Source: Candidatus Brocadia sinica JPN1 (GTDB lineage: Bacteria > Planctomycetota > Brocadiia > Brocadiales > Brocadiaceae). From it: DNA of 64,000 bases. The notes beneath the pieces were generated by a model. It was not told where the DNA came from, did no database searches, and saw nothing but the letters and a program-made list of their open reading frames with translations. The DNA lies in NCBI RefSeq assembly GCF_000949635.1, contig NZ_BAFN01000001.1:1054001-1118000 (forward strand). Reading direction: 5' to 3'. Made by a program: the position numbers and the translations under genes. Within the stretch, counting starts at the first letter, position 1. Each line of letters starts with the position of its first letter. Positions 1 to 64,000 of this stretch are shown here, one piece after another.

Positions 1-861
1 CCGAGAAATATTACCATTTATCATGCATCTCAGGTAGTCGGTATGGACGACCCTGCGACGTTTTCCATACGTCAGAAAACTAATTCATCAATCACACGAA
101 GTGTCGAGCTTGTGGCAAGTGGTGAGGCTGTCGCCGTAGTGAGCGCAGGACATACAGGTGCAACGGTCGCTGCATCAACATTGCATTTGCGAACCCTTAA
201 GGGGGTACGTCGTCCAGGTATTGCGGCTCCCATTCCGACCCGGCTCGGTACCTGTCTGGTTATTGACGTAGGAGCAAACATCGCCTGCAAACCGCTACAT
301 CTTCTCCAATATGGTGTGATGGCAACAATATACAGCAAATATATCTTCGGTATCAAAAATCCGCGGGTAGGACTTCTGAATATTGGTGAAGAGGATGCTA
401 AGGGAAATGATCTTGCGAAAGAAACGTTTTCTCTTCTCTCCAATTCATCTTTAAATTTTGTGGGAAATGTAGAAGGTCGTGAAATATTTGATAGTAAAGC
501 CGACATTGTTGTTTGCGAAGGTTTTGTGGGAAATGTCCTGTTGAAATTCGGGGAAGGGCTTTCCATGAGCCTTCTATCAACGATTAAAGCAGAAGCAATG
601 AAGAGCTTCTGGACGAAGCTGGGTCTGTTTTTGTGCAAATCAGCCTTTGGTCCACTAAGGGCTAAAATGGACTTTACTGAATACGGCGGTGTTCCTTTGT
701 TAGGTGTTAATGGCGTTTGTATTATATGTCATGGCAGGTCTGATTCCAAGGCTATACAAAATGCCGTAAGAGTTGCATTGCAGTTATCAAAAAACAAAGT
801 CAACGAGCATATTGTTTCCGAACTGGAAAAGGCCAATGTACCTGCGGCAAATGTTACGTAA
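1..861 (+). CDS. plsX: Phosphate acyltransferase PlsX (5' end cut by window)
   Basis: Makes acyl-phosphate from acyl-ACP, the first step of the PlsX/PlsY route to phosphatidic acid; a peripheral membrane enzyme. The reading frame is open from base 1, so the ATG at 43 is internal. Visible family features are the HASQVV-MDD segment, the VSAGHTGATVA stretch and VCEGFVGNVLLK near the middle. About 287 residues are present of a usual 330-340, so roughly the first 50 lie outside. It heads a plsX-fabH-fabD-acpP-fabF order common in bacteria, 45 bp before fabH, which supports a single lipid-synthesis operon. Confidence 0.95.
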   Translation, partial: PRNITIYHASQVVGMDDPATFSIRQKTNSSITRSVELVASGEAVAVVSAGHTGATVAASTLHLRTLKGVRRPGIAAPIPTRLGTCLVIDVGANIACKPLHLLQYGVMATIYSKYIFGIKNPRVGLLNIGEEDAKGNDLAKETFSLLSNSSLNFVGNVEGREIFDSKADIVVCEGFVGNVLLKFGEGLSMSLLSTIKAEAMKSFWTKLGLFLCKSAFGPLRAKMDFTEYGGVPLLGVNGVCIICHGRSDSKAIQNAVRVALQLSKNKVNEHIVSELEKANVPAANVT

Positions 862-906
862 CCAATTGGCCTCCAATTAATCTCCTCTGGGTAATTAAGA
901 ATTCAC

Positions 907-1896
907 ATGCAACAGAATCAAAGGGCATCTATTACAGGTATAGGATCCTATGTGCCGGGTAAGGTGTTGACAAATTATGATTTAGAAAAGATGGTTGATA
1001 CCAGCGATGACTGGATTATCCAACGAACAGGTATTAGAGAACGCCGTATCGTTGAAAATGGTCAAATAACGTCTGACCTTGCTACCCAGGCATCCCTGCG
1101 GGCAATGGAAGATGCCGGAGTTTCCCCCAAAGATTTAGACATGATTATTACATCGACAATTACCCCCGACCATATCTTTCCTTCGACATCGTGTTATATA
1201 CAGCAGAAAATAGGGGCAAGCAGGGCGAGCGCTTTTGATATATTGGCGGCATGCGCTGGATTTATTTATGCAATGTCTATTGGACAAAGCTTTGTAAATT
1301 CAGGGGCAATGGAAACCGTCCTCGTGGTAGGAGCGGAGTGCTTGTCAAAGATTACAGACTATACTGATCGTTCAACGTGCGTGTTGTTTGGAGATGGCGC
1401 TGGTGCCGTTATTATACAAAAAAGCAGCACAAAACACGAAATTCTTTCTACGAGCTTAGCTGCAGACGGATCGCAGGCAGACATACTGATCATGCCCGGA
1501 GGAGGGGCAAAAAATCCTGCATCTTTAGCATCGGTTCAACAAAGGAACCATTATATTCAATTTAAAGGTAAAGAAGTATTCAAACTGGCAATTAATAATA
1601 TAACGAACCTGATTATAGAAACGGTAACCAAGAATGGGCTCGGCCTTGAGGATATCGACTTAATTATTCCCCATCAGAGCAATCTGAGAATCATTGAAGC
1701 GACTATGGAAAAACTCGGGTTGCCCATGGAAAAGGCGTTTGTAAACATTGATAAATACGGAAACACATCCTCGGCCTCCATTCCCATTGCAATTGATGAG
1801 GCCAGAAAGGAAGGCCGCCTCTCCAAAGGCGATATTGTTATGCTGGTGGCTTTTGGGGGAGGGTTAACGTGGGGATCTTCGGTCATTCGGTGGTAG
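907..1896 (+). CDS. fabH: 3-oxoacyl-ACP synthase III FabH
   Basis: Condenses acetyl-CoA with malonyl-ACP to start type II fatty acid synthesis in the cytosol. The 329-residue protein has normal family length. The Cys-His-Asn triad is visible: Cys116 in ILAACAGF, His in IIPHQSN (about residue 256) and Asn in YGNTSSAS (about 286). The C-terminal GGGLTWGSS glycine-rich end is typical of FabH. The gene ends 5 bp before the preferred fabD start, so the two are probably translationally coupled. Confidence 0.97.
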   Translation: MQQNQRASITGIGSYVPGKVLTNYDLEKMVDTSDDWIIQRTGIRERRIVENGQITSDLATQASLRAMEDAGVSPKDLDMIITSTITPDHIFPSTSCYIQQKIGASRASAFDILAACAGFIYAMSIGQSFVNSGAMETVLVVGAECLSKITDYTDRSTCVLFGDGAGAVIIQKSSTKHEILSTSLAADGSQADILIMPGGGAKNPASLASVQQRNHYIQFKGKEVFKLAINNITNLIIETVTKNGLGLEDIDLIIPHQSNLRIIEATMEKLGLPMEKAFVNIDKYGNTSSASIPIAIDEARKEGRLSKGDIVMLVAFGGGLTWGSSVIRW

Positions 1897-1901
1897 AAAG
1901 C

Positions 1902-2843
1902 ATGCGAAAGATAGTATTACTTTTCCCTGGCCAGGGCACTCAATATGTGGGAATGGGTAAGGATTTTTATACACAGTTCAAAGAGGCGCAAGAGATATTC
2001 AATCAGGCGAATGAGATTCTGGGTTTCGATATAGCAGAACTTTGTTTCCACGGAAAACAAGAGGAGTTAAACAAGACCTCTGCTTGTCAGCCGGCCATAC
2101 TGGTGAATAGCCTGGCAATACTGGAAGTCTTGAAAAGAAATTCAGCAATTCAGGGAAACACCTATCTTGCAGCGGCTGGGCTGAGCCTGGGAGAATATAC
2201 AGCCCATGTGTCCGCTGGTTCTATGGCCTTCAGGGATGCTGTGAGACTGGTGTATAAACGGGGTATGTTTATGCAAGAAGCGTGTAATGCAAATCCTGGT
2301 GGAATGGTTTCTATAATTGGACTGGAGGATGAAAAAGTCGAGCAGATATGTGCGGAGGTGAGGCCGTTGGGAGTTATCTGTGCTGCAAATTATAATAGTC
2401 CTGGACAGGTTGTTATTTCGGGTGAAAAGCCTTTGTTAGAAAAGGCATCTGTTCTTGCCAGGGAACGAGGTGCAAGGATGGTTGTGCCTTTGAAGGTCGA
2501 TGGGGCGTTTCACTCGGATTTAATGAGTCCGGCAAGTGATAAACTTGCAAAGGAGCTGGAAGCAACTCCAATCTCGAAGCCAAACGTCCCTGTTGTGGCA
2601 AATATCCATGCACAGTATGTAAGGGAGCCTGACGAGATAAAAGCATCTCTGGCGAAACAGTTAAATAGCCCGGTTCGGTGGCATCAGTCGATCTCTATGC
2701 TGATACAAAACGGATGTAATCAGTTTTATGAGATTGGTCCTGGGAAAACTTTATCGGGACTTATGAAGAGGATTGACTCTACTCAGGAAATCAAAAACAT
2801 TGACACCGTAGAGGCCTTTGAAAATATGATAAAATTGAACTAA
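1902..2843 (+). CDS. fabD: Malonyl-CoA:ACP transacylase FabD
   Basis: Moves malonyl groups from CoA to acyl carrier protein. The protein begins at the ATG at 1902 because [14 protein letters not shown] is the conserved N-terminus; an upstream in-frame start at 1869 would overlap fabH and add 11 unrelated residues. It is 313 residues, normal for the family. The nucleophile Ser95 sits in GLSLGEY, the partner His in AFHSDLM, and the C-terminal [15 protein letters not shown] motif is present. It sits between fabH and acpP in the operon. Confidence 0.97.
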
Positions 2844-2866
2844 TTTTAGGACAAGGAGGTAAAACC

Positions 2867-3100
2867 GTGTCAGCAGTTGAAGATAAGGTGAAAGAAATTA
2901 TTACAAAACAGATGGGTGTAAAAGCCGAACAGATCACAAAAGAGACGTCATTTATCAATGATCTGGGAGCTGATTCTTTGGATACCGTAGAATTGATCAT
3001 GGAATTTGAAGACGCATTTGATATGAATATCCCTGATGAAGATGCAGAGAAGATACGGACGGTGGGAGATGCTATTAAATACATCGAGGAACACAAATAA
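2867..3100 (+). CDS. acpP: Acyl carrier protein
   Basis: Carries growing acyl chains on a phosphopantetheine arm. The 77-residue acidic protein has the attachment site Ser37 in [15 protein letters not shown]. Translation starts at GTG: a strong AGGAGGT ribosome site lies 8 bases upstream at 2852-2858 and no in-frame ATG precedes the conserved helix I. Its stop codon is directly followed by the fabF start, with zero spacing, indicating coupled translation. Confidence 0.97.
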
Positions 3101-4345
3101 ATGCAGAAACGACGAAGGGTCGTTATTACCGGTGTTGGAGCAATTACATCCCTGGGGCAGGAAAAAGACCAAATCTGGTCGGCATTGTGCAATGGGAAAA
3201 GTGGGATAAAGCCTATCACCTCTTTTGATACCTCTGCTTTTGATGTCCATTTCGGGGGAGAAGTCAGCGATTTTGATCCTGTTCAGTGGTTTGATGTCAA
3301 AGAGGCACGGCGGCTCGACCGGTTCTCTCAGTTTGCTATAGTTGCTTCTATCCAGGCTGTGAAAGATGCCGAACTAAATACGGAAAGCTTCGACAAAACA
3401 AGGGTGGGAGTTGTAGTTGGTTCAGGTATGGGTGGTTTGATAGAACTTGAATCGCAGCATGAAATTCTTTTAAAAAAGGGACCTTCAAGGATATCCCCTT
3501 TTCTGATTCCTAAACTAATGGTCAACGCTGCCTCCGCACAGGTTGCAATACGATTTGGACTCAAGGGCCCCAATTATGCCCTGGTAACAGCATGCACTAC
3601 GGGCGTTAATGCCATAGGAGAGGCTGTCGGTATCATCCAAAGAGGGGATGCGGATGTTATGCTTGCAGGAAGCTCAGAGGCTGTAATTACCCCTTTGGCC
3701 CTTGGTGGTTTTAGCTCCATGAAAGCGCTCTCTACCCGCAATAAGGAACCACAAAAGGCCAGCCGTCCTTTTGATAAAGACCGGGACGGTTTCGTCCTTT
3801 CCGAAGGGGCGGGTGTCGTTGTGCTTGAAGAGTTTGAGACAGCAAGAAAACGAGGCGCCAATATCTATGCAGAAGTGCTCGGTTACGGCCTTAATTCAGA
3901 TGCGTACCATATCGCAGCGCCTGAACCCAACGGCGAGGGAGCAATGCGATGTATGACAAGCGCCCTGAAAGACGCGCAGTGCAATCCCGAAGAGATTGGT
4001 TATATCAACGCTCACGCTACGTCAACCCCTATTGGCGACAACATCGAAATGAAGGCCGTAAAGAAGGTTTTTGGGCTCAATGCACCCAAAATCCCCATCA
4101 GTTCTACAAAGTCTATGCTGGGGCATCAACTCGGAGCTTCGGGAAGTGTCGAAGTTATCATCTGCGCCTTGGTAATTGAGAAAGGGGTTCTTCCCCCAAC
4201 GATCAATTATGAGACGCCGGATCCTGAATGCTCCGGATTGGATTTCATCCCCAACGTGGCCAGAGAAAGGAAGGTCAGGAAGACCCTTTCCAATTCATTC
4301 GGTTTTGGCGGACACAATGCCAGCGTCATCCTTGGGCAGGTGTAA
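3101..4345 (+). CDS. fabF: 3-oxoacyl-ACP synthase II FabF
   Basis: Elongating ketosynthase of type II fatty acid synthesis, 414 residues, normal length. The Cys-His-His triad is visible as Cys in TACTTGVNAI (about residue 165), His in INAHATSTP and His in MLGHQLGASG. The C-terminal NSFGFGGHNAS is diagnostic of FabF/FabB. Start chosen at the ATG abutting the acpP stop. Downstream 102 bp hold no gene; lpxD follows on the same strand. Confidence 0.97.
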   Translation: MQKRRRVVITGVGAITSLGQEKDQIWSALCNGKSGIKPITSFDTSAFDVHFGGEVSDFDPVQWFDVKEARRLDRFSQFAIVASIQAVKDAELNTESFDKTRVGVVVGSGMGGLIELESQHEILLKKGPSRISPFLIPKLMVNAASAQVAIRFGLKGPNYALVTACTTGVNAIGEAVGIIQRGDADVMLAGSSEAVITPLALGGFSSMKALSTRNKEPQKASRPFDKDRDGFVLSEGAGVVVLEEFETARKRGANIYAEVLGYGLNSDAYHIAAPEPNGEGAMRCMTSALKDAQCNPEEIGYINAHATSTPIGDNIEMKAVKKVFGLNAPKIPISSTKSMLGHQLGASGSVEVIICALVIEKGVLPPTINYETPDPECSGLDFIPNVARERKVRKTLSNSFGFGGHNASVILGQV

Positions 4346-4447
4346 GTATAAAAAATTAAACTCAAGTATATTGCAACAACAACTGTTTTTCACCATTCTG
4401 CAACTCCTTTTTCTGTCTCTCCCCTTTAAATTGAAGATTTACAGAAC

Positions 4448-5458
4448 ATGAAATTTACGCTCAATGAAATTCAATCTATTATTGGTGGAAAAGTCGTTGG
4501 CAATGGAGATATCTGCATCACGGGTATTGCCAGCGTTGAAGTTGCGAAAGAGGGGGATATAACATTCATTAAGAATGATACGCTAGCTCCACAGGCCCTG
4601 GCATCTCAGGCTTCCGCAATAATTTTACATCGTGAAATGCAAACACTTAAAAAACCACAAATCGTCATTGAAAATCCTTATCTTGCTTTCACGAAATTTA
4701 TGGAAGTCGTGGCAAAAGAACGATATATGCGCCCCACCGGTATTCACCCTACGGCTGTTATCGGTAAGGCTGCTGTCATTGGGAACGGTGTTTCCATTGG
4801 CGCACATGTTACCATTGAGGATAACGTAAGGATAGGAAATTCTGTTACGATTTATCCAAACACGTTTATTGGCAAGGAGAGTCGCCTTGGAGATAACACC
4901 ATCATCTACGCCAATGTCTCCATAAGAGAAAATAGTATCATTGGTAAGCGGGTTATTATCCATTGCAACAGCGTTATCGGAGACGATGGATTCGGCTATC
5001 TTCAAATAGAGAAAAGGCACGTTAAGATACCGCAGATTGGAATCGTTGAAATAGGAGATGATGTAGAAATTGGTGCCATGGTAACGGTCTGCCGCGCTGC
5101 ACTCGATAAAACAATTATTGGAAACGGAGTAAAGATAGACAACCATTCCCATATTGCCCACAACGTTACCATAGGGGACAACTCCATGCTCATTGCATAT
5201 GCCAAGATTGCAGGAAGCACTAAAATTGGAAAGCATGTCCTGATTGCAGAAGATGTCGGAGTTACCGATCATGCAGCTATAGGTGATAACTGTATTATTG
5301 GGGGAGGTTCCAACGTTTACAAGAGCCTGGAGGCCGGTTCTGTTGTGTGGGGTTCACCAGCCAAGCCCATTACTGAAGAAAAACGTATCCAGATATTGAT
5401 CAAAAAATTACCGGAAATATATAATACAATGAAAAGACTTGCGAAAATATCACAATAA
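4448..5458 (+). CDS. lpxD: UDP-3-O-(3-hydroxyacyl)glucosamine N-acyltransferase LpxD
   Basis: Adds the N-linked 3-hydroxyacyl chain in lipid A synthesis, using 3-hydroxyacyl-ACP. The 336 residues contain an N-terminal UDP-binding domain (about 1-100), then repeated hexapeptides of the left-handed beta helix (for example IGNGVSIG, IGNSVTIY, IGKRVIIH) and the catalytic-loop segment DNHSHIAHNVTIG. Its position after fabF and before glmS places acyl-ACP and amino-sugar supply together. It shows that the organism makes lipid A or a related glycolipid. Confidence 0.95.
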   Translation: MKFTLNEIQSIIGGKVVGNGDICITGIASVEVAKEGDITFIKNDTLAPQALASQASAIILHREMQTLKKPQIVIENPYLAFTKFMEVVAKERYMRPTGIHPTAVIGKAAVIGNGVSIGAHVTIEDNVRIGNSVTIYPNTFIGKESRLGDNTIIYANVSIRENSIIGKRVIIHCNSVIGDDGFGYLQIEKRHVKIPQIGIVEIGDDVEIGAMVTVCRAALDKTIIGNGVKIDNHSHIAHNVTIGDNSMLIAYAKIAGSTKIGKHVLIAEDVGVTDHAAIGDNCIIGGGSNVYKSLEAGSVVWGSPAKPITEEKRIQILIKKLPEIYNTMKRLAKISQ

Positions 5459-5475
5459 TTTTGAGAGATAAACGT

Positions 5476-7302
5476 ATGTGTGGAATTGTAGGATATATTG
5501 GACATAACAAGGCTGTCGGGGTGCTATTAGACGGTATCAAAAGACTTGAATACCGTGGGTATGATTCCTCCGGGATTGCATTCATTGAGAACGATATTCT
5601 GAAGTGCGAAAAGGCCGTAGGCAAGATCGCCGAACTAGAGAAGAAACTTGATGGGAACAATTTCAATACACATGCAGGGATCGTCCATACACGATGGGCA
5701 ACGCATGGAGCCCCAACCATGGAGAATGCCCATCCTCATGTTGATTGTCATAATGAGATTGCCGTGGTACATAATGGAATTATCGAAAATTATGATTATT
5801 TAAAATCAAGGTTAGAACGGGAAGGACACATCTTCCGGAGTGAGACAGATACGGAAGTCCTTGCACATCTCATCGAGAAATATTTTCAGAATAACCTCGA
5901 AATAGCCGTTATGGAGGCACTAAAAGAGGTAGAGGGGACCTATGGCATTGCAGTAATCTCCACGAAAGACCCACAAAAGATTGTAGCGGCGAGGAAGGGA
6001 TCTCCTCTCGTAATAGGGATTGGGACTCAGGAGTATTTTATTACCTCTGATGTTTCCGCCTCACTGGAGCATACGAGGGACGTGGTGTATCTGGATGATA
6101 ATGAGGTGGCCATTCTTACCTTGAACCATTACGAAACCAAGACTATGCAAAACATCCCCACCTACAAAAAGGTAGAGGAGGTACTGTGGAATATCGATAT
6201 GATCGAGAAGGGTGGCTATGAGCATTTTATGCTCAAAGAAATCCACGAACAACCCCAGGCGTTGCGAAACGTCATGCGCGGAAGAATTGAAAGTAATAGC
6301 AGTTTAATAAAACTGGGTGGATTAATGAGCTCTGAAAAGGAACTCCGGGAGGCGAAACGCATCGTTATCGTTGCTTGTGGTACTTCCTGGCATGCGGGGC
6401 TTGTGGGAGAATACATGCTGGAAGAACTGGCGCGTATACCTGTTGAGGTGGAATACGCCTCAGAATTTCGATACCGAAATCCCGTGATTGAAGAAGGCAC
6501 GGTAGTGATTGCCATAAGCCAGTCCGGTGAAACGGCAGACACCCTGGCGGCAATGCGAGAAGCCAGGCACAAAGGAGCCAAGTTGCTTTCTATCTGTAAT
6601 GTTGTAGGTAGCACCATAGCCAGGGAGGCTGATTGCGGGATTTATTTGCACATCGGCCCTGAGATAGGAGTTGCATCCACCAAGGCGTTTACCGCACAGA
6701 TTACTGTTTTATATCTGTTTACTCTTTATATGATGAATCTGAAATATCCCCATACACCAACACATTCTGACATGATTAAGGTCATCCAATCAATACCCGA
6801 TAAGGTACAGATCATTCTCAACATGGAAGAGAAGATTGTGGAACTTGCAAGGATATATAAAGACAGTGAAAACGCCCTCTATTTGGGGAGAGGATACAAC
6901 TATCCGGTAGCGCTTGAAGGTGCATTAAAACTCAAGGAAATATCCTATATTCATGCCGAAGGCTATCCAGCGGCCGAGATGAAGCATGGCCCCATTGCCC
7001 TCATTAATAAGGATATGCCAGTGGTCTTTATTGCCACAAGAGATAGTGTCTACGGAAAGATCTTAAGTAATATTGCAGAGGTCAGATCCAGGGGTGGGAG
7101 GTTGATTGCAATTGCAACTGAGGGAGATGAACAGATCATAGAAAAGGTCGATCATGTCTTTTACATACCCAAGACCTCCGATTGCCTGACACCAATCCTT
7201 TCCGTGATACCACTTCAATTAATGGCCTATCATATGGCAGTCATGAGAGGATGCGATGTAGACAAACCCAGGAACCTTGCAAAGAGTGTAACGGTTGAAT
7301 GA
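5476..7302 (+). CDS. glmS: Glutamine--fructose-6-phosphate aminotransferase GlmS
   Basis: Makes glucosamine-6-phosphate, feeding UDP-GlcNAc for peptidoglycan and lipid A. I start it at ATG 5476 because MCGIVGYIG exposes the catalytic Cys as residue 2; the TTG at 5461 would hide it. Length is 608 residues, matching the family. The N-terminal glutaminase domain (HTRWATHG, HNGIIENY) is followed by two SIS sugar-isomerase domains (ACGTSWHA, SQSGETADT) and the C-terminal PRNLAKSVTVE signature. A stem-loop ends the transcript about 40 bp downstream. Confidence 0.97.
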   Translation: MCGIVGYIGHNKAVGVLLDGIKRLEYRGYDSSGIAFIENDILKCEKAVGKIAELEKKLDGNNFNTHAGIVHTRWATHGAPTMENAHPHVDCHNEIAVVHNGIIENYDYLKSRLEREGHIFRSETDTEVLAHLIEKYFQNNLEIAVMEALKEVEGTYGIAVISTKDPQKIVAARKGSPLVIGIGTQEYFITSDVSASLEHTRDVVYLDDNEVAILTLNHYETKTMQNIPTYKKVEEVLWNIDMIEKGGYEHFMLKEIHEQPQALRNVMRGRIESNSSLIKLGGLMSSEKELREAKRIVIVACGTSWHAGLVGEYMLEELARIPVEVEYASEFRYRNPVIEEGTVVIAISQSGETADTLAAMREARHKGAKLLSICNVVGSTIAREADCGIYLHIGPEIGVASTKAFTAQITVLYLFTLYMMNLKYPHTPTHSDMIKVIQSIPDKVQIILNMEEKIVELARIYKDSENALYLGRGYNYPVALEGALKLKEISYIHAEGYPAAEMKHGPIALINKDMPVVFIATRDSVYGKILSNIAEVRSRGGRLIAIATEGDEQIIEKVDHVFYIPKTSDCLTPILSVIPLQLMAYHMAVMRGCDVDKPRNLAKSVTVE

Positions 7303-7343
7303 AATCATATTTCAATGATTAGAAATTCAATATAAAAGGGTGG

Positions 7344-7372
7344 CACGGACAAACTTTGTTTGTCCGTGTTTA
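7344..7372 (+). terminator. Stem-loop terminator after glmS
   Basis: A perfect 11-bp stem (7344-7354 with 7358-7368) with a 3-base loop is followed by TTTAAT. It lies between glmS and rmuC. The T run is short, so efficiency is uncertain. Confidence 0.6.
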
Positions 7373-7448
7373 ATATAAATTGTGCCAAAGCTTAAAAATC
7401 GTGTTTTCCCCTAATTGCGTATAATTTGTTTTTAAAAGATGGATTCCT

Positions 7449-8810
7449 ATGGAAATTCATTGGTTAATTATTGCAATGGTAACCGGGGTTTTTGTGGGAA
7501 CCGCTGTCACCTGGCTGCTCTGCAGGGTACGCATCACAACGCTCAACGAACAATATATCGCAACTCAGCAGGATCTGGCAAATACACGGGCTGATCTTGA
7601 CCTGAAGAGCGAAACAGTTTCCCAACTTAATCAGGTAATCGTGCGGCTGGAGACTACACTCGAACACGAACGTAAGACGACTTATGAAAAACTGAACATT
7701 CTTAACGATGCTACTCTGAAGCTGGGCGATGCCTTTAAGGCACTTTCATCAGAAGCACTGAAAAGTAACAACCAATCCTTCCTGGAGTTGGCAAAAATTA
7801 CCCTGGAAAAATACCAAACCGAGGCGAAGGGAGACCTTGAACAGAGGCAGAAGGCTGTAGAGCATCTCGTCACACCCATCAAACAGTCCCTGGAAAAAGT
7901 AGACACCCAGATCCAGGAATTAGAAAAAGCACGACAGCAGGCATATGGGAGCCTGACCGAGCAGGTCAAGTCCCTCATATACACACAGGAGAAGCTACAG
8001 TCTGAAACTGGCAATCTGGTCAAGGCCCTCCGGACACCGACGGTACGAGGCCACTGGGGAGAGATACAGCTTAAGCGGGTGGTCGAGATTGCCGGCATGC
8101 TGGAATACTGCGATTTTGACCGGCAGCAAACGGTAACAACAGAAGACGGCCGATTGCGGCCCGATATGCTCGTGAGGCTACCGGGAGGGAAGAATATTGT
8201 TGTTGACGCGAAGACGCCTCTCTTGGCGTATCTTGATGCCTTAGAATCCACAAACGACGACCAGCGCTTATCAAAGCTCAGGAGCCATGCGCAACAGATT
8301 CGGTCTCACATGACAAAACTGAGCGCAAAATCTTACTGGGAACAGTTTCAACCCACACCGGAATTTGTAGTTCTTTTTCTGCCCGGTGAAATGTTTTTCA
8401 GTGCCGCCCTCGAGTTGGATCCCGCACTGATTGAAGAGGGCGCAAAACAGCATGTCATCCTGGCCACACCGACAACCCTGATCGCACTCCTGCGTGCCGT
8501 GTACTATGGCTGGCGGCAGGAACAGGTATCAGAGAACACCAGAAAAATTAGTGAACTCGGACAGGAGCTTCACGAACGTATTGCAACGATGGTTGAACAT
8601 CTCACGAAACTCGGCGGATCCCTTGGAAAGGCTGTGGAAGCGTTTAATGCCGCAGTTGCATCCTTTGAAGGTCGTGTGCTCCCGTCCGTACGAAAGTTCG
8701 AGGCACTTGGCGCAGGAAGCAAAAAGGAGATCGAGGAACTTACTCCAATTGACAAAAACCCCAGGGTGCTTATGGAAATCCAAGGTGAACATGACACAAG
8801 AATTTGCTAA
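7449..8810 (+). CDS. rmuC: DNA recombination protein RmuC
   Basis: RmuC-family protein, a membrane-anchored factor with a nuclease-like fold that limits recombination at inverted repeats. The 453 residues show one N-terminal transmembrane helix (about 3-24), a long coiled coil (about 30-180) and the conserved core with RGHWGEIQLKRVVE, RPDMLVRLPGG and VVDAKTPL. FLPGEMFFSAALE and ATPTTLIALLRAVYYGW are also typical. The last bases overlap a small ATG-started frame at 8791 of unknown nature. Confidence 0.93.
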   Translation: MEIHWLIIAMVTGVFVGTAVTWLLCRVRITTLNEQYIATQQDLANTRADLDLKSETVSQLNQVIVRLETTLEHERKTTYEKLNILNDATLKLGDAFKALSSEALKSNNQSFLELAKITLEKYQTEAKGDLEQRQKAVEHLVTPIKQSLEKVDTQIQELEKARQQAYGSLTEQVKSLIYTQEKLQSETGNLVKALRTPTVRGHWGEIQLKRVVEIAGMLEYCDFDRQQTVTTEDGRLRPDMLVRLPGGKNIVVDAKTPLLAYLDALESTNDDQRLSKLRSHAQQIRSHMTKLSAKSYWEQFQPTPEFVVLFLPGEMFFSAALELDPALIEEGAKQHVILATPTTLIALLRAVYYGWRQEQVSENTRKISELGQELHERIATMVEHLTKLGGSLGKAVEAFNAAVASFEGRVLPSVRKFEALGAGSKKEIEELTPIDKNPRVLMEIQGEHDTRIC

Positions 8811-8926
8811 AAACACCAATTCTCGGACAACCTGGAACGATTTGACCCCGTTCGTTCCCCGGAAAATACGAAAAAAGCTTGACATTGAAAAACGACAAAT
8901 GATAATCTCTGATCGTCTTCGCCAAA

Positions 8927-9118
8927 GACGTCAGCACAACGATGATCTACACCCATGTCTTGAGCAAAGGAGGCCACGGCGTCCGAAGCCATTTTACTGG
9001 GTTGTGGGCCGGATTATACAGAAAGTTAATCATTCTTAGAATTTGTCGAATCAAAACATCAGAGATTCGTTGGAAGACCTTGTCGGGAAACATTATTCAA
9101 CAAGAAGACAGGAACTAA
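8927..9118 (+). pseudogene. Tyrosine recombinase (integron-integrase-like) C-terminal remnant
   Basis: Reading from 8927 gives DVSTTMIYTHVLSKGGHGVRSH, the end of a phage/integron-type tyrosine recombinase: the nucleophilic Tyr lies in TTMIYTHVL and the trailing G-G-x-G-V-R-S block is typical of IntI-like proteins. Nothing recognisable as the catalytic R-H-R part precedes it, so only the tail survives. The frame then runs on without similarity to a TAA at about 9118. A different overlapping frame (8791-9039, starting MTQEFAKNT) is not recognised. This marks a former recombinase at the edge of a degraded region. Confidence 0.6.
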
Positions 9119-9179
9119 GAGACGGGAAAGAAATGTAAAAATAGTAGAAAGGTGCTTATAAAAGGAAAGGAAGGAGCTA

Positions 9180-9368
9180 TGAATACAGCAAAGGACGACG
9201 TTAAATCATTACTTAAAAAGCTTCCGGATAAACTGCACGATAGAGGATATTCAGTATCATCTATATGTCATTGAAAAGATCCAGAAGGGCATTGAAAGGG
9301 CAGAAGAAGAGGGAACTGTTTCACAAGAAGACGTGGAAAAGCGGTTTAGCAGATGGACTACAAAATAA
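9180..9368 (+). pseudogene. Frameshifted antitoxin of a RelE/ParE-type module
   Basis: An ATG preceded by a GGAAGGAG ribosome site starts MNTAKDDVKSLLKKLPD; a frameshift near 9231 then leads to CTIEDIQYHLYVIEKIQKG and on to RFSRWTTK with a stop at 9368. This pattern matches the short antitoxins found before RelE/ParE toxins. The direct frame stops early after about 31 residues, so the gene is broken. The toxin start overlaps its 3' end, as usual for such pairs. Confidence 0.7.
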
Positions 9369-9476
9369 TCTGGTCTCCTGTTTGTTTATCAAATAAAAAA
9401 GCAGCAGATTCTTATTGTGGCAGTGATTCATGGAAGGCGATTGTTTGAGACTATAACAGAACGATTTGAAGAATAA
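9353..9476 (+). pseudogene. Internally deleted RelE/ParE-type toxin
   Basis: ATG 9353 begins MDYKIIWSP, the usual toxin N-terminus. From 9381 another frame gives FVYQIKKQQILIVAVIHGRR and ERFEE to a stop at 9476, the usual toxin C-terminus. The middle of the protein, about 50 residues, is missing and the two parts are out of frame. With the preceding antitoxin remnant this is a dead toxin-antitoxin locus. Confidence 0.7.
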
Positions 9477-9536
9477 GCACATAACTATCGCATACCTCAG
9501 ACCGTCGCTCTTTGCAGGTTCAAATATCGTAATAAA

Positions 9537-9566
9537 GGTTGGGTTGAGGAACGAAACCCAACAACC
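9537..9566 (+). repeat. REP-like palindrome, left of RAYT gene
   Basis: Imperfect palindrome GGTTGGGTT...AACCCAACAACC. Its reverse complement closely matches the copy at 9928-9959, so the two flank the transposase gene in inverted orientation. Confidence 0.75.
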
Positions 9567-9584
9567 TAATATACCGAGAAAATA

Positions 9585-9923
9585 ATGCAATATCGCAGAC
9601 CTGCCTGTGCGATGCACGCAGACAGGTCACAAGCGCAAGGTGCAACGGTCTTCTTTACCGTAATAACATACAATAGAAAGAGGATATTATGTCAAAAGGC
9701 AAATGTGTCGCTGATAAAAGAGGCCTTCCAGTATATTGTCAGGCAACGCCTCTTTAGAATTCGGGCTTTTGTCTTACTTCCTGATCATATCCATTGTATG
9801 TGGACATTACCAGAAAATGGCAATGCTTTCTCAATGCGATGGCGATTGATCAAGAGTTATTTCAGCAGACGATGCAAGAGTGAGTACAAAAAATTTTTTG
9901 ATGAAAATATGGGACATGAATAA
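9585..9923 (+). mobile_element. REP-associated tyrosine transposase (RAYT, IS200-like), altered
   Basis: The 112-residue product matches the Y1 transposase family: an N-terminal MQYRR, FFTVITYNRKRIL, then VLLPDHIHCMWTLPENG with the HUH-type His-x-His metal motif, and MRWRLIKSYFSR. The family usually runs to about 150-180 residues, so the C-terminus with its catalytic Tyr appears lost. A palindrome inserted in frame at 9598-9628 adds about ten residues to the N-terminus. Two inverted REP-like sequences flank it, the arrangement of a REPtron. Probably inactive. Confidence 0.8.
9598..9628. repeat. Imperfect 31-bp palindrome inside the RAYT gene
   Basis: GACCTG at one end pairs with CAGGTC at the other, with further pairs inward (CTG/CAG). 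It encodes the non-conserved segment PACAMHADRSQ of the transposase, so it looks like a small insertion that kept the frame. Confidence 0.6.
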
Positions 9924-9927
9924 TCTC

Positions 9928-9959
9928 CGTTGTTGGGTTTCGCTTTGCCCAACCCAACC
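9928..9959 (+). repeat. REP-like palindrome, right of RAYT gene
   Basis: GTTGTTGGGTTTCG...CCCAACCCAACC, the inverted counterpart of 9537-9566. It starts 4 bases after the transposase stop codon. Confidence 0.75.
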
Positions 9960-10038
9960 CTAACACAACCGACAGAATAGACCGGTTACAGGCTGGATCG
10001 CGTATGTGGGGCATAGACCTCAGAAAGGAGAAGTGATT

Positions 10039-10401
10039 ATGAAGAACCTTGCTACTGTGTTGTGCCTGGTAGTAGCAGTGCTCCTTGGCGCAAGCTTGCC
10101 ATCGCTTGCGGAACCGCCAGGATTAGAGAAAAAGGCTGACACGCCACCCGACTTCACTCATGGAGAAAAAACAGGATGGAAGGACAACTATCCTCCCGTC
10201 TGGGATCATAAAAGCGAAAAAGAAAAAGAGAAATGGAAAAAGGACATTCAAAAAGGCAGGGAAGCAGTCTCAAAAACTCTAGAAGGAAAAGGCTTGAGCA
10301 AAGAAGAAATAGCCCAGATTGCCCGTCAAATTTCTAGAGGGTATTTTTCAATCCTGTGGGTTGAAAAATACCCTCTGAGTGATCGTTTGGCAACAAGTTG
10401 A
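10039..10401 (+). CDS. Small secreted charged protein, unknown function
   Basis: Starts at ATG 10039, chosen for the AAAGGAG site at 10024-10030 and because the signal peptide begins there: MKNLATVLCLVVAVLLGAS then a likely cleavage after SLA. The 120-residue product continues with a Pro/Lys/Glu-rich segment (KSEKEKEKWKKD) and ends GLSKEEIAQIARQIS followed by residues encoded by a perfect 16-bp inverted repeat. The natural C-terminus was probably near that repeat. I do not recognise the family; it is probably periplasmic. Confidence 0.6.
   Translation: MKNLATVLCLVVAVLLGASLPSLAEPPGLEKKADTPPDFTHGEKTGWKDNYPPVWDHKSEKEKEKWKKDIQKGREAVSKTLEGKGLSKEEIAQIARQISRGYFSILWVEKYPLSDRLATS
10336..10376. repeat. 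Perfect 16-bp inverted repeat, 9-base loop
   Basis: 10336-10351 is exactly complementary to 10361-10376, loop 10352-10360. It lies within the last codons of the secreted-protein gene at 10039 and just upstream of the membrane gene at 10415. It has no T run after it, so it looks more like an inserted palindrome than a standard terminator. Confidence 0.75.
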
Positions 10402-10414
10402 CAATGCAAGTGCC

Positions 10415-11005
10415 ATGAAAAGCGAAATGACTGAAAAACACGATCGACTCTTCTTCATCCTATTGGGTGACTGGACGTGGTGGGCCTGGACACTGACTGC
10501 CATTCTTTTGGCGATTGGTCTGCGTGGGCATCCCGTGACTTTCGTGGCGGCAATGGGGATCACTGGGTTTCAGGTAATTGTGATGCTGATCCGCGAGAAA
10601 AGTGTGTCCGCCTTTCCGGTGCAACTCCGTATCGCTTACCTGATGCTCCTGGGAATTTGCTTCGTTCCTCAAATGCGATGGCTTTACTGGCTTCCGACGG
10701 TTGGAACCTTTGCGCTGGTGATCTTTGGCTATTGTCTGATGGCTCGAATGCTTTCCCTCCTTCCATGGAACCGCCAGGAGGCCCTTTCGGCGGACCTCCT
10801 CCTCCGCACTTTCGTATCACGCCCTGACCTGTCCAGGCTTGCCGGAAATCGACAGACTGCGGGGTGCGCTGGGGGGCTCTGCACTATCGACGTTCAGGTG
10901 GGCCGAAGAAAGCACAATGCCAAATCAGGCGCTGCACCGAATAGTGGTCCCGCGACGCCTGTTAACCCTTCGGGAGTCAAGGAATGGCCTCCATCGGTGA
11001 ACTGA
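10415..11005 (+). CDS. Integral membrane protein, probably with a damaged C-terminus
   Basis: Start chosen at ATG 10415 (MKSEMTEKHDR). Four hydrophobic segments follow (about residues 20-36, 39-57, 70-84, 88-106), ending in ARMLSLLPWNR, which resembles a family of small bacterial inner-membrane proteins where this motif precedes a short conserved tail. Here the residues after about 125 (GNRQTAGCAGGLCTID onward) are low-complexity, more GC-rich and unlike the family, so the end has probably been replaced by foreign sequence. The function is unknown. Confidence 0.5.
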   Translation: MKSEMTEKHDRLFFILLGDWTWWAWTLTAILLAIGLRGHPVTFVAAMGITGFQVIVMLIREKSVSAFPVQLRIAYLMLLGICFVPQMRWLYWLPTVGTFALVIFGYCLMARMLSLLPWNRQEALSADLLLRTFVSRPDLSRLAGNRQTAGCAGGLCTIDVQVGRRKHNAKSGAAPNSGPATPVNPSGVKEWPPSVN

Positions 11006-11071
11006 TCGTTATACTGGAAATATCTACTTATCTCGAAACCTTCTCATGCATACGTGCGTTATTGATAAAAT

Positions 11072-11114
11072 AACACTGTTTCTTGTAACAGTGTTGTAGA
11101 CATTCTATGTCTAC
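11072..11114. promoter_or_regulatory. Two adjacent perfect palindromes upstream of an antitoxin gene
   Basis: AACACTGTT/AACAGTGTT (11072-11095, 9-bp arms) is followed at once by GTAGACAT/ATGTCTAC (11096-11114, 8-bp arms). They lie 66 bp before the ribbon-helix-helix gene. Such genes often bind palindromes in their own promoters, so an operator role is possible; the first could also be a terminator for upstream transcription. Confidence 0.4.
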
Positions 11115-11179
11115 ACAACTAGCCATGAAAAATAATTAACAAAACCACAGGTATGATATAAGTAATACTGGAGTTGTTT

Positions 11180-11389
11180 ATGGGCAAAATAAAGATTGCG
11201 ATCACATTGGATGAACAATACATTGATCAGTTGGATAGATTCGTTCATGAACATATTTTTCAGAATCGCAGCCAGGCTATTCAGGAAGCTGTAAAGGAAA
11301 AGCTTGCGCGAATGAAACGCACCCGTTTGGCAAAAGAATGCGCGAAACTTGACCAGGCCTTTGAAAAGGCAATGGCAGAAGAAGGATAA
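11180..11389 (+). CDS. Ribbon-helix-helix (CopG-like) antitoxin/repressor, orphan
   Basis: A 69-residue protein starting MGKIKIAITLDEQYIDQLD, with an N-terminal beta strand and two helices (RFVHEH, RSQAIQEAVKEKLARM) typical of MetJ/Arc/CopG DNA-binding antitoxins, then a charged tail for toxin binding. ATG 11180 is preceded by CTGGAG with six bases between. No toxin gene follows: the next 150 bp have no reading frame of note. It may be a solitary regulator or the surviving half of a MazEF-like pair. Confidence 0.7.
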   Translation: MGKIKIAITLDEQYIDQLDRFVHEHIFQNRSQAIQEAVKEKLARMKRTRLAKECAKLDQAFEKAMAEEG

Positions 11390-11542
11390 CAAATCACTTG
11401 CTATGGACAGACTATTGCCAGCAGCGCCGTTCAGACGTTATATTGAGAAAATTACAAACCTATTTCAATAAAAAACAAAGTACATAATACAATAACGGCT
11501 TTCCCATCAACTTCTTTCTGTCAAAAATACTATTATACTATT

Positions 11543-11770
11543 TTACTGAACCTTTACCGTTACCGATTTCTTGAGGCATCCTGCCTTAAATTTGACCTTT
11601 GCATCCTCGCCTTCCACCGGGTAATCGTATTCGCCTGTTACGGTAACTGTTACTTCACTACTTTCCTCTCGATTCAGGGACAGTTTATCAGGAGTCGCCG
11701 TCATCTCCCCCCAGGCATTTTCGAATCCCGGAACTGTGAGACGGTCAATTTGACCTTTGTTATTGAGCGC
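11543..11770 (-). pseudogene. C-terminal remnant of a surface protein domain
   Basis: On the minus strand the frame reads IDRLTVPGFENAWGEMTA, then LNREESSEVTVTVTGEYDYP and ends in CLKKSVTVKVQ. The alternating hydrophobic pattern suggests a beta-sandwich domain of an extracellular protein. The 5' part is gone and the frame is joined directly to the IS110 fragment on the opposite strand. No specific family can be named. Confidence 0.5.
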
Positions 11771-11801
11771 GCGTTATCGGCACCATCCGTACCGGTAACA
11801 A

Positions 11802-12161
11802 GTCCCAAATAATGAAAGCGACGGCAAAAGAAAAACTGGTGCAACGCCAAAAGGCAACCGATGGCTTCGCAGAACCCTGAATCAATCTGCCTGGGCTGCC
11901 AGCCATACCAAAAAGACTTATCTCTCTGCCCAGTACCGAAGGCTTGCATCCCGACGTGGGAAGAAACGAGCAATTGTTGCCGTTGGTCACACGATCCTTA
12001 AGATAGTTTACCATATGCTGAAACACAGAATCTCATACCATGATTTAGGAAACGATTACTTCGATCGTCTTAATTCTGAAAGTTTGAAGCGACATCTTGT
12101 TAAACGCCTCGAAAAGCTTGGACATAAGGTTACTTTAGAGCCATTAAAGGAGGTTGCTTAA
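11802..12161 (+). mobile_element. IS110-family transposase, 3' fragment
   Basis: A 119-codon open frame without an ATG reads PNNESDGKRKTG, GNRWLRRTLNQSAWAASHTK, YRRLASRRGKKRAIVAV, YHMLKHRISYHDLG and ends in KLGHKVTLEPL. This is the C-terminal Tnp_20 domain of IS110/IS116/IS902 transposases. The RuvC-like DEDD half is missing, so it is inactive. Its stop at 12161 is unbroken. Confidence 0.85.
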
Positions 12162-12365
12162 CAAGAGTTCCATCTTGCTTTCATATGAATAGTTATACAA
12201 ATATTAATAATTAAATTTTCGAGTCAGGAAGTACGAGAATGATATTCTTACCCCCCTACATCGTATCTCACACCTCATCTTTGCACCTCTGCGGCTATTC
12301 TGACAAACTTGGCTCATTTGTGAAGATAAACTGTCAATAATGATTTTCAATTAAGTGCTTCAGAC

Positions 12366-12394
12366 TTGACAACTTATTTTCGTTGTGTTAGTAT
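12366..12394 (+). promoter_or_regulatory. Sigma-70-type promoter for the M50 protease gene
   Basis: TTGACA at 12366-12371, a 17-bp spacer and TAGTAT at 12389-12394. It lies 44 bp upstream of the GTG start at 12439. Confidence 0.65.
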
Positions 12395-12438
12395 GCTATC
12401 GTATGTTACTGGCTTAAAAAGGGAGAGTTTGTATATCT

Positions 12439-13068
12439 GTGAACCTGAACAATTTACTCATATCAATTCCAGCGATACTGTATGCATTAACCATTCACGA
12501 ATATTTCCATGGCTGGACGGCTAATAAGTTTGGCGACCCAACGGCAAGGCTGCAGGGCCGACTGACATTAAACCCACTGGCACACATCGATATCCTTGGG
12601 GCGTTATGTTTTGTCTTTGCCCATTTTGGGTGGGGCAAACCCGTCCCGGTAAATCCTTACAATTTTCGAAACCCTCGCCGGGATAATATGATTGTATCCT
12701 TTGCGGGACCTGCCTCTAATTTTGTTTCCGCATTTCTCTTCGGCGTAATCTTTCAACTATTGCGGAACACGCCATTCATCCCAATGAATGTATCCGCCAT
12801 TTTCTATAACCTTTTGATATCGGGGATTATAATTAATCTCTCGCTGGCATTCTTTAATATGATACCTTTATTCCCTTTGGACGGCTCTCACATCCTGGAA
12901 GGATTGCTACCCTATCCAATGGCGCAAAAATACAAAGAGATCGAGCGTTACAGCCCGTTTATCCTGTTGGGGCTAATCATTCTGGGAAATTATGCAGGCA
13001 TCCCGATTTTAGGGATAATACTCGGCCCACCCATACAATATTTTCTCAGGTTATTTACGGGCTTATAA
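12439..13068 (+). CDS. Site-2 protease family (M50) membrane metalloprotease
   Basis: A 209-residue membrane protein with the zinc motif HEYFH (His20, Glu21, His24) inside the first helix and the second metal motif NMIPLFPLDG (Asp about 149). This is the short YwhC-like M50 subgroup without PDZ domain. About five hydrophobic segments are seen. It starts at GTG, fixed by a preceding GGGAGAG site and the conserved N-terminus. scpA follows 46 bp later, an arrangement seen in many bacteria. Confidence 0.9.
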   Translation: MNLNNLLISIPAILYALTIHEYFHGWTANKFGDPTARLQGRLTLNPLAHIDILGALCFVFAHFGWGKPVPVNPYNFRNPRRDNMIVSFAGPASNFVSAFLFGVIFQLLRNTPFIPMNVSAIFYNLLISGIIINLSLAFFNMIPLFPLDGSHILEGLLPYPMAQKYKEIERYSPFILLGLIILGNYAGIPILGIILGPPIQYFLRLFTGL

Positions 13069-13114
13069 TGTATCAGGAAATCAGTTTTTCATCTTTTCTG
13101 GCATTGCAAAAGGA

Positions 13115-13861
13115 ATGACAAGCGAATATAAAGTAGATCTGGATATTTATAACGGCCCCCTTGATTTGCTTCTCTATTTGATCCGAAGGGAAGAGGTTAA
13201 TGTCTACGATATTCCCATTGCACGAATCACAGATCAGTACCTGCAGTATATAGAAGCAATACAAGCCCTGGACATGAACATTGTGGGAGACTTTCTGGTA
13301 ATGGCGGCTACCCTTATGTATATTAAGTCATACATGCTCCTTCCTCGCACGGAAATAAAAGATGATGAAGAAGAGATAGAAGATCCGAGGTCATCGCTGG
13401 TAAAGCAATTACTGGAATATAAACGGTATAAGGAAAGCACCTTTATTTTAGCCGCAAGGGCTGCTGAGTGGGAAAAAAAATGTATGAGAATACACACGGA
13501 GTTTCCAACAGAAACAATAGACAAGAAAGATGAAGAATTACCGGTAGTGGATGTAAGCGTGTGGGATCTTTTACAAAGGTTTTCCCAAATCATGAAACAG
13601 ACATTGTTTGATGTATCCACTAAAGTAATCTACGATGACACGCCGATCCAGGAATACATGAACGAGGTCTTGGAAAGGGTACATCTCAACGACTCTCTGT
13701 CTTTTACAAATCTTTTCATGGGAATACACGAAAGGAGACGGGTTATTGGATTTTTCCTGGCGCTATTGGAACTGGTACGTCTCCACAGGATAAAGATAGA
13801 GCAACCAGCAAACTATGCAGACATCCAGATATCCTTATATTCTCAAACGATGCCATGTTAA
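13115..13861 (+). CDS. scpA: Segregation and condensation protein A
   Basis: Kleisin subunit that bridges the SMC heads for chromosome compaction. The N-terminal YNGPLDLLLYLIRREEVNVYDIP motif is diagnostic; residues 65-80 (MAATLMYIKSYMLLP) form the helix that contacts the SMC neck, and the C-terminal winged helix includes RRRVIGFFLALLELVR. Length 248 is normal. No scpB follows; smc itself is 8.4 kb downstream on the same strand. Confidence 0.95.
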   Translation: MTSEYKVDLDIYNGPLDLLLYLIRREEVNVYDIPIARITDQYLQYIEAIQALDMNIVGDFLVMAATLMYIKSYMLLPRTEIKDDEEEIEDPRSSLVKQLLEYKRYKESTFILAARAAEWEKKCMRIHTEFPTETIDKKDEELPVVDVSVWDLLQRFSQIMKQTLFDVSTKVIYDDTPIQEYMNEVLERVHLNDSLSFTNLFMGIHERRRVIGFFLALLELVRLHRIKIEQPANYADIQISLYSQTMPC

Positions 13862-14083
13862 ACACAATTTACAATGAATCGTACTTTTAATTTGAAATTA
13901 TTGGACTGGTTTGTTAGCATTCTGAGTTTATAGTAATTTCCCGTGAACGTTCAACACGGATGTCATATAATGCGGGTCTTTGATCACCAATTGTAATCAA
14001 CAGGGCTGTCAGACAATCAAAGGCTATCAAATGGTCTGTAAATTCTATGAAATATCCATTTTCTGACAAAGGGTGATTCTCTA

Positions 14084-14266
14084 ATGATTACCAAGGAATT
14101 GCTGGACATTCTTGCCTGCCCGCTCTGTAAGGCAGATGTCAGGCTGGAAGGCGAAAGAATTATATGCGCAAAGTGCGGACGACGGTATCCGATAAGAGAC
14201 GATATTCCAATTATGCTTATTGACGAGGCAGAATTACCGGAGGAACAAAAAAAGATTAATGGATAA
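14084..14266 (+). CDS. Trm112-like zinc-ribbon protein (YcaR/UPF0434 family)
   Basis: A 60-residue protein, MITKELLDILACPLCK, with a CPLC...CAKC four-cysteine zinc site (Cys12, Cys15, Cys28, Cys31) and the RYPIRDDIPIML ending typical of bacterial Trm112-like proteins. Eukaryotic and archaeal relatives activate methyltransferases; the bacterial role is not well defined. Its last 8 bases overlap the yidC start, so the two are coupled. Confidence 0.9.
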   Translation: MITKELLDILACPLCKADVRLEGERIICAKCGRRYPIRDDIPIMLIDEAELPEEQKKING

Positions 14267-15941
14267 AAAGGCGCTTATTGCTATGATTATTTGCGGGATA
14301 ATTATGTTGTTGTATTATCCCTTTATACTACCCCTGTTCTCTCCAAAAAAGGCCAAGGTTACCGAGGAAACAAAAGAAGAGGCTGTTTTGGGAAAACCAC
14401 GTGAGATAAAGACTGTCGAAGCCCCCAAGCCTTTGCCAGCACTACCTGCCAAATCTCAAACGGACATTCCAGCCAAGGAAGTCGTTATTGAAAACGCATT
14501 TGTGAGAATGATATGGACGAATGAAGGGGCAGCGCTCAAATCCGTTAAGCTGAAACAATTTAAAGATGCCGAGGCAAAAAATATCCTGGATTTATTAAAA
14601 GATGTTAACACAGAATATCATCCGCTTGCGATAGAGAGTACCCTTCAAAAAACAAACCTTCAGAGGCAGCGATATACCATCTCCGAACAAAGCGGGAATA
14701 AGGTTGTATTTACTACCACACTGGAGGAGGGAATAAACCTTATCAAAGCAATCACTTTACCTCCGGACAAATACCATGTAGACGTGGACATTACCTTAGA
14801 AAACAACACGGATACTGAGGTTTCAACATCATACAGTATTATTGCATCTTCTATGATTACCCACGAAGGTGAACCTTCAACTGATATGGCAGCGGTAGCA
14901 GGCGTAGATTTGGGAAATAAAAGGACCAAACTCGTACGTATGGCGCCAAAGGAATTGCCTTCCAAGAATGAATCGGTAGGCATTGTCTGGGCCGGGTCAA
15001 CGAATAAATATTTCTCCACGATCCTGAAACCTGCGCCAAGTGATTTGGTGGCATCTATTCATGCACAGGCATTTGACGCCCAAGGAATGATCTCACAGGA
15101 AAAGGCAGAGCATGGCGACTTTATGGTCACTTTACAAACAAACAAGTTTCGTATACTACCACATGAAGCAGTTAAACATGGTTACATCTATTTTGTTGGG
15201 CCGAAAAAAGAGCAAGTCCTGGAACAATACGAGACACTAGCTGTCCTTCTCAGCTATGGCTGGCTTACCGTAATAAGCAAAGTGCTTTTGACTTTTTTGA
15301 ACGCCGTCCATCGTGTAATTCCCAACTATGGTATCTCAATCATAGTATTAACCATCATCATCAAGGCAATTCTTTTCCCGCTCACAAGAAAAAGCCAGGT
15401 CTCCATGTTCAGAATGCAACAACTACAACCCATGATAAACCAGCTCAAGGAAAAGTATAAACACGATAAACAAAAGATGGGAAGAGAACAGATGATGTTG
15501 TTTAAAAAATACGGAGTCAATCCCATGAGTGGCTGCTTGCCTATGGTATTGCAACTCCCTGTTTTTTTTGCACTCTTCCGCACCTTGCAGCTTTCTTTTG
15601 AAATGAGGCAGGCACCCTTCATGTTTTGGATCAGCGACCTTTCAAGACCGGATACCTTGTTGCTGCTTCCCTTCAGCATACCTTTTCTCGGAAATGCCCT
15701 CAATATACTGCCGTTAATTATGACAGGCGCTTCCTTTGCCCAGATGAAGGTCACACCCAAAGCACCGGCAGCAGATCCACAGGCACAGGCACAACAAAAG
15801 ATGATGTCATTTATGCCTATCATGTTTGCATTCATATTATATCACATGCCTTCGGGGCTTACAGTCTACTGGACAACGAGTACTATATTTAGCATTATTG
15901 AGGGCATAGTAATCCGGAAAACTATCAAGAAGATAAAATAA
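14259..15941 (+). CDS. yidC: Membrane protein insertase YidC
   Basis: Inserts and folds inner-membrane proteins, alone or with SecYEG. I start it at ATG 14259 (MDKKALIAMIICG, the first transmembrane helix), overlapping the upstream gene by 8 bp. The 560 residues have the periplasmic beta-super-sandwich domain (about 60-330) and the five-helix YidC/Oxa1 core (about 345-555) with KYGVNPMSGCLPMVLQLPVF and LTVYWTTSTIFSI. The large periplasmic domain is the Gram-negative form. mnmE follows 14 bp later, part of the classic yidC-mnmE order. Confidence 0.96.
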   Translation: MDKKALIAMIICGIIMLLYYPFILPLFSPKKAKVTEETKEEAVLGKPREIKTVEAPKPLPALPAKSQTDIPAKEVVIENAFVRMIWTNEGAALKSVKLKQFKDAEAKNILDLLKDVNTEYHPLAIESTLQKTNLQRQRYTISEQSGNKVVFTTTLEEGINLIKAITLPPDKYHVDVDITLENNTDTEVSTSYSIIASSMITHEGEPSTDMAAVAGVDLGNKRTKLVRMAPKELPSKNESVGIVWAGSTNKYFSTILKPAPSDLVASIHAQAFDAQGMISQEKAEHGDFMVTLQTNKFRILPHEAVKHGYIYFVGPKKEQVLEQYETLAVLLSYGWLTVISKVLLTFLNAVHRVIPNYGISIIVLTIIIKAILFPLTRKSQVSMFRMQQLQPMINQLKEKYKHDKQKMGREQMMLFKKYGVNPMSGCLPMVLQLPVFFALFRTLQLSFEMRQAPFMFWISDLSRPDTLLLLPFSIPFLGNALNILPLIMTGASFAQMKVTPKAPAADPQAQAQQKMMSFMPIMFAFILYHMPSGLTVYWTTSTIFSIIEGIVIRKTIKKIK

Positions 15942-15955
15942 ACAATCCCTTATTT

Positions 15956-17362
15956 ATGTGCCCCGAAATCCAGGATACGATTGTTGCTGTTTCCACGCCG
16001 TCGGGGAGGTCGCTGCACGCAATTATCAAGATCAGCGGCCAAGAAGCCATTCATTGTATCAAAGATTTTTTCGTTTCGGCCTCTCATCTTGATTTAGAGA
16101 CTGCTCCTTCCTATTCCTCTGTACAGGGACACCTTTATATCCCTGAGGAATATATTAATATTCCTGTCGTTTTATATATCATGAAAAAACCCTATTCGTA
16201 TACAAAGGAAGACGTGGTGGAAATCCATACCATCGGTTCCCCACCCCTCCTGGATATGCTTTTGAATGCTTTTTTATCAAAGGGAATTCAAACAAAAAGG
16301 GGTATCCGGCTTTCACAACCGGGCGAATTTACAAAACGAGCCTTCTTGCATGGTCGGATAGACCTTGCACAGGCCGAGGCTACCATGCGTATCATCCGCG
16401 CACAAACAGACCTCGAATTGAAGGCAGCAATTGCGCACCTGACCGGAGACGTTTCACAGGAGATCAGGCGTATACAAGATGATTCGATTTCCCTTTGCTC
16501 ACATATAGAGGCATCTATTGATTTCTCAGACCAGGATATTGACCTGATATCAGCAACGGAAATCATGAAGCGGTTGGAGGCAATCAAAACAACAATTTCC
16601 CACTTTTTAAACCAACCGGAAACTAGCAGAGTTCCTCCGGAAGGGATTGATACCGTTTTGTACGGTAAGCCCAATGTGGGAAAGTCGAGTCTGATCAATG
16701 CCCTCTTGGGAAAGAGAAGGGCTATTGTTAGCGAGATACCAGGAACGACACGGGACGTGGTTACCGATATTTTAGAAATAGATGGAATTCGTTTTAAATT
16801 GACGGATACGGCGGGAGCAGATGATACAAAAGGCGCTGTTATCTCCAGAGCGATGGAAAAGACGCAATCCATGTTAACAAGGGCACAGGTATTGTTGCTT
16901 GTTTTTGATGGCAGCGCCAATTTGGGCGAACAATTCCTGGAAATAAATTTAGACGATTTGACGAATAATGTGATTGTTATAATGAACAAATGTGATCTCC
17001 TCCAAGAAATTCCTCATTACGAATTGCCGGAGAAGTTGAAAGAATATCCCATAATACTTACTTCCACACTGACCGGTGTTGGTTTGGAAAGATTGAGAGA
17101 GATGCTGGCAGAGACAGTCCTGGAAGGCAGGATAAACACATCAATAGCGCCACCGCTATTGAATATGCGCCAAAGAGAGGCACTCCAGCGGTCCCTTCAA
17201 TCAATTCAACAAGCCATTGAATCGGCAAGAAATAATGAAAGCTACGAATTCATAGCATTGGACCTGCATACGGCAATAGATACCCTTGGTGAGATTATGG
17301 GAAAGGTTACCACAGAAGATATTTTAGATCACATATTTTCTGAATTTTGCATTGGGAAATAA
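15956..17362 (+). CDS. mnmE: tRNA modification GTPase MnmE
   Basis: With MnmG adds the (carboxymethyl)aminomethyl group to wobble U34 of tRNAs. The 468 residues show the N-terminal folate-binding domain, helical domain and inserted G domain: P-loop GKPNVGKSS (about 239-247), GTTRD, DTAG and NKCD. The C-terminus FCIGK carries the catalytic Cys. Normal length. The start follows yidC by 14 bp. The next gene begins one base after the stop codon. Confidence 0.96.
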
Positions 17363-17363
17363 G

Positions 17364-17831
17364 ATGTCCAGGAGACCCTCGTGGGATGAATATTTTTTGC
17401 GAATTACCCGGGAGGTAGCACAACGCTCCACCTGCTTGAGAAGACAGGTGGGGGCGCTGCTGGTGATGGATAAACATATCCTGACGACGGGTTATAACGG
17501 CGCGCCGAGTGGACTCCAACATTGTTTAGAGATTGGCTGTTTACGGGAACAGCTCAAGGTGCCACCTGGAGAACGACACGAACTCTGCCGTGGCCTCCAT
17601 GCCGAGATGAATGCCCTGCTCCAGGCGGCGCATTATGGCATAAAAATTTCTGGTGCGACATTATACAGCACCACGTACCCTTGTTCCCTATGTGCCAAGA
17701 TGCTGGTGAATGCAGGCATCAAACGCATTGTCACCCTCACAGATTATCCCGACGCCCTTGCCAAAGAGATGCTTTCCATGGCAAATATTACCGTGGAATT
17801 TGTTAAACTGGACAACAACACAAAGGAATAG
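17364..17831 (+). CDS. Deoxycytidylate (dCMP) deaminase-like protein
   Basis: A zinc deaminase converting dCMP to dUMP for thymidylate synthesis, or a ComEB-type relative. Zinc ligands are visible as [12 protein letters not shown] (His and catalytic Glu) and [15 protein letters not shown] (two Cys). The 155-residue start is ATG 17364 ([12 protein letters not shown]), overlapping the last bases around the mnmE stop. The extra segment [10 protein letters not shown] after the substrate loop is typical of dCMP deaminases. It fits the deoxynucleotide genes downstream. Confidence 0.9.
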
Positions 17832-17894
17832 CCTTTGGAAAAAAGATTAAAAAGCAAAGTCAAAACCCGATAATGTCTAATTCCAAGAATCCTC

Positions 17895-17944
17895 TTGACA
17901 TCATATATATTGTATGTTATATATTCTGACTATATCATATATAG
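17895..17944 (+). promoter_or_regulatory. Promoter with candidate NrdR boxes before nrdR-nrdD
   Basis: TTGACA (17895-17900), 17-bp spacer and TATATA (17918-17923). A sequence matching 12 of 16 positions of the NrdR box (ATCATATATATTGTAT, 17900-17915) covers the spacer, and a second AT-rich near-palindrome (CTATATCATATATAG) lies centred 29 bp further on. NrdR boxes normally occur as such helically phased pairs, so autoregulation of the nrd block is likely. Confidence 0.55.
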
Positions 17945-18010
17945 GTATTCCTGATTGGCCATGCAACCTTATAAATATTTCGTCCGAGAGGCACTTCCCA
18001 GTAAAATTTT

Positions 18011-18520
18011 ATGCAGTGTTTGTTTTGCAAAGTAGACAATGACAAAGTTATTAATTCCCGCACATCGGTTGACGGTTTGAGCATCAAACGCAGGCGGGAG
18101 TGTCTGAGTTGCGGCCGTCGATATACGACGTATGAGCGGATAGAAGAAAGTCCTCTCCGTGTGGTAAAGAAAGACGGGACGCGCGAGGCGTTTGATCGCA
18201 GGAAAATATTAAGTGGGTTGTTGAAGGCGTGCGAAAAAAGGCCAGTTTCGACTGATACGTTGGAAAATATTGTAAATGAAATTGAACGGGAAATTTACAA
18301 CCAATTTGATCGGGAAGTAACCACAAATTTCATAGGGTCACTGGTGATGCAAAAATTGAAGATTCTTGACGCAGTGGCCTATGTTCGATTCGCATCAGTG
18401 TATAGAGAATTCAAGGATATCTCCGAATTTATTGATGAACTGAAGCCGTTGATGACGGGTGAAAAGAAGAAAAAAAAGGATGGGAGTAATGACTCCCGCA
18501 GTATATCTCTTCAACATTAG
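18011..18520 (+). CDS. nrdR: Transcriptional repressor NrdR
   Basis: Represses ribonucleotide reductase genes when ATP/dATP levels signal sufficiency. The 169-residue protein has the four-Cys zinc ribbon (Cys3, Cys6, Cys31, Cys34) with MQCLFCKVDNDKVINSR and RRRECLSCGRRYTTYE, then an ATP-cone (RVVKKDGTREAFDRRKI). The basic tail EKKKKKDGSNDS extends slightly beyond the family average. nrdD starts 17 bp downstream, so NrdR controls its own operon. Confidence 0.96.
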   Translation: MQCLFCKVDNDKVINSRTSVDGLSIKRRRECLSCGRRYTTYERIEESPLRVVKKDGTREAFDRRKILSGLLKACEKRPVSTDTLENIVNEIEREIYNQFDREVTTNFIGSLVMQKLKILDAVAYVRFASVYREFKDISEFIDELKPLMTGEKKKKKDGSNDSRSISLQH

Positions 18521-18537
18521 ACCATAGGGGAAGGGAA

Positions 18538-20991
18538 ATGAACACAGCAACAGCATTGGAGTATGTAGTAAAACGGGATGGAAGATTAGTGCCTTTTAAC
18601 GAGAAAAAGATCGCAGATGCCATCTTCAAGGCTGCGCAGTCGGTAGGGGGTGAGGATCGCGCCCTGGCAGATGAACTGGCGGTTGTTGTTACCATGTTTC
18701 TGGAAAAAAAATATGCCGGGCAGATGCCGGGTATAGAGGACATACAAGATATCGTAGAGAAGGTGCTTATTGAGACAGGACATGCCAAAACGGCAAAGGC
18801 TTACATACTCTATCGTGACAAGAGGGCGAGGATTCGGGAATCACTTCGTGTCCGAAAGCACACAAAGAAACGGGCAGACACAACCGATGTCTCCCTTTTG
18901 GTCAATACAGAGACAAAAGACGAAACATTTCCCTGGGATAAAAGAAAGATTGCAGATGCCTTGATAAAGGAAGCTGATTTTTCAGAAGAGGTTGCGTCTG
19001 AAATCGCCGGCGCTGTAGAACAAAGGGTTTTTTCATCCGGATTAAACCGTATTTCTACAACATTGATCCGTGAACTGGTAGACAACGAACTCTTTGAGGG
19101 AGGCTACAATAAGAAGCTCGAAAAACAGGTCGTGATTGGTATGCCTAAGTATGACCTCGAAGAGTTGATCATGTCAAAGAACAAGGAGAACAGCAATATT
19201 GCCACGAATAACCCGGAGGCAATTAATCTTGCGATCGCCGAGAACACGTTAAAGCAGTTTGCCCTTCAGGAGGTATTTTCAAAGGATGTTGCAAACGCCC
19301 ACCTGAGTGGTATGGTACACATCCATGACCTGGGTTATCCGACAAGGGTGTATTGTTCTTCTCACTCCCTTGAATATTTGAAAAAGTATGGATTGTCGCT
19401 TCAAAATCTGGATACAGAATCAGCGCCTGCAAAACATGCACGCACCCTGACAGGACATTTAAATACGTTCCTGGCCTCAATGCAGGCCTATTATGCGGGA
19501 GCCCTCGGCGTGGGATATGTCAATATCATGTATGCCCCTTATCTGGAAGGGATGAGCTACAAAGAAATGAAGCAAGAGGCGCAACACCTTATCTTCAGTT
19601 GTTCCCAGAGTGCTTTTTCCCGCGGGGGGCAGACCTTGTTTCTGGATTTTAACGTCCACACCGGTATTCCACGATATTTAAGAAATATCCCTGCTATCGG
19701 GCCCGGTGGAAAACCAACGGGGAAGACCTATGGGGATTATGAGGAGACGGCCCGTCAATTTACCTTAGCCATGCTGGACGTATGGCGTGAAGGGGATTGC
19801 TACGGACACGTCTTTGCCTTTCCGAAGTGTGATTTTCATATTAACGAAGATACCCTCAATGATCCTAAACAATACGAAATCCTGGAATATGCTTGTCAGA
19901 TTGCCAGCGAAAATGGCGTTCCTTATTTCATCTTTGACAGGGATGAAATTACTCTGTCGGCCTGCTGCCGTTTGCGTACCACGATAGACGATAATTATAT
20001 GATCAAACATCCTGAAAGTATGCGTTTCTGCGGATTTCAGAACATCACGATCAACCTTCCGCAGGCATCATACCGGGCAGGGAGAGGCGATTGGGATGCT
20101 CTGTATAAAGAGATTGATAGAGGCATAGAAATTGCGGTAAAGGCACATATCCAGAAAAAGGCGTTTGTAGGAAAATTAATGTCAAGTCCGGAGATGCCCC
20201 TCTGGGAGATTGGAAAGAAGGCAAAGGACGGTCGTCCGTATGTAGATCTGGAGACCTCAACATATATTGTGGGTATCTTAGGGTTGAATGAATGCCTGCA
20301 ATTTATGACCGGAAGGGAATTACATGAAGGTGAGGATATGATTAAGCTGGGGCTGCGGGTCATTTCTCACATGTATATGCGTGTGAAGGAGGCAGGCAAG
20401 AAATATAAGTTAAAATTCTCTCTGGAGGAATCCCCGGCAGAAAGCGCCAGCAGACGACTTGCCAAGGTCGATGTAAGAAATTATCCGGAGGCAGCTGAAA
20501 TGGTCAAGGGAAGCATTGAAAGGGATGAATTCTACTATACCAATAGCGTGCATCTGCGTCCTGATGCCCCGGTAGACATGATTACCAGAATCTTCCTCCA
20601 GAGTAAGTTCCATACGATGATTGAATCGGGTGCCATTATCCATGCGTTTGTGGGCGAAGAAAGGCCGTCGGCATCCAGCATCATGAATCTGGTCAAAAAG
20701 ACCTTTAAAAATACCCAGGCCGCGCAGGTCACCATCTCTCCGGAATTTACTATTTGCAATGACTGCAAGAAGGTTACGCAAAAACTTACCGATATCTGCG
20801 GACACTGCGGTTCCAGGAATGTGTACGGTGTTTCACGGATAGTGGGATACTTCAGCCGCATCAATAACTGGAACAAGTCCAAGATCGGTGAACTGGCAGA
20901 CAGGCACAAGGGCAATTATAGTGTAAGTGATCTTCTGCCTAAGAAGGAGCCCGGTATCTGCGGAGTCGTGTATAACGAAGTGCTAAGGTGA
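18538..20991 (+). CDS. nrdD: Anaerobic (class III) ribonucleoside-triphosphate reductase NrdD
   Basis: Glycyl-radical enzyme reducing NTPs to dNTPs without oxygen. The 817 residues carry an N-terminal ATP-cone (about 8-95, VVKRDGRLVPFNEKKI), a second cone-like segment (about 115-215, FPWDKRKIADALIKEA), the catalytic barrel, a C-terminal zinc site (CNDC...CGHC) and the glycyl-radical loop RIVGYFS near residue 766. It is longer than E. coli NrdD because of the second cone. A strict or facultative anaerobe is implied. Confidence 0.95.
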   Translation: MNTATALEYVVKRDGRLVPFNEKKIADAIFKAAQSVGGEDRALADELAVVVTMFLEKKYAGQMPGIEDIQDIVEKVLIETGHAKTAKAYILYRDKRARIRESLRVRKHTKKRADTTDVSLLVNTETKDETFPWDKRKIADALIKEADFSEEVASEIAGAVEQRVFSSGLNRISTTLIRELVDNELFEGGYNKKLEKQVVIGMPKYDLEELIMSKNKENSNIATNNPEAINLAIAENTLKQFALQEVFSKDVANAHLSGMVHIHDLGYPTRVYCSSHSLEYLKKYGLSLQNLDTESAPAKHARTLTGHLNTFLASMQAYYAGALGVGYVNIMYAPYLEGMSYKEMKQEAQHLIFSCSQSAFSRGGQTLFLDFNVHTGIPRYLRNIPAIGPGGKPTGKTYGDYEETARQFTLAMLDVWREGDCYGHVFAFPKCDFHINEDTLNDPKQYEILEYACQIASENGVPYFIFDRDEITLSACCRLRTTIDDNYMIKHPESMRFCGFQNITINLPQASYRAGRGDWDALYKEIDRGIEIAVKAHIQKKAFVGKLMSSPEMPLWEIGKKAKDGRPYVDLETSTYIVGILGLNECLQFMTGRELHEGEDMIKLGLRVISHMYMRVKEAGKKYKLKFSLEESPAESASRRLAKVDVRNYPEAAEMVKGSIERDEFYYTNSVHLRPDAPVDMITRIFLQSKFHTMIESGAIIHAFVGEERPSASSIMNLVKKTFKNTQAAQVTISPEFTICNDCKKVTQKLTDICGHCGSRNVYGVSRIVGYFSRINNWNKSKIGELADRHKGNYSVSDLLPKKEPGICGVVYNEVLR

Positions 20992-21082
20992 AGCGGAGCG
21001 CATCAACAAACGGTTTAAACAGTTTAGGAGGGGTTCGCTTCACTTAACCCAGTCTTTAATTCTACCTTAATTATGATATAGC

Positions 21083-21817
21083 ATGATCGTACCAATCAAG
21101 GGATTTATAGAAAATAGTCTTATCGAATGGGAAGGGAAGATTGTCTCTATAATCTTCCTGCCAACATGCAACCTCCGTTGTCCTTATTGCCATGCCCCCC
21201 ATTTGGTTCTAACCCCGAATGAGTTAGAATCCATTCCTGTCGATGCCGTTATTGGCAAGATACGGCAAAATCTTGGCTGGGTGGATGGTGTTGTAGTCAC
21301 GGGTGGCGAGCCAACCTCACAGAAACATCTCGGCGTATTCCTTAAGTCATTAAAAGACACCGGAATTCTGGTTCGTCTGGATACAAACGGCACGAATCCT
21401 GATGTGCTGAAAGATTTAATTGACAGAGGACTTCTGGATTGTGTGGCTATGGACATCAAGGCGCCTCTTCAGAGGAAGAAGTATGAATTGGTTTCAGGCG
21501 TGTCTTGCAACATCGAAGACATTAGAAAGAGCATTTGCATTATCATGGAAAGCGGTATTGAGCATGAATTCCGCACGACCGTTTGCCCGTCACAGTTGGA
21601 TGGAGACGATATTGAAAATATAGCCAAAACCATCCGAGGCGCCGGGCGATATATACTACAGTCTTTTAGACCGAATCATTGCCTGGATACAGAGATGTTG
21701 AACATTGAGCCGTATCCTGCCGAAATACTCAGGGGTTTTGCAACAAGCGCCGGTAAACATGTTGGCTACTGCTGTGTGCGCGGCGAAGCGGGGAAAGTTT
21801 TGCAAAGAAATTGGTAA
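21083..21817 (+). CDS. nrdG: Anaerobic ribonucleotide reductase activating protein NrdG
   Basis: Radical SAM enzyme that installs the glycyl radical on NrdD. The CX3CX2C cluster motif is Cys29-Cys33-Cys36 in LPTCNLRCPYC, followed by VVTGGEPT, the SAM-binding GGE motif. The 244 residues match the longer NrdG type found in anaerobes. It lies 91 bp downstream of nrdD on the same strand. No clear ribosome site precedes the ATG, but the conserved N-terminus supports it. Confidence 0.92.
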   Translation: MIVPIKGFIENSLIEWEGKIVSIIFLPTCNLRCPYCHAPHLVLTPNELESIPVDAVIGKIRQNLGWVDGVVVTGGEPTSQKHLGVFLKSLKDTGILVRLDTNGTNPDVLKDLIDRGLLDCVAMDIKAPLQRKKYELVSGVSCNIEDIRKSICIIMESGIEHEFRTTVCPSQLDGDDIENIAKTIRGAGRYILQSFRPNHCLDTEMLNIEPYPAEILRGFATSAGKHVGYCCVRGEAGKVLQRNW

Positions 21818-21870
21818 ATTCATTATACCGTTTGGTCTCGGTTATAGCCAGGGAAAGGGGGTGATTGTAT

Positions 21871-21957
21871 ATGGCGATGAAGAAGTGTGGAAGTTCTGGA
21901 AAGACAGTAAAAGGAACTACAAAGAAAGCAACAACAAAGAAGTCAACAAAGAAATAA
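21871..21957 (+). CDS. Lys/Thr-rich 28-residue small protein
   Basis: ATG 21871 follows an AAAGGGGGTG site by 9 bases and gives MAMKKCGSSGKTVKG then a tail of repeated TTKK/TKK units to a stop at 21957. About 40 percent of residues are Lys. It resembles the basic tails of histone-like or ribosomal proteins but has no domain. A hairpin follows 27 bases after the stop, which favours a real short transcript. Uncertain. Confidence 0.35.
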   Translation: MAMKKCGSSGKTVKGTTKKATTKKSTKK

Positions 21958-21983
21958 TAACGGGTATGTATCAGCCGAAAAGC

Positions 21984-22004
21984 ATCTTAAAAGACTTTTA
22001 AGAT
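21984..22004 (+). terminator. AT-rich hairpin after the 28-residue frame
   Basis: ATCTTAAAA pairs with TTTTAAGAT around a 3-base loop, followed by AATTTTAC. A weak terminator is possible. Confidence 0.4.
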
Positions 22005-22151
22005 AATTTTACGGGCGAAAGGTTTACTTAACTGATATTTTAGTTATAATTGGATTTTGTATGCTGAGTGTAGGTATCGAGGATATTATGATTACTGTAT
22101 AAAGCGATCCGTATATTTCATGTAAGAGACCAAATGTAGTATGTATAATGA

Positions 22152-22187
22152 AAAGGGGGTGTTTCGCTCTAACGAAATACCCCCTTT
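22152..22187. terminator. Strong hairpin between nrdG region and smc
   Basis: AAAGGGGGTGTTTCG pairs with CGAAATACCCCCTTT (one G-T pair), 6-base loop. It lies 41 bp before the smc start. A four-A run precedes it, so the better T tract is for minus-strand transcription; it may act in both directions. Confidence 0.6.
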
Positions 22188-22227
22188 CGTGATTTAGCAC
22201 GTCGTCGGTAATTTTGAAATTAGAGCC

Positions 22228-25200
22228 ATGAAACTGAAAAAACTAGAATTATTCGGATTCAAATCTTTTGCTGAAAAAACTGAAATTGTCTTTGAGGATG
22301 GAATAACCGTCATTGTGGGTCCTAATGGATGCGGAAAGAGTAATGTCATTGATGCCATTAAATGGGTACTTGGCGAACAAAGCGTGAAATCATTACGGGG
22401 TAACGAAATGGCTGATGTGATCTTTAACGGAACGGATAAGCGCCCATCATTAGGTTATGCCGAGGTATCCCTGACTGTCCAGAACAATAAAGGACTTCTG
22501 CCACTTGAATACACCGAGGTCTGCATAACCCGCCGTTTATATACTTCAGGTGAATCGGAATATCTTATCAATAAACAGGCAAGCAGATTAAAGGACATCC
22601 GGGAGCTTTTTCTCGACACGGGTTTTGGTGCAAATGCCTATTCCGTGATTGAACAGGGCAATGTGGAAGCCATGCTTCAGGCGGATTCTCGCGAGAGGCG
22701 ACTCTTATTTGAAGAGGCCGCCGGGATCAGCAAGTTTAAATCACGCAAGAAGGCGGCATTGAGCAAACTTGAACATGTGGAGCAAAACCTGCTCCGGGTT
22801 GGAGACATTGTCGAGGAGTTACAAAAGCAGCTTCGTTCGGTAAAACTCCAGGCATCCAAGGCTCGAAAATATCAAGAATATGTGGAACAACTGAAAAAAT
22901 TAAAGGTCGGACTTTCGCTCAAAAACTATCGTGATCTGAAAAGGAAAAAGGCAGCTGTTTCAGAACAGGTTAATCAGACCAACGAGCAAAGCAACAAGGC
23001 AGTTACCGAAATGAACGAACTTGGTGTACAGATAAATGCAATCGATGGCATGATAGGACAATTAGAGAAACAATTGGCACAGATGCAGACCGAGCGGGTT
23101 AACCTGGAGGCGCAAATATCCAAAAATCAGGATAAAGCGAAATATGATCGGGAACGTATTAAAGAATTAGAAACTCTTCGGGAAAAATATACTGAACAAC
23201 AAAAGGGCATGGAAAATAAGATACAGGAAACGAACAACAAGGTTACAGAGACGAAGGAACTGTTGAATACCGTAGAGCAAGAAATTATAAAGTTTGTAGA
23301 TATCCAGAAGATAAAAGAGACTGCCCAGAAGCAGATCAATCTCGAGTGCGATCTGTTGTACCAGGGTATTGATGAAAAGAAGTCAGAGGTCATCTCTATC
23401 CTTCAACAAGAATCCAGCCTCCAGAACGAGATTGGTAGCCTGACAACAGAGAAAGACACCTTGAAAGGCAGAAAAATCAGGCTTTCGAAGAGACAAGAGG
23501 AAATCACTTCTTTCGTTGATGCCCTGATGTCTAAATATCAGGAAACTACAAAGGAAAAGGATGTCCTGGTTGAAGAATCTAACACCCTGGATCAGAAAAT
23601 ATCCACTTCAAAGGGGCGCATACAAGAACTGGTAAATATGATACGGTCTCTCGACGAGCAAATCAATCAGCAAAAGCAATTACAGAGCAGCAAAACCTCC
23701 CGGCACGAAGTGCTTATGGACTACGAGATGCGGGCGGAAGGTGTGGAGTCTGGTGCAAAAGCCATCCTGGAGGAATCCAGGAAGGACCCTGCAGCTGTAA
23801 AGGGCATGCGGGGCATGATTGCCGACCTGCTAAAAGTCGATCTCCAGTATGCATTGGCCATCGAAACTGCCCTGGGTGAAAGGGTACAGGGTATTGTTAC
23901 TGATACCACCAATGATGCCGTCCAGGCTATTGCATTCCTGCAAAAGAGCCAAAAGGGACACGCTATCTTTTTCCCGTTGGATAGAACGGACGGCCAATCT
24001 TCCATCCCAGAGGAAATCCTGCAAAAGCCAGATGTTGTCGGTATTGCAAGGAAACTCGTCAACAGTACAGAAGAGGTTTGCAAGGTTGTTGATGATTTCC
24101 TGAATAATACCCTTGTTGTAAAGGATCTTGCTACTGCACTTGCCATGAGCAACGATAACCGTACTATCCGGTATGTTACGCTCGATGGCGAGTTATTAGA
24201 ACCAGAAGGGGCGCTCAGTGGTGGTAAGAAGCAGGGGCAGGTAGGGATCATATCACGTAAAAGTGAACTGAAGAAGATTGAAGAAGAACTGGTTCAAATC
24301 CGGCAAACCCTCGAGAGTTTGGAACTGAATAAACAATACCACATCGAGGAACTCACTGGGCTTGAAGCGGAAACAGCCCAATTGGCGAAGAGAATAGAGC
24401 AGGTAAATATCCTGAAAATTTCCAAAGACAATGAGATTGCGCAGAATGAACAGAAACGGGAAGAACTTACTGCAGAGAAAAAGATCAACGAGAATGAGAT
24501 GGAAGAGATTGTCGTGGAGGTGGAAAATGCTTCTGAACGCGAGAAGGGTTTGCAGACAGAATTAATGCAGCTCAACCAGCAACGCAAGCAATTAGAACAA
24601 GAGGTCGAGGAGTCCTCCATGCTTGTGGAAGAAAAAGAACATTTAAAAAAGAGTGTTCAGGATGAAATAACAGCGGTAAAAATCGGCCTTGCGCAAAGAC
24701 AGGAAAAGAAAGATGGGCTGAGTAAGGCCTTGAATAAACTCGATGCAGAGTTGCGGGAAACACAGGAACAGATTAAGCATATTGTACACGAGCAGCAAAG
24801 CTGCCAGCAGAAAAAGCTGGAAGCAGAAGAAGAGATTAAACACCTGGAACTCCTCGTAAGTGAACTTGCTACCAGGAAGACTGAATTGGAAGAGTCAATG
24901 TCGTCTCTCAAAGCCGAGCAGGACGGCTACAATCTTAAAGCGAAAGAATTAAGGGCATATCTTGAAGAAAAACGAACAGAACACAAACATTTCGAACAAC
25001 AGCTTCAGGAATTAAAACTCAAAGAAAACGAGTACCAAATTCGTTTGTCAAATCTGGAAGAGCGTGTCCGTGAAGAATATCAGCTTGATCTGTCAAACTT
25101 GGATGCTACCACCGAAGAAATCAAATTGGAACTAACTACGTCACAGCCTGAATCTACCGATCCCGCTCAGCCCCAGGTTGATTTCTGGGAGGCGGTTTCC

Positions 25201-25851
25201 AGGGAAATAGAAGAGCTGCAGGAAAAGATCGGAAGGCTGGGAAATGTGAACCTGGAGGCCATCAAAGAACAGGACGAACTGGAGATCCGCGAAACATTCC
25301 TGGTAAATCAGAAGGAAGACCTCGAAAAATCCCAGGAGGCCTTGCAGAACCTGATAACAAAGATCAACCACACCAGCCGGGAATTATTTGAAAAGGTCTT
25401 TAGTGATATTCGCCAGAATTTTCAGGTAATGTTCCGGAAATTGTTTGGCGGGGGCAAGGCAGATATACTTTTAGAGGAAAATGTGGACATCCTGGAGGCG
25501 GGCATTGAGATCATGGCACAGCCACCCAATAAAGAACTCCGTTCAATTACCCTCCTCTCCGGTGGTGAAAAGGTAATGATCGTCGTGGCGTTGCTTTTTG
25601 CTGTATTCCAATCTAAACCCAGCCCATTCTGCATCCTGGATGAGGCAGATGCCGCCCTGGATGAAAGCAACATCAATCGATTTACCCATATTCTGAAGGA
25701 ATTTACCAAAGATACACAATTCCTCGTTATTACCCACAACAAGGTCACCATGAGCGTTGCCGATGTGATGTATGGCATTACCATGCAGGAACCGGGTGTA
25801 TCCATGAAGGTGGCCGTTAAATTTGAGGAGATCGAAAGGAAGGTTGCTTAA
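22228..25851 (+). CDS. smc: Chromosome partition protein SMC
   Basis: Chromosome-compacting ATPase that works with ScpA/ScpB. The 1207 residues have the Walker A GPNGCGKSNV (31-40), long coiled coil (about 170-500), hinge (about 520-680, with GERVQGIVTDTT), return coil, signature LLSGGEKVMIVVALLF and Walker B FCILDEADAALDESN near residues 1110-1155. Family length is about 1170-1200. ATG 22228 precedes the conserved MKLKKLELFGFKSF. It stands alone, with hairpins on both sides. Confidence 0.97.
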   Translation: MKLKKLELFGFKSFAEKTEIVFEDGITVIVGPNGCGKSNVIDAIKWVLGEQSVKSLRGNEMADVIFNGTDKRPSLGYAEVSLTVQNNKGLLPLEYTEVCITRRLYTSGESEYLINKQASRLKDIRELFLDTGFGANAYSVIEQGNVEAMLQADSRERRLLFEEAAGISKFKSRKKAALSKLEHVEQNLLRVGDIVEELQKQLRSVKLQASKARKYQEYVEQLKKLKVGLSLKNYRDLKRKKAAVSEQVNQTNEQSNKAVTEMNELGVQINAIDGMIGQLEKQLAQMQTERVNLEAQISKNQDKAKYDRERIKELETLREKYTEQQKGMENKIQETNNKVTETKELLNTVEQEIIKFVDIQKIKETAQKQINLECDLLYQGIDEKKSEVISILQQESSLQNEIGSLTTEKDTLKGRKIRLSKRQEEITSFVDALMSKYQETTKEKDVLVEESNTLDQKISTSKGRIQELVNMIRSLDEQINQQKQLQSSKTSRHEVLMDYEMRAEGVESGAKAILEESRKDPAAVKGMRGMIADLLKVDLQYALAIETALGERVQGIVTDTTNDAVQAIAFLQKSQKGHAIFFPLDRTDGQSSIPEEILQKPDVVGIARKLVNSTEEVCKVVDDFLNNTLVVKDLATALAMSNDNRTIRYVTLDGELLEPEGALSGGKKQGQVGIISRKSELKKIEEELVQIRQTLESLELNKQYHIEELTGLEAETAQLAKRIEQVNILKISKDNEIAQNEQKREELTAEKKINENEMEEIVVEVENASEREKGLQTELMQLNQQRKQLEQEVEESSMLVEEKEHLKKSVQDEITAVKIGLAQRQEKKDGLSKALNKLDAELRETQEQIKHIVHEQQSCQQKKLEAEEEIKHLELLVSELATRKTELEESMSSLKAEQDGYNLKAKELRAYLEEKRTEHKHFEQQLQELKLKENEYQIRLSNLEERVREEYQLDLSNLDATTEEIKLELTTSQPESTDPAQPQVDFWEAVSREIEELQEKIGRLGNVNLEAIKEQDELEIRETFLVNQKEDLEKSQEALQNLITKINHTSRELFEKVFSDIRQNFQVMFRKLFGGGKADILLEENVDILEAGIEIMAQPPNKELRSITLLSGGEKVMIVVALLFAVFQSKPSPFCILDEADAALDESNINRFTHILKEFTKDTQFLVITHNKVTMSVADVMYGITMQEPGVSMKVAVKFEEIERKVA

Positions 25852-25886
25852 AAACCTTTATCGACTATTTATTTCTATAAATCTGC

Positions 25887-25915
25887 TTGACAAAAAATTG
25901 AATACGTAGTATATT
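25887..25915 (+). promoter_or_regulatory. Sigma-70-type promoter driving fluoride riboswitch 1
   Basis: TTGACA (25887-25892), 17-bp spacer, TATATT (25910-25915). The aptamer begins 22 bp after the -10 box, so the transcript starts just before it. Confidence 0.7.
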
Positions 25916-25936
25916 TTCGCATATAATTAAAATTCA

Positions 25937-25987
25937 GGCGATGGAGTTCGCCAATTGCTATATGATAGCTGATAACTCCTATTGAAG
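25937..25987 (+). ncRNA. Fluoride riboswitch (crcB motif), copy 1
   Basis: The sequence matches the crcB aptamer piece by piece: stem GGCG/CGCC enclosing AUGGAGUU, the joining AA, hairpin UGCUAU...AUAGC, then UGAUAACUCCUAUUG. GGAGUU pairs with AACUCC to form P1. The same AACUCCUAUUGAAG is the 5' arm of a terminator, so fluoride binding should stabilise P1 and let transcription continue (ON switch), as described for other crcB riboswitches. Alignment is to the published consensus from memory, not a covariance search. Confidence 0.85.
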
Positions 25988-26013
25988 CCAGATACTTCGA
26001 TAGGAGTTTTTTA
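25974..26013 (+). terminator. Expression-platform terminator of riboswitch 1
   Basis: AACTCCTATTGAAG (25974-25987) pairs with CTTCGATAGGAGTT (25995-26008), followed by a T run. It shares its 5' arm with the aptamer. Confidence 0.88.
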
Positions 26014-26021
26014 TTTATAAG

Positions 26022-26061
26022 AACCCCTGTCGAAGACAAGGTCTCGACAGGGGTTTTTTTA
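26022..26061 (+). terminator. Second terminator directly behind riboswitch 1
   Basis: A perfect 12-bp stem AACCCCTGTCGA/TCGACAGGGGTT followed by seven T. It starts 14 bases after the riboswitch stem and is not linked to the aptamer by pairing, so it should stop even read-through transcripts. Confidence 0.88.
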
Positions 26062-26118
26062 TTACACCGTTATACTGCGTAAAATAAATCCCTGTCCTAA
26101 AATTCCTAGGAGGGATTT

Positions 26119-26319
26119 ATGGAAAAGATTATCGGTATTAAGGATCTTCAGGATGCGGGTTTGTTGGGCGTTAAATATACGGAGTCAGATTTGTGTGATG
26201 CCTTTTTGATGTACTGGATTTCAAATAATAAGTTAAATAAAGACCAGGTTGTTTTGCGTGACGGTGAATTTATGCTTGATATCCGTAGTTATTTTGAGTC
26301 GTGTAATTGGATGGTTTAA
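26119..26319 (+). CDS. 66-residue protein of unknown function
   Basis: ATG 26119 has a good AGGAGGG site 5 bases before it (26108-26114). The acidic protein MEKIIGIKDLQDAGLLGVKY contains no signal peptide, membrane helix or Cys pair; the C-terminal half (VVLRDGEFMLDIRSYFES) looks like a compact alpha/beta segment. I do not recognise the family. It is the first gene downstream of fluoride riboswitch 1 and 112 bp before the dynamin-like gene. Confidence 0.6.
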   Translation: MEKIIGIKDLQDAGLLGVKYTESDLCDAFLMYWISNNKLNKDQVVLRDGEFMLDIRSYFESCNWMV

Positions 26320-26430
26320 GCAGAAAAGTGTAAAAATGATACAGGAAGAAAGGCAGACGGTGGACAATAAATTTTCCAGATTTTAAGGATATTACACCCG
26401 ATGCTTTTGTTTTTATGGAGGTGTTATTCC

Positions 26431-28233
26431 ATGTTAGAAGAATTTATAAGGCATAAAACAGAAATACTGGGCACCATTGAAAATATTGTTGGTTTGATAA
26501 AGGATGATACGGGGGCCGTGGACAACAGGCTGCACATGATCAAGGAACAGTTGATATCAAATTGTTTTAATCTGGTGATTTTAGGACAATTTAAAAGGGG
26601 TAAGACAACCCTCATTAATAGCCTGATCGGTAAGGAAATACTCCCTTCTTCCGTAGTACCACTGACGTCTGTTGTGACAATCCTGAAGTATAGTGAAGAG
26701 GTTAGCTGCGTAGTCTCTATGGAAGACGGCAACGAGAAGAAAATTCGCATAGAGGAACTTCCTGATTATGTAACGGAGAAAGGTAATCCAAAAAATATAC
26801 GGGGCGTACGATGTGCACGCATCGGGTATCCATCCCCTTTCCTTGAAAAAGGGATACTGCTGGTAGACACGCCGGGAGTGGGTTCCACTTTCCTACACAA
26901 TACAGAAACGACCTATGAATTTTTAGATCATCTGGATGCGGCATTGTTTCTCATGAGCGCAGACGTCCCCATTTCGCAGGTAGAGAAAGAACTCCTCGAC
27001 ACGATTAAAGATTCTACCCAGAAGATATTCTTTGTTTTGAACAAGATTGATAATCTGACCCCGAAAGAGATTGAAGAAATCGCCGCCTTCAATAAACAGG
27101 TATTGGAGGAGATGGGATTTACCGTTCAGGAGATCTGGCCTATCTCTGCCAGAGAAGCACTAAAGGCAAAAACGGCGAACAATGACGTTCAACTTTCCCA
27201 GAGTGGCCTTTTGAACCTGGAAGATGCCTTAGGGAGTTTTCTCTCTTTAGAGAAAGGCAAAATCGTCCTCAATACCACCATATCAAAGACAAAGCGGGTC
27301 ATCTCTCAGAAACTATCTCAGATAGCAATTGAAAGAAAGACCATGGAAGCCTCCGGGGAGGAGTTGGAAAATAAGATTAACACCTTTCATCAGCTTGTAG
27401 CGAACCTGAAGCAGGATAGAGAAGATATGAAATATCTGCTCAAAGGAGAATCGGACAAGCTGTGTTTCAGGGTGGAGGAGATGTTAAAGATTTTAGAAGA
27501 AAAGGAGACCCCGAGAGTAAAGCAGTGTCTTACGGATTTCTACGAAAAAAATCCCGATCTCAATCCCACAGCCTTAAGGGATGAAATGCAGAAGGTTATC
27601 AAGGAAGAGATCGTCAGGGGATTCGATGCATTTAGAAAAGATACCGAGAAGGTGATCTCGAATAATATCCAGGAAACCTTCAGCCGTTTCACAAAACGTT
27701 CCAATAATATCATCAACGAGTTTAAGACGGCTGCCGAAATACTCTTTGAGGTATCCATGGAACAATATGAATTTTCCGTTGAACTAGCCAGGGATACTGG
27801 TTTTTATTACATGGTCCAGGAATATACCGCCCCCACGGAAGAAGAGGTCAAGTCCATCCTGCGCGCCTTCCTGCCGAAATCCCTGAGCAGAAAAATGGTC
27901 TTGAACGAGATGATGGAGCGGGTATCCTCCGATGTGGGTAGGAATTGTGGCAGGACACGTTCTGACCTCACAACAAGGATCTGCAAAACCATCGACCATT
28001 ACTCCAAACAACTAAAAGATCTTGGGAGCGATCTTATTGCCCAGATAGAACAAGCCATACAAAAGGGACAGGAGAGGCGAAGAGCAGGCAGCGAGTCTGT
28101 ACGATTTGAACTAGAGTTATTAGCAAGCAAGGCTAAAGCCCTGGAAGGGTACAAAGAAAATCTGGAGAAGGTATGGAACATGATAAATCCGGTGGAGATA
28201 AGCCGTGAACAAAAAGCTGTGGCGATGGCCTAG
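26431..28233 (+). CDS. Dynamin-like GTPase
   Basis: Large GTPase of the bacterial dynamin family, expected to act on membranes by GTP-driven self-assembly. Start chosen at ATG 26431 after GGAGGT. The 600-residue protein has the P-loop GQFKRGKTT (52-60), the switch II region LVDTPGVGS (about 146-154) and NKID (about 205), then a long helical stalk (about 290-600) with coiled-coil character. Switch I probably lies in SSVVPLTSV. It is bracketed by two fluoride riboswitches, one 0.5 kb upstream and one 0.13 kb downstream. Confidence 0.9.
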   Translation: MLEEFIRHKTEILGTIENIVGLIKDDTGAVDNRLHMIKEQLISNCFNLVILGQFKRGKTTLINSLIGKEILPSSVVPLTSVVTILKYSEEVSCVVSMEDGNEKKIRIEELPDYVTEKGNPKNIRGVRCARIGYPSPFLEKGILLVDTPGVGSTFLHNTETTYEFLDHLDAALFLMSADVPISQVEKELLDTIKDSTQKIFFVLNKIDNLTPKEIEEIAAFNKQVLEEMGFTVQEIWPISAREALKAKTANNDVQLSQSGLLNLEDALGSFLSLEKGKIVLNTTISKTKRVISQKLSQIAIERKTMEASGEELENKINTFHQLVANLKQDREDMKYLLKGESDKLCFRVEEMLKILEEKETPRVKQCLTDFYEKNPDLNPTALRDEMQKVIKEEIVRGFDAFRKDTEKVISNNIQETFSRFTKRSNNIINEFKTAAEILFEVSMEQYEFSVELARDTGFYYMVQEYTAPTEEEVKSILRAFLPKSLSRKMVLNEMMERVSSDVGRNCGRTRSDLTTRICKTIDHYSKQLKDLGSDLIAQIEQAIQKGQERRRAGSESVRFELELLASKAKALEGYKENLEKVWNMINPVEISREQKAVAMA

Positions 28234-28308
28234 CGCGACAGAATTGCAACTGAAAAGATGCAGGAGGTGCTTGGCAATAATATATTGGGTCTTCGGCGTC
28301 TTTTATTC

Positions 28309-28348
28309 GCGCAACCGGGGCGGTTGCGCTACCCGTTTGAAATTCTAA
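28309..28348. repeat. Palindromic repeat (first of two), GCGCAACCG/CGGTTGCGC
   Basis: A perfect 9-bp palindrome with GGG loop followed by CTACCCGTTTGAAATTC. A diverged copy at about 28499-28536 (CGCAACCGAGACGGTTG...AGTTTGAAATTC) flanks riboswitch 2 on the other side. Confidence 0.65.
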
Positions 28349-28366
28349 ACGTTTACTTAATATTTA

Positions 28367-28419
28367 GAGCGATGGAGTTCGCTTAACTGCTACATTGTAG
28401 CTGATAACTCCTGTTGAAG
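28367..28419 (+). ncRNA. Fluoride riboswitch (crcB motif), copy 2
   Basis: Same architecture as copy 1: AGCG/CGCU stem around AUGGAGUU, linker UUAACUGCUACAUUGUAGC hairpin, then UGAUAACUCCUGUUGAAG. The stems differ in sequence from copy 1 yet keep pairing (GGCG/CGCC here AGCG/CGCU; CUAU/AUAG here CUAC/GUAG), which is covariation and argues for function. It overlaps a terminator at 28406. The next gene is the PII-like gene at 28681. Confidence 0.87.
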
Positions 28420-28443
28420 TTATTCTTCGATAGGAGTTTTTTT
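28406..28443 (+). terminator. Expression-platform terminator of riboswitch 2
   Basis: AACTCCTGTTGAAG (28406-28419) pairs with CTTCGATAGGAGTT (28425-28438) followed by seven T. Unlike copy 1, no second terminator follows directly. Confidence 0.88.
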
Positions 28444-28498
28444 ATTGAAATTAAGGGAGAGAGTTTTTTTTTAATCAGGCATTTGACAACTTTTTGTT

Positions 28499-28536
28499 AC
28501 GCAACCGAGACGGTTGTACTCCCAGTTTGAAATTCC
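28499..28536. repeat. Palindromic repeat (second of two)
   Basis: CGCAACCGAGACGGTTG then CCCAGTTTGAAATTCC, a diverged copy of 28309-28348. Confidence 0.6.
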
Positions 28537-28580
28537 TTACCTCAACATCAGGATAAAACCCGAAGGGCTGACAGAATATA

Positions 28581-28604
28581 GCCCAGGGAGACAGCCCTGG
28601 GATA
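28581..28604. repeat. CCCAGGG/CCCTGGG hairpin upstream of the PII gene
   Basis: A 7-bp GC-rich stem with a 6-base loop, within a segment beginning CCCGAAGGGCTGACAG. It resembles short dispersed palindromes rather than a terminator, since no T run follows. Confidence 0.45.
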
Positions 28605-28680
28605 AGGATTTCATAATATTTTAGCACTGAAAGGGAGACACATTGTCGTAATTCCACGACATTTCATTAGAGGAGTTTTT

Positions 28681-29018
28681 ATGAAAAAGATAGAGGCAAT
28701 AATCAGGCCGGAAAATTTGATATTGTCAAGGATGCTTTGTTGGAGTTGGGTTATCCGGGAATGACCGTTACAAAAGTAATTGGACAGGGCAAACAAAAAG
28801 GTATCAGCGAAGTATGGCGTGGGAGAAGATTTCGGGTTGACCTCTTATCGAAGATGAAAATCGAAATTACTGTCAGGGACACCGACGTTGAAAGAATCGT
28901 AAATACTATCATCAACGAATCCCAGACGGGGAGTATTGGCGATGGAAAGATATTCGTTTTTGATGTAGAAAACGCGTATCATATTCGCACAAAAGAGTCG
29001 GGCGAAGCTGCAATCTGA
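28681..29018 (+). pseudogene. PII signal-transduction protein (GlnB/GlnK family), one-base frameshift, Tyr51 replaced
   Basis: ATG 28681 follows GAGGAG and starts MKKIEAIIRPE. One base is missing in the A run near 28711; adding it back joins this to KFDIVKDALLELGYPGMTVT and a normal 112-residue PII ending in TGSIGDGKIFVFDVENAYHIRT. After correction the T-loop residue 51 is Phe (GRRFRVDLL) instead of the uridylylated Tyr. PII proteins sense 2-oxoglutarate and ATP/ADP and bind transporters or enzymes of nitrogen metabolism. Its location before two FNT channels hints at control of nitrite or ammonium traffic. The frameshift may be a sequence error. Confidence 0.8.
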
Positions 29019-29041
29019 ATTATGTAGATGGTAAAAGTAAA

Positions 29042-29112
29042 TTGTCATTCCCACGCAAGTGGGAATCCAGGAAAATCACAAAAGACTGGATTCCTGCTTT
29101 CGCAGGAATGAT
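29042..29112. repeat. MITE-like inverted repeat (TGTCATTCCC...GGAATGATA)
   Basis: TCATTCCCACGCAAGTGGGAATCC and GGATTCCTGCTTTCGCAGGAATGA form the two ends, each also containing its own small hairpin. This is a widespread type of dispersed bacterial repeat. It separates the PII gene from the zinc-ribbon gene. Confidence 0.75.
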
Positions 29113-29233
29113 ATAGAGTAACATAATATAAACTTTTTTAAGACATTTACAGTAAGTGATATAAGTAAACTGTTATTTAGTTTTGTTATCCAGTTTTAAC
29201 GAAAAAATATCAGCGATTATAAGGAGGTTATAC

Positions 29234-29518
29234 ATGTTAACTGACACATTCTTTGTATGTCCAAATTGTGGCAACTCTAAAAAATTTAAAGTATTTACCA
29301 GTAGCTTTCAGGTAATTGAACAATCACAAGAAACAGGGATGCGTATCCATGAAAGTAGCATTTTACCCAACTTAAGGCAGACCGATAACTACATTGAATG
29401 CCAGCGATGTTTTCAAAGATATGAATATGATAATGCATCGGTTATTGGTAAAAAATATATTCAAGTGACTAAAGGACTTCAATGTAAAATTCACAACATA
29501 CTGGATGTATTATGTTGA
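29234..29518 (+). CDS. Zinc-ribbon protein of unknown function
   Basis: ATG 29234 follows a strong AAGGAGGT site by 6 bases. The 94-residue product has CPNCG near the N-terminus and CQRC near residue 57, a likely zinc ribbon, followed by a beta-rich tail (YEYDNASVIGKKYIQVT). No known family is recognised. It ends 26 bp before the first FNT channel, so it is probably co-transcribed with it. Confidence 0.7.
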   Translation: MLTDTFFVCPNCGNSKKFKVFTSSFQVIEQSQETGMRIHESSILPNLRQTDNYIECQRCFQRYEYDNASVIGKKYIQVTKGLQCKIHNILDVLC

Positions 29519-29544
29519 ATAAAGATCAAAAAAGGAGGTAATTT

Positions 29545-30447
29545 ATGTCTGCCGAAGGGAATGAAGGTGCAAACAATCAGGAACCTACTGCACCAGTTAT
29601 TGAGCTTGATACCTATGAACCGTCTGAAATGGCCGATCAAGTGGGACAGGTGGGTATCTCAAAGACGAATCTTGGTGCTTTGACCATGCTCGGCCTCAGT
29701 ATCCTCGCAGGTGTCTTTATTGCCCTTGGTGCACAGCTCTCCATATTAGTAACACATACCGCAACCTCAAATTATAGTTTAAATCAACTCATCGGCGGGG
29801 TCGCATTTACCCTGGCAATGGTTTTGATCGTAATCACCGGCGCCGAACTCTTTACCGGGAACCCCCTTGTTGCAATGTCTTTTATGGCCCGAAAAATTAC
29901 CGGCAAGGATTTTGTTAGAAATCTGATTATTGTATTTATTGGTAATTTTATTGGCGCATTAACCCTCGTTTTGTGGATATACAACTCTGAGCAATGGATG
30001 ATGAACAATTATCTCCTTGGCGCCAAAATCGTCCTTGCCGCCAATAATAAAGTAAACGTCCCGTTTGGTGTCGTCTTTGTGCGGGGAATGATTGGTAATG
30101 CCTTGATTTGTCTGGGTGTTTGGTTATGTTATCGTGGTAAAAGTAATATCGACAAAATACTTGGACTACTCTTGCCCACATCTTGCCTTATCGCCTGCAA
30201 CTTCGAGCATTCTGTTGTCAACATGTGGCTTATCCCTATGGGATTAATCCTGAAGGGCAACCATGCCGTAATGGCCGTCGCTGAAGATGTACACGGTGGT
30301 AGGCTCGATATTGCAAACCTCACCTTTTTTAAGGGATTTTTAATTGATAATTTGTGTCCTGTTGTCCTGGGAAACCTTTTCGGCGGTATTCTCTTGATTG
30401 CAGCCGCATACTGGTTTGCCTATGTACGCCCTTTAAAGAAATACTAA
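29545..30447 (+). CDS. Formate/nitrite transporter (FNT) family channel 1
   Basis: Pentameric channel for small monovalent weak-acid anions such as formate or nitrite. The 300-residue protein has an extended hydrophilic N-terminus (about 45 residues, acidic), then six membrane segments. Family motifs seen: GAELFTGN at the first half-helix, RGMIGNALICLGVWL, and the pore histidine region CNFEHSVVNMW. A GGAGGT site precedes ATG 29545. The substrate cannot be read from the sequence; nitrite import would fit an anammox host, as inference. Confidence 0.93.
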   Translation: MSAEGNEGANNQEPTAPVIELDTYEPSEMADQVGQVGISKTNLGALTMLGLSILAGVFIALGAQLSILVTHTATSNYSLNQLIGGVAFTLAMVLIVITGAELFTGNPLVAMSFMARKITGKDFVRNLIIVFIGNFIGALTLVLWIYNSEQWMMNNYLLGAKIVLAANNKVNVPFGVVFVRGMIGNALICLGVWLCYRGKSNIDKILGLLLPTSCLIACNFEHSVVNMWLIPMGLILKGNHAVMAVAEDVHGGRLDIANLTFFKGFLIDNLCPVVLGNLFGGILLIAAAYWFAYVRPLKKY

Positions 30448-30459
30448 AGGAAAACGAAA

Positions 30460-31386
30460 ATGGCAGAAAATGATATTCAAAATCCGAATCGGGCGGTGAA
30501 TATGGATACAGCATATTCACCGGTACAAACAGCTTCCACAATTGAAAACAAGGCCGTTGTAAGGGCGCGATTCCGCGTCTCACAAACATTCGTATTAAGT
30601 ATTTTAGCAGGTATTTATATTGCTCTGGGCGCCCAGTTTGCCTCGTTTGTCACCAGCGATTCCACCCTTCACTTTGGCGCTACTTGCCTTATTACCGGCA
30701 TCGTATTTTCTCTCGGTCTTATCCTGGTTGAGGTTGCCGGCGCGGAACTCTTTACAGGCAACAATCTCAATATCATGGGCTATCTGAGCAAAAAGATTAC
30801 GACACGTGAATTGCTCAGGGTCTGGACTCTTGTGTATATTGGTAATTTTATTGGAAGTATGCTCATGGTTTTCCTGATGAATATGGCGCATCAATGGGAG
30901 TATTTTCAATGCATGGCGGGTGCAAAGGCGTTGATAATTGCTTATAAAAAAGTGAATCTTACTTTTAGTGCAGCCCTGACACGGGGCGTGCTGTGTAATG
31001 CCCTAGTATGCCTTAACTCCTGGTTGTGCTATAGCAGTAAAAGAGTAGCAGACAAGGTCCTTTCAAATATATTTGTCATCGGCGGTTTCGTTGCCAGCGG
31101 GTTTGAGCACTGCGTTGCAAATATGTATTTTATTCCCATGGGTTTGGTGTTACGAAAAAATCCAGACGTCGTTGCTGCCGCTGAAAAAATGGCAGGCAAA
31201 TCGTTAGACCTTTCTTTACTTACATGGAAGGGATTTTTGGTAAACAACCTCTTCCCCGTTACTATGGGAAATCTTGTAGGAGGGGTTATTCTGATTGGCG
31301 TCGTGTTCTGGTTTATTTATCTGCGACCACATATTAGTTATTTATCCCTTGAAGTAAAACCAGATTTTCCTCAAAACAAAAAGTAA
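30460..31386 (+). CDS. Formate/nitrite transporter (FNT) family channel 2
   Basis: A diverged paralogue of the preceding gene, 308 residues, 12 bp downstream, so the pair arose by tandem duplication and is one operon. Motifs: GAELFTGNNLNIMG, RGVLCNALVCLNSWL and GFEHCVANMYFIPMG, with pore His retained. It has extra Cys residues in the pore-lining segments (CNALVC, EHCVANM) compared with channel 1. The N-terminal 45 residues are hydrophilic. A rho-independent terminator follows. Confidence 0.93.
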   Translation: MAENDIQNPNRAVNMDTAYSPVQTASTIENKAVVRARFRVSQTFVLSILAGIYIALGAQFASFVTSDSTLHFGATCLITGIVFSLGLILVEVAGAELFTGNNLNIMGYLSKKITTRELLRVWTLVYIGNFIGSMLMVFLMNMAHQWEYFQCMAGAKALIIAYKKVNLTFSAALTRGVLCNALVCLNSWLCYSSKRVADKVLSNIFVIGGFVASGFEHCVANMYFIPMGLVLRKNPDVVAAAEKMAGKSLDLSLLTWKGFLVNNLFPVTMGNLVGGVILIGVVFWFIYLRPHISYLSLEVKPDFPQNKK

Positions 31387-31465
31387 ACCTCGTAGTTTTA
31401 AACCTGTAAATGTATTGGCAATTGTCAAAGGTAACCAAAAAACCTTTCAAGGTATTCCGTTTAAG

Positions 31466-31489
31466 TCCCCCTTAATAAAGGGGGATTTT
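31466..31489 (+). terminator. Terminator after the FNT pair
   Basis: TCCCCCTT/AAGGGGGA with a 4-base loop and TTTT directly after. It lies 80 bp behind the second FNT gene and closes that operon. Confidence 0.8.
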
Positions 31490-31556
31490 CTATGCCATAC
31501 AATGTATAACCCGCTTAAATAAAATGAAAATTCCTATACAATCAAGGTAAAGTTCT

Positions 31557-31946
31557 ATGACATTCTTCTGTCCGACATGTTGGAAAGAAATAAAGGGGAT
31601 TGATACGATATGCCCTTTCTGTGGTGCTGACATATCAGAGTATGCGAACAAGGATTTTGAGGAAAAATTGATAAATGCACTCAGGCATCGAGAGCGAGAA
31701 ACGGTTCAGCGGGCTGTGTACATCCTCGGTAGACGCAAAAGTATTAAAGCCGTACATCCACTTTTAAAGCTCTTTAAGCAAACAGACAACACCCTTTTAA
31801 AAATAGGAATTCTCAATGCCCTCAATGAGATAGGGGTACCGGAGGCTAAGGAATTTATATTTAAAGTGATTGATTCAGATACGGGCATAGTAAAAAGAAT
31901 GGCACGGGAAATAATAGACAGGGAATCTATAAATCATGCTGAATGA
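31557..31946 (+). CDS. Zinc-ribbon plus HEAT-repeat protein
   Basis: A 129-residue protein with an N-terminal zinc ribbon (CPTC...CPFCG, residues 5-24) and two to three HEAT-like helical repeats (RAVYILGRRKSIKAVHPLL, LLKIGILNALNEIGVPEA). HEAT repeats are binding scaffolds, so a protein-protein role is likely. The last 11 bp overlap the next gene, which implies coupled expression. The specific function is unknown. Confidence 0.7.
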   Translation: MTFFCPTCWKEIKGIDTICPFCGADISEYANKDFEEKLINALRHRERETVQRAVYILGRRKSIKAVHPLLKLFKQTDNTLLKIGILNALNEIGVPEAKEFIFKVIDSDTGIVKRMAREIIDRESINHAE

Positions 31947-32343
31947 ATATCAAAAACGAGGTCTTTCAATAACCCTCCGTATTGTGGAAGAGACTATGCA
32001 GGATATTGAACACATCTTACATAACGGAATCTATACAGGTATCCTCTACGACATGAAATGTAGTATTTCCCCGGAGGCTAAAGAGGAATTTTTTAAAAGA
32101 GCATCTCTTATTAAAGACAGAATAAAGATCATTTCAAGAATATTTGACCTTCAAAAGGAACATAGAGAAGCAATACACGAGATTTTCGGTAAATTACCCC
32201 ATTGCCTGGAAATTATTGAGGATGCAAAGGCAAAGAAGCTGAAAAGATATGGCGATGTCCAAAATGGACTTGATAAAGCCCACGATCCTCAACTCAATAT
32301 AATTACGGATTTAATTTTGGAGATACAGCAGCTTTTACGATGA
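31936..32343 (+). CDS. Hypothetical helical protein
   Basis: A 135-residue, almost entirely helical soluble protein (MLNEYQKRGLSITLRIVEE). No motif, signal peptide or membrane helix is visible. The start overlaps the end of the zinc-ribbon/HEAT gene, so they are likely one transcription unit and may interact. The gene ends 8 bp from a convergent gene pair. Confidence 0.6.
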   Translation: MLNEYQKRGLSITLRIVEETMQDIEHILHNGIYTGILYDMKCSISPEAKEEFFKRASLIKDRIKIISRIFDLQKEHREAIHEIFGKLPHCLEIIEDAKAKKLKRYGDVQNGLDKAHDPQLNIITDLILEIQQLLR

Positions 32344-32351
32344 ACAAAGCG

Positions 32352-32579
32352 TTAGTCAGTTTTTTGAGTTATCAAATCTTTATCAAATTCAAGTGTGTAA
32401 GATAATATGGTTTTTAAATCTATCTTTTTAGAGGCATTCAGGATTTCTATACCCACTATCTTGTCTTTAGAAGTTGTGTCTATATTAACTCCTTCAGAGA
32501 TTTCTATAGCCCCTTCCGGTATCTCATCTCCCAACTTTAAATACAAGGCATCTACTTCGTCATCGTAATACACCTTCAT
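32352..32579 (-). CDS. DUF2283 family protein (probable antitoxin-like partner)
   Basis: A 75-residue protein matching DUF2283: MKVYYDDEVDALYLKLGD, then GVNIDTTSKDKIVGIEILNAS. Such genes typically lie next to a DUF4258 gene, as here, with a 4-bp overlap, and the pair behaves like a toxin-antitoxin or small regulatory module. Function is not established. Confidence 0.82.
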   Translation of the reverse strand: MKVYYDDEVDALYLKLGDEIPEGAIEISEGVNIDTTSKDKIVGIEILNASKKIDLKTILSYTLEFDKDLITQKTD

Positions 32580-32803
32580 CCTTTTCTTCCTTTCTTCAGA
32601 GGATAGTTTGTTATTATTGTCATTGTATCCTCTTTAACGGCAACAACAATTTTTAATGGATACTTAAATCCTTCGACATTTTCTATAATCTCACGAGTCC
32701 CCTGAGTCAACTCTTTTTCTTCCAGAATTTTTAAGATTTTTGACTCTGGAATTTTATATAGTTTTGCTCTTCTTTTTGCATGCCGAGAGAACTTTATTAC
32801 CAC
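32576..32803 (-). CDS. DUF4258 domain protein (RelE-like toxin fold candidate)
   Basis: A 75-residue basic protein: FSRHAKRRAKLYKIPESKILKILE, then LKIVVAVKEDTMTIITNYP, the DUF4258 pattern (an H-x(2)-R-R N-terminus and terminal beta strand). The fold is thought to be related to the RelE family. First gene of the pair, overlapping the DUF2283 gene. The 190 bp upstream contain no other gene. Confidence 0.82.
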   Translation of the reverse strand: MVIKFSRHAKRRAKLYKIPESKILKILEEKELTQGTREIIENVEGFKYPLKIVVAVKEDTMTIITNYPLKKGRKG

Positions 32804-32990
32804 AAAGCAAACCTACCTTTTTTTTATTTTCTACCTAAAGACAAGTTCTGTTGCTGCTGCCTGAATTGATAGCAAACATGTCTACACCAGAAACAAACAA
32901 CTGTTGCTGAAGTGCCGTCGGCCAACTGCAACACTTGGTTAGACGACAACAAGTGGAAACCGATAACGTGCTATTAGTCTATGTAATGCC

Positions 32991-33701
32991 TTACTGAACT
33001 CCCCAATGTTTCTTAAATGCTGCTTGAACTTCCCCACGGGTCGCACCCGGTTGGATGTGATTGTAGAAAAAGACGATCAGTTGTTTGTCCAAATTGCTGA
33101 ACTGTTGGACATCCCCGCCATTGTTCCCTTTTGCGTAAAAGATACTCTCGGGAAAAACCGGCGAGTCGTTCGAAAGCCCTAACGACTGAGTGATTTCCTC
33201 CAGAGCGAAATGCTGCAAGGCTTTGCCTTGGAGTTTGTCAGACGCAAGCAGAACGAACGCGCTTTCAATCTCGTGCCTTCCATTCCAAAATGTCCAGAAG
33301 TACCCCCAGTTGTCTTGCACGTACTGAAACTTATGTTGTTTCGCAAGACTTGGGAAATCCTGTAAAGGGGCGAAATAGACCTGAATATCGGCTCCCACGT
33401 CAGTTGCTTTGAGAAGTTCAATCTTCTTGATAGGGGTTTTGGTGAGAGTTTCATTCAAATGGGTAATTACATCGGTCACCACTTTCTGCTGTTGCTCCGA
33501 CGCACCAAAGATGGAAAGCCTCGGGGTCTTTACCCATCGAGAACAAATCTTGCCCACCCCACCAAACTCGGGGCCTAAGATGACTTGCTCGACCCAATGT
33601 GCGACCCGATCGTTTGGATGAGCAGAAGCAGAGGGAACAGAGCAGAAACCTGCGATAACCGCTAGAAACGATAAAAACTGATAACGTAGAATGGTTATCA
33701 T
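32991..33701 (-). CDS. Secreted DUF2927 domain protein
   Basis: Start chosen at 33701 (MITILRYQFLSFLAV) because AAAGGAT lies just upstream and a signal peptide begins there, with likely cleavage after PSASA. The 236-residue protein contains the DUF2927 core: HFALEEITQSLGLSND, ESIFY and a C-terminal LIVFFYNHIQPG. The H-x(3)-E-E arrangement resembles a zinc-protease site in this family. Expected location is periplasmic or extracellular. Role unknown. Confidence 0.8.
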   Translation of the reverse strand: MITILRYQFLSFLAVIAGFCSVPSASAHPNDRVAHWVEQVILGPEFGGVGKICSRWVKTPRLSIFGASEQQQKVVTDVITHLNETLTKTPIKKIELLKATDVGADIQVYFAPLQDFPSLAKQHKFQYVQDNWGYFWTFWNGRHEIESAFVLLASDKLQGKALQHFALEEITQSLGLSNDSPVFPESIFYAKGNNGGDVQQFSNLDKQLIVFFYNHIQPGATRGEVQAAFKKHWGVQ

Positions 33702-33836
33702 GGGATTATCCTTTAGAAAGATTAGCCACTTTACCAACATAAAAAAGACATACTAAAATCCGTCTATTTTACCTCTTATTAGTATAGATAATGCTCTTTC
33801 TTGTAACCTAACCCTTTTGCTCATTCAATTTTTTTG

Positions 33837-34085
33837 CTACTCTTGAGGGGTTCTTTTGCGTAATGCGCTTACAAAAGACTTGCTCTCTTGTATGGATTTG
33901 TCAATTTCGACTCGATGGTCATGATAGTAAGCCAAGGCAGCATATACACCGGCTAATGTCAGGTCATACTCTGCTGCAATCTCATCAGCGCTGTGTCCTA
34001 ACAACTCATGCCAAATCACAATGTTTTGTACGGTAATGCGATGTCCGGCTATTCTCGGCTTACCACCAGCAAAACCGGTAATTAT
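33837..34085 (-). pseudogene. DUF433 antitoxin-like protein, 5'-truncated
   Basis: The frame runs from 34085 downwards: GGKPRIAGHRITVQNIVIWHE, then SADEIAAEYDLTLAGVYAALAYYHDHRVEID. This is the DUF433 antitoxin-like pattern, normally preceded by a short N-terminal part with an ATG. Here an in-frame stop sits just upstream and the broken IS66 lies 25 bp further on, so the IS event probably removed the start. A translation from ATG 34019 would give only the last 60 residues. No DUF5615 toxin follows. Confidence 0.7.
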
Positions 34086-34109
34086 TCAGCGTATTTTTAA
34101 GCACTACTG

Positions 34110-35310
34110 TTAAGAGCGAACAGAATCTGGCAATTCACCGCGAAATAGCATCTTTAATGCCTGTCTCAAATTTACCCCTTGTTTTCGACAAGTTGAGAGG
34201 TAGCTGCGAACGCGACAGAAAATCCTGGCCCCGTCCAAAGAACGAAAACAGCCCGATATTTTCTGCTGAACCTTTGTCATCCTGATGTCGTTTTCAGCCA
34301 AATTATTCGTGAAGGGGACGTTTTTATTGTCCATGAACATCAGGACATCATCTCATACTTTCATAATCGTTCCAGAAGATTCCTGGCTTTTGTCCTTTTC
34401 GCCCGACCTCTTTTCCCCTTACGGTTTGTTTCGTCAGGGGGAGGGCTTTCTGCTTCTGCGTTTTGCAATATCGCACGATACATTTGCCGGTATTTTTCTG
34501 ACTCACCAACTCCCAACATTCCCCCGGCATCGTTTGTTACACGATTTATCTCTTTGCGCATTACAGAGCGCGTGCGTACAGGGATAGGTGTAATACGCCT
34601 TCAAATGGTCGTGACAAAGAATCCCACGAAATTGGGGCAATATTCCTATGCTATCTATTGCCTCTGTCCCTCTCCCTTCGTGAGGATAAAAACATGTCCA
34701 CTGCCTATTGGATGCACTATGCAACCAATATCTACCCCCGTTCTTGTTAATACTCGTTTCATCCACATGTAACACCTCTGACTTAGTGAGTTCTGCTTTG
34801 CTTTTCTCCCCGAAGGTTTCCAAACATTCGTAGGCTTCCTGATTAAAATTGTACAAGGAACCTTCACTCACCGGTATCGACATCTGCTCTTTCTGTTACC
34901 TCCCGTGAAATCTTCATATCAAACACCTGGCGCGCTTCGTAACCCACCACCGTATATTCCCCACGCGGCAACTTCCTTCGGTCTACTTTTATCACTTCCA
35001 CTTTATCAGGGTTCTCAACCCTTTCCAGTGTCACCCCCTCACGACCCTTTTGTCCACCCACCTTCCTCTCACCCTTCGCCTTGCTTTCTCTCTTGCGATT
35101 CGGATCACTTGAGGGAGACTTACTGCTGTTGCGACTGTTACGGTTTAAACGACCAACCAGCAGCGTGATCAGTAATACCAATAACTCTACCATGGACCTC
35201 ATGGCTGGCGACAGCCCTTTCTCTTCAGAAAGAAGCTTCTCTACTTTTTGGAGCGTTACCTCTATGTCTATATTGTCTATCGTCAATGAATCCGCCTCCT
35301 GATGATGCAA
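34110..35310 (-). mobile_element. IS66-family transposase, multiply broken
   Basis: Pieces of one IS66 TnpC-type transposase lie in order on the minus strand. The N-terminal coiled coil and Lys/Arg-rich region (35310-34864, PSSDPNRKRESKAKG, VGGQKGREG) is followed by the catalytic part (34883-34503, PVSEGSLYNFNQEAYE, HVDETSINKNG), a basic segment (34561-34361, MRKEINRVTNDAGG) and the C-terminus (34340-34110, NNLAENDIRMTKVQQKISG). Two internal deletions and at least three frame changes separate them. No accessory TnpA/TnpB genes are seen. Terminal inverted repeats could not be identified. Confidence 0.88.
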
Positions 35311-35433
35311 AAATCAATTCTTATGGATGCAGCAATAATAAATTTAATTGCTTCAGCCATCGGATGTCAAGGAAATGTTCGTACGGCATTCACAAAGCTC
35401 GTTATAAACAAGGCAAAGGTTTTTCTCTATTTT

Positions 35434-36075
35434 TTATTCCTCAGTATTACCTTCTAAATCATACGTCCAGGAATAATCGTGAGTGGCGTCGAAGATCACC
35501 TTTTTGAATCCTAGATTTTTAAGGGCGGGGAGAAAGCCTGTGCCATTCACTACCTGATACACGAGAGGACGCGACCAGAACATGTACTCCATTCGTAAAA
35601 TTGTCGCTTCTTCTCCCTCTAATTCCACATGTACGTACATATCTTTACCCACAAAATACCTCTCAAGTTTCCCCATCACCTCTTCACGCTGCTTTTTCAA
35701 ATACTTTTGGGTTTGGATCACCGATGCTCTTTCCATTTCTGCCTCTCTCCGCATTACTTCGTCCATTAACCTTTGTGCTTCAGCATATTCCGGGGAATCC
35801 TGTTTGATGGCCTCTAGATGTATCCTTGCATCATACACCCTTCCCCAGGAAGTTTTGAACGGGTCTTCATCTGGTTTGTATCCATCCATTAATGCCTTCC
35901 TTGCTTCAATAAGGTGATCATAGGGAGTTAATTCTCCTGGCTTAATTTCGTTAACCGATGCAGGTTGTTTGGCGTTTTCTGTATTCCATATAACCATGAC
36001 AAAAAGGATACTTATACCGATAACAAACAAGCCGATCGTCCACCAATTTTTGTTCCAGGGTTTTGATGGATACAT
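35434..36075 (-). CDS. Membrane-anchored hypothetical protein
   Basis: A 213-residue protein with one N-terminal membrane anchor (about 11-30, WWTIGLFVIGISILFVMVIW) and a soluble outer part. Residues 60-130 are helical and charged; the end, LKNLGFKKVIFDATHDYSWTYDLEG, resembles a family of small proteins where the last strand repeats 'GFKKVxFxD'. No function known. Between this gene and the IS66 remnant are about 120 bp with nothing recognised. Confidence 0.65.
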   Translation of the reverse strand: MYPSKPWNKNWWTIGLFVIGISILFVMVIWNTENAKQPASVNEIKPGELTPYDHLIEARKALMDGYKPDEDPFKTSWGRVYDARIHLEAIKQDSPEYAEAQRLMDEVMRREAEMERASVIQTQKYLKKQREEVMGKLERYFVGKDMYVHVELEGEEATILRMEYMFWSRPLVYQVVNGTGFLPALKNLGFKKVIFDATHDYSWTYDLEGNTEE

Positions 36076-36111
36076 ATTTTAGCCTATTAAAATTAGGCTG
36101 CTTTGGCAGCG

Positions 36112-36262
36112 ACTTTTCATCTCCCCTCTTTTTAGAGGGGAATCATATAAGATTGAAATTCCTTAACATTACATTATCCCTCCCTTGATGGAAGGGACTA
36201 AGGGAGGGTGATTGATCTTTTCCTTTAACCCCCCACCTGGCCTCCCCCATCAAAGGGGGAGG
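36112..36262. repeat. Cluster of CCCTC/GAGGG palindromes in a 424-bp gene-free stretch
   Basis: Three hairpins follow each other: TCCCCTCTTTTTAGAGGGGA, TCCCTCCCTTGATGG...AAGGGAGGG and CCTCCCCCATCAAAGGGGGAGG. The rest of the stretch 36076-36499 is AT-rich and has further short repeats (for example CTCCCCTTGCGAAGGGGAG at about 36421). Dispersed palindromes of this type recur elsewhere in the window. Confidence 0.65.
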
Positions 36263-36499
36263 AACTAATTTTTTAAAATTTCTTGTCATTGAATCAGGTC
36301 TTCGCCAATTTTTTTCAACCACCAAGACCCCAAGACACAAAGTTTTTCTTTGTATTTTGTGACCCTGTGGCAATTGAAATTCCTAAGTATGCAGATAGCC
36401 GACCAAACAACCCTTCTCTTTCTCCCCTTGCGAAGGGGAGAATACAAGAGAGATAAAAACTTTCTAAAAAAAAGTTTTTAAACAGTAATACTATAGTAT

Positions 36500-37363
36500 T
36501 CATTGCTTAGTCAATGCCGATCTTCCAGCGAGTTTGCAGAAATGGTAAAAGCAAAAATACTCCCACGCGAAAGGCCCGAATCCCAGAAATCCTGCCACTG
36601 GCATCTCAAAGATCTTTACATCCTTCATAAAAGGGGCGGTGTACACCCACTTTGATGCAGCCCAGTAATTCCAGAACTCCCACAGGAAACCGCAGATGTA
36701 ACCTGCTACGAAGAGGCTCAATATCCGGGAAAGCCTGCCTTCTTCTAAATCCTTTAATAATGATTCCCCTTTGCTACAATATACGATGGGGTCGAATATC
36801 ATGACATATCCCGTCCAGACCAGCCCAAAGAGATAACGGGCATAGTCTCTGCTGATGAGCAATGGAGCCATGATAAAAAAGAATCCCAGGACAATACTGG
36901 TATATATAATCCTGTTTGAAACGCGGAGATTGGCAATCCGAAATCGATCGAAAAATTTCAGGGTTTTGATGAGTTCTGTGGTTTGAAACATCCCCGGCAT
37001 GATCAGAGCAAAGGCCAGTCCCATTCCAATACAGAGTTCTATCCTGTTTTTCGGCAAACCCTGATATTCCCAGTTTGCAAGATGGAGGTTGTAAAATTCA
37101 AATAGGAGCCAGAAGGCAATAGACAGGGGCATCTGAATGTAAAATTCCCGTCTGCGGTTACAGAGGAGTGAATTCCCTTTGAGCCTAAAAATAATCGCAT
37201 CTAAAAGCATCACGTAGCCCAACCAACATAAAGGGGTTGCCCAGATGCTGATTTTATAAGCAAAGTAATTGTGATGCTGAATGAGCAAGCAGCACTCAAC
37301 AAAACAGATTAATCCAATACCCAGCCAGCCATGATGCTTAAATGTGAAGGATGTGTTTTTCAT
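36500..37363 (-). CDS. Polytopic membrane protein with an internal duplication, unknown function
   Basis: A 287-residue protein with about eight hydrophobic segments. The two halves look related: LLDAIIFRLKGNSLL and IFDPIVYCSKGESLL, then FWLLFEFYNLHLANWEYQGLP and GFLWEFWNYWAASKWVYTAP. A family of uncharacterised membrane proteins has this W-E-F/Y-N-x(5)-W-x-Y motif twice. The start at ATG 37363 (MKNTSFTFKHHG) is reasonable. Function unknown. Confidence 0.7.
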   Translation of the reverse strand: MKNTSFTFKHHGWLGIGLICFVECCLLIQHHNYFAYKISIWATPLCWLGYVMLLDAIIFRLKGNSLLCNRRREFYIQMPLSIAFWLLFEFYNLHLANWEYQGLPKNRIELCIGMGLAFALIMPGMFQTTELIKTLKFFDRFRIANLRVSNRIIYTSIVLGFFFIMAPLLISRDYARYLFGLVWTGYVMIFDPIVYCSKGESLLKDLEEGRLSRILSLFVAGYICGFLWEFWNYWAASKWVYTAPFMKDVKIFEMPVAGFLGFGPFAWEYFCFYHFCKLAGRSALTKQ

Positions 37364-37517
37364 GGAATAATGGTTATGAATGGTTGAAAAATCATACCTC
37401 GACGGAAATAGTGTTTCAAGATATTTTATATTTTTATTGATAACTATAATAATTATTGTTAACCATTACGACTGAAAACAATTTATCTCCATCAATTTAT
37501 TTATACAATAAAAAAAC

Positions 37518-37643
37518 CATCGCGATAAAGACAAACCCTGAGTGATCAGGTGGCGCAAAGTAAAGGGTCTTTTAAACAGACCAAGAGCGCAGTTTATAAA
37601 AGACCGCTTGTTGGGAAAAAAGATAGCCTTACTGCCGAAGATG
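37518..37643 (+). ncRNA. Candidate cyclic-di-GMP-I (GEMM-I) riboswitch
   Basis: Pieces of the GEMM-I aptamer occur in order: GACAAACC, a hairpin CCUGA-GUGA-UCAGG with a GNRA tetraloop, UGGCGCAAAG, a long P3 stem GGUCUUUUAAAC/GUUUAUAAAAGACC starting with the typical GGGUCU, and a 3' segment GAUAGCCUUACUGCCGAAG. CAUC at the 5' end can pair with GAUG at the 3' end. The 3' segment is shared with a terminator. The downstream gene encodes a secreted YD-repeat protein, a usual kind of c-di-GMP target. A reading frame through this region (37550-37792) is best explained as accidental. Confidence 0.7.
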
Positions 37644-37678
37644 TTTCCAGGAAATATCTTTGCAGTAAGGCTTTTTTA
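37626..37678 (+). terminator. Terminator overlapping the GEMM-I aptamer
   Basis: GCCTTACTGC (37626-37635) pairs with GCAGTAAGGC (37662-37671), inner AAGAT/ATCTT extends the stem, and TTTTTTATTTT follows. Its 5' arm is the 3' part of the aptamer, suggesting that ligand binding allows read-through. Confidence 0.85.
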
Positions 37679-37804
37679 TTTTGTAAATATCATCGATCAA
37701 TGGCCTTCTGGGAGTTCTTGAAAGATGCAATAATAACCATTTTGCTACCATTCTACCAATCTAAGGGCATCGAAGAAAAAGTCCAGCCATAAAAGGAGGA
37801 AACT

Positions 37805-40800
37805 ATGCAACCACATAGCTTTAAATTTCCAAAGCGTGCACAACGTACTTTCGTAAAATATCTGTTTGCTTTTGCCTTCTTCATTTTTTCTTCTGTCATA
37901 TTTACCTTGGCCGGATATGCCCATACATGCGGCCCCTCTGTCTTAGAGATGAAAGTTGGAGAGACAACGACCTGGCAGATCACGGCTGATCTTACAGAGG
38001 AAGAAACCCTGTATACGCCTTTAAATACAGGTGATCCGAATGTTGCAACGATATCATCAGATACGCCATTCACTGCCCACCACGGTGTATTTACGATTAC
38101 TACCGTAGTGGCTGGACAGACGAGTTTTGCAATTCAATGGTATTTTATGAGCAGACCGATGCAGGCGATGTTTGGTGAGGTCGTCGTTGCCGTAAAAGAG
38201 GCTGAACCAACGCCAGTCGCAATGGTTACACCAACACTCATATTATCGGGACTTATAATCAATGACGACTTCTTTGTTTGTCCTTTCAACAGCACGTCCA
38301 CACACGGGAAAAAATTTGTTCAAGCAAGGGGTGGCATTTTTATTGACGCAACCTGCACAATATGCCCACCACCTGATACCGCTTCCATGATTGCAAGCGG
38401 TGGCTTGAAAAATGACACCCCCGACCCCATAACCCTTCACAATGGTGAATTTGTCTTACAGATAACAGACCTCAAGATCCCCGGACGTGGTTTCGACTGG
38501 ACATTTACCCGCACCTATAAAAGCCGTGTTACCTTTGATAGCCCGCTGGGTCATAACTGGGATTTTAACTATAACTCCAGGCTCTTGGAAATTACCGAAG
38601 AGAATCAGGATGCCATTTCAACGGATACCTTTTCTCCTATCCTGAGTGATTCATTTATAAAAGTGGGAAGCGTTGTGGTTATGGACGGTCACGGCCACTC
38701 TGACCTTTACGGGCTGCAATCAGATGTCGCAGACAGCACCCCGCTCGGCGCCTATACCCGTCTGACAAAGAATGGAGATGGTTCCTTTACCTTAAGAGAC
38801 CGACAGGGGAGCAAAAAGTCTTATGACAGAAATGGATTCCTTGTCCATTTAGAAGACAGGCATGTCAATACCATGACCTTTACAAGGGATGAGGATGGAA
38901 AACTTTTAGGGGCTATCGACACATTGGGCAGAAAGATCACTTACAGTTATAACACTAACGGAAGGCTTGTTGAGGTAAAGGACTTCATCAACAGGTCCAT
39001 TACATTTGAATACGACAGTAACGGCGACCTCGTTTCCGTCACATCTCCATCTGTTACAGGTACACCTAATGGTAATAATTTTCCGGATGGTAAGACCAAG
39101 AGATATACCTATTCGTCCGGGTTTGATAATGAGAAGTTGAATCATGGCCTTCTGACCATAACTGCACCCAATGAAGTTGCGGCTGGCGGCTCTCCTCGTC
39201 TGATCAATGTTTATGAAACAGATGAAAATTCCTATGCATACGGTCACGTCGTTAAGCAGACGTACGGCGGGATCAATGCAAGTGGAATTGCTGCTGGCGG
39301 TGATATAACGTATAAATACGAAGAGATGACTTCAAATCCCCTGGATACAAATGACCCGGTCAACCGTGTGACGGTAACAGACCGCAACGGGAATAAGGCG
39401 GTATATGAACATAACAAACTGGGGAATGCCGTATCCACAAAGGAATATACGAAAGGTTTACGTGAGGGTGAGCCGGAATACTTTGAGGCGACCTTTTGAA
39501 TATAACGAAGACGGCGAAAGGGTTAAATCCGCACTGCCTGAAGGGAATACTGTGGAAAATGCCTATGCAACTGAGAATTTGGGATCAGTAGATTATCGGA
39601 AAAGCAGGTTCAAACATGGGAATCTTTTAGAGAATAAACAGTTACCCGATAGCGACCGGGGAGGCGCCCAGCAACAGATAGAGCCAACATACACCTATGA
39701 CCCGATATACAACCGGGTCAGAACACAAACTGACCCCAGGGGAAACGATTCCAGTCATACACCACCCAATGGAGGTACGAATTCTAAGGAAAGATACACC
39801 ACCACGTATTTCTATGATTACCAGGAGGGTAATAATCTGAACGACTTGGCAGAGGTTATGGGAATTTCTGGCGCAGAAGTTCAGGAGATGCTGGATGAAG
39901 CTGGTGTAAAACTCGGTCTGGTCGATTTGAACGGAGACGGCATTACGGATAATGTTTACGGAGATGTGGTCAAGGTCGTTTATCCCACCGTAACCCCGTT
40001 GGGCGATTCTAACCAGGCAAAACTTGAAGGAGATACCTCGCAGGAGATTGTGGAATTGTTTGTTTATAATAAATATGGCAGATGACCTCAAAGACCAATC
40101 CTGAAGGGAATATCACCACGTATGACTATTACCCGGAGAATGATCCCGATGGTGATAGAAAGGATAAGATCAAGGATAAAGGTAAAGATTCATTTGGTTA
40201 TCTGAAGGAGACGATAGTAGATACCGCCTCATCATCAACACGGAATTCTGGCACAAATCCAAAACCGGTAAAGATCAGGTGGGAAACGTAATAAAAGAAA
40301 TTAATGGCCGTGGCATGGCGACAGAATTTGTGGTAAATGAACTCAATCAGCAGGTAAAAATCATCCATGCCGCCGCCGTGCCAAAGCAAAAAGGAAAAAA
40401 GAAACCGTCGTTAAAGGCGTTCCAATATGCAACCAATATTGAGTATGACTATAATGATACCGTTGTAAAGAAAGAGATCGAAAATAAGGATAGTAATAAC
40501 GGTTCTCTTGCTGGAGAATTTGTGGAACATATCTACGCATATGACATCCTTGACCGCCTGGTCAAGGAAACCCAGGAAGTCAGCGAGGCAGAGACATTGA
40601 CCACCGAATACCGCTATGATGCAAATGAAAACAGGGTCAAGATTATTTTTCCGGGGGGAAATTATCAGGAGACGATATACGACGAACGAGACCTGGTATA
40701 TCGCACCACAAATATATGCGGTTGCAGCGGGGGTTCTCCCAATACAACGCACAACTATGACCAGAACGGAAATCTCATTGAGACAATAGACGGTGAAGAC

Positions 40801-41679
40801 AACAATGGAGATGGGAAGAACGATAGTGCCCTGTATGCATATGATGGTTTTAAACAGGGTCATCAAAACCACGGATCCTATAGGAAATGTCACTGAACAG
40901 GCATACGACCCTGTCGGTAGCGTTACCAAGGTATCACGGTATGGTCTTATTGGTGGAGAAAGTCCACAGGATAATTCTGGAACAGGGAATGTGCTCCTGA
41001 GACAGACGGAATATTTCTTCGATGAAATGAACAGGCAATACCAGAAGGATGATGTGTTATTTATATCCGATGGCGTGAGTACGGTATGCACCCCGGTACT
41101 CAAGGACGGCCCATTGGGCACATCCAATGATGGAAGGGTAACGCACGCTATGAATACGACCGTAAGGGGCGTAACACGTTTGCGATTGAAGACGATGGAA
41201 ATGTATTCGAGTTTCAATTTGACGGCGCTGATAGAAGGATTGTTCAGATTGACCCGGAGGGGAATCGTGTAGACACTACCTACAATGAAAATAGTAACGT
41301 AACAAAAGTTGTTGAGACAGAGATTACTCAAGAAGGGAACAGTCCATCACTGACCGAAAGATTTACTACCATAAATGTTTATGATGCCCTGGATCGTTTG
41401 GTCAGGACGACGGATAATATCGGCCAGACAATCCGATTTGGGTACGACAGTCGTAATAATCAGATATTTTTCAGCGATGCGCAGGGAAAGGAGGTAAAGG
41501 ACAAGGAAAAGTTGTTCAAAGGATTGATCAACAAGGACGGTAACACCGTCCATTTTTACTTCGATGGAATTAACCGAAAGATCAAAGAGGAGAGGGATAT
41601 CAGGAAGGGCGGACAGGGTAGCGGCGCAATAGATACCTCCAATCCTTACAATTCTGATTTGTTTATAGATCGCATTTAA
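37805..41679 (+). pseudogene. Secreted YD/RHS-repeat protein broken by at least five frameshifts
   Basis: After AAAGGAGG, ATG 37805 begins a protein with a basic N-terminus and signal helix (FAFAFFIFSSVIFTLAGYAH), a 120-residue beta domain, then the DUF6531-like start (DPITLHNGEFVLQITDLKIPG, TRTYKS, GHNWDFNYN) and many YD repeats. Frames change near 39490, 40080, 40285, 40860 and 41150, yet the protein sequence stays recognisable throughout (YTYDPIYNRVRTQTDPRGN, YDILDRLVKETQE, YEYDRKGRNTFAIEDDG, VYDALDRLVRTTDN). Restored it would be about 1290 residues. No C-terminal toxin core is seen. The intact first frame ends at 39499. Confidence 0.85.
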
Positions 41680-41740
41680 TCTACACGCAATTTACTGTAT
41701 CTTTTATTTTCATTTACCGGCTACATTCACGGACGGCCTG

Positions 41741-42147
41741 TTACTCATCAACCCCTTTAAACTTAAAATTGATAATAAAGTTTTCATCTTCGTTATTCTT
41801 TATCTTGGAACTTGTCTTTTTTGAACCGAGGCCAGATTTTTTTGCCTCAACAGTATACGTTGCATCATCTTCGAGTCCACCAAAGCCCCAAGAAACCTGA
41901 ACTTTCCGTTTGTCCCTCTCCCTGACCGTCAGTACTGCTCTTTATTGTCACCGTAGCGCCTGCAACAGGTGTTTTTCTCTATCCGATACATATCCATATA
42001 CTGCCAGTCCCGATGTTGAGGATTTAAGATCAAAAATGGTATCTTCCAGGGCGAATATTTTCTTTTCCTTCGCATATAATGACTCTGACCTTACACCTGT
42101 AATAGCCAGTATAATGCCAAGACATAGCTTTGTCCTTTTTTCCCCAT
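41741..42147 (-). pseudogene. Small secreted protein with a carboxypeptidase-regulatory-like domain, frameshifted
   Basis: On the minus strand a GGAGG site precedes ATG 42147; the signal-peptide frame (TKLCLGIILAITGVRSESLYA) is reached only after a shift in the A run. It is followed by TSGLAVYGYVSDREK, then in a second frame PVAGATVTIKSSTDGQGEG, then in a third VSWGFGGLEDDATYTVEAKK, with a stop at 41741. The order matches a signal peptide plus one beta-sandwich (CarboxypepD_reg-like) domain. At least three frame changes make it a pseudogene unless the sequence is wrong. Confidence 0.65.
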
Positions 42148-42228
42148 TTTTATCGGCCTCCTTTTCCCTATTTTATTTGTAGCGATTTCCGTGAGAGCAG
42201 GATTTTCCCAGAGAGAATTCGATAGGAT

Positions 42229-43893
42229 TTATTTTTTCGCCTTACCCTTTCCCTTGGTTACAGGTTTTGAGGATACTTTTGGTTTTCCCTTTGCTACCGG
42301 CTTCGACGGTTTTTCTTTTCCCATGAGGATCTGTTCCGCTTCTTCGATATCTGCATCCATAATATATTTTATACCAGTTACTTCAGCTGCTTCACGAGTT
42401 AGAGTTACAATATCGTCTCTTGTTAAATATTCCAGGGCAAACTTCCTTGCACCGCACATCAATTGTCGCAGACCCTGGGATAGACGTTGATAATATGAAT
42501 AAACACCAATTGCCCCCGAAGGTACTTCCCGGCCGTTTGTGCCGAACAGTCTTTTTGCCCTGGATGCCAGAACGAATATTTCTTCCATTGTTTTTCCATA
42601 AGGTTCAATCGTTTTATCGATATCGTTCTTCTTGATCTGCTCAGCAATTAATTTTCCCACATGGGCAGCACAGAGCGGAGAGCGTGCCATTCCTACAGCC
42701 TTGACATACGGTGCGCCAAGCGCCATAGCTTTAAAGATATCATCCTCAAAGGCAAAGCCTCCGGCAAGGATAATATCCGGAACGTACTGCCCCTTTGATG
42801 CCAATTTATGTACATAATTATACGTAAGAGATGCGATATATAAGGTTGGCACCCCCCATTCATTCATCATATGCCAGGGGCTCATGCCCGTGCCACCGCC
42901 GGCACCGTCAACTGTCAATACATCTACACCAGCAACAGAACAATAGCGCACCGCTCTTGCAAGATCTGCCGGTCTATAAGCGCCTGTCTTCAGGAAAATA
43001 TATTTTGCGCCCGCCTTCCGTAATTCTTTCACCCTTTTTACAAATGCCTCTTCATTGACCATTCCGACACGAGAGTGTCTTTCAAATTCTTTAAACGCCT
43101 TCCCAAAAAGAGATGCTACGGTATTATCGTACGGATCGGGTAATACAATATAGCCCCGGTCTCTTAACAGCCTTGCCTTTTCCAAACTGTTAATTTTAAC
43201 CTCTCCCCCAATATCCTTTGCGCCTTGTCCCCATTTCATTTCAACTGCCTGTACACCTAATTTATTTATGCCATACTCCAGTACGCCTAACCGGCTATCT
43301 TCAACATTTTCCTGCATTACGATAACACCGTAACCATCCTGCTGCCACGTCTGGAAGGTTTTTACCCGGTATTCAATATCCGGGCAATGAACTATCTTTC
43401 CATTCTCCAGCTTTGTATTGACATCCATGCCGCCTACATTTTCACCAATAGTTAAACCGGTGCCAGAAATTGCAGAACCGACAGCTATGCCATCCCAATG
43501 TGTTTTTGCGACATTCGTCGAACCCAAACCCGGAATCATGATAGGCAACTTTAATTTAATCCCCTTGTCTTTGCCTAACCGTGTTTCTGCGTTTACGTTC
43601 TCAAAAATTGCCTTATCGCTGTTGGCCTCTATTCCCACCGCTCCAACGGCAGTTCCCATAATATTTAAGTGAGAAAAGTCTACGGGATAGTCCTTGTCTG
43701 CCCCGGCCGTGATAGTTCCGAAAGGCTGCGGGTATAAATTTTCCGATGCCCTGAAGGCAGACTTCCCGATTTCGCATAAGCCCGGACACTCATCCACGCA
43801 AACCGAACACATGCCGCTGGCATGTGTTCTATCGTTAGGTGTTCTGTTTTTTGTACGTGTTGCAGCAGACGCATTTGGTTTTGAAAATGACAT
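42229..43893 (-). CDS. FMN-binding glutamate synthase family protein (archaeal-type GltB domain)
   Basis: Start chosen at 43893 (MSFSKPNAS) because GAAAGGGG lies 7 bases upstream. The 554-residue protein begins with a Cys cluster (MCSVCVDECPGLCEIG) and then has the FMN/Fe-S glutamate synthase central domain: PIMIPGLGSTNVAK, EMKWGQGAKDIGGEVK, VDGAGGGTGMSPWHMMNEWGVP and AGGFAFEDDIFKAMALGA. The C-terminal 35 residues are Lys/Pro-rich low complexity (GKEKPSKPVAKGKPK). Family members use ferredoxin or act in unknown oxidations; the substrate is not certain. The gene stands alone, with 400 bp upstream. Confidence 0.85.
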   Translation of the reverse strand: MSFSKPNASAATRTKNRTPNDRTHASGMCSVCVDECPGLCEIGKSAFRASENLYPQPFGTITAGADKDYPVDFSHLNIMGTAVGAVGIEANSDKAIFENVNAETRLGKDKGIKLKLPIMIPGLGSTNVAKTHWDGIAVGSAISGTGLTIGENVGGMDVNTKLENGKIVHCPDIEYRVKTFQTWQQDGYGVIVMQENVEDSRLGVLEYGINKLGVQAVEMKWGQGAKDIGGEVKINSLEKARLLRDRGYIVLPDPYDNTVASLFGKAFKEFERHSRVGMVNEEAFVKRVKELRKAGAKYIFLKTGAYRPADLARAVRYCSVAGVDVLTVDGAGGGTGMSPWHMMNEWGVPTLYIASLTYNYVHKLASKGQYVPDIILAGGFAFEDDIFKAMALGAPYVKAVGMARSPLCAAHVGKLIAEQIKKNDIDKTIEPYGKTMEEIFVLASRAKRLFGTNGREVPSGAIGVYSYYQRLSQGLRQLMCGARKFALEYLTRDDIVTLTREAAEVTGIKYIMDADIEEAEQILMGKEKPSKPVAKGKPKVSSKPVTKGKGKAKK

Positions 43894-43911
43894 TTTCAAA
43901 CCCCTTTCCAT

Positions 43912-44323
43912 GAATGAAATTTATCAAACTAAACGGTAATTGAATTTGTTTTCATGTGACTTATGAATTAAATTTTCAGTATATACACATTTTTAAATTT
44001 ACTGTCAATACAATTCTCCAAAGAAGTAAACGTTAACAACGGAAGCATATTGCATGCCAGTATATGGGACTAGATTTCTTTGCCAGGAAATTTTTTTTGA
44101 TAATGTTGTATCCTGATGAAAATACATTGAGTTGCAATAAAATAACCATAAATTTGTTTGTAAACAAAAAAAGTAAACTATATAATTTAATCCAAAAATA
44201 ACATGCGTGTTGGCTGAAAATTACCTATGATGCGGCGGTTTATCCCCGCCAACTTGCACACATCCAAATTTATGAAAATAACCGGAAGACAATTTAGCTG
44301 CGGCAAATGGGGGATAGAAAACT
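43912..44323. other. Gene-free AT-rich spacer between divergent genes
   Basis: Lies between the glutamate synthase-like gene (minus) and moxR (plus), so it should hold both promoters. I see only one small GC hairpin, GGCGG/CCGCC at 44234-44250, and long AT-rich runs; no confident -35/-10 pair. Confidence 0.5.
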
Positions 44324-45319
44324 GTGAAGGTACGGACAAAAACACTCGCGAATGACAGGGATTTTATCAAAGAAAAAATTGAAAAGATAAAAAAAGAAGT
44401 GGGAAAGGTTATTATTGGGCAGGATGAAATGATTGAGAGTATCATTGTTGCGCTTCTCTCGGACGGACACATTCTCCTGGAAGGTTATCCGGGGCTTGGA
44501 AAAACGGTAACGGTGAAAACCCTTGCCCGGGTATTGGATGCAAAATTCAAACGGGTGCAATTTACTCCGGACCTCATCCCCGGTGACATTACAGGATTTG
44601 AAATGTGGGATCCGGAAACAAGGAAAAGCCGGATACAAAAAGGGCCTGTATTTACCAACTTATTACTTGCGGATGAAATTAATCGTGCGCCGGCAAAGGT
44701 GCAAAGCGCCCTGCTCGAGGCGATGCAGGAAAAACAGGTGACTATTGGGCGGGAAACCTATCCTTTGGAAAAATTATTCCTTGTGTTGGCAACCCAAAAC
44801 CCCATTGAGATATCAGGAACGTATCTGTTGCCGGAGGCAGAAATAGACCGATTCATGTTTAAACTAAAGGTGCGCTACCCGGCATACGGGGATGAAAGGG
44901 AAATTACAGAAAGGCAGATTCGGGATGAAGAGGTTGAACTAGACGTTGTTTTAGACACGAAAGAAGTGATCTCTTTAAGACACACAATTTCTGAATGGCT
45001 GCCTTTGGAAGAAACCTCAGTCATCGTAAAATATATTACGCGCCTGGTCAGGGCAACAAGACCGAATGAAGAGAACGGGGATTTAAGAAATCTCGTGATG
45101 TACGGGGCATCACCCAGAGCAACCATTGCGTTAGCGAAAGCAGCCCGCGTTTATGCCTTTATTCTTGGAGATGATATAGTACTGCCGGAACATGTTCATA
45201 AAATGGCTTATCCCGTTTTACGGCATAGAATTATTCTCACCCATGAGGCTGAATCACAGGGTATTGATTCTGACGATATCATTGAAAAAATCCTTCATCG
45301 GCTCCCTATTTTGGAATAA
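44324..45319 (+). CDS. MoxR family AAA+ ATPase
   Basis: AAA+ chaperone-like ATPase that works with VWA-domain partners. The 331 residues have Walker A GYPGLGKT (54-61), Walker B LLADEINRAPAKVQSALLEAMQE, sensor region LVLATQNP and arginine finger area ASPRATIALAKAARVYA. Starts at GTG 44324 just before the first helix; no strong ribosome site is seen. Operon with DUF58, BatD-like and VWA genes follows with 5 bp spacing, the standard moxR order. Confidence 0.93.
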   Translation: MKVRTKTLANDRDFIKEKIEKIKKEVGKVIIGQDEMIESIIVALLSDGHILLEGYPGLGKTVTVKTLARVLDAKFKRVQFTPDLIPGDITGFEMWDPETRKSRIQKGPVFTNLLLADEINRAPAKVQSALLEAMQEKQVTIGRETYPLEKLFLVLATQNPIEISGTYLLPEAEIDRFMFKLKVRYPAYGDEREITERQIRDEEVELDVVLDTKEVISLRHTISEWLPLEETSVIVKYITRLVRATRPNEENGDLRNLVMYGASPRATIALAKAARVYAFILGDDIVLPEHVHKMAYPVLRHRIILTHEAESQGIDSDDIIEKILHRLPILE

Positions 45320-45324
45320 ATAAG

Positions 45325-46179
45325 ATGAAGAGGAGGATAAAGCTTTCATTACAGCGATTGATTGGAAACCTCTTCGAAGGAACGTTTTCCAGTTATGTGA
45401 ATGCCCTGCATGGACTGGAACTTGATGAACTCCGGCAGTACCAGCCAGGGGATGATTGTAAGTCCATCGACTGGAAGGCAACGGTTAAAACCGGAAAACT
45501 CCACGTACGCATGAAATTAGTGGATAAACGAGTCACCATTGTATTTCTTGTTGACAAAAGCCGGTCGGAAAAGTTTGGTTCTTTTCTTACTACAAAAGAA
45601 GAGGTTCAATCAGGTATTCTCTCAATCCTTGTTCATGCCGCATCGGAAACTGGCAATGAAATAGGTTTTATTACATTTACCGATAGGGTAGAAAATTACA
45701 TTCAGCCCAAAGCCGGCGAAAAGGAAGCGCTGATAAATGTTAAAAATATCTTACATGAAACACCCGCGAGTACCCGTACTGATTTAAATAGCGCGTTTAC
45801 ATTTTTACACGAAAAAATTTCTCCCCCGGCCCTGGTATTTATATTATCTGATTTTTTGGCGCCTTACAACTATGAACAATCGCTGAAAATGCTATCTTAT
45901 CTGCACGAAGTAATTCCAATTGTTATTTCCGACAGAACAGAATCGTCCTTGCCTGATGCAAGGGGATTTCTGGCTGTTCAGGATATAGAGACAGGTACGA
46001 TAAAATCGGTTGATATTTCAACCGCACTCAGAGAGTCTTTGCCTTACCTGACTTTGTTTCGGAAACTCAATATAGACCATCTTGCGCTGTCTACTGAGGA
46101 AAATGAGGAAATGTGGATTAAAAAAATCTCTGAATTTTTCGACAGACGTATCAGGAGAGGGGGGAGAAGGAGACGATGA
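45325..46179 (+). CDS. DUF58 domain protein
   Basis: The 284-residue protein has the DUF58 motif ELDELRQYQPGDDCKSIDWKAT (about residues 32-53), followed by a VWA-like fold (VTIVFLVDKSRSEKFG, a degenerate metal site). The N-terminus lacks the two membrane helices seen in many members, so this is the soluble short type. It overlaps the next gene by 4 bp (ATGA). Partner of the MoxR ATPase, by family knowledge. Confidence 0.92.
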   Translation: MKRRIKLSLQRLIGNLFEGTFSSYVNALHGLELDELRQYQPGDDCKSIDWKATVKTGKLHVRMKLVDKRVTIVFLVDKSRSEKFGSFLTTKEEVQSGILSILVHAASETGNEIGFITFTDRVENYIQPKAGEKEALINVKNILHETPASTRTDLNSAFTFLHEKISPPALVFILSDFLAPYNYEQSLKMLSYLHEVIPIVISDRTESSLPDARGFLAVQDIETGTIKSVDISTALRESLPYLTLFRKLNIDHLALSTEENEEMWIKKISEFFDRRIRRGGRRRR

Positions 46180-47540
46180 AGTATTTTTTTATCATCTTAT
46201 GTATGATCGTCGTGTTTTGGGGAAATAGTATTCTTCATGTCAATGCACAAGAGCAACCCCAAACTCAGGAACTCACAGAAATGGGACAAGAGCCGGTACT
46301 GACGGATAAACCGATTGAAATCTGGACATTTATTGACGATTACCGGATAATCACAGGCAAGACGCTGCATCTGACCGTTCAGGTTTTGTGGAAGTTAGGG
46401 GTGACCGTTAATCTGGAAGGTGTAGATAAGATCGATCTTTCCCCATTTAAGGTGGAAGGTGTGATACTAGGGGAACGTCAAATCTTTGATAACGAACATG
46501 ATTATATGATAATTACCTATGCGCTTTCATTGCCTTCAGATATGAAAGAAGGTATCTACTCTATCCCTACTCTCTCTCTTTCATACAGAAATGAAGTTGA
46601 TAAGAGCGAAGGCATGGCTGCTTCATCGCCTGTTGCAGTGAAAAAGGTGTCTGTTTCTGCTGAAGGAAAGGTGGATAAGGATGTCATTACCATCGGCGAC
46701 CGCATCAATTATGCCCTTACAATCCGGCATGAAAAAAATGTAAAGGTATTATGGGAAAACATTGAAAAACTCAATTTTTCCCCCTTTGAAGTCTTAAAAA
46801 TGAATAGAGAAAATTTTACGGAAGGAAATATCGAAAAGATAGTACTCAATTACACCCTTTCATTGTATGAACTGAGAGGGAAAAAAAAGACCCCAGAAAT
46901 CCCAGAACTAACGATTTTGTATTATCTGGAATCACGTTCAAAGCCAGAAGCAGGAATGGGCATCATTGAGACGAAAGAGGTGAAGACGGCCGCCATCCCT
47001 ATTATTATTAACAGTCTCCTGAAGGCAGTAGATGTGCCTTTAGAGGGAATCAAAGGGCCAATGTATTATTCACAGAAATCTCTGTTTTTCCATGGATATT
47101 TACCCATGGGTCTGGGTATCGTTCTGTTTTTGTTTTTGGGCGTGACTGCGTTACGTTCTATTGCCGGAAAGGTATCGCCGTCTTCACCAAAACCGGTAAG
47201 CGAAACACCCCAAATTGCCCTGGAAAGATTAAAAAATGCTCTGTCGTCTTCCCACTTCTCCGATGATGAGTCATTAAACCGGGAAAATATCTACAATATT
47301 AATAAAGCATTACGAACGTATCTTGGTACCCTCATCGGCATTTCAAATGAAACGGCGCAATCCGCCACAACGTCAAGTTTTTTGAACTATGATATCCAGA
47401 AACAATTCCCGGAAGAGACATCAATCGTCATCCACTCAGCATTAAAACAACTCGATGGGCTTATTTTTGGCAGACACATTGAGAAAGACGCATTTGACAA
47501 GATGCTGCGGGGAATAGAAGGAATTATCGCAGATAAATGA
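46176..47540 (+). CDS. BatD-like membrane protein
   Basis: A signal peptide (MKYFFIILCMIVVFWGNSI, cleaved near VNA-Q) is followed by two similar beta-sandwich domains: residues 60-150 and 160-270 share the pattern 'V-x-W-x(6)-L-x-F/L-S-P-F-x-V'. A membrane helix (about 310-335) and a cytosolic helical tail (about 345-454) complete it. This layout fits BatD/OxlD-like proteins of MoxR operons. It overlaps both neighbours by 4 bp, so translation is coupled through the operon. Confidence 0.78.
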   Translation: MKYFFIILCMIVVFWGNSILHVNAQEQPQTQELTEMGQEPVLTDKPIEIWTFIDDYRIITGKTLHLTVQVLWKLGVTVNLEGVDKIDLSPFKVEGVILGERQIFDNEHDYMIITYALSLPSDMKEGIYSIPTLSLSYRNEVDKSEGMAASSPVAVKKVSVSAEGKVDKDVITIGDRINYALTIRHEKNVKVLWENIEKLNFSPFEVLKMNRENFTEGNIEKIVLNYTLSLYELRGKKKTPEIPELTILYYLESRSKPEAGMGIIETKEVKTAAIPIIINSLLKAVDVPLEGIKGPMYYSQKSLFFHGYLPMGLGIVLFLFLGVTALRSIAGKVSPSSPKPVSETPQIALERLKNALSSSHFSDDESLNRENIYNINKALRTYLGTLIGISNETAQSATTSSFLNYDIQKQFPEETSIVIHSALKQLDGLIFGRHIEKDAFDKMLRGIEGIIADK

Positions 47541-48556
47541 CCTTCGCCAGCCCCTTACTCTTTCTGCTCCTCATCCCTTTTGGCTTCTTATATCTCTTTT
47601 GGAGGGAAAAGAAGTTTCTTGGGTATTCCAGCCTCTATTATATGAGAGAGCCTGCAGGGTCCAAACGGCTTATTGCCCGTCTCAATAAGCCTGTTTTTTT
47701 TGGCGCCGCGTTTTTTGCAATTGTGGCCATTGCACATCCGCAAACAAGGTATTACCAGGAGAAGACTGCCCTGCAGGGACGGGAAATCATCCTTTCTATA
47801 GATACTTCTTTTAGTATGACGGGAACGGCTATTGAAACGATAAAAAAGATTGTCGGTGATTTTATTAAAAAACGGTCGAATGACCTCATAGGTATTACGA
47901 TCTTTGGTACGGATGCCGCCCTCATTGTTGTTCCTACCATGGAAACCCAATTACTGGAGAAATCCCTGGAACGTGTGCAGGCCTCTCAGGTGGGTTATCA
48001 AACGGCCATTGGAGAAGGTCTCTTTACCTCCCTCACAGCGCTGTTTGAAAAAGAGATGGGAAAGCAATTTACCATAAAAGACTTGAGAAATAGCATTAAT
48101 AAAGAGTATCTTGCCGATTATGCCATTTCTTTTGTCAAAGAAATGGAACAAAGGGAGGTGCTGAAAAATAAGCTTATCATCCTCTTTACCGATGGAATAT
48201 ACAACATTGGTATCTCACCCACCAGACCCTTGCGCCTGTTGAAAAGAATGGGAATAAAGGCATATGTCGTGGCGGTCAAGGCTTCGGATGTTACTGGTGT
48301 AGATCCGGAAGTTGCGGCCGAACATATTGAGGAATTAAAGGAGGCCGTCGAATCAACCGGGGGAAAATATTACCATGCAGAGAATTTCGAAGAGGTTGCC
48401 AAATTCTACAACGAGATCGACAAAATCGAAAGGGACAAGATTACCATAGAAACCGTTCTCAAGAAGAAAGACCTTTATCTCTTCCCCACCCTTGCAAGCC
48501 TGGTTCTTCTTTTGATTTCAGTTTTTCTAGAAAATGTCTGGATGCGAGTACCATAA
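47537..48556 (+). CDS. VWA domain membrane protein (BatA-like)
   Basis: The 339-residue protein has two N-terminal membrane helices (about 5-22 and 52-68), a von Willebrand A domain with an intact MIDAS (Asp89, Ser91, Ser93 in DTSFS; LFTDGIYNIG supplies the last Asp) and a C-terminal helix (about 315-335). This is the BatA layout. It ends the moxR operon; no BatB homologue follows. The N-terminal MTFASPLLFLLLIPFG is typical. Confidence 0.9.
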   Translation: MTFASPLLFLLLIPFGFLYLFWREKKFLGYSSLYYMREPAGSKRLIARLNKPVFFGAAFFAIVAIAHPQTRYYQEKTALQGREIILSIDTSFSMTGTAIETIKKIVGDFIKKRSNDLIGITIFGTDAALIVVPTMETQLLEKSLERVQASQVGYQTAIGEGLFTSLTALFEKEMGKQFTIKDLRNSINKEYLADYAISFVKEMEQREVLKNKLIILFTDGIYNIGISPTRPLRLLKRMGIKAYVVAVKASDVTGVDPEVAAEHIEELKEAVESTGGKYYHAENFEEVAKFYNEIDKIERDKITIETVLKKKDLYLFPTLASLVLLLISVFLENVWMRVP

Positions 48557-48817
48557 CGGGGGAAGCCGCAACCAAAAAGAGTTACTTGGAAGTGAATAAC
48601 ACATACTGTCGTTTGTTTTTTTGACAAATTCGAGATTCAAATATCAAAATCGTTCGACTAAGCGCTTACGACGAAGTCCGAAACAAAGGCTACTATTAAA
48701 TGAGAGAAATTGGAAACGAGGTTTGGAATATTTGAATTTGTAATTTTGAAATTGTTTCGAATTTTGGATTTCGTGTTTTGAATTTTCCACCTGCTTTGTT
48801 TGTAACCTGTCCCATCC

Positions 48818-50218
48818 CTAATCTCTGTATTTTATATCCGAATGCCCAGCGCCTTCCTGTAATACCCTCCTTTTCAGAAGCATTGACATAGCTTTTACGC
48901 CCCGTTCAGGAGATGGATAGACAGGAAACTCCCGTTCTTCAAATAACTGTTTGACCTTCGTGGTAAATGCACCTCCCACCGTGCATATAACAGCAGGCTT
49001 TCCCGATCGATTCATGATATCCGTGACGAGATCAACCACCCTCTCAGTCATGCCCTGAGGCGCCATGAGTGGTATGATGATGGCAGCGTCGTATTCGTCA
49101 CTTTCGATCATGCACGTCTGTAAGGCAGTGTAATAGTCTCTATCGCATGCACTTCCGGTCAGATCAACAGGGTTGTTTACCACATAGAACGCTGAGAATT
49201 TACTTTTCAGTTTCTCTTTTAACCGGGGAGAGGGGAGTGGGACTTCCAGCCCGTTTTCAGAACAGTGATCGGCCACAATAACGCCAAAGCCACCGCCATT
49301 GGTAACAATGAGGATTCTGTTTCCTTTCGGGGGATTTTGCATGGAAAGGGCCTTAACACCGTCGATAAATTCCTCCAGACCGTTTGCCTCAATAATCCCG
49401 GATTTCAGGAATGCTGCTTTGTATATTTCATAGTTTCCCGCAATTGCGCCTGTATGGGATTTGGCGGCTGCAATACCGGCTGCACCCTTTCCAACCTTAA
49501 GTGCTACAATAGGCTTTTTCTTTGAGCAGGCTTTGGCTGCTTCAATAAACTTCCTACCATGGTCGACTGACTCCATATAGATAGCAATTACCTTTGTATG
49601 GATATCATCACTTAAAAATGGCAAGAGAGTGGATTCCCCCACGTCGATTCTGTTTCCGTAGTTTACCATCCTGGCTATACCTAGTCCCTCCAGTGTCGCC
49701 AGGTCCAGCAGGGCCACGGCAAAGGCGCCACTCTGAGAGAGGATTGAGAGCGAACCTTTTTTCGGGTTGCTGACCCTTTCCCATGACAGGAATGAGGTGG
49801 TAAAATTGGTATAATTATCCAGAACCCCCAAACAATTAGGACCGAGAATCTTGATGTCATTTCCGATTGCAACCTGTCTGATCTGCTCTTCCATTTCGAT
49901 ACCTTCAGCGCCCATTTCACGGAAACCAGCGCTGATAATTATGGCATGATGAATTCTTTTTTGCGCCTGTTGCTTTACGACATCCAATACCAGCGACGCA
50001 GGAATGGCGATTACCGTTAATGCTACTTCATCCGGGATATCCAGTATCGAAGGAAAACATTTTAAGCCAAAAACCATCCCGTATTTGGGATTTACCGGGT
50101 ATATCTTGCCCTGAAAACCCTTACCGAGGAGGTTTTTCAGGATAATGCCCGGTAAACTGCCTGGTTTTTCAGTAGCGCCAACAATGGCAACCGATAAAGG
50201 ATTAAAAAAAGTTTCCAT
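48818..50218 (-). CDS. ADP-forming acetyl/acyl-CoA synthetase, alpha subunit-like
   Basis: Interconverts acyl-CoA + ADP + Pi with acid + CoA + ATP in the family. Start chosen at ATG 50218 (METFFNPLSVAIVGA), 466 residues; an upstream TTG at 50248 is less likely. A CoA-binding Rossmann domain (VAIVGATEKPGSLPG) is followed by two succinyl-CoA-synthetase-like domains (ILSQSGAFAVALLD, the phospho-His region AAKSHTGAIAG with His about 255, and IVTNGGGFGVIVADH). The ATP-grasp beta half is absent here, so a separate beta subunit is needed elsewhere. It stands alone. Confidence 0.88.
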   Translation of the reverse strand: METFFNPLSVAIVGATEKPGSLPGIILKNLLGKGFQGKIYPVNPKYGMVFGLKCFPSILDIPDEVALTVIAIPASLVLDVVKQQAQKRIHHAIIISAGFREMGAEGIEMEEQIRQVAIGNDIKILGPNCLGVLDNYTNFTTSFLSWERVSNPKKGSLSILSQSGAFAVALLDLATLEGLGIARMVNYGNRIDVGESTLLPFLSDDIHTKVIAIYMESVDHGRKFIEAAKACSKKKPIVALKVGKGAAGIAAAKSHTGAIAGNYEIYKAAFLKSGIIEANGLEEFIDGVKALSMQNPPKGNRILIVTNGGGFGVIVADHCSENGLEVPLPSPRLKEKLKSKFSAFYVVNNPVDLTGSACDRDYYTALQTCMIESDEYDAAIIIPLMAPQGMTERVVDLVTDIMNRSGKPAVICTVGGAFTTKVKQLFEEREFPVYPSPERGVKAMSMLLKRRVLQEGAGHSDIKYRD

Positions 50219-50248
50219 CTGTATACTCTGTGAAATCTGCGGTTTCAA

Positions 50249-50699
50249 CTCTTGTTGTCCATTTTATGAATCTGCAGATACAACTAATAACAGGAGCAGG
50301 AGGATAAATCAAGGATAAAAAATTATCGAAATCAGTACAATGATACGATAAAATATCGATATATACTGTGCTCTGCCATGAAAAAATATGATTCCTTTTC
50401 ACATACTTTCCAAGACTTCGTATTTATCCTTCTCTTGCAGGTCGATTATTATACGCTCATTGACCAGTACATCTGAGAACCTCACACTTCCCCCCTTTCG
50501 TCTCGTAATTAAGGATTAAAAAATTTCTTGCTTTAGCCATCCGCCGGGTGGTATTTTACATGCCTTAAAGTTCCCTTTTTTAATGAACCACATTGCCCGC
50601 AGAATTGTCACCCAAATTCCTTCGATCTCTCGTTAAATCGTGTTTTATTATTCGTAATTACAAAGCAGAACTTTTATGAGAAAGCAGCGGAAATAGCCA
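50249..50699. other. Gene-free spacer between divergent genes
   Basis: 450 bp between the acyl-CoA synthetase (minus) and MFS (plus) genes. AT-rich with a palindrome-like AATATCGATATAT at about 50352. A 32-codon frame at 50378 (MKKYDSFSHTF) lacks a ribosome site. Nothing else is recognised. Confidence 0.4.
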
Positions 50700-52004
50700 A
50701 TGCATCTCGATGACAAGAAAGCAATCTTCGGATGGAGCATGTATGATTGGGCCAATTCAGCCTTTGCCACAACGATCATGGCTGGATTTTTTCCGATTTT
50801 TTTTAAACAATTCTGGAGTGCCGGCGCTGATGCCACCGTAAGTACTGCAAGATTAGGACTTGCAAATTCTATTGCCGGTATTACCGTGGGTCTGTCAGCT
50901 CCTGTATTGGGTGCTATTGCTGACAAAGGAACATCAAAAAAGAGGTTTCTTCTTTTTTTCGCTTACATGGGTGCGGTGATGGCTTCTTCGCTATACACGG
51001 TTTCAAAGGGTAATTGGCCTATTGCTGTTATGTTGTATGTCCTGGCAACCATTGGGTTCTCCGGAGGTAACATTTTCTATGACGCATTGATCACTGGTGT
51101 TGCATCTGAGAAGAAGATAGATTTTGTTTCTGCTTTGGGTTTTTCTCTGGGCTATCTGGGGGGTGGTATACTTTTCACTCTAAATGTATGGATGACCCGC
51201 AGTCCTGAAACATTCGGATTTGCAGATGCCGGAGAAACTATAAAATTCTCATTCCTCTCCGTAGGTATCTGGTGGGCAGTCTTTTCGGTTCCGCTATTCC
51301 TCTTTGTGAAAGAGCCAAGAAATGAAAAAGCTAATTCGGCTACAGGCATAAGCATGGTGAAGGCGGGTTTTGCTCAATTAAAAGAGACTTTTCATAAGAT
51401 CCGACATTTAAAAACCATTTTTTTGTTCCTTGTCGCTTACTGGCTCTATATTGATGGTGTGAATACAATTGTACACATGGCAGTGGATTATGGCATTTCC
51501 ATTGGCTTCGAATCCAGCGACTTAATCGTTGCATTGCTCGTCACCCAGTTCGTTGGTTTTCCAGCCGCCATAGTATTTGGTTACCTTGGGGTTAAGATAG
51601 GCGCCAGGCGTGCCATTTTTATCGTCATTGCAGTTTATCTGTTTGTTTCCATCTGGGGCGCCTTTATTCAAAGCAAAAAAGAGTTTTTTATCCTCGCCGT
51701 CATCGTTGGTCTGGTCCAAGGAGGTATTCAGGCGTTAAGTCGCTCATATTATGCAAAAATAATCCCTGTCGACAAATCAGCTGAGTACTTTGGCTTCTAT
51801 AATATGCTCGGCAAATTCTCAGTTGTTATCGGCCCGGTCCTCATTGGGGGAGTAGGTCTACTAGTAAAATCTATGGGTTACAGCAGTAATATTGCATCAC
51901 GAGCAGGCATCATATCGGTTTCGTTCTTCTTCATAGCAGGCGGAACTCTATTCTATTTCGTACATGAAGAGAAGGGAAGAGACGAGGCTAAATATTTGTC
52001 TTAA
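50700..52004 (+). CDS. MFS transporter, UMF1 (Atg22-like) family
   Basis: The 434-residue protein has twelve predicted membrane segments. The N-terminal IFGWSMYDWANSAFATTIMAG is the hallmark of the UMF1/Atg22-like MFS group, and GALADKGTSKKR-like (GAIADKGTSKKRF) follows helix 2. The substrate is unknown; fungal relatives export amino acids from vacuoles. Start at ATG 50700 fits the conserved N-terminus. A remnant of a second, different MFS gene follows directly. Confidence 0.88.
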   Translation: MHLDDKKAIFGWSMYDWANSAFATTIMAGFFPIFFKQFWSAGADATVSTARLGLANSIAGITVGLSAPVLGAIADKGTSKKRFLLFFAYMGAVMASSLYTVSKGNWPIAVMLYVLATIGFSGGNIFYDALITGVASEKKIDFVSALGFSLGYLGGGILFTLNVWMTRSPETFGFADAGETIKFSFLSVGIWWAVFSVPLFLFVKEPRNEKANSATGISMVKAGFAQLKETFHKIRHLKTIFLFLVAYWLYIDGVNTIVHMAVDYGISIGFESSDLIVALLVTQFVGFPAAIVFGYLGVKIGARRAIFIVIAVYLFVSIWGAFIQSKKEFFILAVIVGLVQGGIQALSRSYYAKIIPVDKSAEYFGFYNMLGKFSVVIGPVLIGGVGLLVKSMGYSSNIASRAGIISVSFFFIAGGTLFYFVHEEKGRDEAKYLS

Positions 52005-52548
52005 AAAGCCCCTGCCGGCAAAATTTTCAATAATTCCCAATCTTGTTGAAAACCACCATCTCCTTGTTGCCAATTCACTCATTGCATCTTCGGCACTCTT
52101 AAGTGTTTTGGCCGGTACCGCTGCTGGATGTATTATCTTTGATTCTGTGGAATTCAGTGCATCCATGTACTTCAACGGCTTTACCTATCTTTTCTCTGCA
52201 GGTGCCATAGGGAACTAACAATGAAAGAAAAAGAACGTGCCAGATCAAAGGTGTGGCCGTTGTATTAACGGATATCAGGGAGGGTATGAAATAATTTTCC
52301 ACGATGTAAGGTTGATAATACTCATTTTTTTTGGTACGATTTTCTGGTTTGTCGGTATTAGCTTTTATGTAGCAATCTCCGATTTTGCCGGGAAGGTATG
52401 GGGTTTTACTTCACTAACTCCTCTGGGATTGATTTTTACCCTGCTCGGCGGCGGTCTTCTTACCGGATCCATTCTGGTCGGCATTCTCGTGGCATGGGGG
52501 AGTTTCAAACTGAATACCCTATTGCAACAGGGGACGAAAGATGCATAA
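52005..52548 (+). pseudogene. Remnant of a second MFS transporter
   Basis: From 52005 one frame reads FSIIPNLVENHHLLVANSLI, SALLSVLAGTAAGCIIFDS and MYFNGFTYLFSAGAIGN to a stop at 52218. Another frame supplies IKGVAVVLTDIREGMK; after a shift FHDVRLIILIFFGTIFWFVG and LIFTLLGGGLLTGSILVG lead to a stop at 52548. These are helices 4-8 of an MFS protein of the type often fused or paired with acyltransferases (LplT-like). The N-terminal helices are missing. The plsC gene starts within its end. Confidence 0.72.
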
Positions 52549-53284
52549 TTTCCGGACAAATTACACGAAATCCCCCTTTCCTGAAGGGGGGAGAAAGGGG
52601 ATTAATCATTCAACAGGTGTATGTATTTACCGCAATTTCCATAGGCTCCCTGGTTTTCTGAACAATTGTTTCTTCTTTGCGCTCAAGGCAATAGGTGTTG
52701 TTTTGTTAAAGGTATTTTATCATACCGAGGTTGAAAATAGAGGGAGCATACCACTTCAGGGGCCGCTGATTGTGGCGGCAAACCATTTCAGTTACATGGA
52801 TCCTGTCGTACTTCAAACGATATTTCCAAGGCGTATTTCTTTCATGATGACAGAACTGTATTACGAAGGACGTTGGAAATGGTTGTTTAGAGTATTACAT
52901 TGTATCTGTGTTAAAGAGAAAGGTTCCAACATAGCCGCACTGAGAGAAGGCGTTGAAGTCTTGAAAAAGAACGATGTTCTGGGCATCTTCCCCGAAGGGG
53001 GTGTAAGCAGGGAGGGCCGTCTCCAGGAGGGAAACCCGGGTATCGGTTTTCTCGTTGTCAAGAGCGGCGCACCCGTCATTCCGGCTTTTATCTCCGGCAC
53101 TTACGAGGCCTTACCAAAGGGCGCGAAGATACCAAAAATTTCCAGAATTAAAGTAACCTTTGGCAGACCCCTGATATTTGATAATATCGAAAATAAGGAA
53201 AATAAAAAAGGAATTGTGGAGATTACAAATTCGATTATGGAGCAGATTGAAAAACTATCTTTTTCTGATAAACAAACGAAGTGA
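52541..53284 (+). CDS. 1-acyl-sn-glycerol-3-phosphate acyltransferase family (PlsC-like)
   Basis: Transfers an acyl group to lysophosphatidic acid or a related lysolipid. The catalytic HX4D motif is NHFSYMD (about residues 84-90), followed by FPEGGVSREGRL and VIPAFISGTYEALP, the substrate and Gly-rich motifs. The start is unsure: ATG 52541 would put a palindrome-derived segment (KSPFPEGGRKGINH) at the N-terminus, so the native start was probably near 52680 or in a lost fusion with the MFS remnant. Family length is about 200-240 residues. Confidence 0.85.
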   Translation: MHNFRTNYTKSPFPEGGRKGINHSTGVCIYRNFHRLPGFLNNCFFFALKAIGVVLLKVFYHTEVENRGSIPLQGPLIVAANHFSYMDPVVLQTIFPRRISFMMTELYYEGRWKWLFRVLHCICVKEKGSNIAALREGVEVLKKNDVLGIFPEGGVSREGRLQEGNPGIGFLVVKSGAPVIPAFISGTYEALPKGAKIPKISRIKVTFGRPLIFDNIENKENKKGIVEITNSIMEQIEKLSFSDKQTK

Positions 53285-53308
53285 ATTTCTGGAGTTTTTA
53301 GAAAAATT

Positions 53309-53614
53309 ATGCAACAGAATTCTATACTGAGTGATTTGTCTCTCTATAACAAGGAATTTACCCTTGGTAATGGCAATACGGCGTGCCTGCTTATCCATGG
53401 TTTTGGCTGTGGACCAATCCAGATGCGGGAGATTGCGGAACGTTTGTGCAAATGGGGTTTTACCGCCAGGGGGATACTTTTACCGGGACATTGTGGGAAT
53501 ACGGGTGGACTCTCATTCAATTCACATCACGATTGGAAAGAAAAAGTGGAGTTTGAGTACCGTCAATTAAAGATGAAATACCGGCAGGTCGTTATTATCG
53601 GATTAGTTTTTTGA
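53309..53614 (+). pseudogene. Alpha/beta hydrolase (lysophospholipase/carboxylesterase type), truncated at the nucleophile
   Basis: The start MQQNSILSDLSLYNKEF leads to the oxyanion-hole motif LIHGFGCGPIQMREIAERL and GILLPGHCGN, as in carboxylesterase/thermostable lipase families. It ends YRQVVIIGLVF-stop, exactly where G-x-S-x-G should follow. About 150 residues are missing. A palindrome (53651) and the IS4 copy (53678) lie just behind. The lost half was not found on the other side of the IS, so a deletion accompanied the event. Confidence 0.8.
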
Positions 53615-53650
53615 AAAAATCTCAACAATAACGATGTCTTGCGGTCTAAA

Positions 53651-53673
53651 GTAGGGCGTATAGCAATATGCTC
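53651..53673. repeat. AGGGCGTAT...ATATGCTCT palindrome
   Basis: Imperfect stem with AGCA loop in the 60 bp between the truncated hydrolase and the IS4 end. Confidence 0.5.
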
Positions 53674-53677
53674 TTAT

Positions 53678-54718
53678 CACTAGTGTCCGGTTATAAGTTG
53701 AGCAAAGACAATTGTTTATAAGGAAAGCATGGTTCGCTTTTATAATCAGAACTTGTAAGTACTTGTAAAATAGGGACTTTCTCAAATAGTGTAATACTCA
53801 AAATTTGTAAAATTGTGTAGAGGACTCATGTCTAAATTTAGACGCTTTTTAATAATTGCAACAAGCACGTAAACGGAGATTGCAATCCATATTTGAGTTT
53901 TTACCGAGTTTTCAGAAGTACCGTAACATGCTTTTATTCTCAAGTGTTGTTTCATCCACTTGAAAAATAATTCAATCTGCCATCGAGATTTGTAAATAAG
54001 AGCAATGGTAATGGCGGGAAGGAAAAAGTTGTTCGTCAGGAAAGTAAGATTTTTTTGATTTTCAGCATCGTAATAGCCCACTCGCCGTAAGTTTTTCGGA
54101 TAATCTTTTGCTGAGTCAGCATTTGAAAGAACTATGGTTTGATCGCATATCAGACCAAGAGATTTATCAATCGGATGTGACTATATTCTCCAAAATTTGA
54201 GATTTGTTTTGGAACGAATAACAAAGAATGCTAAGCACACAGTAAGGTTATACAACCGTGCAAAGTCGAGATACCCACGATCCATTACGTAGAAAGAACC
54301 CGGTGCTGGAATAAGATCGTCAAGAACGTTTATATCATGAACCTTACCGTCTGTAATTTTGACAAACGAAGGATGCTGCCGCGCAAATCCATGAGAGTAT
54401 GCAGTTTTATAGCTCCTTTATACTTTCTAAATTTTGCCCAAGGAAAAAGGGAAAAGGCATAAGTCAATCGTTGTGGAATCCAGGGCATAAACGGTCTGAT
54501 CAAGGTCTATACAAAATTCATGCATGGGTAAAAAATCGATTACTTGTGAGAAAACAGTTTTTCCTATATTCATGAGCCATTCCTTTCTGTTTGTTATGAA
54601 GAATAGAATGGCTATAGTATACTTTGAATTTCAAATCGATTACGACCTTTTTTGCTTGTATCTCTCTTGGATTATAATACTTACAACAAATATTTATTCA
54701 AACGTCCGGACAGTAGTG
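53678..54718 (-). mobile_element. IS4-family element with defective transposase
   Basis: Ends are inverted repeats CACTAGTGTCCGG (53678-53690) and, reversed, CACTACTGTCCGG (54706-54718), one mismatch. The transposase on the minus strand starts MNIGKTVFSQVIDFLP near 54575, has a deletion joining EFCI to LDQTVYALDST, a frameshift around KITDG, an in-frame TAG after LKFWRI and then ADSAKDYPKNLRRVGYYDAE, IYKSRWQIELFFKWMKQHLRI (YREK-type catalytic motif) to a stop at 53782. About 1.04 kb, shorter than intact relatives, so non-autonomous. Confidence 0.82.
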
Positions 54719-54859
54719 TTTAAAATATACCACAGGTAACATAAAAATAAAATTGATTTCCCTGTTTCTGTTACTTTCGTCTGACGGCGTCTTCTGCCTG
54801 CTGCGCTTTTGGTAAAGGCAGGCACGAGCCTAACCATGCTCTATTTTCAACCGCCCTCA

Positions 54860-55011
54860 TCAAATCATATATTCAGTATATTGCCATATCTGTATTCCCT
54901 TGTGGGTAATTCGAATTACTCTACCTTCATTGCCTATCTGATGAACACGAATGCCCCGGTTTCTCAGGAGTTGACGTTGACTGTGGGGATATTCTCATCC
55001 AGCAAGTTCAC
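54860..55011 (-). pseudogene. DUF5615 (PIN-like) toxin remnant, frameshifted
   Basis: GTG at 55011 overlaps the antitoxin stop and gives VNLLDENIPTV; after a frame change QRQLLRNRGIRVHQIGNEG and IQIWQYTEYMI lead to a stop at 54860. LLDENIP with Q-R-x-L-L-R-x-R-G-I is the DUF5615 pattern. The later catalytic part (TRDxDF) is missing. Dead partner of the following antitoxin remnant. Confidence 0.65.
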
Positions 55012-55199
55012 GAACGAGCGGTCTCCTGCATGAGTTCTGGCGTGTGTGAAATTAAGGCTTCGTGCCGTCCCAGGCGAATGGCTTCGGCAATCGCTTTTCT
55101 CGTCAGTTTACCTACCGCCCATTCTTCAATAATTGTCTCCCAGTCCATGCCGTTAGCGACATGTTCAAATACATCCGCAACCAATATGCGTGAGGATTT
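55008..55199 (-). pseudogene. DUF433 antitoxin remnant
   Basis: The frame reads SSRILVADVFEHVANGMDWET, then KLTRKAIAEAIRLGRHEALI to a stop at 55008: the body of a DUF433 antitoxin. The N-terminus is missing; the frame abuts the apgM stop codon. A second DUF433 remnant occurs at 33837-34085. Confidence 0.65.
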
Positions 55200-55202
55200 T
55201 AT

Positions 55203-56399
55203 TTACCGAAAAGAACCGGAAATGAGGTGTTCAATCAATCGATGGCCCTCCTTTATGTGAAGACCTGAGGCGTGGGCGTTTGCCTCACTATAGGGAAGTC
55301 CAATACCCTTTTCTATGCCAGCACCATAGGCTGCAAAAGGAACGGATTCCGGGGTATGGGTTCGTTTGACAATGGGGGTATAATGGTCAGGAAGCACCAG
55401 GATACGCAGGTCACGGAATTTGCTTTTCGCTTCAAGGACAGGCCCGATTATCTTGCAGTCCACCTGTTCAATGGCTTGCACTTTTTCATGTACGTTACCC
55501 TCGTGTCCTGCCTCATCGGGGGCCTCTATGTGGATCAACACCACATCATGGGTTTCCAGCGCCTGGATGGCATAGTGACCCTTGTTGGCATAATTCGTGT
55601 CGAGATAGCCGGTTGCACCAGGTACATGTATGATGTCCCATCCAAGGTAGCAGGCAATGCCTTTGATCAAATCTACGGCGGTAATAACGGCACCCGTGAG
55701 GTTAAACCGTTCTTTGAACGTGGGCATTTTAGGACGATGTCCCTGTCCCCAAAGCCAGATCATATTTGCGGGGTTTTCTTCCAGGTCTATACGCACCTTG
55801 TTTATATCATGATTCGACAGAAACGTCCGGGAGCGCTCCATGAGGTCGGTAAGGATTTCGCTTCCATGACCTTTGGGGAGGTGTTTTTGAATTGATTGGC
55901 CCATGATATCATGGGGTGGAAAACATTTTGCGTCCATCTTCTGTGAGCCCCTGTATACCATGATGTGGCGATAGCTCTTGCCAGGATAAAAATGGATGAT
56001 GTCGTTACTCAAATGATCGTTTAGCAATTTGATAAGAACGGACGCTTCATCAGTCTTAATGTGACCGGCGCAAAAGTCTTCCAGGGTATCTTCACTGGCG
56101 GTAATAAAGTTGCACCGAAATGCCCAATCGTCGTCGCCAAGTTTGATGCCAATACTGGCAGCCTCGAGGGGTGCGCGTCCTGAGTAGTATTCCCTGGGAT
56201 CATACCCTAATAGGGTAAGGTTCGCTACGTCACTGCCTGCGGGAAATCCGCCTGGAATGGTCCGAACAACGCCAAGCTGACCATTTTGTGCAAGAAAATC
56301 AAGGTTGGGAGTACGTGCCGTTTCAACGGGAGTTCTGCCGCTGAGTTTGTCTATGGGGTAGTCCGCCATTCCGTCAGGGACAATAATGCAGTATTTCAA
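55203..56399 (-). CDS. apgM: Cofactor-independent phosphoglycerate mutase, archaeal type (ApgM family)
   Basis: The 398-residue alkaline-phosphatase-superfamily enzyme begins MKYCIIVPDGMADYP (metal Asp9) and has the nucleophile Ser56 in PAGSDVANLTLLGYDP, IEAPDEAGHEG and LPDHYTPIVKRTHTPESVPF. Family members interconvert 3- and 2-phosphoglycerate. In many bacteria this gene adjoins hom and has been annotated as a possible homoserine kinase; here it starts 8 bp after hom on the same strand, so that alternative role is worth keeping in mind. No thrB is seen in the window. Confidence 0.92.
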   Translation of the reverse strand: MKYCIIVPDGMADYPIDKLSGRTPVETARTPNLDFLAQNGQLGVVRTIPGGFPAGSDVANLTLLGYDPREYYSGRAPLEAASIGIKLGDDDWAFRCNFITASEDTLEDFCAGHIKTDEASVLIKLLNDHLSNDIIHFYPGKSYRHIMVYRGSQKMDAKCFPPHDIMGQSIQKHLPKGHGSEILTDLMERSRTFLSNHDINKVRIDLEENPANMIWLWGQGHRPKMPTFKERFNLTGAVITAVDLIKGIACYLGWDIIHVPGATGYLDTNYANKGHYAIQALETHDVVLIHIEAPDEAGHEGNVHEKVQAIEQVDCKIIGPVLEAKSKFRDLRILVLPDHYTPIVKRTHTPESVPFAAYGAGIEKGIGLPYSEANAHASGLHIKEGHRLIEHLISGSFR

Positions 56400-56407
56400 G
56401 AGACCTC

Positions 56408-57703
56408 CTATTCTTCTACACGGAGAAATTTTGTATGGTCTTTTATTACATCGAGTTGTTTCATTTCTGTAAGCGCCTTTTGCAGATTGCCTTCTTCTGC
56501 AAGATGGGTCATCATTACCAGAGGAACAGTGCCGTTTTCCCTGGCCTTGTGCTGGATTACCGAGGCAATGCTGATCTCATATTTCCCCAAGATGCCGGAT
56601 ATTTTTGCGAGCACTCCGGGTTTATCCACAACGGAAAACCGTAAATAATAACGGGTTTTGAATTGTTGTATATCAGCAATAGGGACATATTCACAATGCC
56701 CGGAAAAGGTCTTCATGGCTTTGAACGTGATACCTGCTCTTCCAAGCGCAACATCCACGAGGTCTGCAACCACAGCGCTGGCTGTGGGCATCTGGCCTGC
56801 CCCCTTGCCATAGAGCATTGTTTCTCCTACAGCACTTCCGGTAATGCAGATGGCATTAAAGACGCCATTCACCGAGGAAAGTGGATGGTCATGCGGAAGG
56901 AGCGTAGGGTGGACGCGGAGTTCAATATTGTTTTCTGTTTTTTTTGCAATTGCCAGGAGTTTTAAGGTATATCCCAGCTCATGAGCATACCATATGTCCG
57001 ATAAGTCCATGGCGCTAATACCTTCGTGATAGATGTTCTTGTAGTCAAAATCTACACCAAAACCAATCCTTGCTAAAATAGCGAGCTTGTGTGATGAATC
57101 TATGCCCTCTACATCCATGGTAGGGTCTTTTTCAGCATAACCCAACCTTTGCGCCTCGGCGAGGGCATCGCTGTATTTTACCTTCTCCCTGGTCATCTTG
57201 GTTAAAATGTAGTTGGTTGTGCCATTTACAATGCCAAAAATAGCCTCAATCTTGTTGGCAATAAAACCATCCCGCAGTGCAGCAATAATGGGAATTCCAC
57301 CCCCTACACTTGCCTCAAATGAGATGCTCTTGCCGTGCCGGCGCGCTTTGCTAAAAAGTTCTGAGCCGTGTAAAGCCAGAAGCATTTTATTTGCAGTGAC
57401 GACATCCTTCCCTTTTTCAAGGGCTGTGGTAATGATTTCCATGGCAGGGTGTAATCCCCCGATAAGTTCCACAACGACCTGAATATCCGGATTATTGAGG
57501 AGTTCCTTTGCATCGGTGGTAAAGAGAATATCCGATGGCAGATTCAATTTGTTTTTCACATCCGGGTTACGATCGGCGATACCTTTTAAGACGGGTACGC
57601 AATCGAGTTTTTCAAGGAGGGGTGAGCCTTTTTCCAGAAGGATTTTCGCAACCCCCGCACCAACTGTTCCCATGCCTATGAGTCCCACGTTGAATGTGTT
57701 CAT
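56408..57703 (-). CDS. hom: Homoserine dehydrogenase
   Basis: Reduces aspartate semialdehyde to homoserine for threonine and methionine synthesis. The 431-residue protein has the NAD(P) site GLIGMGTVGAG (7-17), the catalytic block GVDFDYKNIYHEGI near 230, and a C-terminal ACT domain (about 350-431, FSVVDKPGVLAKISGILGKYEISIASV) for threonine feedback. First gene of a hom-apgM pair on the minus strand. Confidence 0.95.
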   Translation of the reverse strand: MNTFNVGLIGMGTVGAGVAKILLEKGSPLLEKLDCVPVLKGIADRNPDVKNKLNLPSDILFTTDAKELLNNPDIQVVVELIGGLHPAMEIITTALEKGKDVVTANKMLLALHGSELFSKARRHGKSISFEASVGGGIPIIAALRDGFIANKIEAIFGIVNGTTNYILTKMTREKVKYSDALAEAQRLGYAEKDPTMDVEGIDSSHKLAILARIGFGVDFDYKNIYHEGISAMDLSDIWYAHELGYTLKLLAIAKKTENNIELRVHPTLLPHDHPLSSVNGVFNAICITGSAVGETMLYGKGAGQMPTASAVVADLVDVALGRAGITFKAMKTFSGHCEYVPIADIQQFKTRYYLRFSVVDKPGVLAKISGILGKYEISIASVIQHKARENGTVPLVMMTHLAEEGNLQKALTEMKQLDVIKDHTKFLRVEE

Positions 57704-57822
57704 AAATTACCTGTTTCCTAATTATAGAGTATTTGCCACAAAGACACGAGGTGATTGAAAATACATTAGGCTGGATTTTAAAAGTTAAAAAATCCAACGA
57801 CCTTTTTACCCACCCCTGAAAT

Positions 57823-57866
57823 CCCCTCCCGAGAGGGGACTTCTCAAATTCCCCTCTCGGGAGGGG
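57823..57866. repeat. Paired palindromes in the 536-bp hom-pyrB spacer
   Basis: CCCCTCCCGAGAGGGG (57823-57838) and CCCCTCTCGGGAGGGG (57851-57866) are exact reverse complements, each also nearly self-complementary. The rest of the spacer 57704-58239 is AT-rich, with one more hairpin CCCCCTGTAAACGGGGG at about 58170. No gene is seen. Confidence 0.75.
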
Positions 57867-58239
57867 GGGGTTGTTTATTCATTCCTTAACGAAAAAAGAT
57901 GAAATTCCTTTACGTCAAGTTACAGGTGATACCCACGTTATACCTCAGTACCTTCGGGACCGATGAATAGATAAAGTTAAGGTGCTCATACAAAGAGGAT
58001 TTACTATAACGGATAAAAATGTTTATTGTCAATAAAATTTGTACGTGATAAAATTGATAAAAAAAGGGATTTGTTATGCAGGCGGTGTTGTTTAATTTTC
58101 CTTGTAATGTTTCAAGGGGTCTGATAAATTATTGCTCAAATTTTAGAAATTTCAAACACCCCATAATCCCCCCTGTAAACGGGGGAAGGCTGCCGAAGGC
58201 CTGATGTATATAAAAAGGCTACAAGATCTATAAAAATAC

Positions 58240-59166
58240 ATGATAAGCTTTAAACAAAGAGATATTATTTCTATCAGGCATTTTAACAAAGAAGAGTTAT
58301 TGTATATCCTTGATCTGGCAAAGCGAATAGAGCAAATGGAGCATACGGACATACTCAGGGGCAAGGTGCTTGCTTCATTATTCTTCGAACCTTCAACGAG
58401 GACAAGGTTGAGCTTTGAATCGGCCATGAATAGGTTGGGTGGAATGGTAATTGGCTTTGCCGAGCCAGGAGTGACTTCGGTGGCAAAGGGCGAATCACTG
58501 AGCGATTCCGTAAAGATTATCGAAGGATATTGTGACATCATCGTCTTAAGGCATTATCTCGAAGGTTCGGCACAATTAGCAGCAGATGTCGTAAAAATAC
58601 CGGTGATTAATGCAGGGGATGGTGCGAACCAGCATCCAACACAAACCTTTTTAGATCTGTATACAATCCAGAAGACAAAGGGAACCCTGGAAGGTCTTAC
58701 GATTGGTTTTTTGGGAGACCTGAAGTACGGGAGAACGGTACATTCCCTTGCTTACGCCCTTGCGTATTTTGGCGCCGAGATGTACTTTATTTCACCGCCC
58801 AGCCTCCGCCTGCCTGGAGATTTTATGGAGGCGCTGAAAGACCGGAAGGTAAAGTGCCACGAAAACGAATCACTCATGGGTATAAGTAAGAGACTCGACG
58901 TGATTTATTGCACAAGAATCCAGAAGGAACGTTTTGCAGACCCGGTTGAATTTGAAAAGGTTCGCGGCATATATAGACTGAGTAAGGCAATGCTGGAAGA
59001 ATTCGGGATTAAGGACGATTTAAAGGTATTACACCCCTTACCTCGTGTGGATGAAATGGATGATAGCCTGGATGCAACCGATTTTGCTGTATATTTTCAT
59101 CAGGCGCGCAATGGTGTTCCTGTCAGGAAGGCTTTGTTAGCCGCTGTTTTGGGAGCAATTGAATGA
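58240..59166 (+). CDS. pyrB: Aspartate carbamoyltransferase catalytic subunit
   Basis: Forms carbamoyl-aspartate in pyrimidine synthesis. The 308-residue protein has the carbamoyl-phosphate loop FFEPSTRTR (48-56), GDGANQHPTQTFLDLYT, the aspartate-domain IGFLGDLKYGRTVHSL and the terminal HPLPRVDE. Length equals E. coli PyrB. It overlaps pyrI by 4 bp (ATGA), giving 1:1 coupled synthesis of the holoenzyme subunits. Confidence 0.96.
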   Translation: MISFKQRDIISIRHFNKEELLYILDLAKRIEQMEHTDILRGKVLASLFFEPSTRTRLSFESAMNRLGGMVIGFAEPGVTSVAKGESLSDSVKIIEGYCDIIVLRHYLEGSAQLAADVVKIPVINAGDGANQHPTQTFLDLYTIQKTKGTLEGLTIGFLGDLKYGRTVHSLAYALAYFGAEMYFISPPSLRLPGDFMEALKDRKVKCHENESLMGISKRLDVIYCTRIQKERFADPVEFEKVRGIYRLSKAMLEEFGIKDDLKVLHPLPRVDEMDDSLDATDFAVYFHQARNGVPVRKALLAAVLGAIE

Positions 59167-59612
59167 AACATCTTGATGTCGCCGCAATAAAAGACGGGTC
59201 GGTGATTGACCACATAGACAGCAAAAGCACATTGAAAGTTGCCGAAATTTTAAATATTCAGAACGAAGAGCAGATAGTCCTTGTAGGGATGAATTTAACG
59301 AGTAAATTTTTAGGAAAAAAGGGAATTATAAAAATTGAGGGGAAAATTATTGCTCAAAAAGAGGCCAATAAAATCGCTCTTATTGCCCCAAATGCTACAG
59401 TAAATATTATCAAAGATTATGAGGTTGTTAAAAAATTCAAGATCGTAGTTCCGGAAATTATCGAAGGTATCGTGAAGTGCTTTAACCCTAATTGTGTAAG
59501 TAATTATAACAATATAAAAGCCAGGCAGCACGTAGTAACGAAGAACCCCATAAAATTACAATGTCACTACTGTGAACGTCTCATGAGTGCAAAGGATATT
59601 GTATTGATTTGA
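59163..59612 (+). CDS. pyrI: Aspartate carbamoyltransferase regulatory subunit
   Basis: Binds CTP/ATP and makes the catalytic trimers allosteric. The 149-residue protein shows the nucleotide domain (DGSVIDHID near residue 11) and the four zinc-binding Cys: Cys106, Cys111, Cys134, Cys137 (CX4C...CX2C). Length is close to E. coli PyrI (153). Its presence indicates class B ATCase. No terminator is obvious directly behind; a large inverted repeat lies 260 bp downstream. Confidence 0.95.
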   Translation: MKHLDVAAIKDGSVIDHIDSKSTLKVAEILNIQNEEQIVLVGMNLTSKFLGKKGIIKIEGKIIAQKEANKIALIAPNATVNIIKDYEVVKKFKIVVPEIIEGIVKCFNPNCVSNYNNIKARQHVVTKNPIKLQCHYCERLMSAKDIVLI

Positions 59613-59876
59613 ATTCTTTGATAGAAACAGAAATAGCCCGTCATATTCAATCAACTCGATACTTCTCATTGTGGCTTTTAACCTCTTGAATACAACAGCC
59701 TATTCTTCAAACTCCCTTATATCCTTACATCGCACCCTTTTACTCCATAAGATTTTACAGAAATTTATATAATACAATGAACAGCAGCAACTAACAACCC
59801 CTATATTTTCCTTCATTTTTTCATTTTACTCTCTGTGGCTTGTTCCTCGCTACTGGCTGTTTTCAAAGAACCATAA

Positions 59877-59997
59877 GGAGTTGGGGGCGGTTGATACTTC
59901 ACATATTTTTATAACAGGTGTTCGTAACTTATTTATTTACCTTTATTTACACCTTGGGGAACGTTTAACCCCATTAACACTCCCCCAACTCCATTTT
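59877..59997 (+). other. Structured element A: 11-bp stem enclosing two hairpins
   Basis: GGAGTTGGGGG (59877-59887) pairs perfectly with CCCCCAACTCC (59982-59992), followed by ATTTTTATTAT. Inside are hairpins GGTGT/ACACC and GGGG-AACGTTT-AACCCC, so the RNA could form a three-way junction. The T run suggests it can end transcription. It is in the 816-bp gene-free stretch 59613-60428. Confidence 0.5.
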
Positions 59998-60097
59998 TAT
60001 TATATCACGAAAGACAATTTTTGCAAACAGGTAAGAGACAAACAGTTTGTAAGTAATTACTAATAAAAAATTTACAATAAAACATTTTCTAAAAAGA

Positions 60098-60172
60098 AGA
60101 GCCGGAGATGGAAAAAAGGAGACCAGCGTTGGGGCGCTAGTAGGGTAAGACCCTAAAACCACCTCCGACTCT
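60098..60172 (+). other. Structured element B: outer stem with two inner hairpins
   Basis: AGAGCCGGAGATGG (60098-60111) pairs with CCACCTCCGACTCT (60159-60172) with two mismatches. Inside are AGCG-TTGGGG-CGCT and AGGG-TAAGA-CCCT. Same layout as element A with different sequence. Confidence 0.5.
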
Positions 60173-60252
60173 ATAGTATTATAGCATAGAGTAAAAAAAT
60201 TTACAAATTTTCAGACAGGGGTAAAAATCACTAAATTTACACTGATTTTACA

Positions 60253-60292
60253 AAAAATCACTTGCCCCGTGGGTGTTGCTTTTTGTACTATC
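60253..60292 (+). repeat. 40-nt repeat with conserved stem-loop, copy 1 (upstream of panC)
   Basis: AAAAAT then CACTTG-CCCCG-TGGGTG stem-loop then TTGCTTTTTGTACTATC. 33 of 40 positions are identical to 61883-61922; two of the seven differences fall in the 3' stem arm and keep pairing (G-U to G-C, U-G to U-A). Confidence 0.65.
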
Positions 60293-60322
60293 CTGTTGAC
60301 AAAGAATTTTAAAAATGAGATC

Positions 60323-60405
60323 CTCTCCCCATATTTCTCTCGTCGGGGGGATAAAGGAGTGTGTAATTTTACCATAACACACCCCTGACTCCTTTTTGGG
60401 GGGAG
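60323..60405 (+). other. Structured element C: nested inverted repeats before panC
   Basis: CTCCCC (60325-60330) can pair with GGGGAG (60400-60405); inside, GGAGT (60356-60360) pairs with ACTCC (60388-60392) and GTGT with ACAC. It ends 24 bp before the panC start and may cover its leader. The 3' part CACCCCTGACTCC resembles the same part of elements A and B. Confidence 0.4.
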
Positions 60406-60428
60406 ATTAATTGTAAAGGATTATTGCG

Positions 60429-61277
60429 TTGCACATCATCACATCAATAAGGGATATTCAAGGGCATATCAAGAAGCTGAAGGAAAACCATGCAACAATC
60501 GGTTTTGTTCCTACGATGGGGGCATTGCATGAAGGGCATTTGAGCCTGGTAAGAGAGGCAAAAAGAAAAAACGATACTGTGGTGGTGAGTATCTTTGTAA
60601 ACGCCTTGCAATTTGGGGAGAACGAAGATTTTTCACACTATCCAAGGACGTTTGAAAATGACTGCAAACTCCTTTCTCAGGAAGGAGTTGATATGGTATT
60701 TCATCCGGATGCAGCAAAGATGTATTCGAAGGGGTTTTGTACATCAGTTATACCCGGACACCTTGAAAATGCCCTCTGTGGCAAATCTCGTCCAGGCCAT
60801 TTCCGGGGAGTTGCGGTAGTTGTGCTAAAACTATTCAACATCGTAAAACCCGATATTGCCTATTTCGGGCAAAAAGACTTTCAACAAACGGTTATCATCA
60901 AACGAGTGGTTTCCGATTTAAATGTCGATGTTATAATAAAGATACTTCCTACAATGAGGGATCAGAATGGATTGGCATTGAGTTCGAGAAACGCCTATCT
61001 CAGTGAGGTAGAAAAGAAAGATGCCCTTTGTTTATACAAGGCGCTGACAAAGGCACAGTCCATGGTACAGGCGGGTATTCAAAATACAGAAAATATTGTA
61101 CAGGAAATGGAGAAAATTATTCATACTACCAAATCCGCCACGATTGATTATATTTCCATTGTAAGCCCTGAAACCCTTGAGGAAGTGCCGATGGCACACA
61201 GCGGTGACGTTGCAGCCCTGGCTGTCAGGATAGGCAAGACACGGCTCATCGATAATGTAATTCTGCTTTTCAGTTGA
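60429..61277 (+). CDS. panC: Pantothenate synthetase
   Basis: Joins pantoate and beta-alanine with ATP to make pantothenate. The 282 residues have the adenylate-binding FVPTMGALHEGHLSLV (His34, His37), SIFVNALQFGENEDF, the FGQKDFQQ motif and TMRDQNGLALSSRNAYLS. It starts at TTG 60429, supported by an AAAGGA site 8-9 bases upstream and by the conserved N-terminus; no ATG is available before the HxGH motif. The upstream 816 bp are rich in structured repeats. Confidence 0.95.
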   Translation: MHIITSIRDIQGHIKKLKENHATIGFVPTMGALHEGHLSLVREAKRKNDTVVVSIFVNALQFGENEDFSHYPRTFENDCKLLSQEGVDMVFHPDAAKMYSKGFCTSVIPGHLENALCGKSRPGHFRGVAVVVLKLFNIVKPDIAYFGQKDFQQTVIIKRVVSDLNVDVIIKILPTMRDQNGLALSSRNAYLSEVEKKDALCLYKALTKAQSMVQAGIQNTENIVQEMEKIIHTTKSATIDYISIVSPETLEEVPMAHSGDVAALAVRIGKTRLIDNVILLFS

Positions 61278-61366
61278 AATCACGTAATGATATTTTGGTT
61301 TTATAAAACATTCGTTTAAGCATAAAGTAAACATGCCTGTATATCTTCTTTTTCTAAAAATCGTAT

Positions 61367-61639
61367 TTACATTCCCAAAAACATCTTGCGCCTATCTTCA
61401 TCTAAAACATTGTAAAAATCTTGAATAAAATTGCCTATAGAATTTCTTGTTTTTTGCATGATCTGATCTTCGTATTTAACTCCATTATAGTAGTCAACCC
61501 TGATTAAAAATCCTTTATCTGTCCAGATGAGGAAACTGGCCAGTATCTGGCCTAATTTTATAAAGAAGGGCTTGTAGAAATGTTTATTGTCTATTACCAG
61601 CCAGTAGATTATTATTCTATCCCTAAAAGGTCAAAAGGC
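61367..61639 (-). pseudogene. 3' remnant of an unrecognised gene
   Basis: A 90-codon open stretch without a start reads IIIYWLVIDNKHFYKPFFIKL, then FLIWTDKGFLIRVDYYNGVKY and DFYNVLDEDRRKMFLGM to a stop at 61367. An in-frame stop lies just upstream of the open part. Amino acid use looks protein-like, but I do not recognise a family. The rest of the gene-free stretch 61278-62000 contains only AT-rich sequence and the second 40-nt repeat. Confidence 0.35.
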
Positions 61640-61882
61640 GCATTGTCAGAAGATACCATGCCCGCACCAACAATCACGTGAACTCTTGGATGCATTGCAG
61701 ATAAAGTTACCAGGGGTATTGCCAAGCCGGAACATACGGGTAGTCACGAGAAAAAAACTTCTTCATCAACGAAAAGACCAAAAAAAATTAAGGCTTTCAT
61801 GGCCTTTATTTTTTACTTTGGTGTGAACATCCGATACAATGAACTTACTCCAACAGGTATTTTGCAGATGTGCATTTCTTCC

Positions 61883-61922
61883 AAAAATCACTTGTCTCTC
61901 AGGTGTTACTTATTGTACTATC
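61883..61922 (+). repeat. 40-nt repeat with conserved stem-loop, copy 2 (upstream of the GT9 gene)
   Basis: AAAAAT then CACTTG-TCTCT-CAGGTG stem-loop then TTACTTATTGTACTATC, ending 78 bp before ATG 62001. Paired with copy 1 at 60253-60292. Confidence 0.65.
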
Positions 61923-62000
61923 TTAATTACTCTTGCTGTAATATGAAGAATTCAAAGGTCTAATCTCATAGTGATCTTACTTGTTAAGGAAGATGATACG

Positions 62001-63119
62001 ATGTTGAAAGAATTTAACTGCCGTTTTTTTGTCTCGGAGAAGCCCTGCCGGTACAAACTCGATTGCCCCGTTGACGATACGTGTCCCAAATATCAGACGA
62101 TGGGGAAGCGGATACTCATTATCAAATTGGCTGCCATTGGAGATGTACTGAGAACCACCCCTATCCTCCCTGCCCTAAAGGAAAAATATCCGCAATCCCA
62201 TATTAGCTGGATTACGGATCAATCGTCTCTGTCTGTCCTTGAGGAAAACCCGTACATCGATCGCCTCCTGACGGCAAATTACGAAAATGCCTTGCGGCTT
62301 CAGGTCGAGAAGTTTGATATAGTAATCTGCCTGGATAAGGATACCGTGGCTTCCAGCCTCGCATCCCTTGTGAAGGCAGACCAGAAGCTTGGATTTGCAC
62401 TCTCCGGAAACGGACTCCTGTATCCCCTGAACAAGGAGGCGGATTATCTGTTCCGGTTAGGGGTATCCGACGAACTTAAGTTCCGGCAAAACCAGAAGAC
62501 CTATCAGCAGCTTATCTTTGATGCCCTGGGATTGGATGAAAAATACGGGGAATATGTCATTCACCTGCCGCAGAAGTATACCACCTACGGTGAGCAATTG
62601 ATGAAGCAATGGGGGATTCATAACGGCAGACTGGTTATCGGCCTGAATACGGGGGCGGGGAAAAGATTTGCTACAAAGCGATGGGAAACGGGAAGCTTTG
62701 TCGAGCTTGCAGACCGGTTGTCAAAGGACATGAAGGCGCACGTGATGCTCCTGGGCGGACCCGAGGAAGTTGAACGGAATAAAGAAATTGCCTCCAGGAC
62801 AAAGTCCAAAATAACTGACAGCGGGTGTCACCACAGCTTGAAGGAATTTATGGGATTAATAAGCCAATGTCATCTGATAGTTACGGGAGATACGCTTGCC
62901 CTGCATCTTGCCATTGCATTGAAAAAACTGATTGTGACCTTTTTCGGGTCTACGTGCCACCAGGAGATCGACCTCTATGGCCGGGGGAAAAAGCTCGTTG
63001 CCGGCGTGGATTGCGCCCCGTGCTATAAAGGAAATTGCGATACGATGATTTGTATGAAAAGCATACACGCCAATGATGTATTTCGTGCGTGCAAAGAAGT
63101 ACTGGGGGAATTATTGTAA
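62001..63119 (+). CDS. Glycosyltransferase family 9 (heptosyltransferase-like) with N-terminal Cys cluster
   Basis: Adds sugars, probably heptose, to LPS core. ATG 62001 is preceded by AAGGAAG; an upstream GTG (61971) adds only ten residues. The 372-residue protein first shows a Cys cluster (Cys6, Cys15, Cys21, Cys28 in FNCRFF...PCRYKLDCPVDDTCPKY), then GT9 motifs KLAAIGDVLRTTP, GLNTGAGKRFATKRW, VMLLGGPEEVERN and TGDTLALHLAIALKK, and CAPCYKGNC near the end. The extra N-terminal cluster is not in standard WaaC/WaaF. Confidence 0.88.
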   Translation: MLKEFNCRFFVSEKPCRYKLDCPVDDTCPKYQTMGKRILIIKLAAIGDVLRTTPILPALKEKYPQSHISWITDQSSLSVLEENPYIDRLLTANYENALRLQVEKFDIVICLDKDTVASSLASLVKADQKLGFALSGNGLLYPLNKEADYLFRLGVSDELKFRQNQKTYQQLIFDALGLDEKYGEYVIHLPQKYTTYGEQLMKQWGIHNGRLVIGLNTGAGKRFATKRWETGSFVELADRLSKDMKAHVMLLGGPEEVERNKEIASRTKSKITDSGCHHSLKEFMGLISQCHLIVTGDTLALHLAIALKKLIVTFFGSTCHQEIDLYGRGKKLVAGVDCAPCYKGNCDTMICMKSIHANDVFRACKEVLGELL

Positions 63120-63253
63120 TCGTTTACCGCTGTCATCACGCCTTTTTCGTAACACCCTGAAACCATGAAAATATTTCAGATGGCGAAAAAGATTGCTATC
63201 CATGAAAGATTTCCATTATATTTTGAATAGCTCTTCCACGAGTTTTTCCCTGG

Positions 63254-64000
63254 CTATTTGAACAGAAGGGTGGCCTGCTGGGCTATTTCCATGACCCTGG
63301 AGGGGAAGATACCCAACTGAAGTGTGCCAACCACCGAGATGACGATGGCTGCAACGATCAAAGGAGAGATGGTGAGGGGAGTGAATTCCCGGGTGGATTC
63401 CTTCATGTACATAATTACCGTAATTCTGAGGTAATAGTACACGGAAATGACGCTGTTAATCACGCCAATCACTGCAAGTCCGACATACCCTGATTTTATG
63501 GCGGCGCTGAAGATGTAAAATTTTCCCACAAAACCTGCCATGGGCGGAACACCTGCCATGGAAAGCATGAAGAGCGTCATCGCTATGGCCAGAAGCGGGT
63601 GCTTAAAGCCCAATCCTGCGTAGTCGTTGATCTGTATGAATTCATCTCCCTTATGGCTCAGCACAATGACAATGGCGAATGCCCCGATATTCATGAAGGT
63701 GTATGCCAGGATGTAGAACAATGTGCCCGGCACACCCATATTGTTTGCAGACACCAGGGCAATCAGGAGATAGCCGGCATGGGCGATACTGGAATATGCC
63801 AGCATCCGTTTGATATTCGTCTGTGCGATGGCTACGATGTTTCCCATTGTCATGGTCAGTACGGCAAGGATGAAAATAACCTTTTGCCATTCGTAATGGG
63901 ACGACCCGAACGCGGTCATAAAGATGCGCAAAAAGGCGGCGAAGCCTGCAGCCTTGGGTCCTACAGACATAAAGGCCGTTATCGCCGTAGGCGCCCCTTC
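63254..64000 (-). CDS. nuoN: NADH-quinone oxidoreductase subunit N (C-terminal part)
   Basis: Proton-pumping membrane subunit of complex I. The frame is open to the window edge: GAPTAITAFMSVGPKAAGFAA is the conserved helix of NuoN, followed by NIVAIAQTNIKRMLAYSSIAHAGY with the key Lys, LSMAGVPPMAGFVGKFYIF and VINSVISVYYYLRI. About 248 residues of a usual 480 are present; the ATG at 63970 is internal. The gene ends a nuo operon coming from the right, convergent with the GT9 gene. Confidence 0.95.
   Translation of the reverse strand, partial: EGAPTAITAFMSVGPKAAGFAAFLRIFMTAFGSSHYEWQKVIFILAVLTMTMGNIVAIAQTNIKRMLAYSSIAHAGYLLIALVSANNMGVPGTLFYILAYTFMNIGAFAIVIVLSHKGDEFIQINDYAGLGFKHPLLAIAMTLFMLSMAGVPPMAGFVGKFYIFSAAIKSGYVGLAVIGVINSVISVYYYLRITVIMYMKESTREFTPLTISPLIVAAIVISVVGTLQLGIFPSRVMEIAQQATLLFK

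Follow-up and report, generated by a model that had tools for sequence, protein, structure and literature searches.

Two linked terminators follow a fluoride riboswitch across Brocadiaceae and are probably coupled by a strand relay

The riboswitch 1 locus

The window, by which we mean the whole stretch of DNA analysed, covers 64 kb of a 4.08 Mb genome of the family Brocadiaceae (anammox bacteria; Candidatus Brocadia, Kuenenia, Loosdrechtia). Genome-wide there are exactly two fluoride riboswitches, and both lie inside the window. The features around them are as follows.

25887–25915, + strand: promoter of the riboswitch transcript, TTGACA-17-TATATT, an 11/12 consensus match
25928–25988, + strand: fluoride riboswitch aptamer (riboswitch 1), RF01734, 43.0 bits (gathering 34)
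25974–26012, + strand: terminator T1, with 5′ arm 25974–25987 AACTCCTATTGAAG, 3′ arm 25995–26008 CTTCGATAGGAGTT and U tract 26007–26012
25995–26035, + strand: proposed anti-T2 hairpin, T1 3′ arm 25995–26008 with T2 5′ arm 26022–26035
26022–26060, + strand: terminator T2, with 5′ arm 26022–26033 AACCCCTGTCGA, 3′ arm 26044–26055 TCGACAGGGGTT and U tract 26054–26060
26086–26114, + strand: leader hairpin of the 66-aa gene; its anti-SD strand AAATCCCTGTCC (26086–26097) can pair with the SD region AGGAGGG (26108–26114) or with the T2 3′ arm (26046–26056)
26119–26319, + strand: 66-aa conserved protein, the first gene after T2; an ORF with homologues in relatives
26431–28233, + strand: dynamin-like GTPase (Dynamin_N, 1.7e-28), with homologues beside most switches
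28359–28438, + strand: second fluoride riboswitch, RF01734, 44.5 bits, with its own T1 and no T2

In riboswitch 1 the pseudoknot, read from the sequence, pairs GGAGTT (25943–25948) with AACTCC (25974–25979), and the CTCC columns of this strand are invariant across 34 relatives. The first-pass annotation had proposed that the 3′ strand of the aptamer lies within T1, as in ON switches, and this is supported: AACUCC is common to the aptamer and the intrinsic terminator, which is the transcriptional ON type. A six-nucleotide strand exchange between pseudoknot and terminator is described for the known fluoride switch (PMC13273304). Model score, pseudoknot and terminator-shared 3′ strand together identify riboswitch 1 as a member of RF01734. 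Promoters comparable to that in the window (mostly 10–12/12) stand upstream of the lead riboswitches of relatives. An ATG within the aptamer starts a short reading frame, which was rejected as a leader peptide because indels in the aptamers of relatives would, by eye, break it.

One aptamer precedes two terminators

T1 is a 14-bp terminator whose first six bases are the pseudoknot strand; covariation of its helix, analysed in relatives, is cited in its support. After a spacing of 13 nt between the stems comes T2, a stem of 12 perfect pairs followed by seven U. The coordinates proposed in the first-pass annotation for riboswitch 1 and its two terminators were thus right, as was the presence of a perfect 12-bp terminator after T1, located here at 26022–26055. 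T2 folds at −27 kcal/mol (z −8.3) and the aptamer with both terminators at −59.1 kcal/mol (z −8.2), and in neither case was a shuffle equally stable. By strict criteria only eight terminator-like hairpins occur on both strands of the 64 kb, and T1 and T2 are the sole pair of them within 60 nt.

The leader is therefore a single-aptamer dual-terminator platform, with two rho-independent terminators before the first gene. It is not a tandem riboswitch, in which there are two complete aptamers per leader: a single aptamer precedes both terminators, no Rfam match to a second aptamer was found near the leader, and the next aptamer is 2.4 kb downstream. An RNA running from the promoter to T2 would be about 140 nt long, close to the ∼150 nt suggested initially.

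T2 is conserved in Brocadiaceae

We searched 33 genomes of the family and found 41 fluoride riboswitches in 23 of them, representing all 11 genera. T1 is present in 37 of the 41, and 34 of these 37, from 11 genera, have T2 as well. The two-terminator arrangement after a fluoride aptamer thus recurs across the family and is no quirk of one genome. Over the 34 loci 92.6% of the cells of the T2 helix are paired, six pairs show two-sided changes, and the covariation exceeds that of all 500 shuffles, which indicates that T2 is a real helix. In outgroups from the other families of the order, the same dynamin-like gene comes immediately after aptamer and T1, with no T2 between, and because of this we place the gain of T2 at or before the base of Brocadiaceae, after which it was kept. 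It has been lost in the second switch of the window and in one switch of genome G010. In the latter, what appears to be the downstream flank of T2 comes after the T1 3′ arm, which points to a deletion from one 3′ arm to the other.

The genome of the window contains a single copy of the T2 pattern, and family-wide it is found only after fluoride riboswitches, plus one remnant in genome G009. The possibility that T2 is a dispersed repeat or generic terminator was ruled out by this near-exclusive location at fluoride riboswitch loci. In the GTDB collection, records with the combined T1 and T2 pattern contain fluoride aptamers only when they are of the anammox type (Brocadia, Kuenenia, Loosdrechtia, other Planctomycetota); at the remaining loci the aptamer motif is absent. 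The G009 hairpin (L066:1501-1535) is an aptamer-less T2 that runs directly into the beginning of an eroded dynamin-like gene, and is apparently what is left of a lost switch.

Genes beyond T2

The dynamin-like GTPase is the commonest target of the fluoride switches of the family, and at loci where it follows directly the distance from the end of the T2 U tract to the start codon is 19 to about 40 nt. No conserved promoter was found after T2 among relatives, and the best match in the window reaches only 8/12. Because of this short gap and the lack of a conserved promoter, the downstream genes are judged to depend on read-through of T2. T2 must therefore be either leaky or relieved.

Other neighbours of the family's switches are PII, zinc-ribbon, HEAT and formate/nitrite (FNT) channel genes, the part of the window concerned being 25928–31386; the 66-aa protein has no Pfam match. 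Linkage to a known fluoride exporter (CrcB/Fluc or CLC-F), which is common and not required for RF01734 membership, was not seen. CrcB is absent from all 33 family genomes. CLC genes occur in only 22 of the 33, and the two in the window's genome, of unassigned subtype, are located elsewhere; nine riboswitch-bearing genomes have no CLC match, two of them being rated 100% complete. The FNT channel is a candidate for an unrecognised fluoride exporter, and the switches would mark a fluoride regulon in anammox bacteria without CrcB.

The 3′ arm of T1 is complementary to the 5′ arm of T2

The T1 3′ arm CUUCGAUAGGAGUU can form 13 of 14 pairs, including one U·G, with the T2 5′ arm AACCCCUGUCGAAG, the fourteenth position being an A·C mismatch. 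In the window this anti-T2 duplex has an energy of −16.2 kcal/mol. T1 and T2 resemble each other, and some cross-complementarity is expected from duplication alone. We therefore used as a control the mirror pairing between the T1 5′ arm and the T2 3′ arm, which simple duplication predicts to be equally retained.

The mean duplex energy was −14.8 kcal/mol for the inner pairing (T1 3′ arm with T2 5′ arm) and −11.7 kcal/mol for the mirror pairing (genus-level Wilcoxon p = 0.019), and cognate arms paired better than swapped arms for the inner pairing (permutation p = 0.00025) versus 0.10 for the mirror control. The loci are related, and p-values that treat them as independent overstate the significance. 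The covarying changes are few: four pairs and seven cells of the inner helix carry two-sided changes (3/500 and 0/500 shuffles), compared with one pair and one cell of the mirror helix (426/500 shuffles). Two of the loci are diagnostic: at one (G028:C181:2305-2366) an inner pair has changed from G-C to A-U with the outer partners unchanged; at the other (G019:C7:47255-47317) an inner pair has changed from C-G to G-C at an alignment column that is unpaired in both T1 and T2. The outer strands are where the wobbles occur, as U(5′)·G(3′) in T1 (30 versus 8) and as G(5′)·U(3′) in T2 (29 versus 8). In genera 6 and 9 the mirror pairing equals or beats the inner pairing in energy. Because the inner pairing is kept better than its mirror, duplication alone fits these observations poorly. 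The A·C mismatch is itself kept in 33 of the 34 loci, possibly because a CUCC in the T2 5′ arm would compete for GGAG of the aptamer.

A proposed kinetic strand relay

Energies were calculated with nearest-neighbour secondary-structure models in which the bound aptamer was represented by an unpaired constraint on the six pseudoknot bases. In this bound-state model of the window RNA, the anti-T2 hairpin is the minimum free energy (MFE) structure at 58–78 nt exposed, and T2 becomes favoured only once its 3′ arm is almost complete. At least eight anti-T2 pairs form first in the modelled bound state of all 34 loci, and T2 overtakes anti-T2 with a delay of about 4 nt relative to the apo state. As direct-path estimates from a secondary-structure model, which bear on plausibility only, the median barriers for the T2 5′ arm to take the T1 3′ arm are 4.6 kcal/mol in the bound state versus 11.6 kcal/mol in the apo state with T1 closed; the former is low because GGAGUU is a free toehold. 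The median barrier for T2 to displace anti-T2, estimated in the same way, is about 10 kcal/mol, which by the usual rate assumptions would be slow relative to the passage of polymerase. T2 is thermodynamically favoured once its 3′ arm has fully emerged. Since T2 wins at equilibrium, any relay must act kinetically; strands are likewise exchanged kinetically, while transcription proceeds, in the known fluoride switch (PMC13273304).

From the parts of the leader, their conservation and their covarying complementarity, we infer that one aptamer controls two serial terminators by a kinetic, ligand-dependent strand relay in a fluoride ON switch, a reading to which we assign a probability of about 60%. 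Without fluoride, the T1 5′ arm would leave the pseudoknot, so that T1 forms and terminates transcription; for polymerases that slip past, the T1 3′ arm would be locked in T1, and T2 would form too. With fluoride, AACUCC would be held in the pseudoknot and T1 would be unable to close. The freed T1 3′ arm, with GGAGUU as toehold, would then capture the emerging T2 5′ arm, and the resulting anti-T2 hairpin would outlast the short stay of polymerase on the T2 U tract, allowing transcription of the genes. The gain would be a lower leak in the OFF state, the product of two leaks, from one ligand and one aptamer.

Alternatives to the relay

T2 might instead be a constitutive, leaky fail-safe that arose by tandem duplication of T1, with fluoride acting on T1 only and the cross-pairing a by-product. 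The sequence similarity of T1 and T2 and the equilibrium preference for T2 are in agreement with this, and there is a precedent in the Bacillus thuringiensis switch Bc1, where two terminators follow one aptamer and T2 is unrelieved by ligand (PMC11218506). Duplication, however, predicts equal cross-pairings, whereas the inner one is better kept and covaries and the mirror does not; moreover, a 12-bp, seven-U terminator that is never relieved would silence intact and conserved genes. We consider this explanation possible, though on balance unlikely. The first-pass annotation had itself suggested a fail-safe, one that needs a further input. A fail-safe function is plausible; the separate input seems unneeded, as the freed T1 3′ arm is a good anti-T2 strand. 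An AND gate, in which a protein antiterminator, coupling to translation or another ligand relieves T2, would account for the pair of serial terminators behind a single aptamer, and in Bc1 the DNA of the dual terminator is bound by Zur protein (PMC11218506). Nevertheless, Rfam gives no second aptamer at the leader, neither a conserved leader peptide nor a conserved protein site was recognised, sequences vary in the T2 loop and in the T1–T2 spacer, and the relay itself would supply the antitermination strand, all of which make such a gate improbable.

Another initial proposal was a stand-alone small RNA that responds to fluoride. With its end at T2 it would be about 140 nt long, and the promoter and the two terminators could delimit it. 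Against this stands the dependence of the genes on passing T2, a terminator retained shortly before genes in 11 genera. These are the genes of one regulon, with T2 as near as 19 nt to the start codon and often 19–40 nt before that of the dynamin-like gene. The variable loop and spacer, the absence of any unpaired seed conserved between the hairpins or beyond them, and the outgroups, which retain the gene link without T2, count against it too, and we think it very improbable. The remaining explanation is that the downstream genes are transcribed from a promoter within T2 or beyond it, so that the riboswitch has no bearing on them. TTGACA does occur within the T2 3′ arm at several loci, and the best matches after T2 reach 10/12 in a few. 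Between 26061 and 26119, where the first-pass annotation had considered such a promoter, the 8/12 match is not conserved, and among relatives neither the −10 elements nor their positions are conserved, compared with 10–12/12 for the upstream promoter of lead switches. At dynamin-direct loci with only 19–30 nt to the ATG, transcripts would start about at the ATG, though some of these loci have a Shine-Dalgarno sequence. This explanation is hardly credible to us.

A possible third step

If the relay operates, it may extend to translation. In leaders of the 66-aa gene a hairpin hides the Shine-Dalgarno sequence, and its 5′ strand, AAAUCCCUGUC, also matches the T2 3′ arm. The duplex of the T2 3′ arm with the leader (−18.2) was equalled by none of 200 shuffles, and pairing of the T2 3′ arm with the anti-SD strand is significant versus shuffles in most 66-aa leaders. 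This pairing is present in the MFE structure of the bound model at 122–128 nt; at equilibrium of the full-length leader, most loci return to T2 and a closed SD hairpin. No specificity of cognate over swapped partners was detected for this pairing (p = 0.24), and three loci in two genera have matched CAAGGG/CCCUUG versions. Together these results hint at a third step, which might free the Shine-Dalgarno sequence of the 66-aa gene.

On that assumption the leader would be a three-stage domino of seven consecutive segments (aptamer loop, T1 5′ arm, T1 3′ arm, T2 5′ arm, T2 3′ arm, anti-SD and SD), each complementary to the next, in which fluoride shifts the register by one. Without fluoride there would be two terminators and a hidden Shine-Dalgarno sequence; with fluoride both terminators and the ribosome site would be opened. 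We regard this scheme as speculative and rather doubtful. Were it true, one ion would control transcription twice and translation once, and such a relay would arise of itself whenever a terminator hairpin is duplicated, which would be an easy way to reach multi-step RNA logic.

Relation to known systems

The fluoride switch and the T1 mechanism are already established, and the second, linked terminator is a new variant; the arrangement is certain and the relay probable. Riboswitch 1 has the same aptamer and pseudoknot as the fluoride (crcB) riboswitch RF01734, and the same T1 sharing six pseudoknot bases by strand exchange (PMC13273304). It differs in having a second terminator with its own U tract, complementary to the T1 3′ arm, and in its targets, which are dynamin-like GTPase, 66-aa protein, PII and FNT genes and not crcB. 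A 2026 study of covariation in fluoride riboswitches and their expression platforms does not mention tandem or second terminators (PMC13273304), and in the open-access literature we found nothing on a fluoride riboswitch with anammox or a nitrite transporter.

The closest parallel, the c-di-GMP-I riboswitch Bc1, likewise has one aptamer and two nearby rho-independent terminators, 28 bp apart, an organization called rarely seen by its authors; ligand opens T1 there, and T2 stays active and masks the response, whereas T2 here looks, in our models, to be openable by the freed T1 strand, and no strand relay is described in the available part of the Bc1 report (PMC11218506). Tandem riboswitches such as the Na+ plus c-di-AMP gate also place two terminators in series, but with one aptamer per terminator rather than one for two (PMC9337991). 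The rimP-leader with its tandem upstream terminator in Gammaproteobacteria shares the two-terminator attenuator and potential antiterminator; it has no known ligand aptamer, and its terminator motifs are inverse to each other (PMC2965389).

If the relay is true, one small-ion aptamer runs two serial terminators by strand hand-off, giving a tighter OFF state with no second sensor, and hairpin duplication would be a simple evolutionary route to cascaded RNA switches. The second terminator of Bc1 defeats regulation (PMC11218506), and the many natural sequence variants in Brocadiaceae could reveal what keeps a second terminator responsive to ligand.

Additional observations

A few internal switches of the family lack a terminator and have a ribosome site nearby. 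In the T1-less riboswitches L043:10754-10814, L044:5242-5302 and L047:7463-7523, ACTCC could pair with a nearby Shine-Dalgarno sequence (GGAGG or GAGGAG), and these may be fluoride switches that act on translation. Two aptamers, 123 nt apart, occur in L047: one is of the terminator type and the other possibly translational.

In the window, the PII-like gene at 28682–29018 has an apparent one-base frameshift near its start; the gene may truly be a pseudogene, or the assembly may be wrong at this point. A match to Acido-Lenti-1 RNA (28556–28601, − strand, 39.6 bits) lies a short way downstream of the second fluoride riboswitch and opposite to it in strand, and is adjoined by a repeated CGCAACCG..CGGTTG element at 28312 and 28500. 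A c-di-GMP-I riboswitch match lies at 37520–37639 (+ strand, 49.3 bits).
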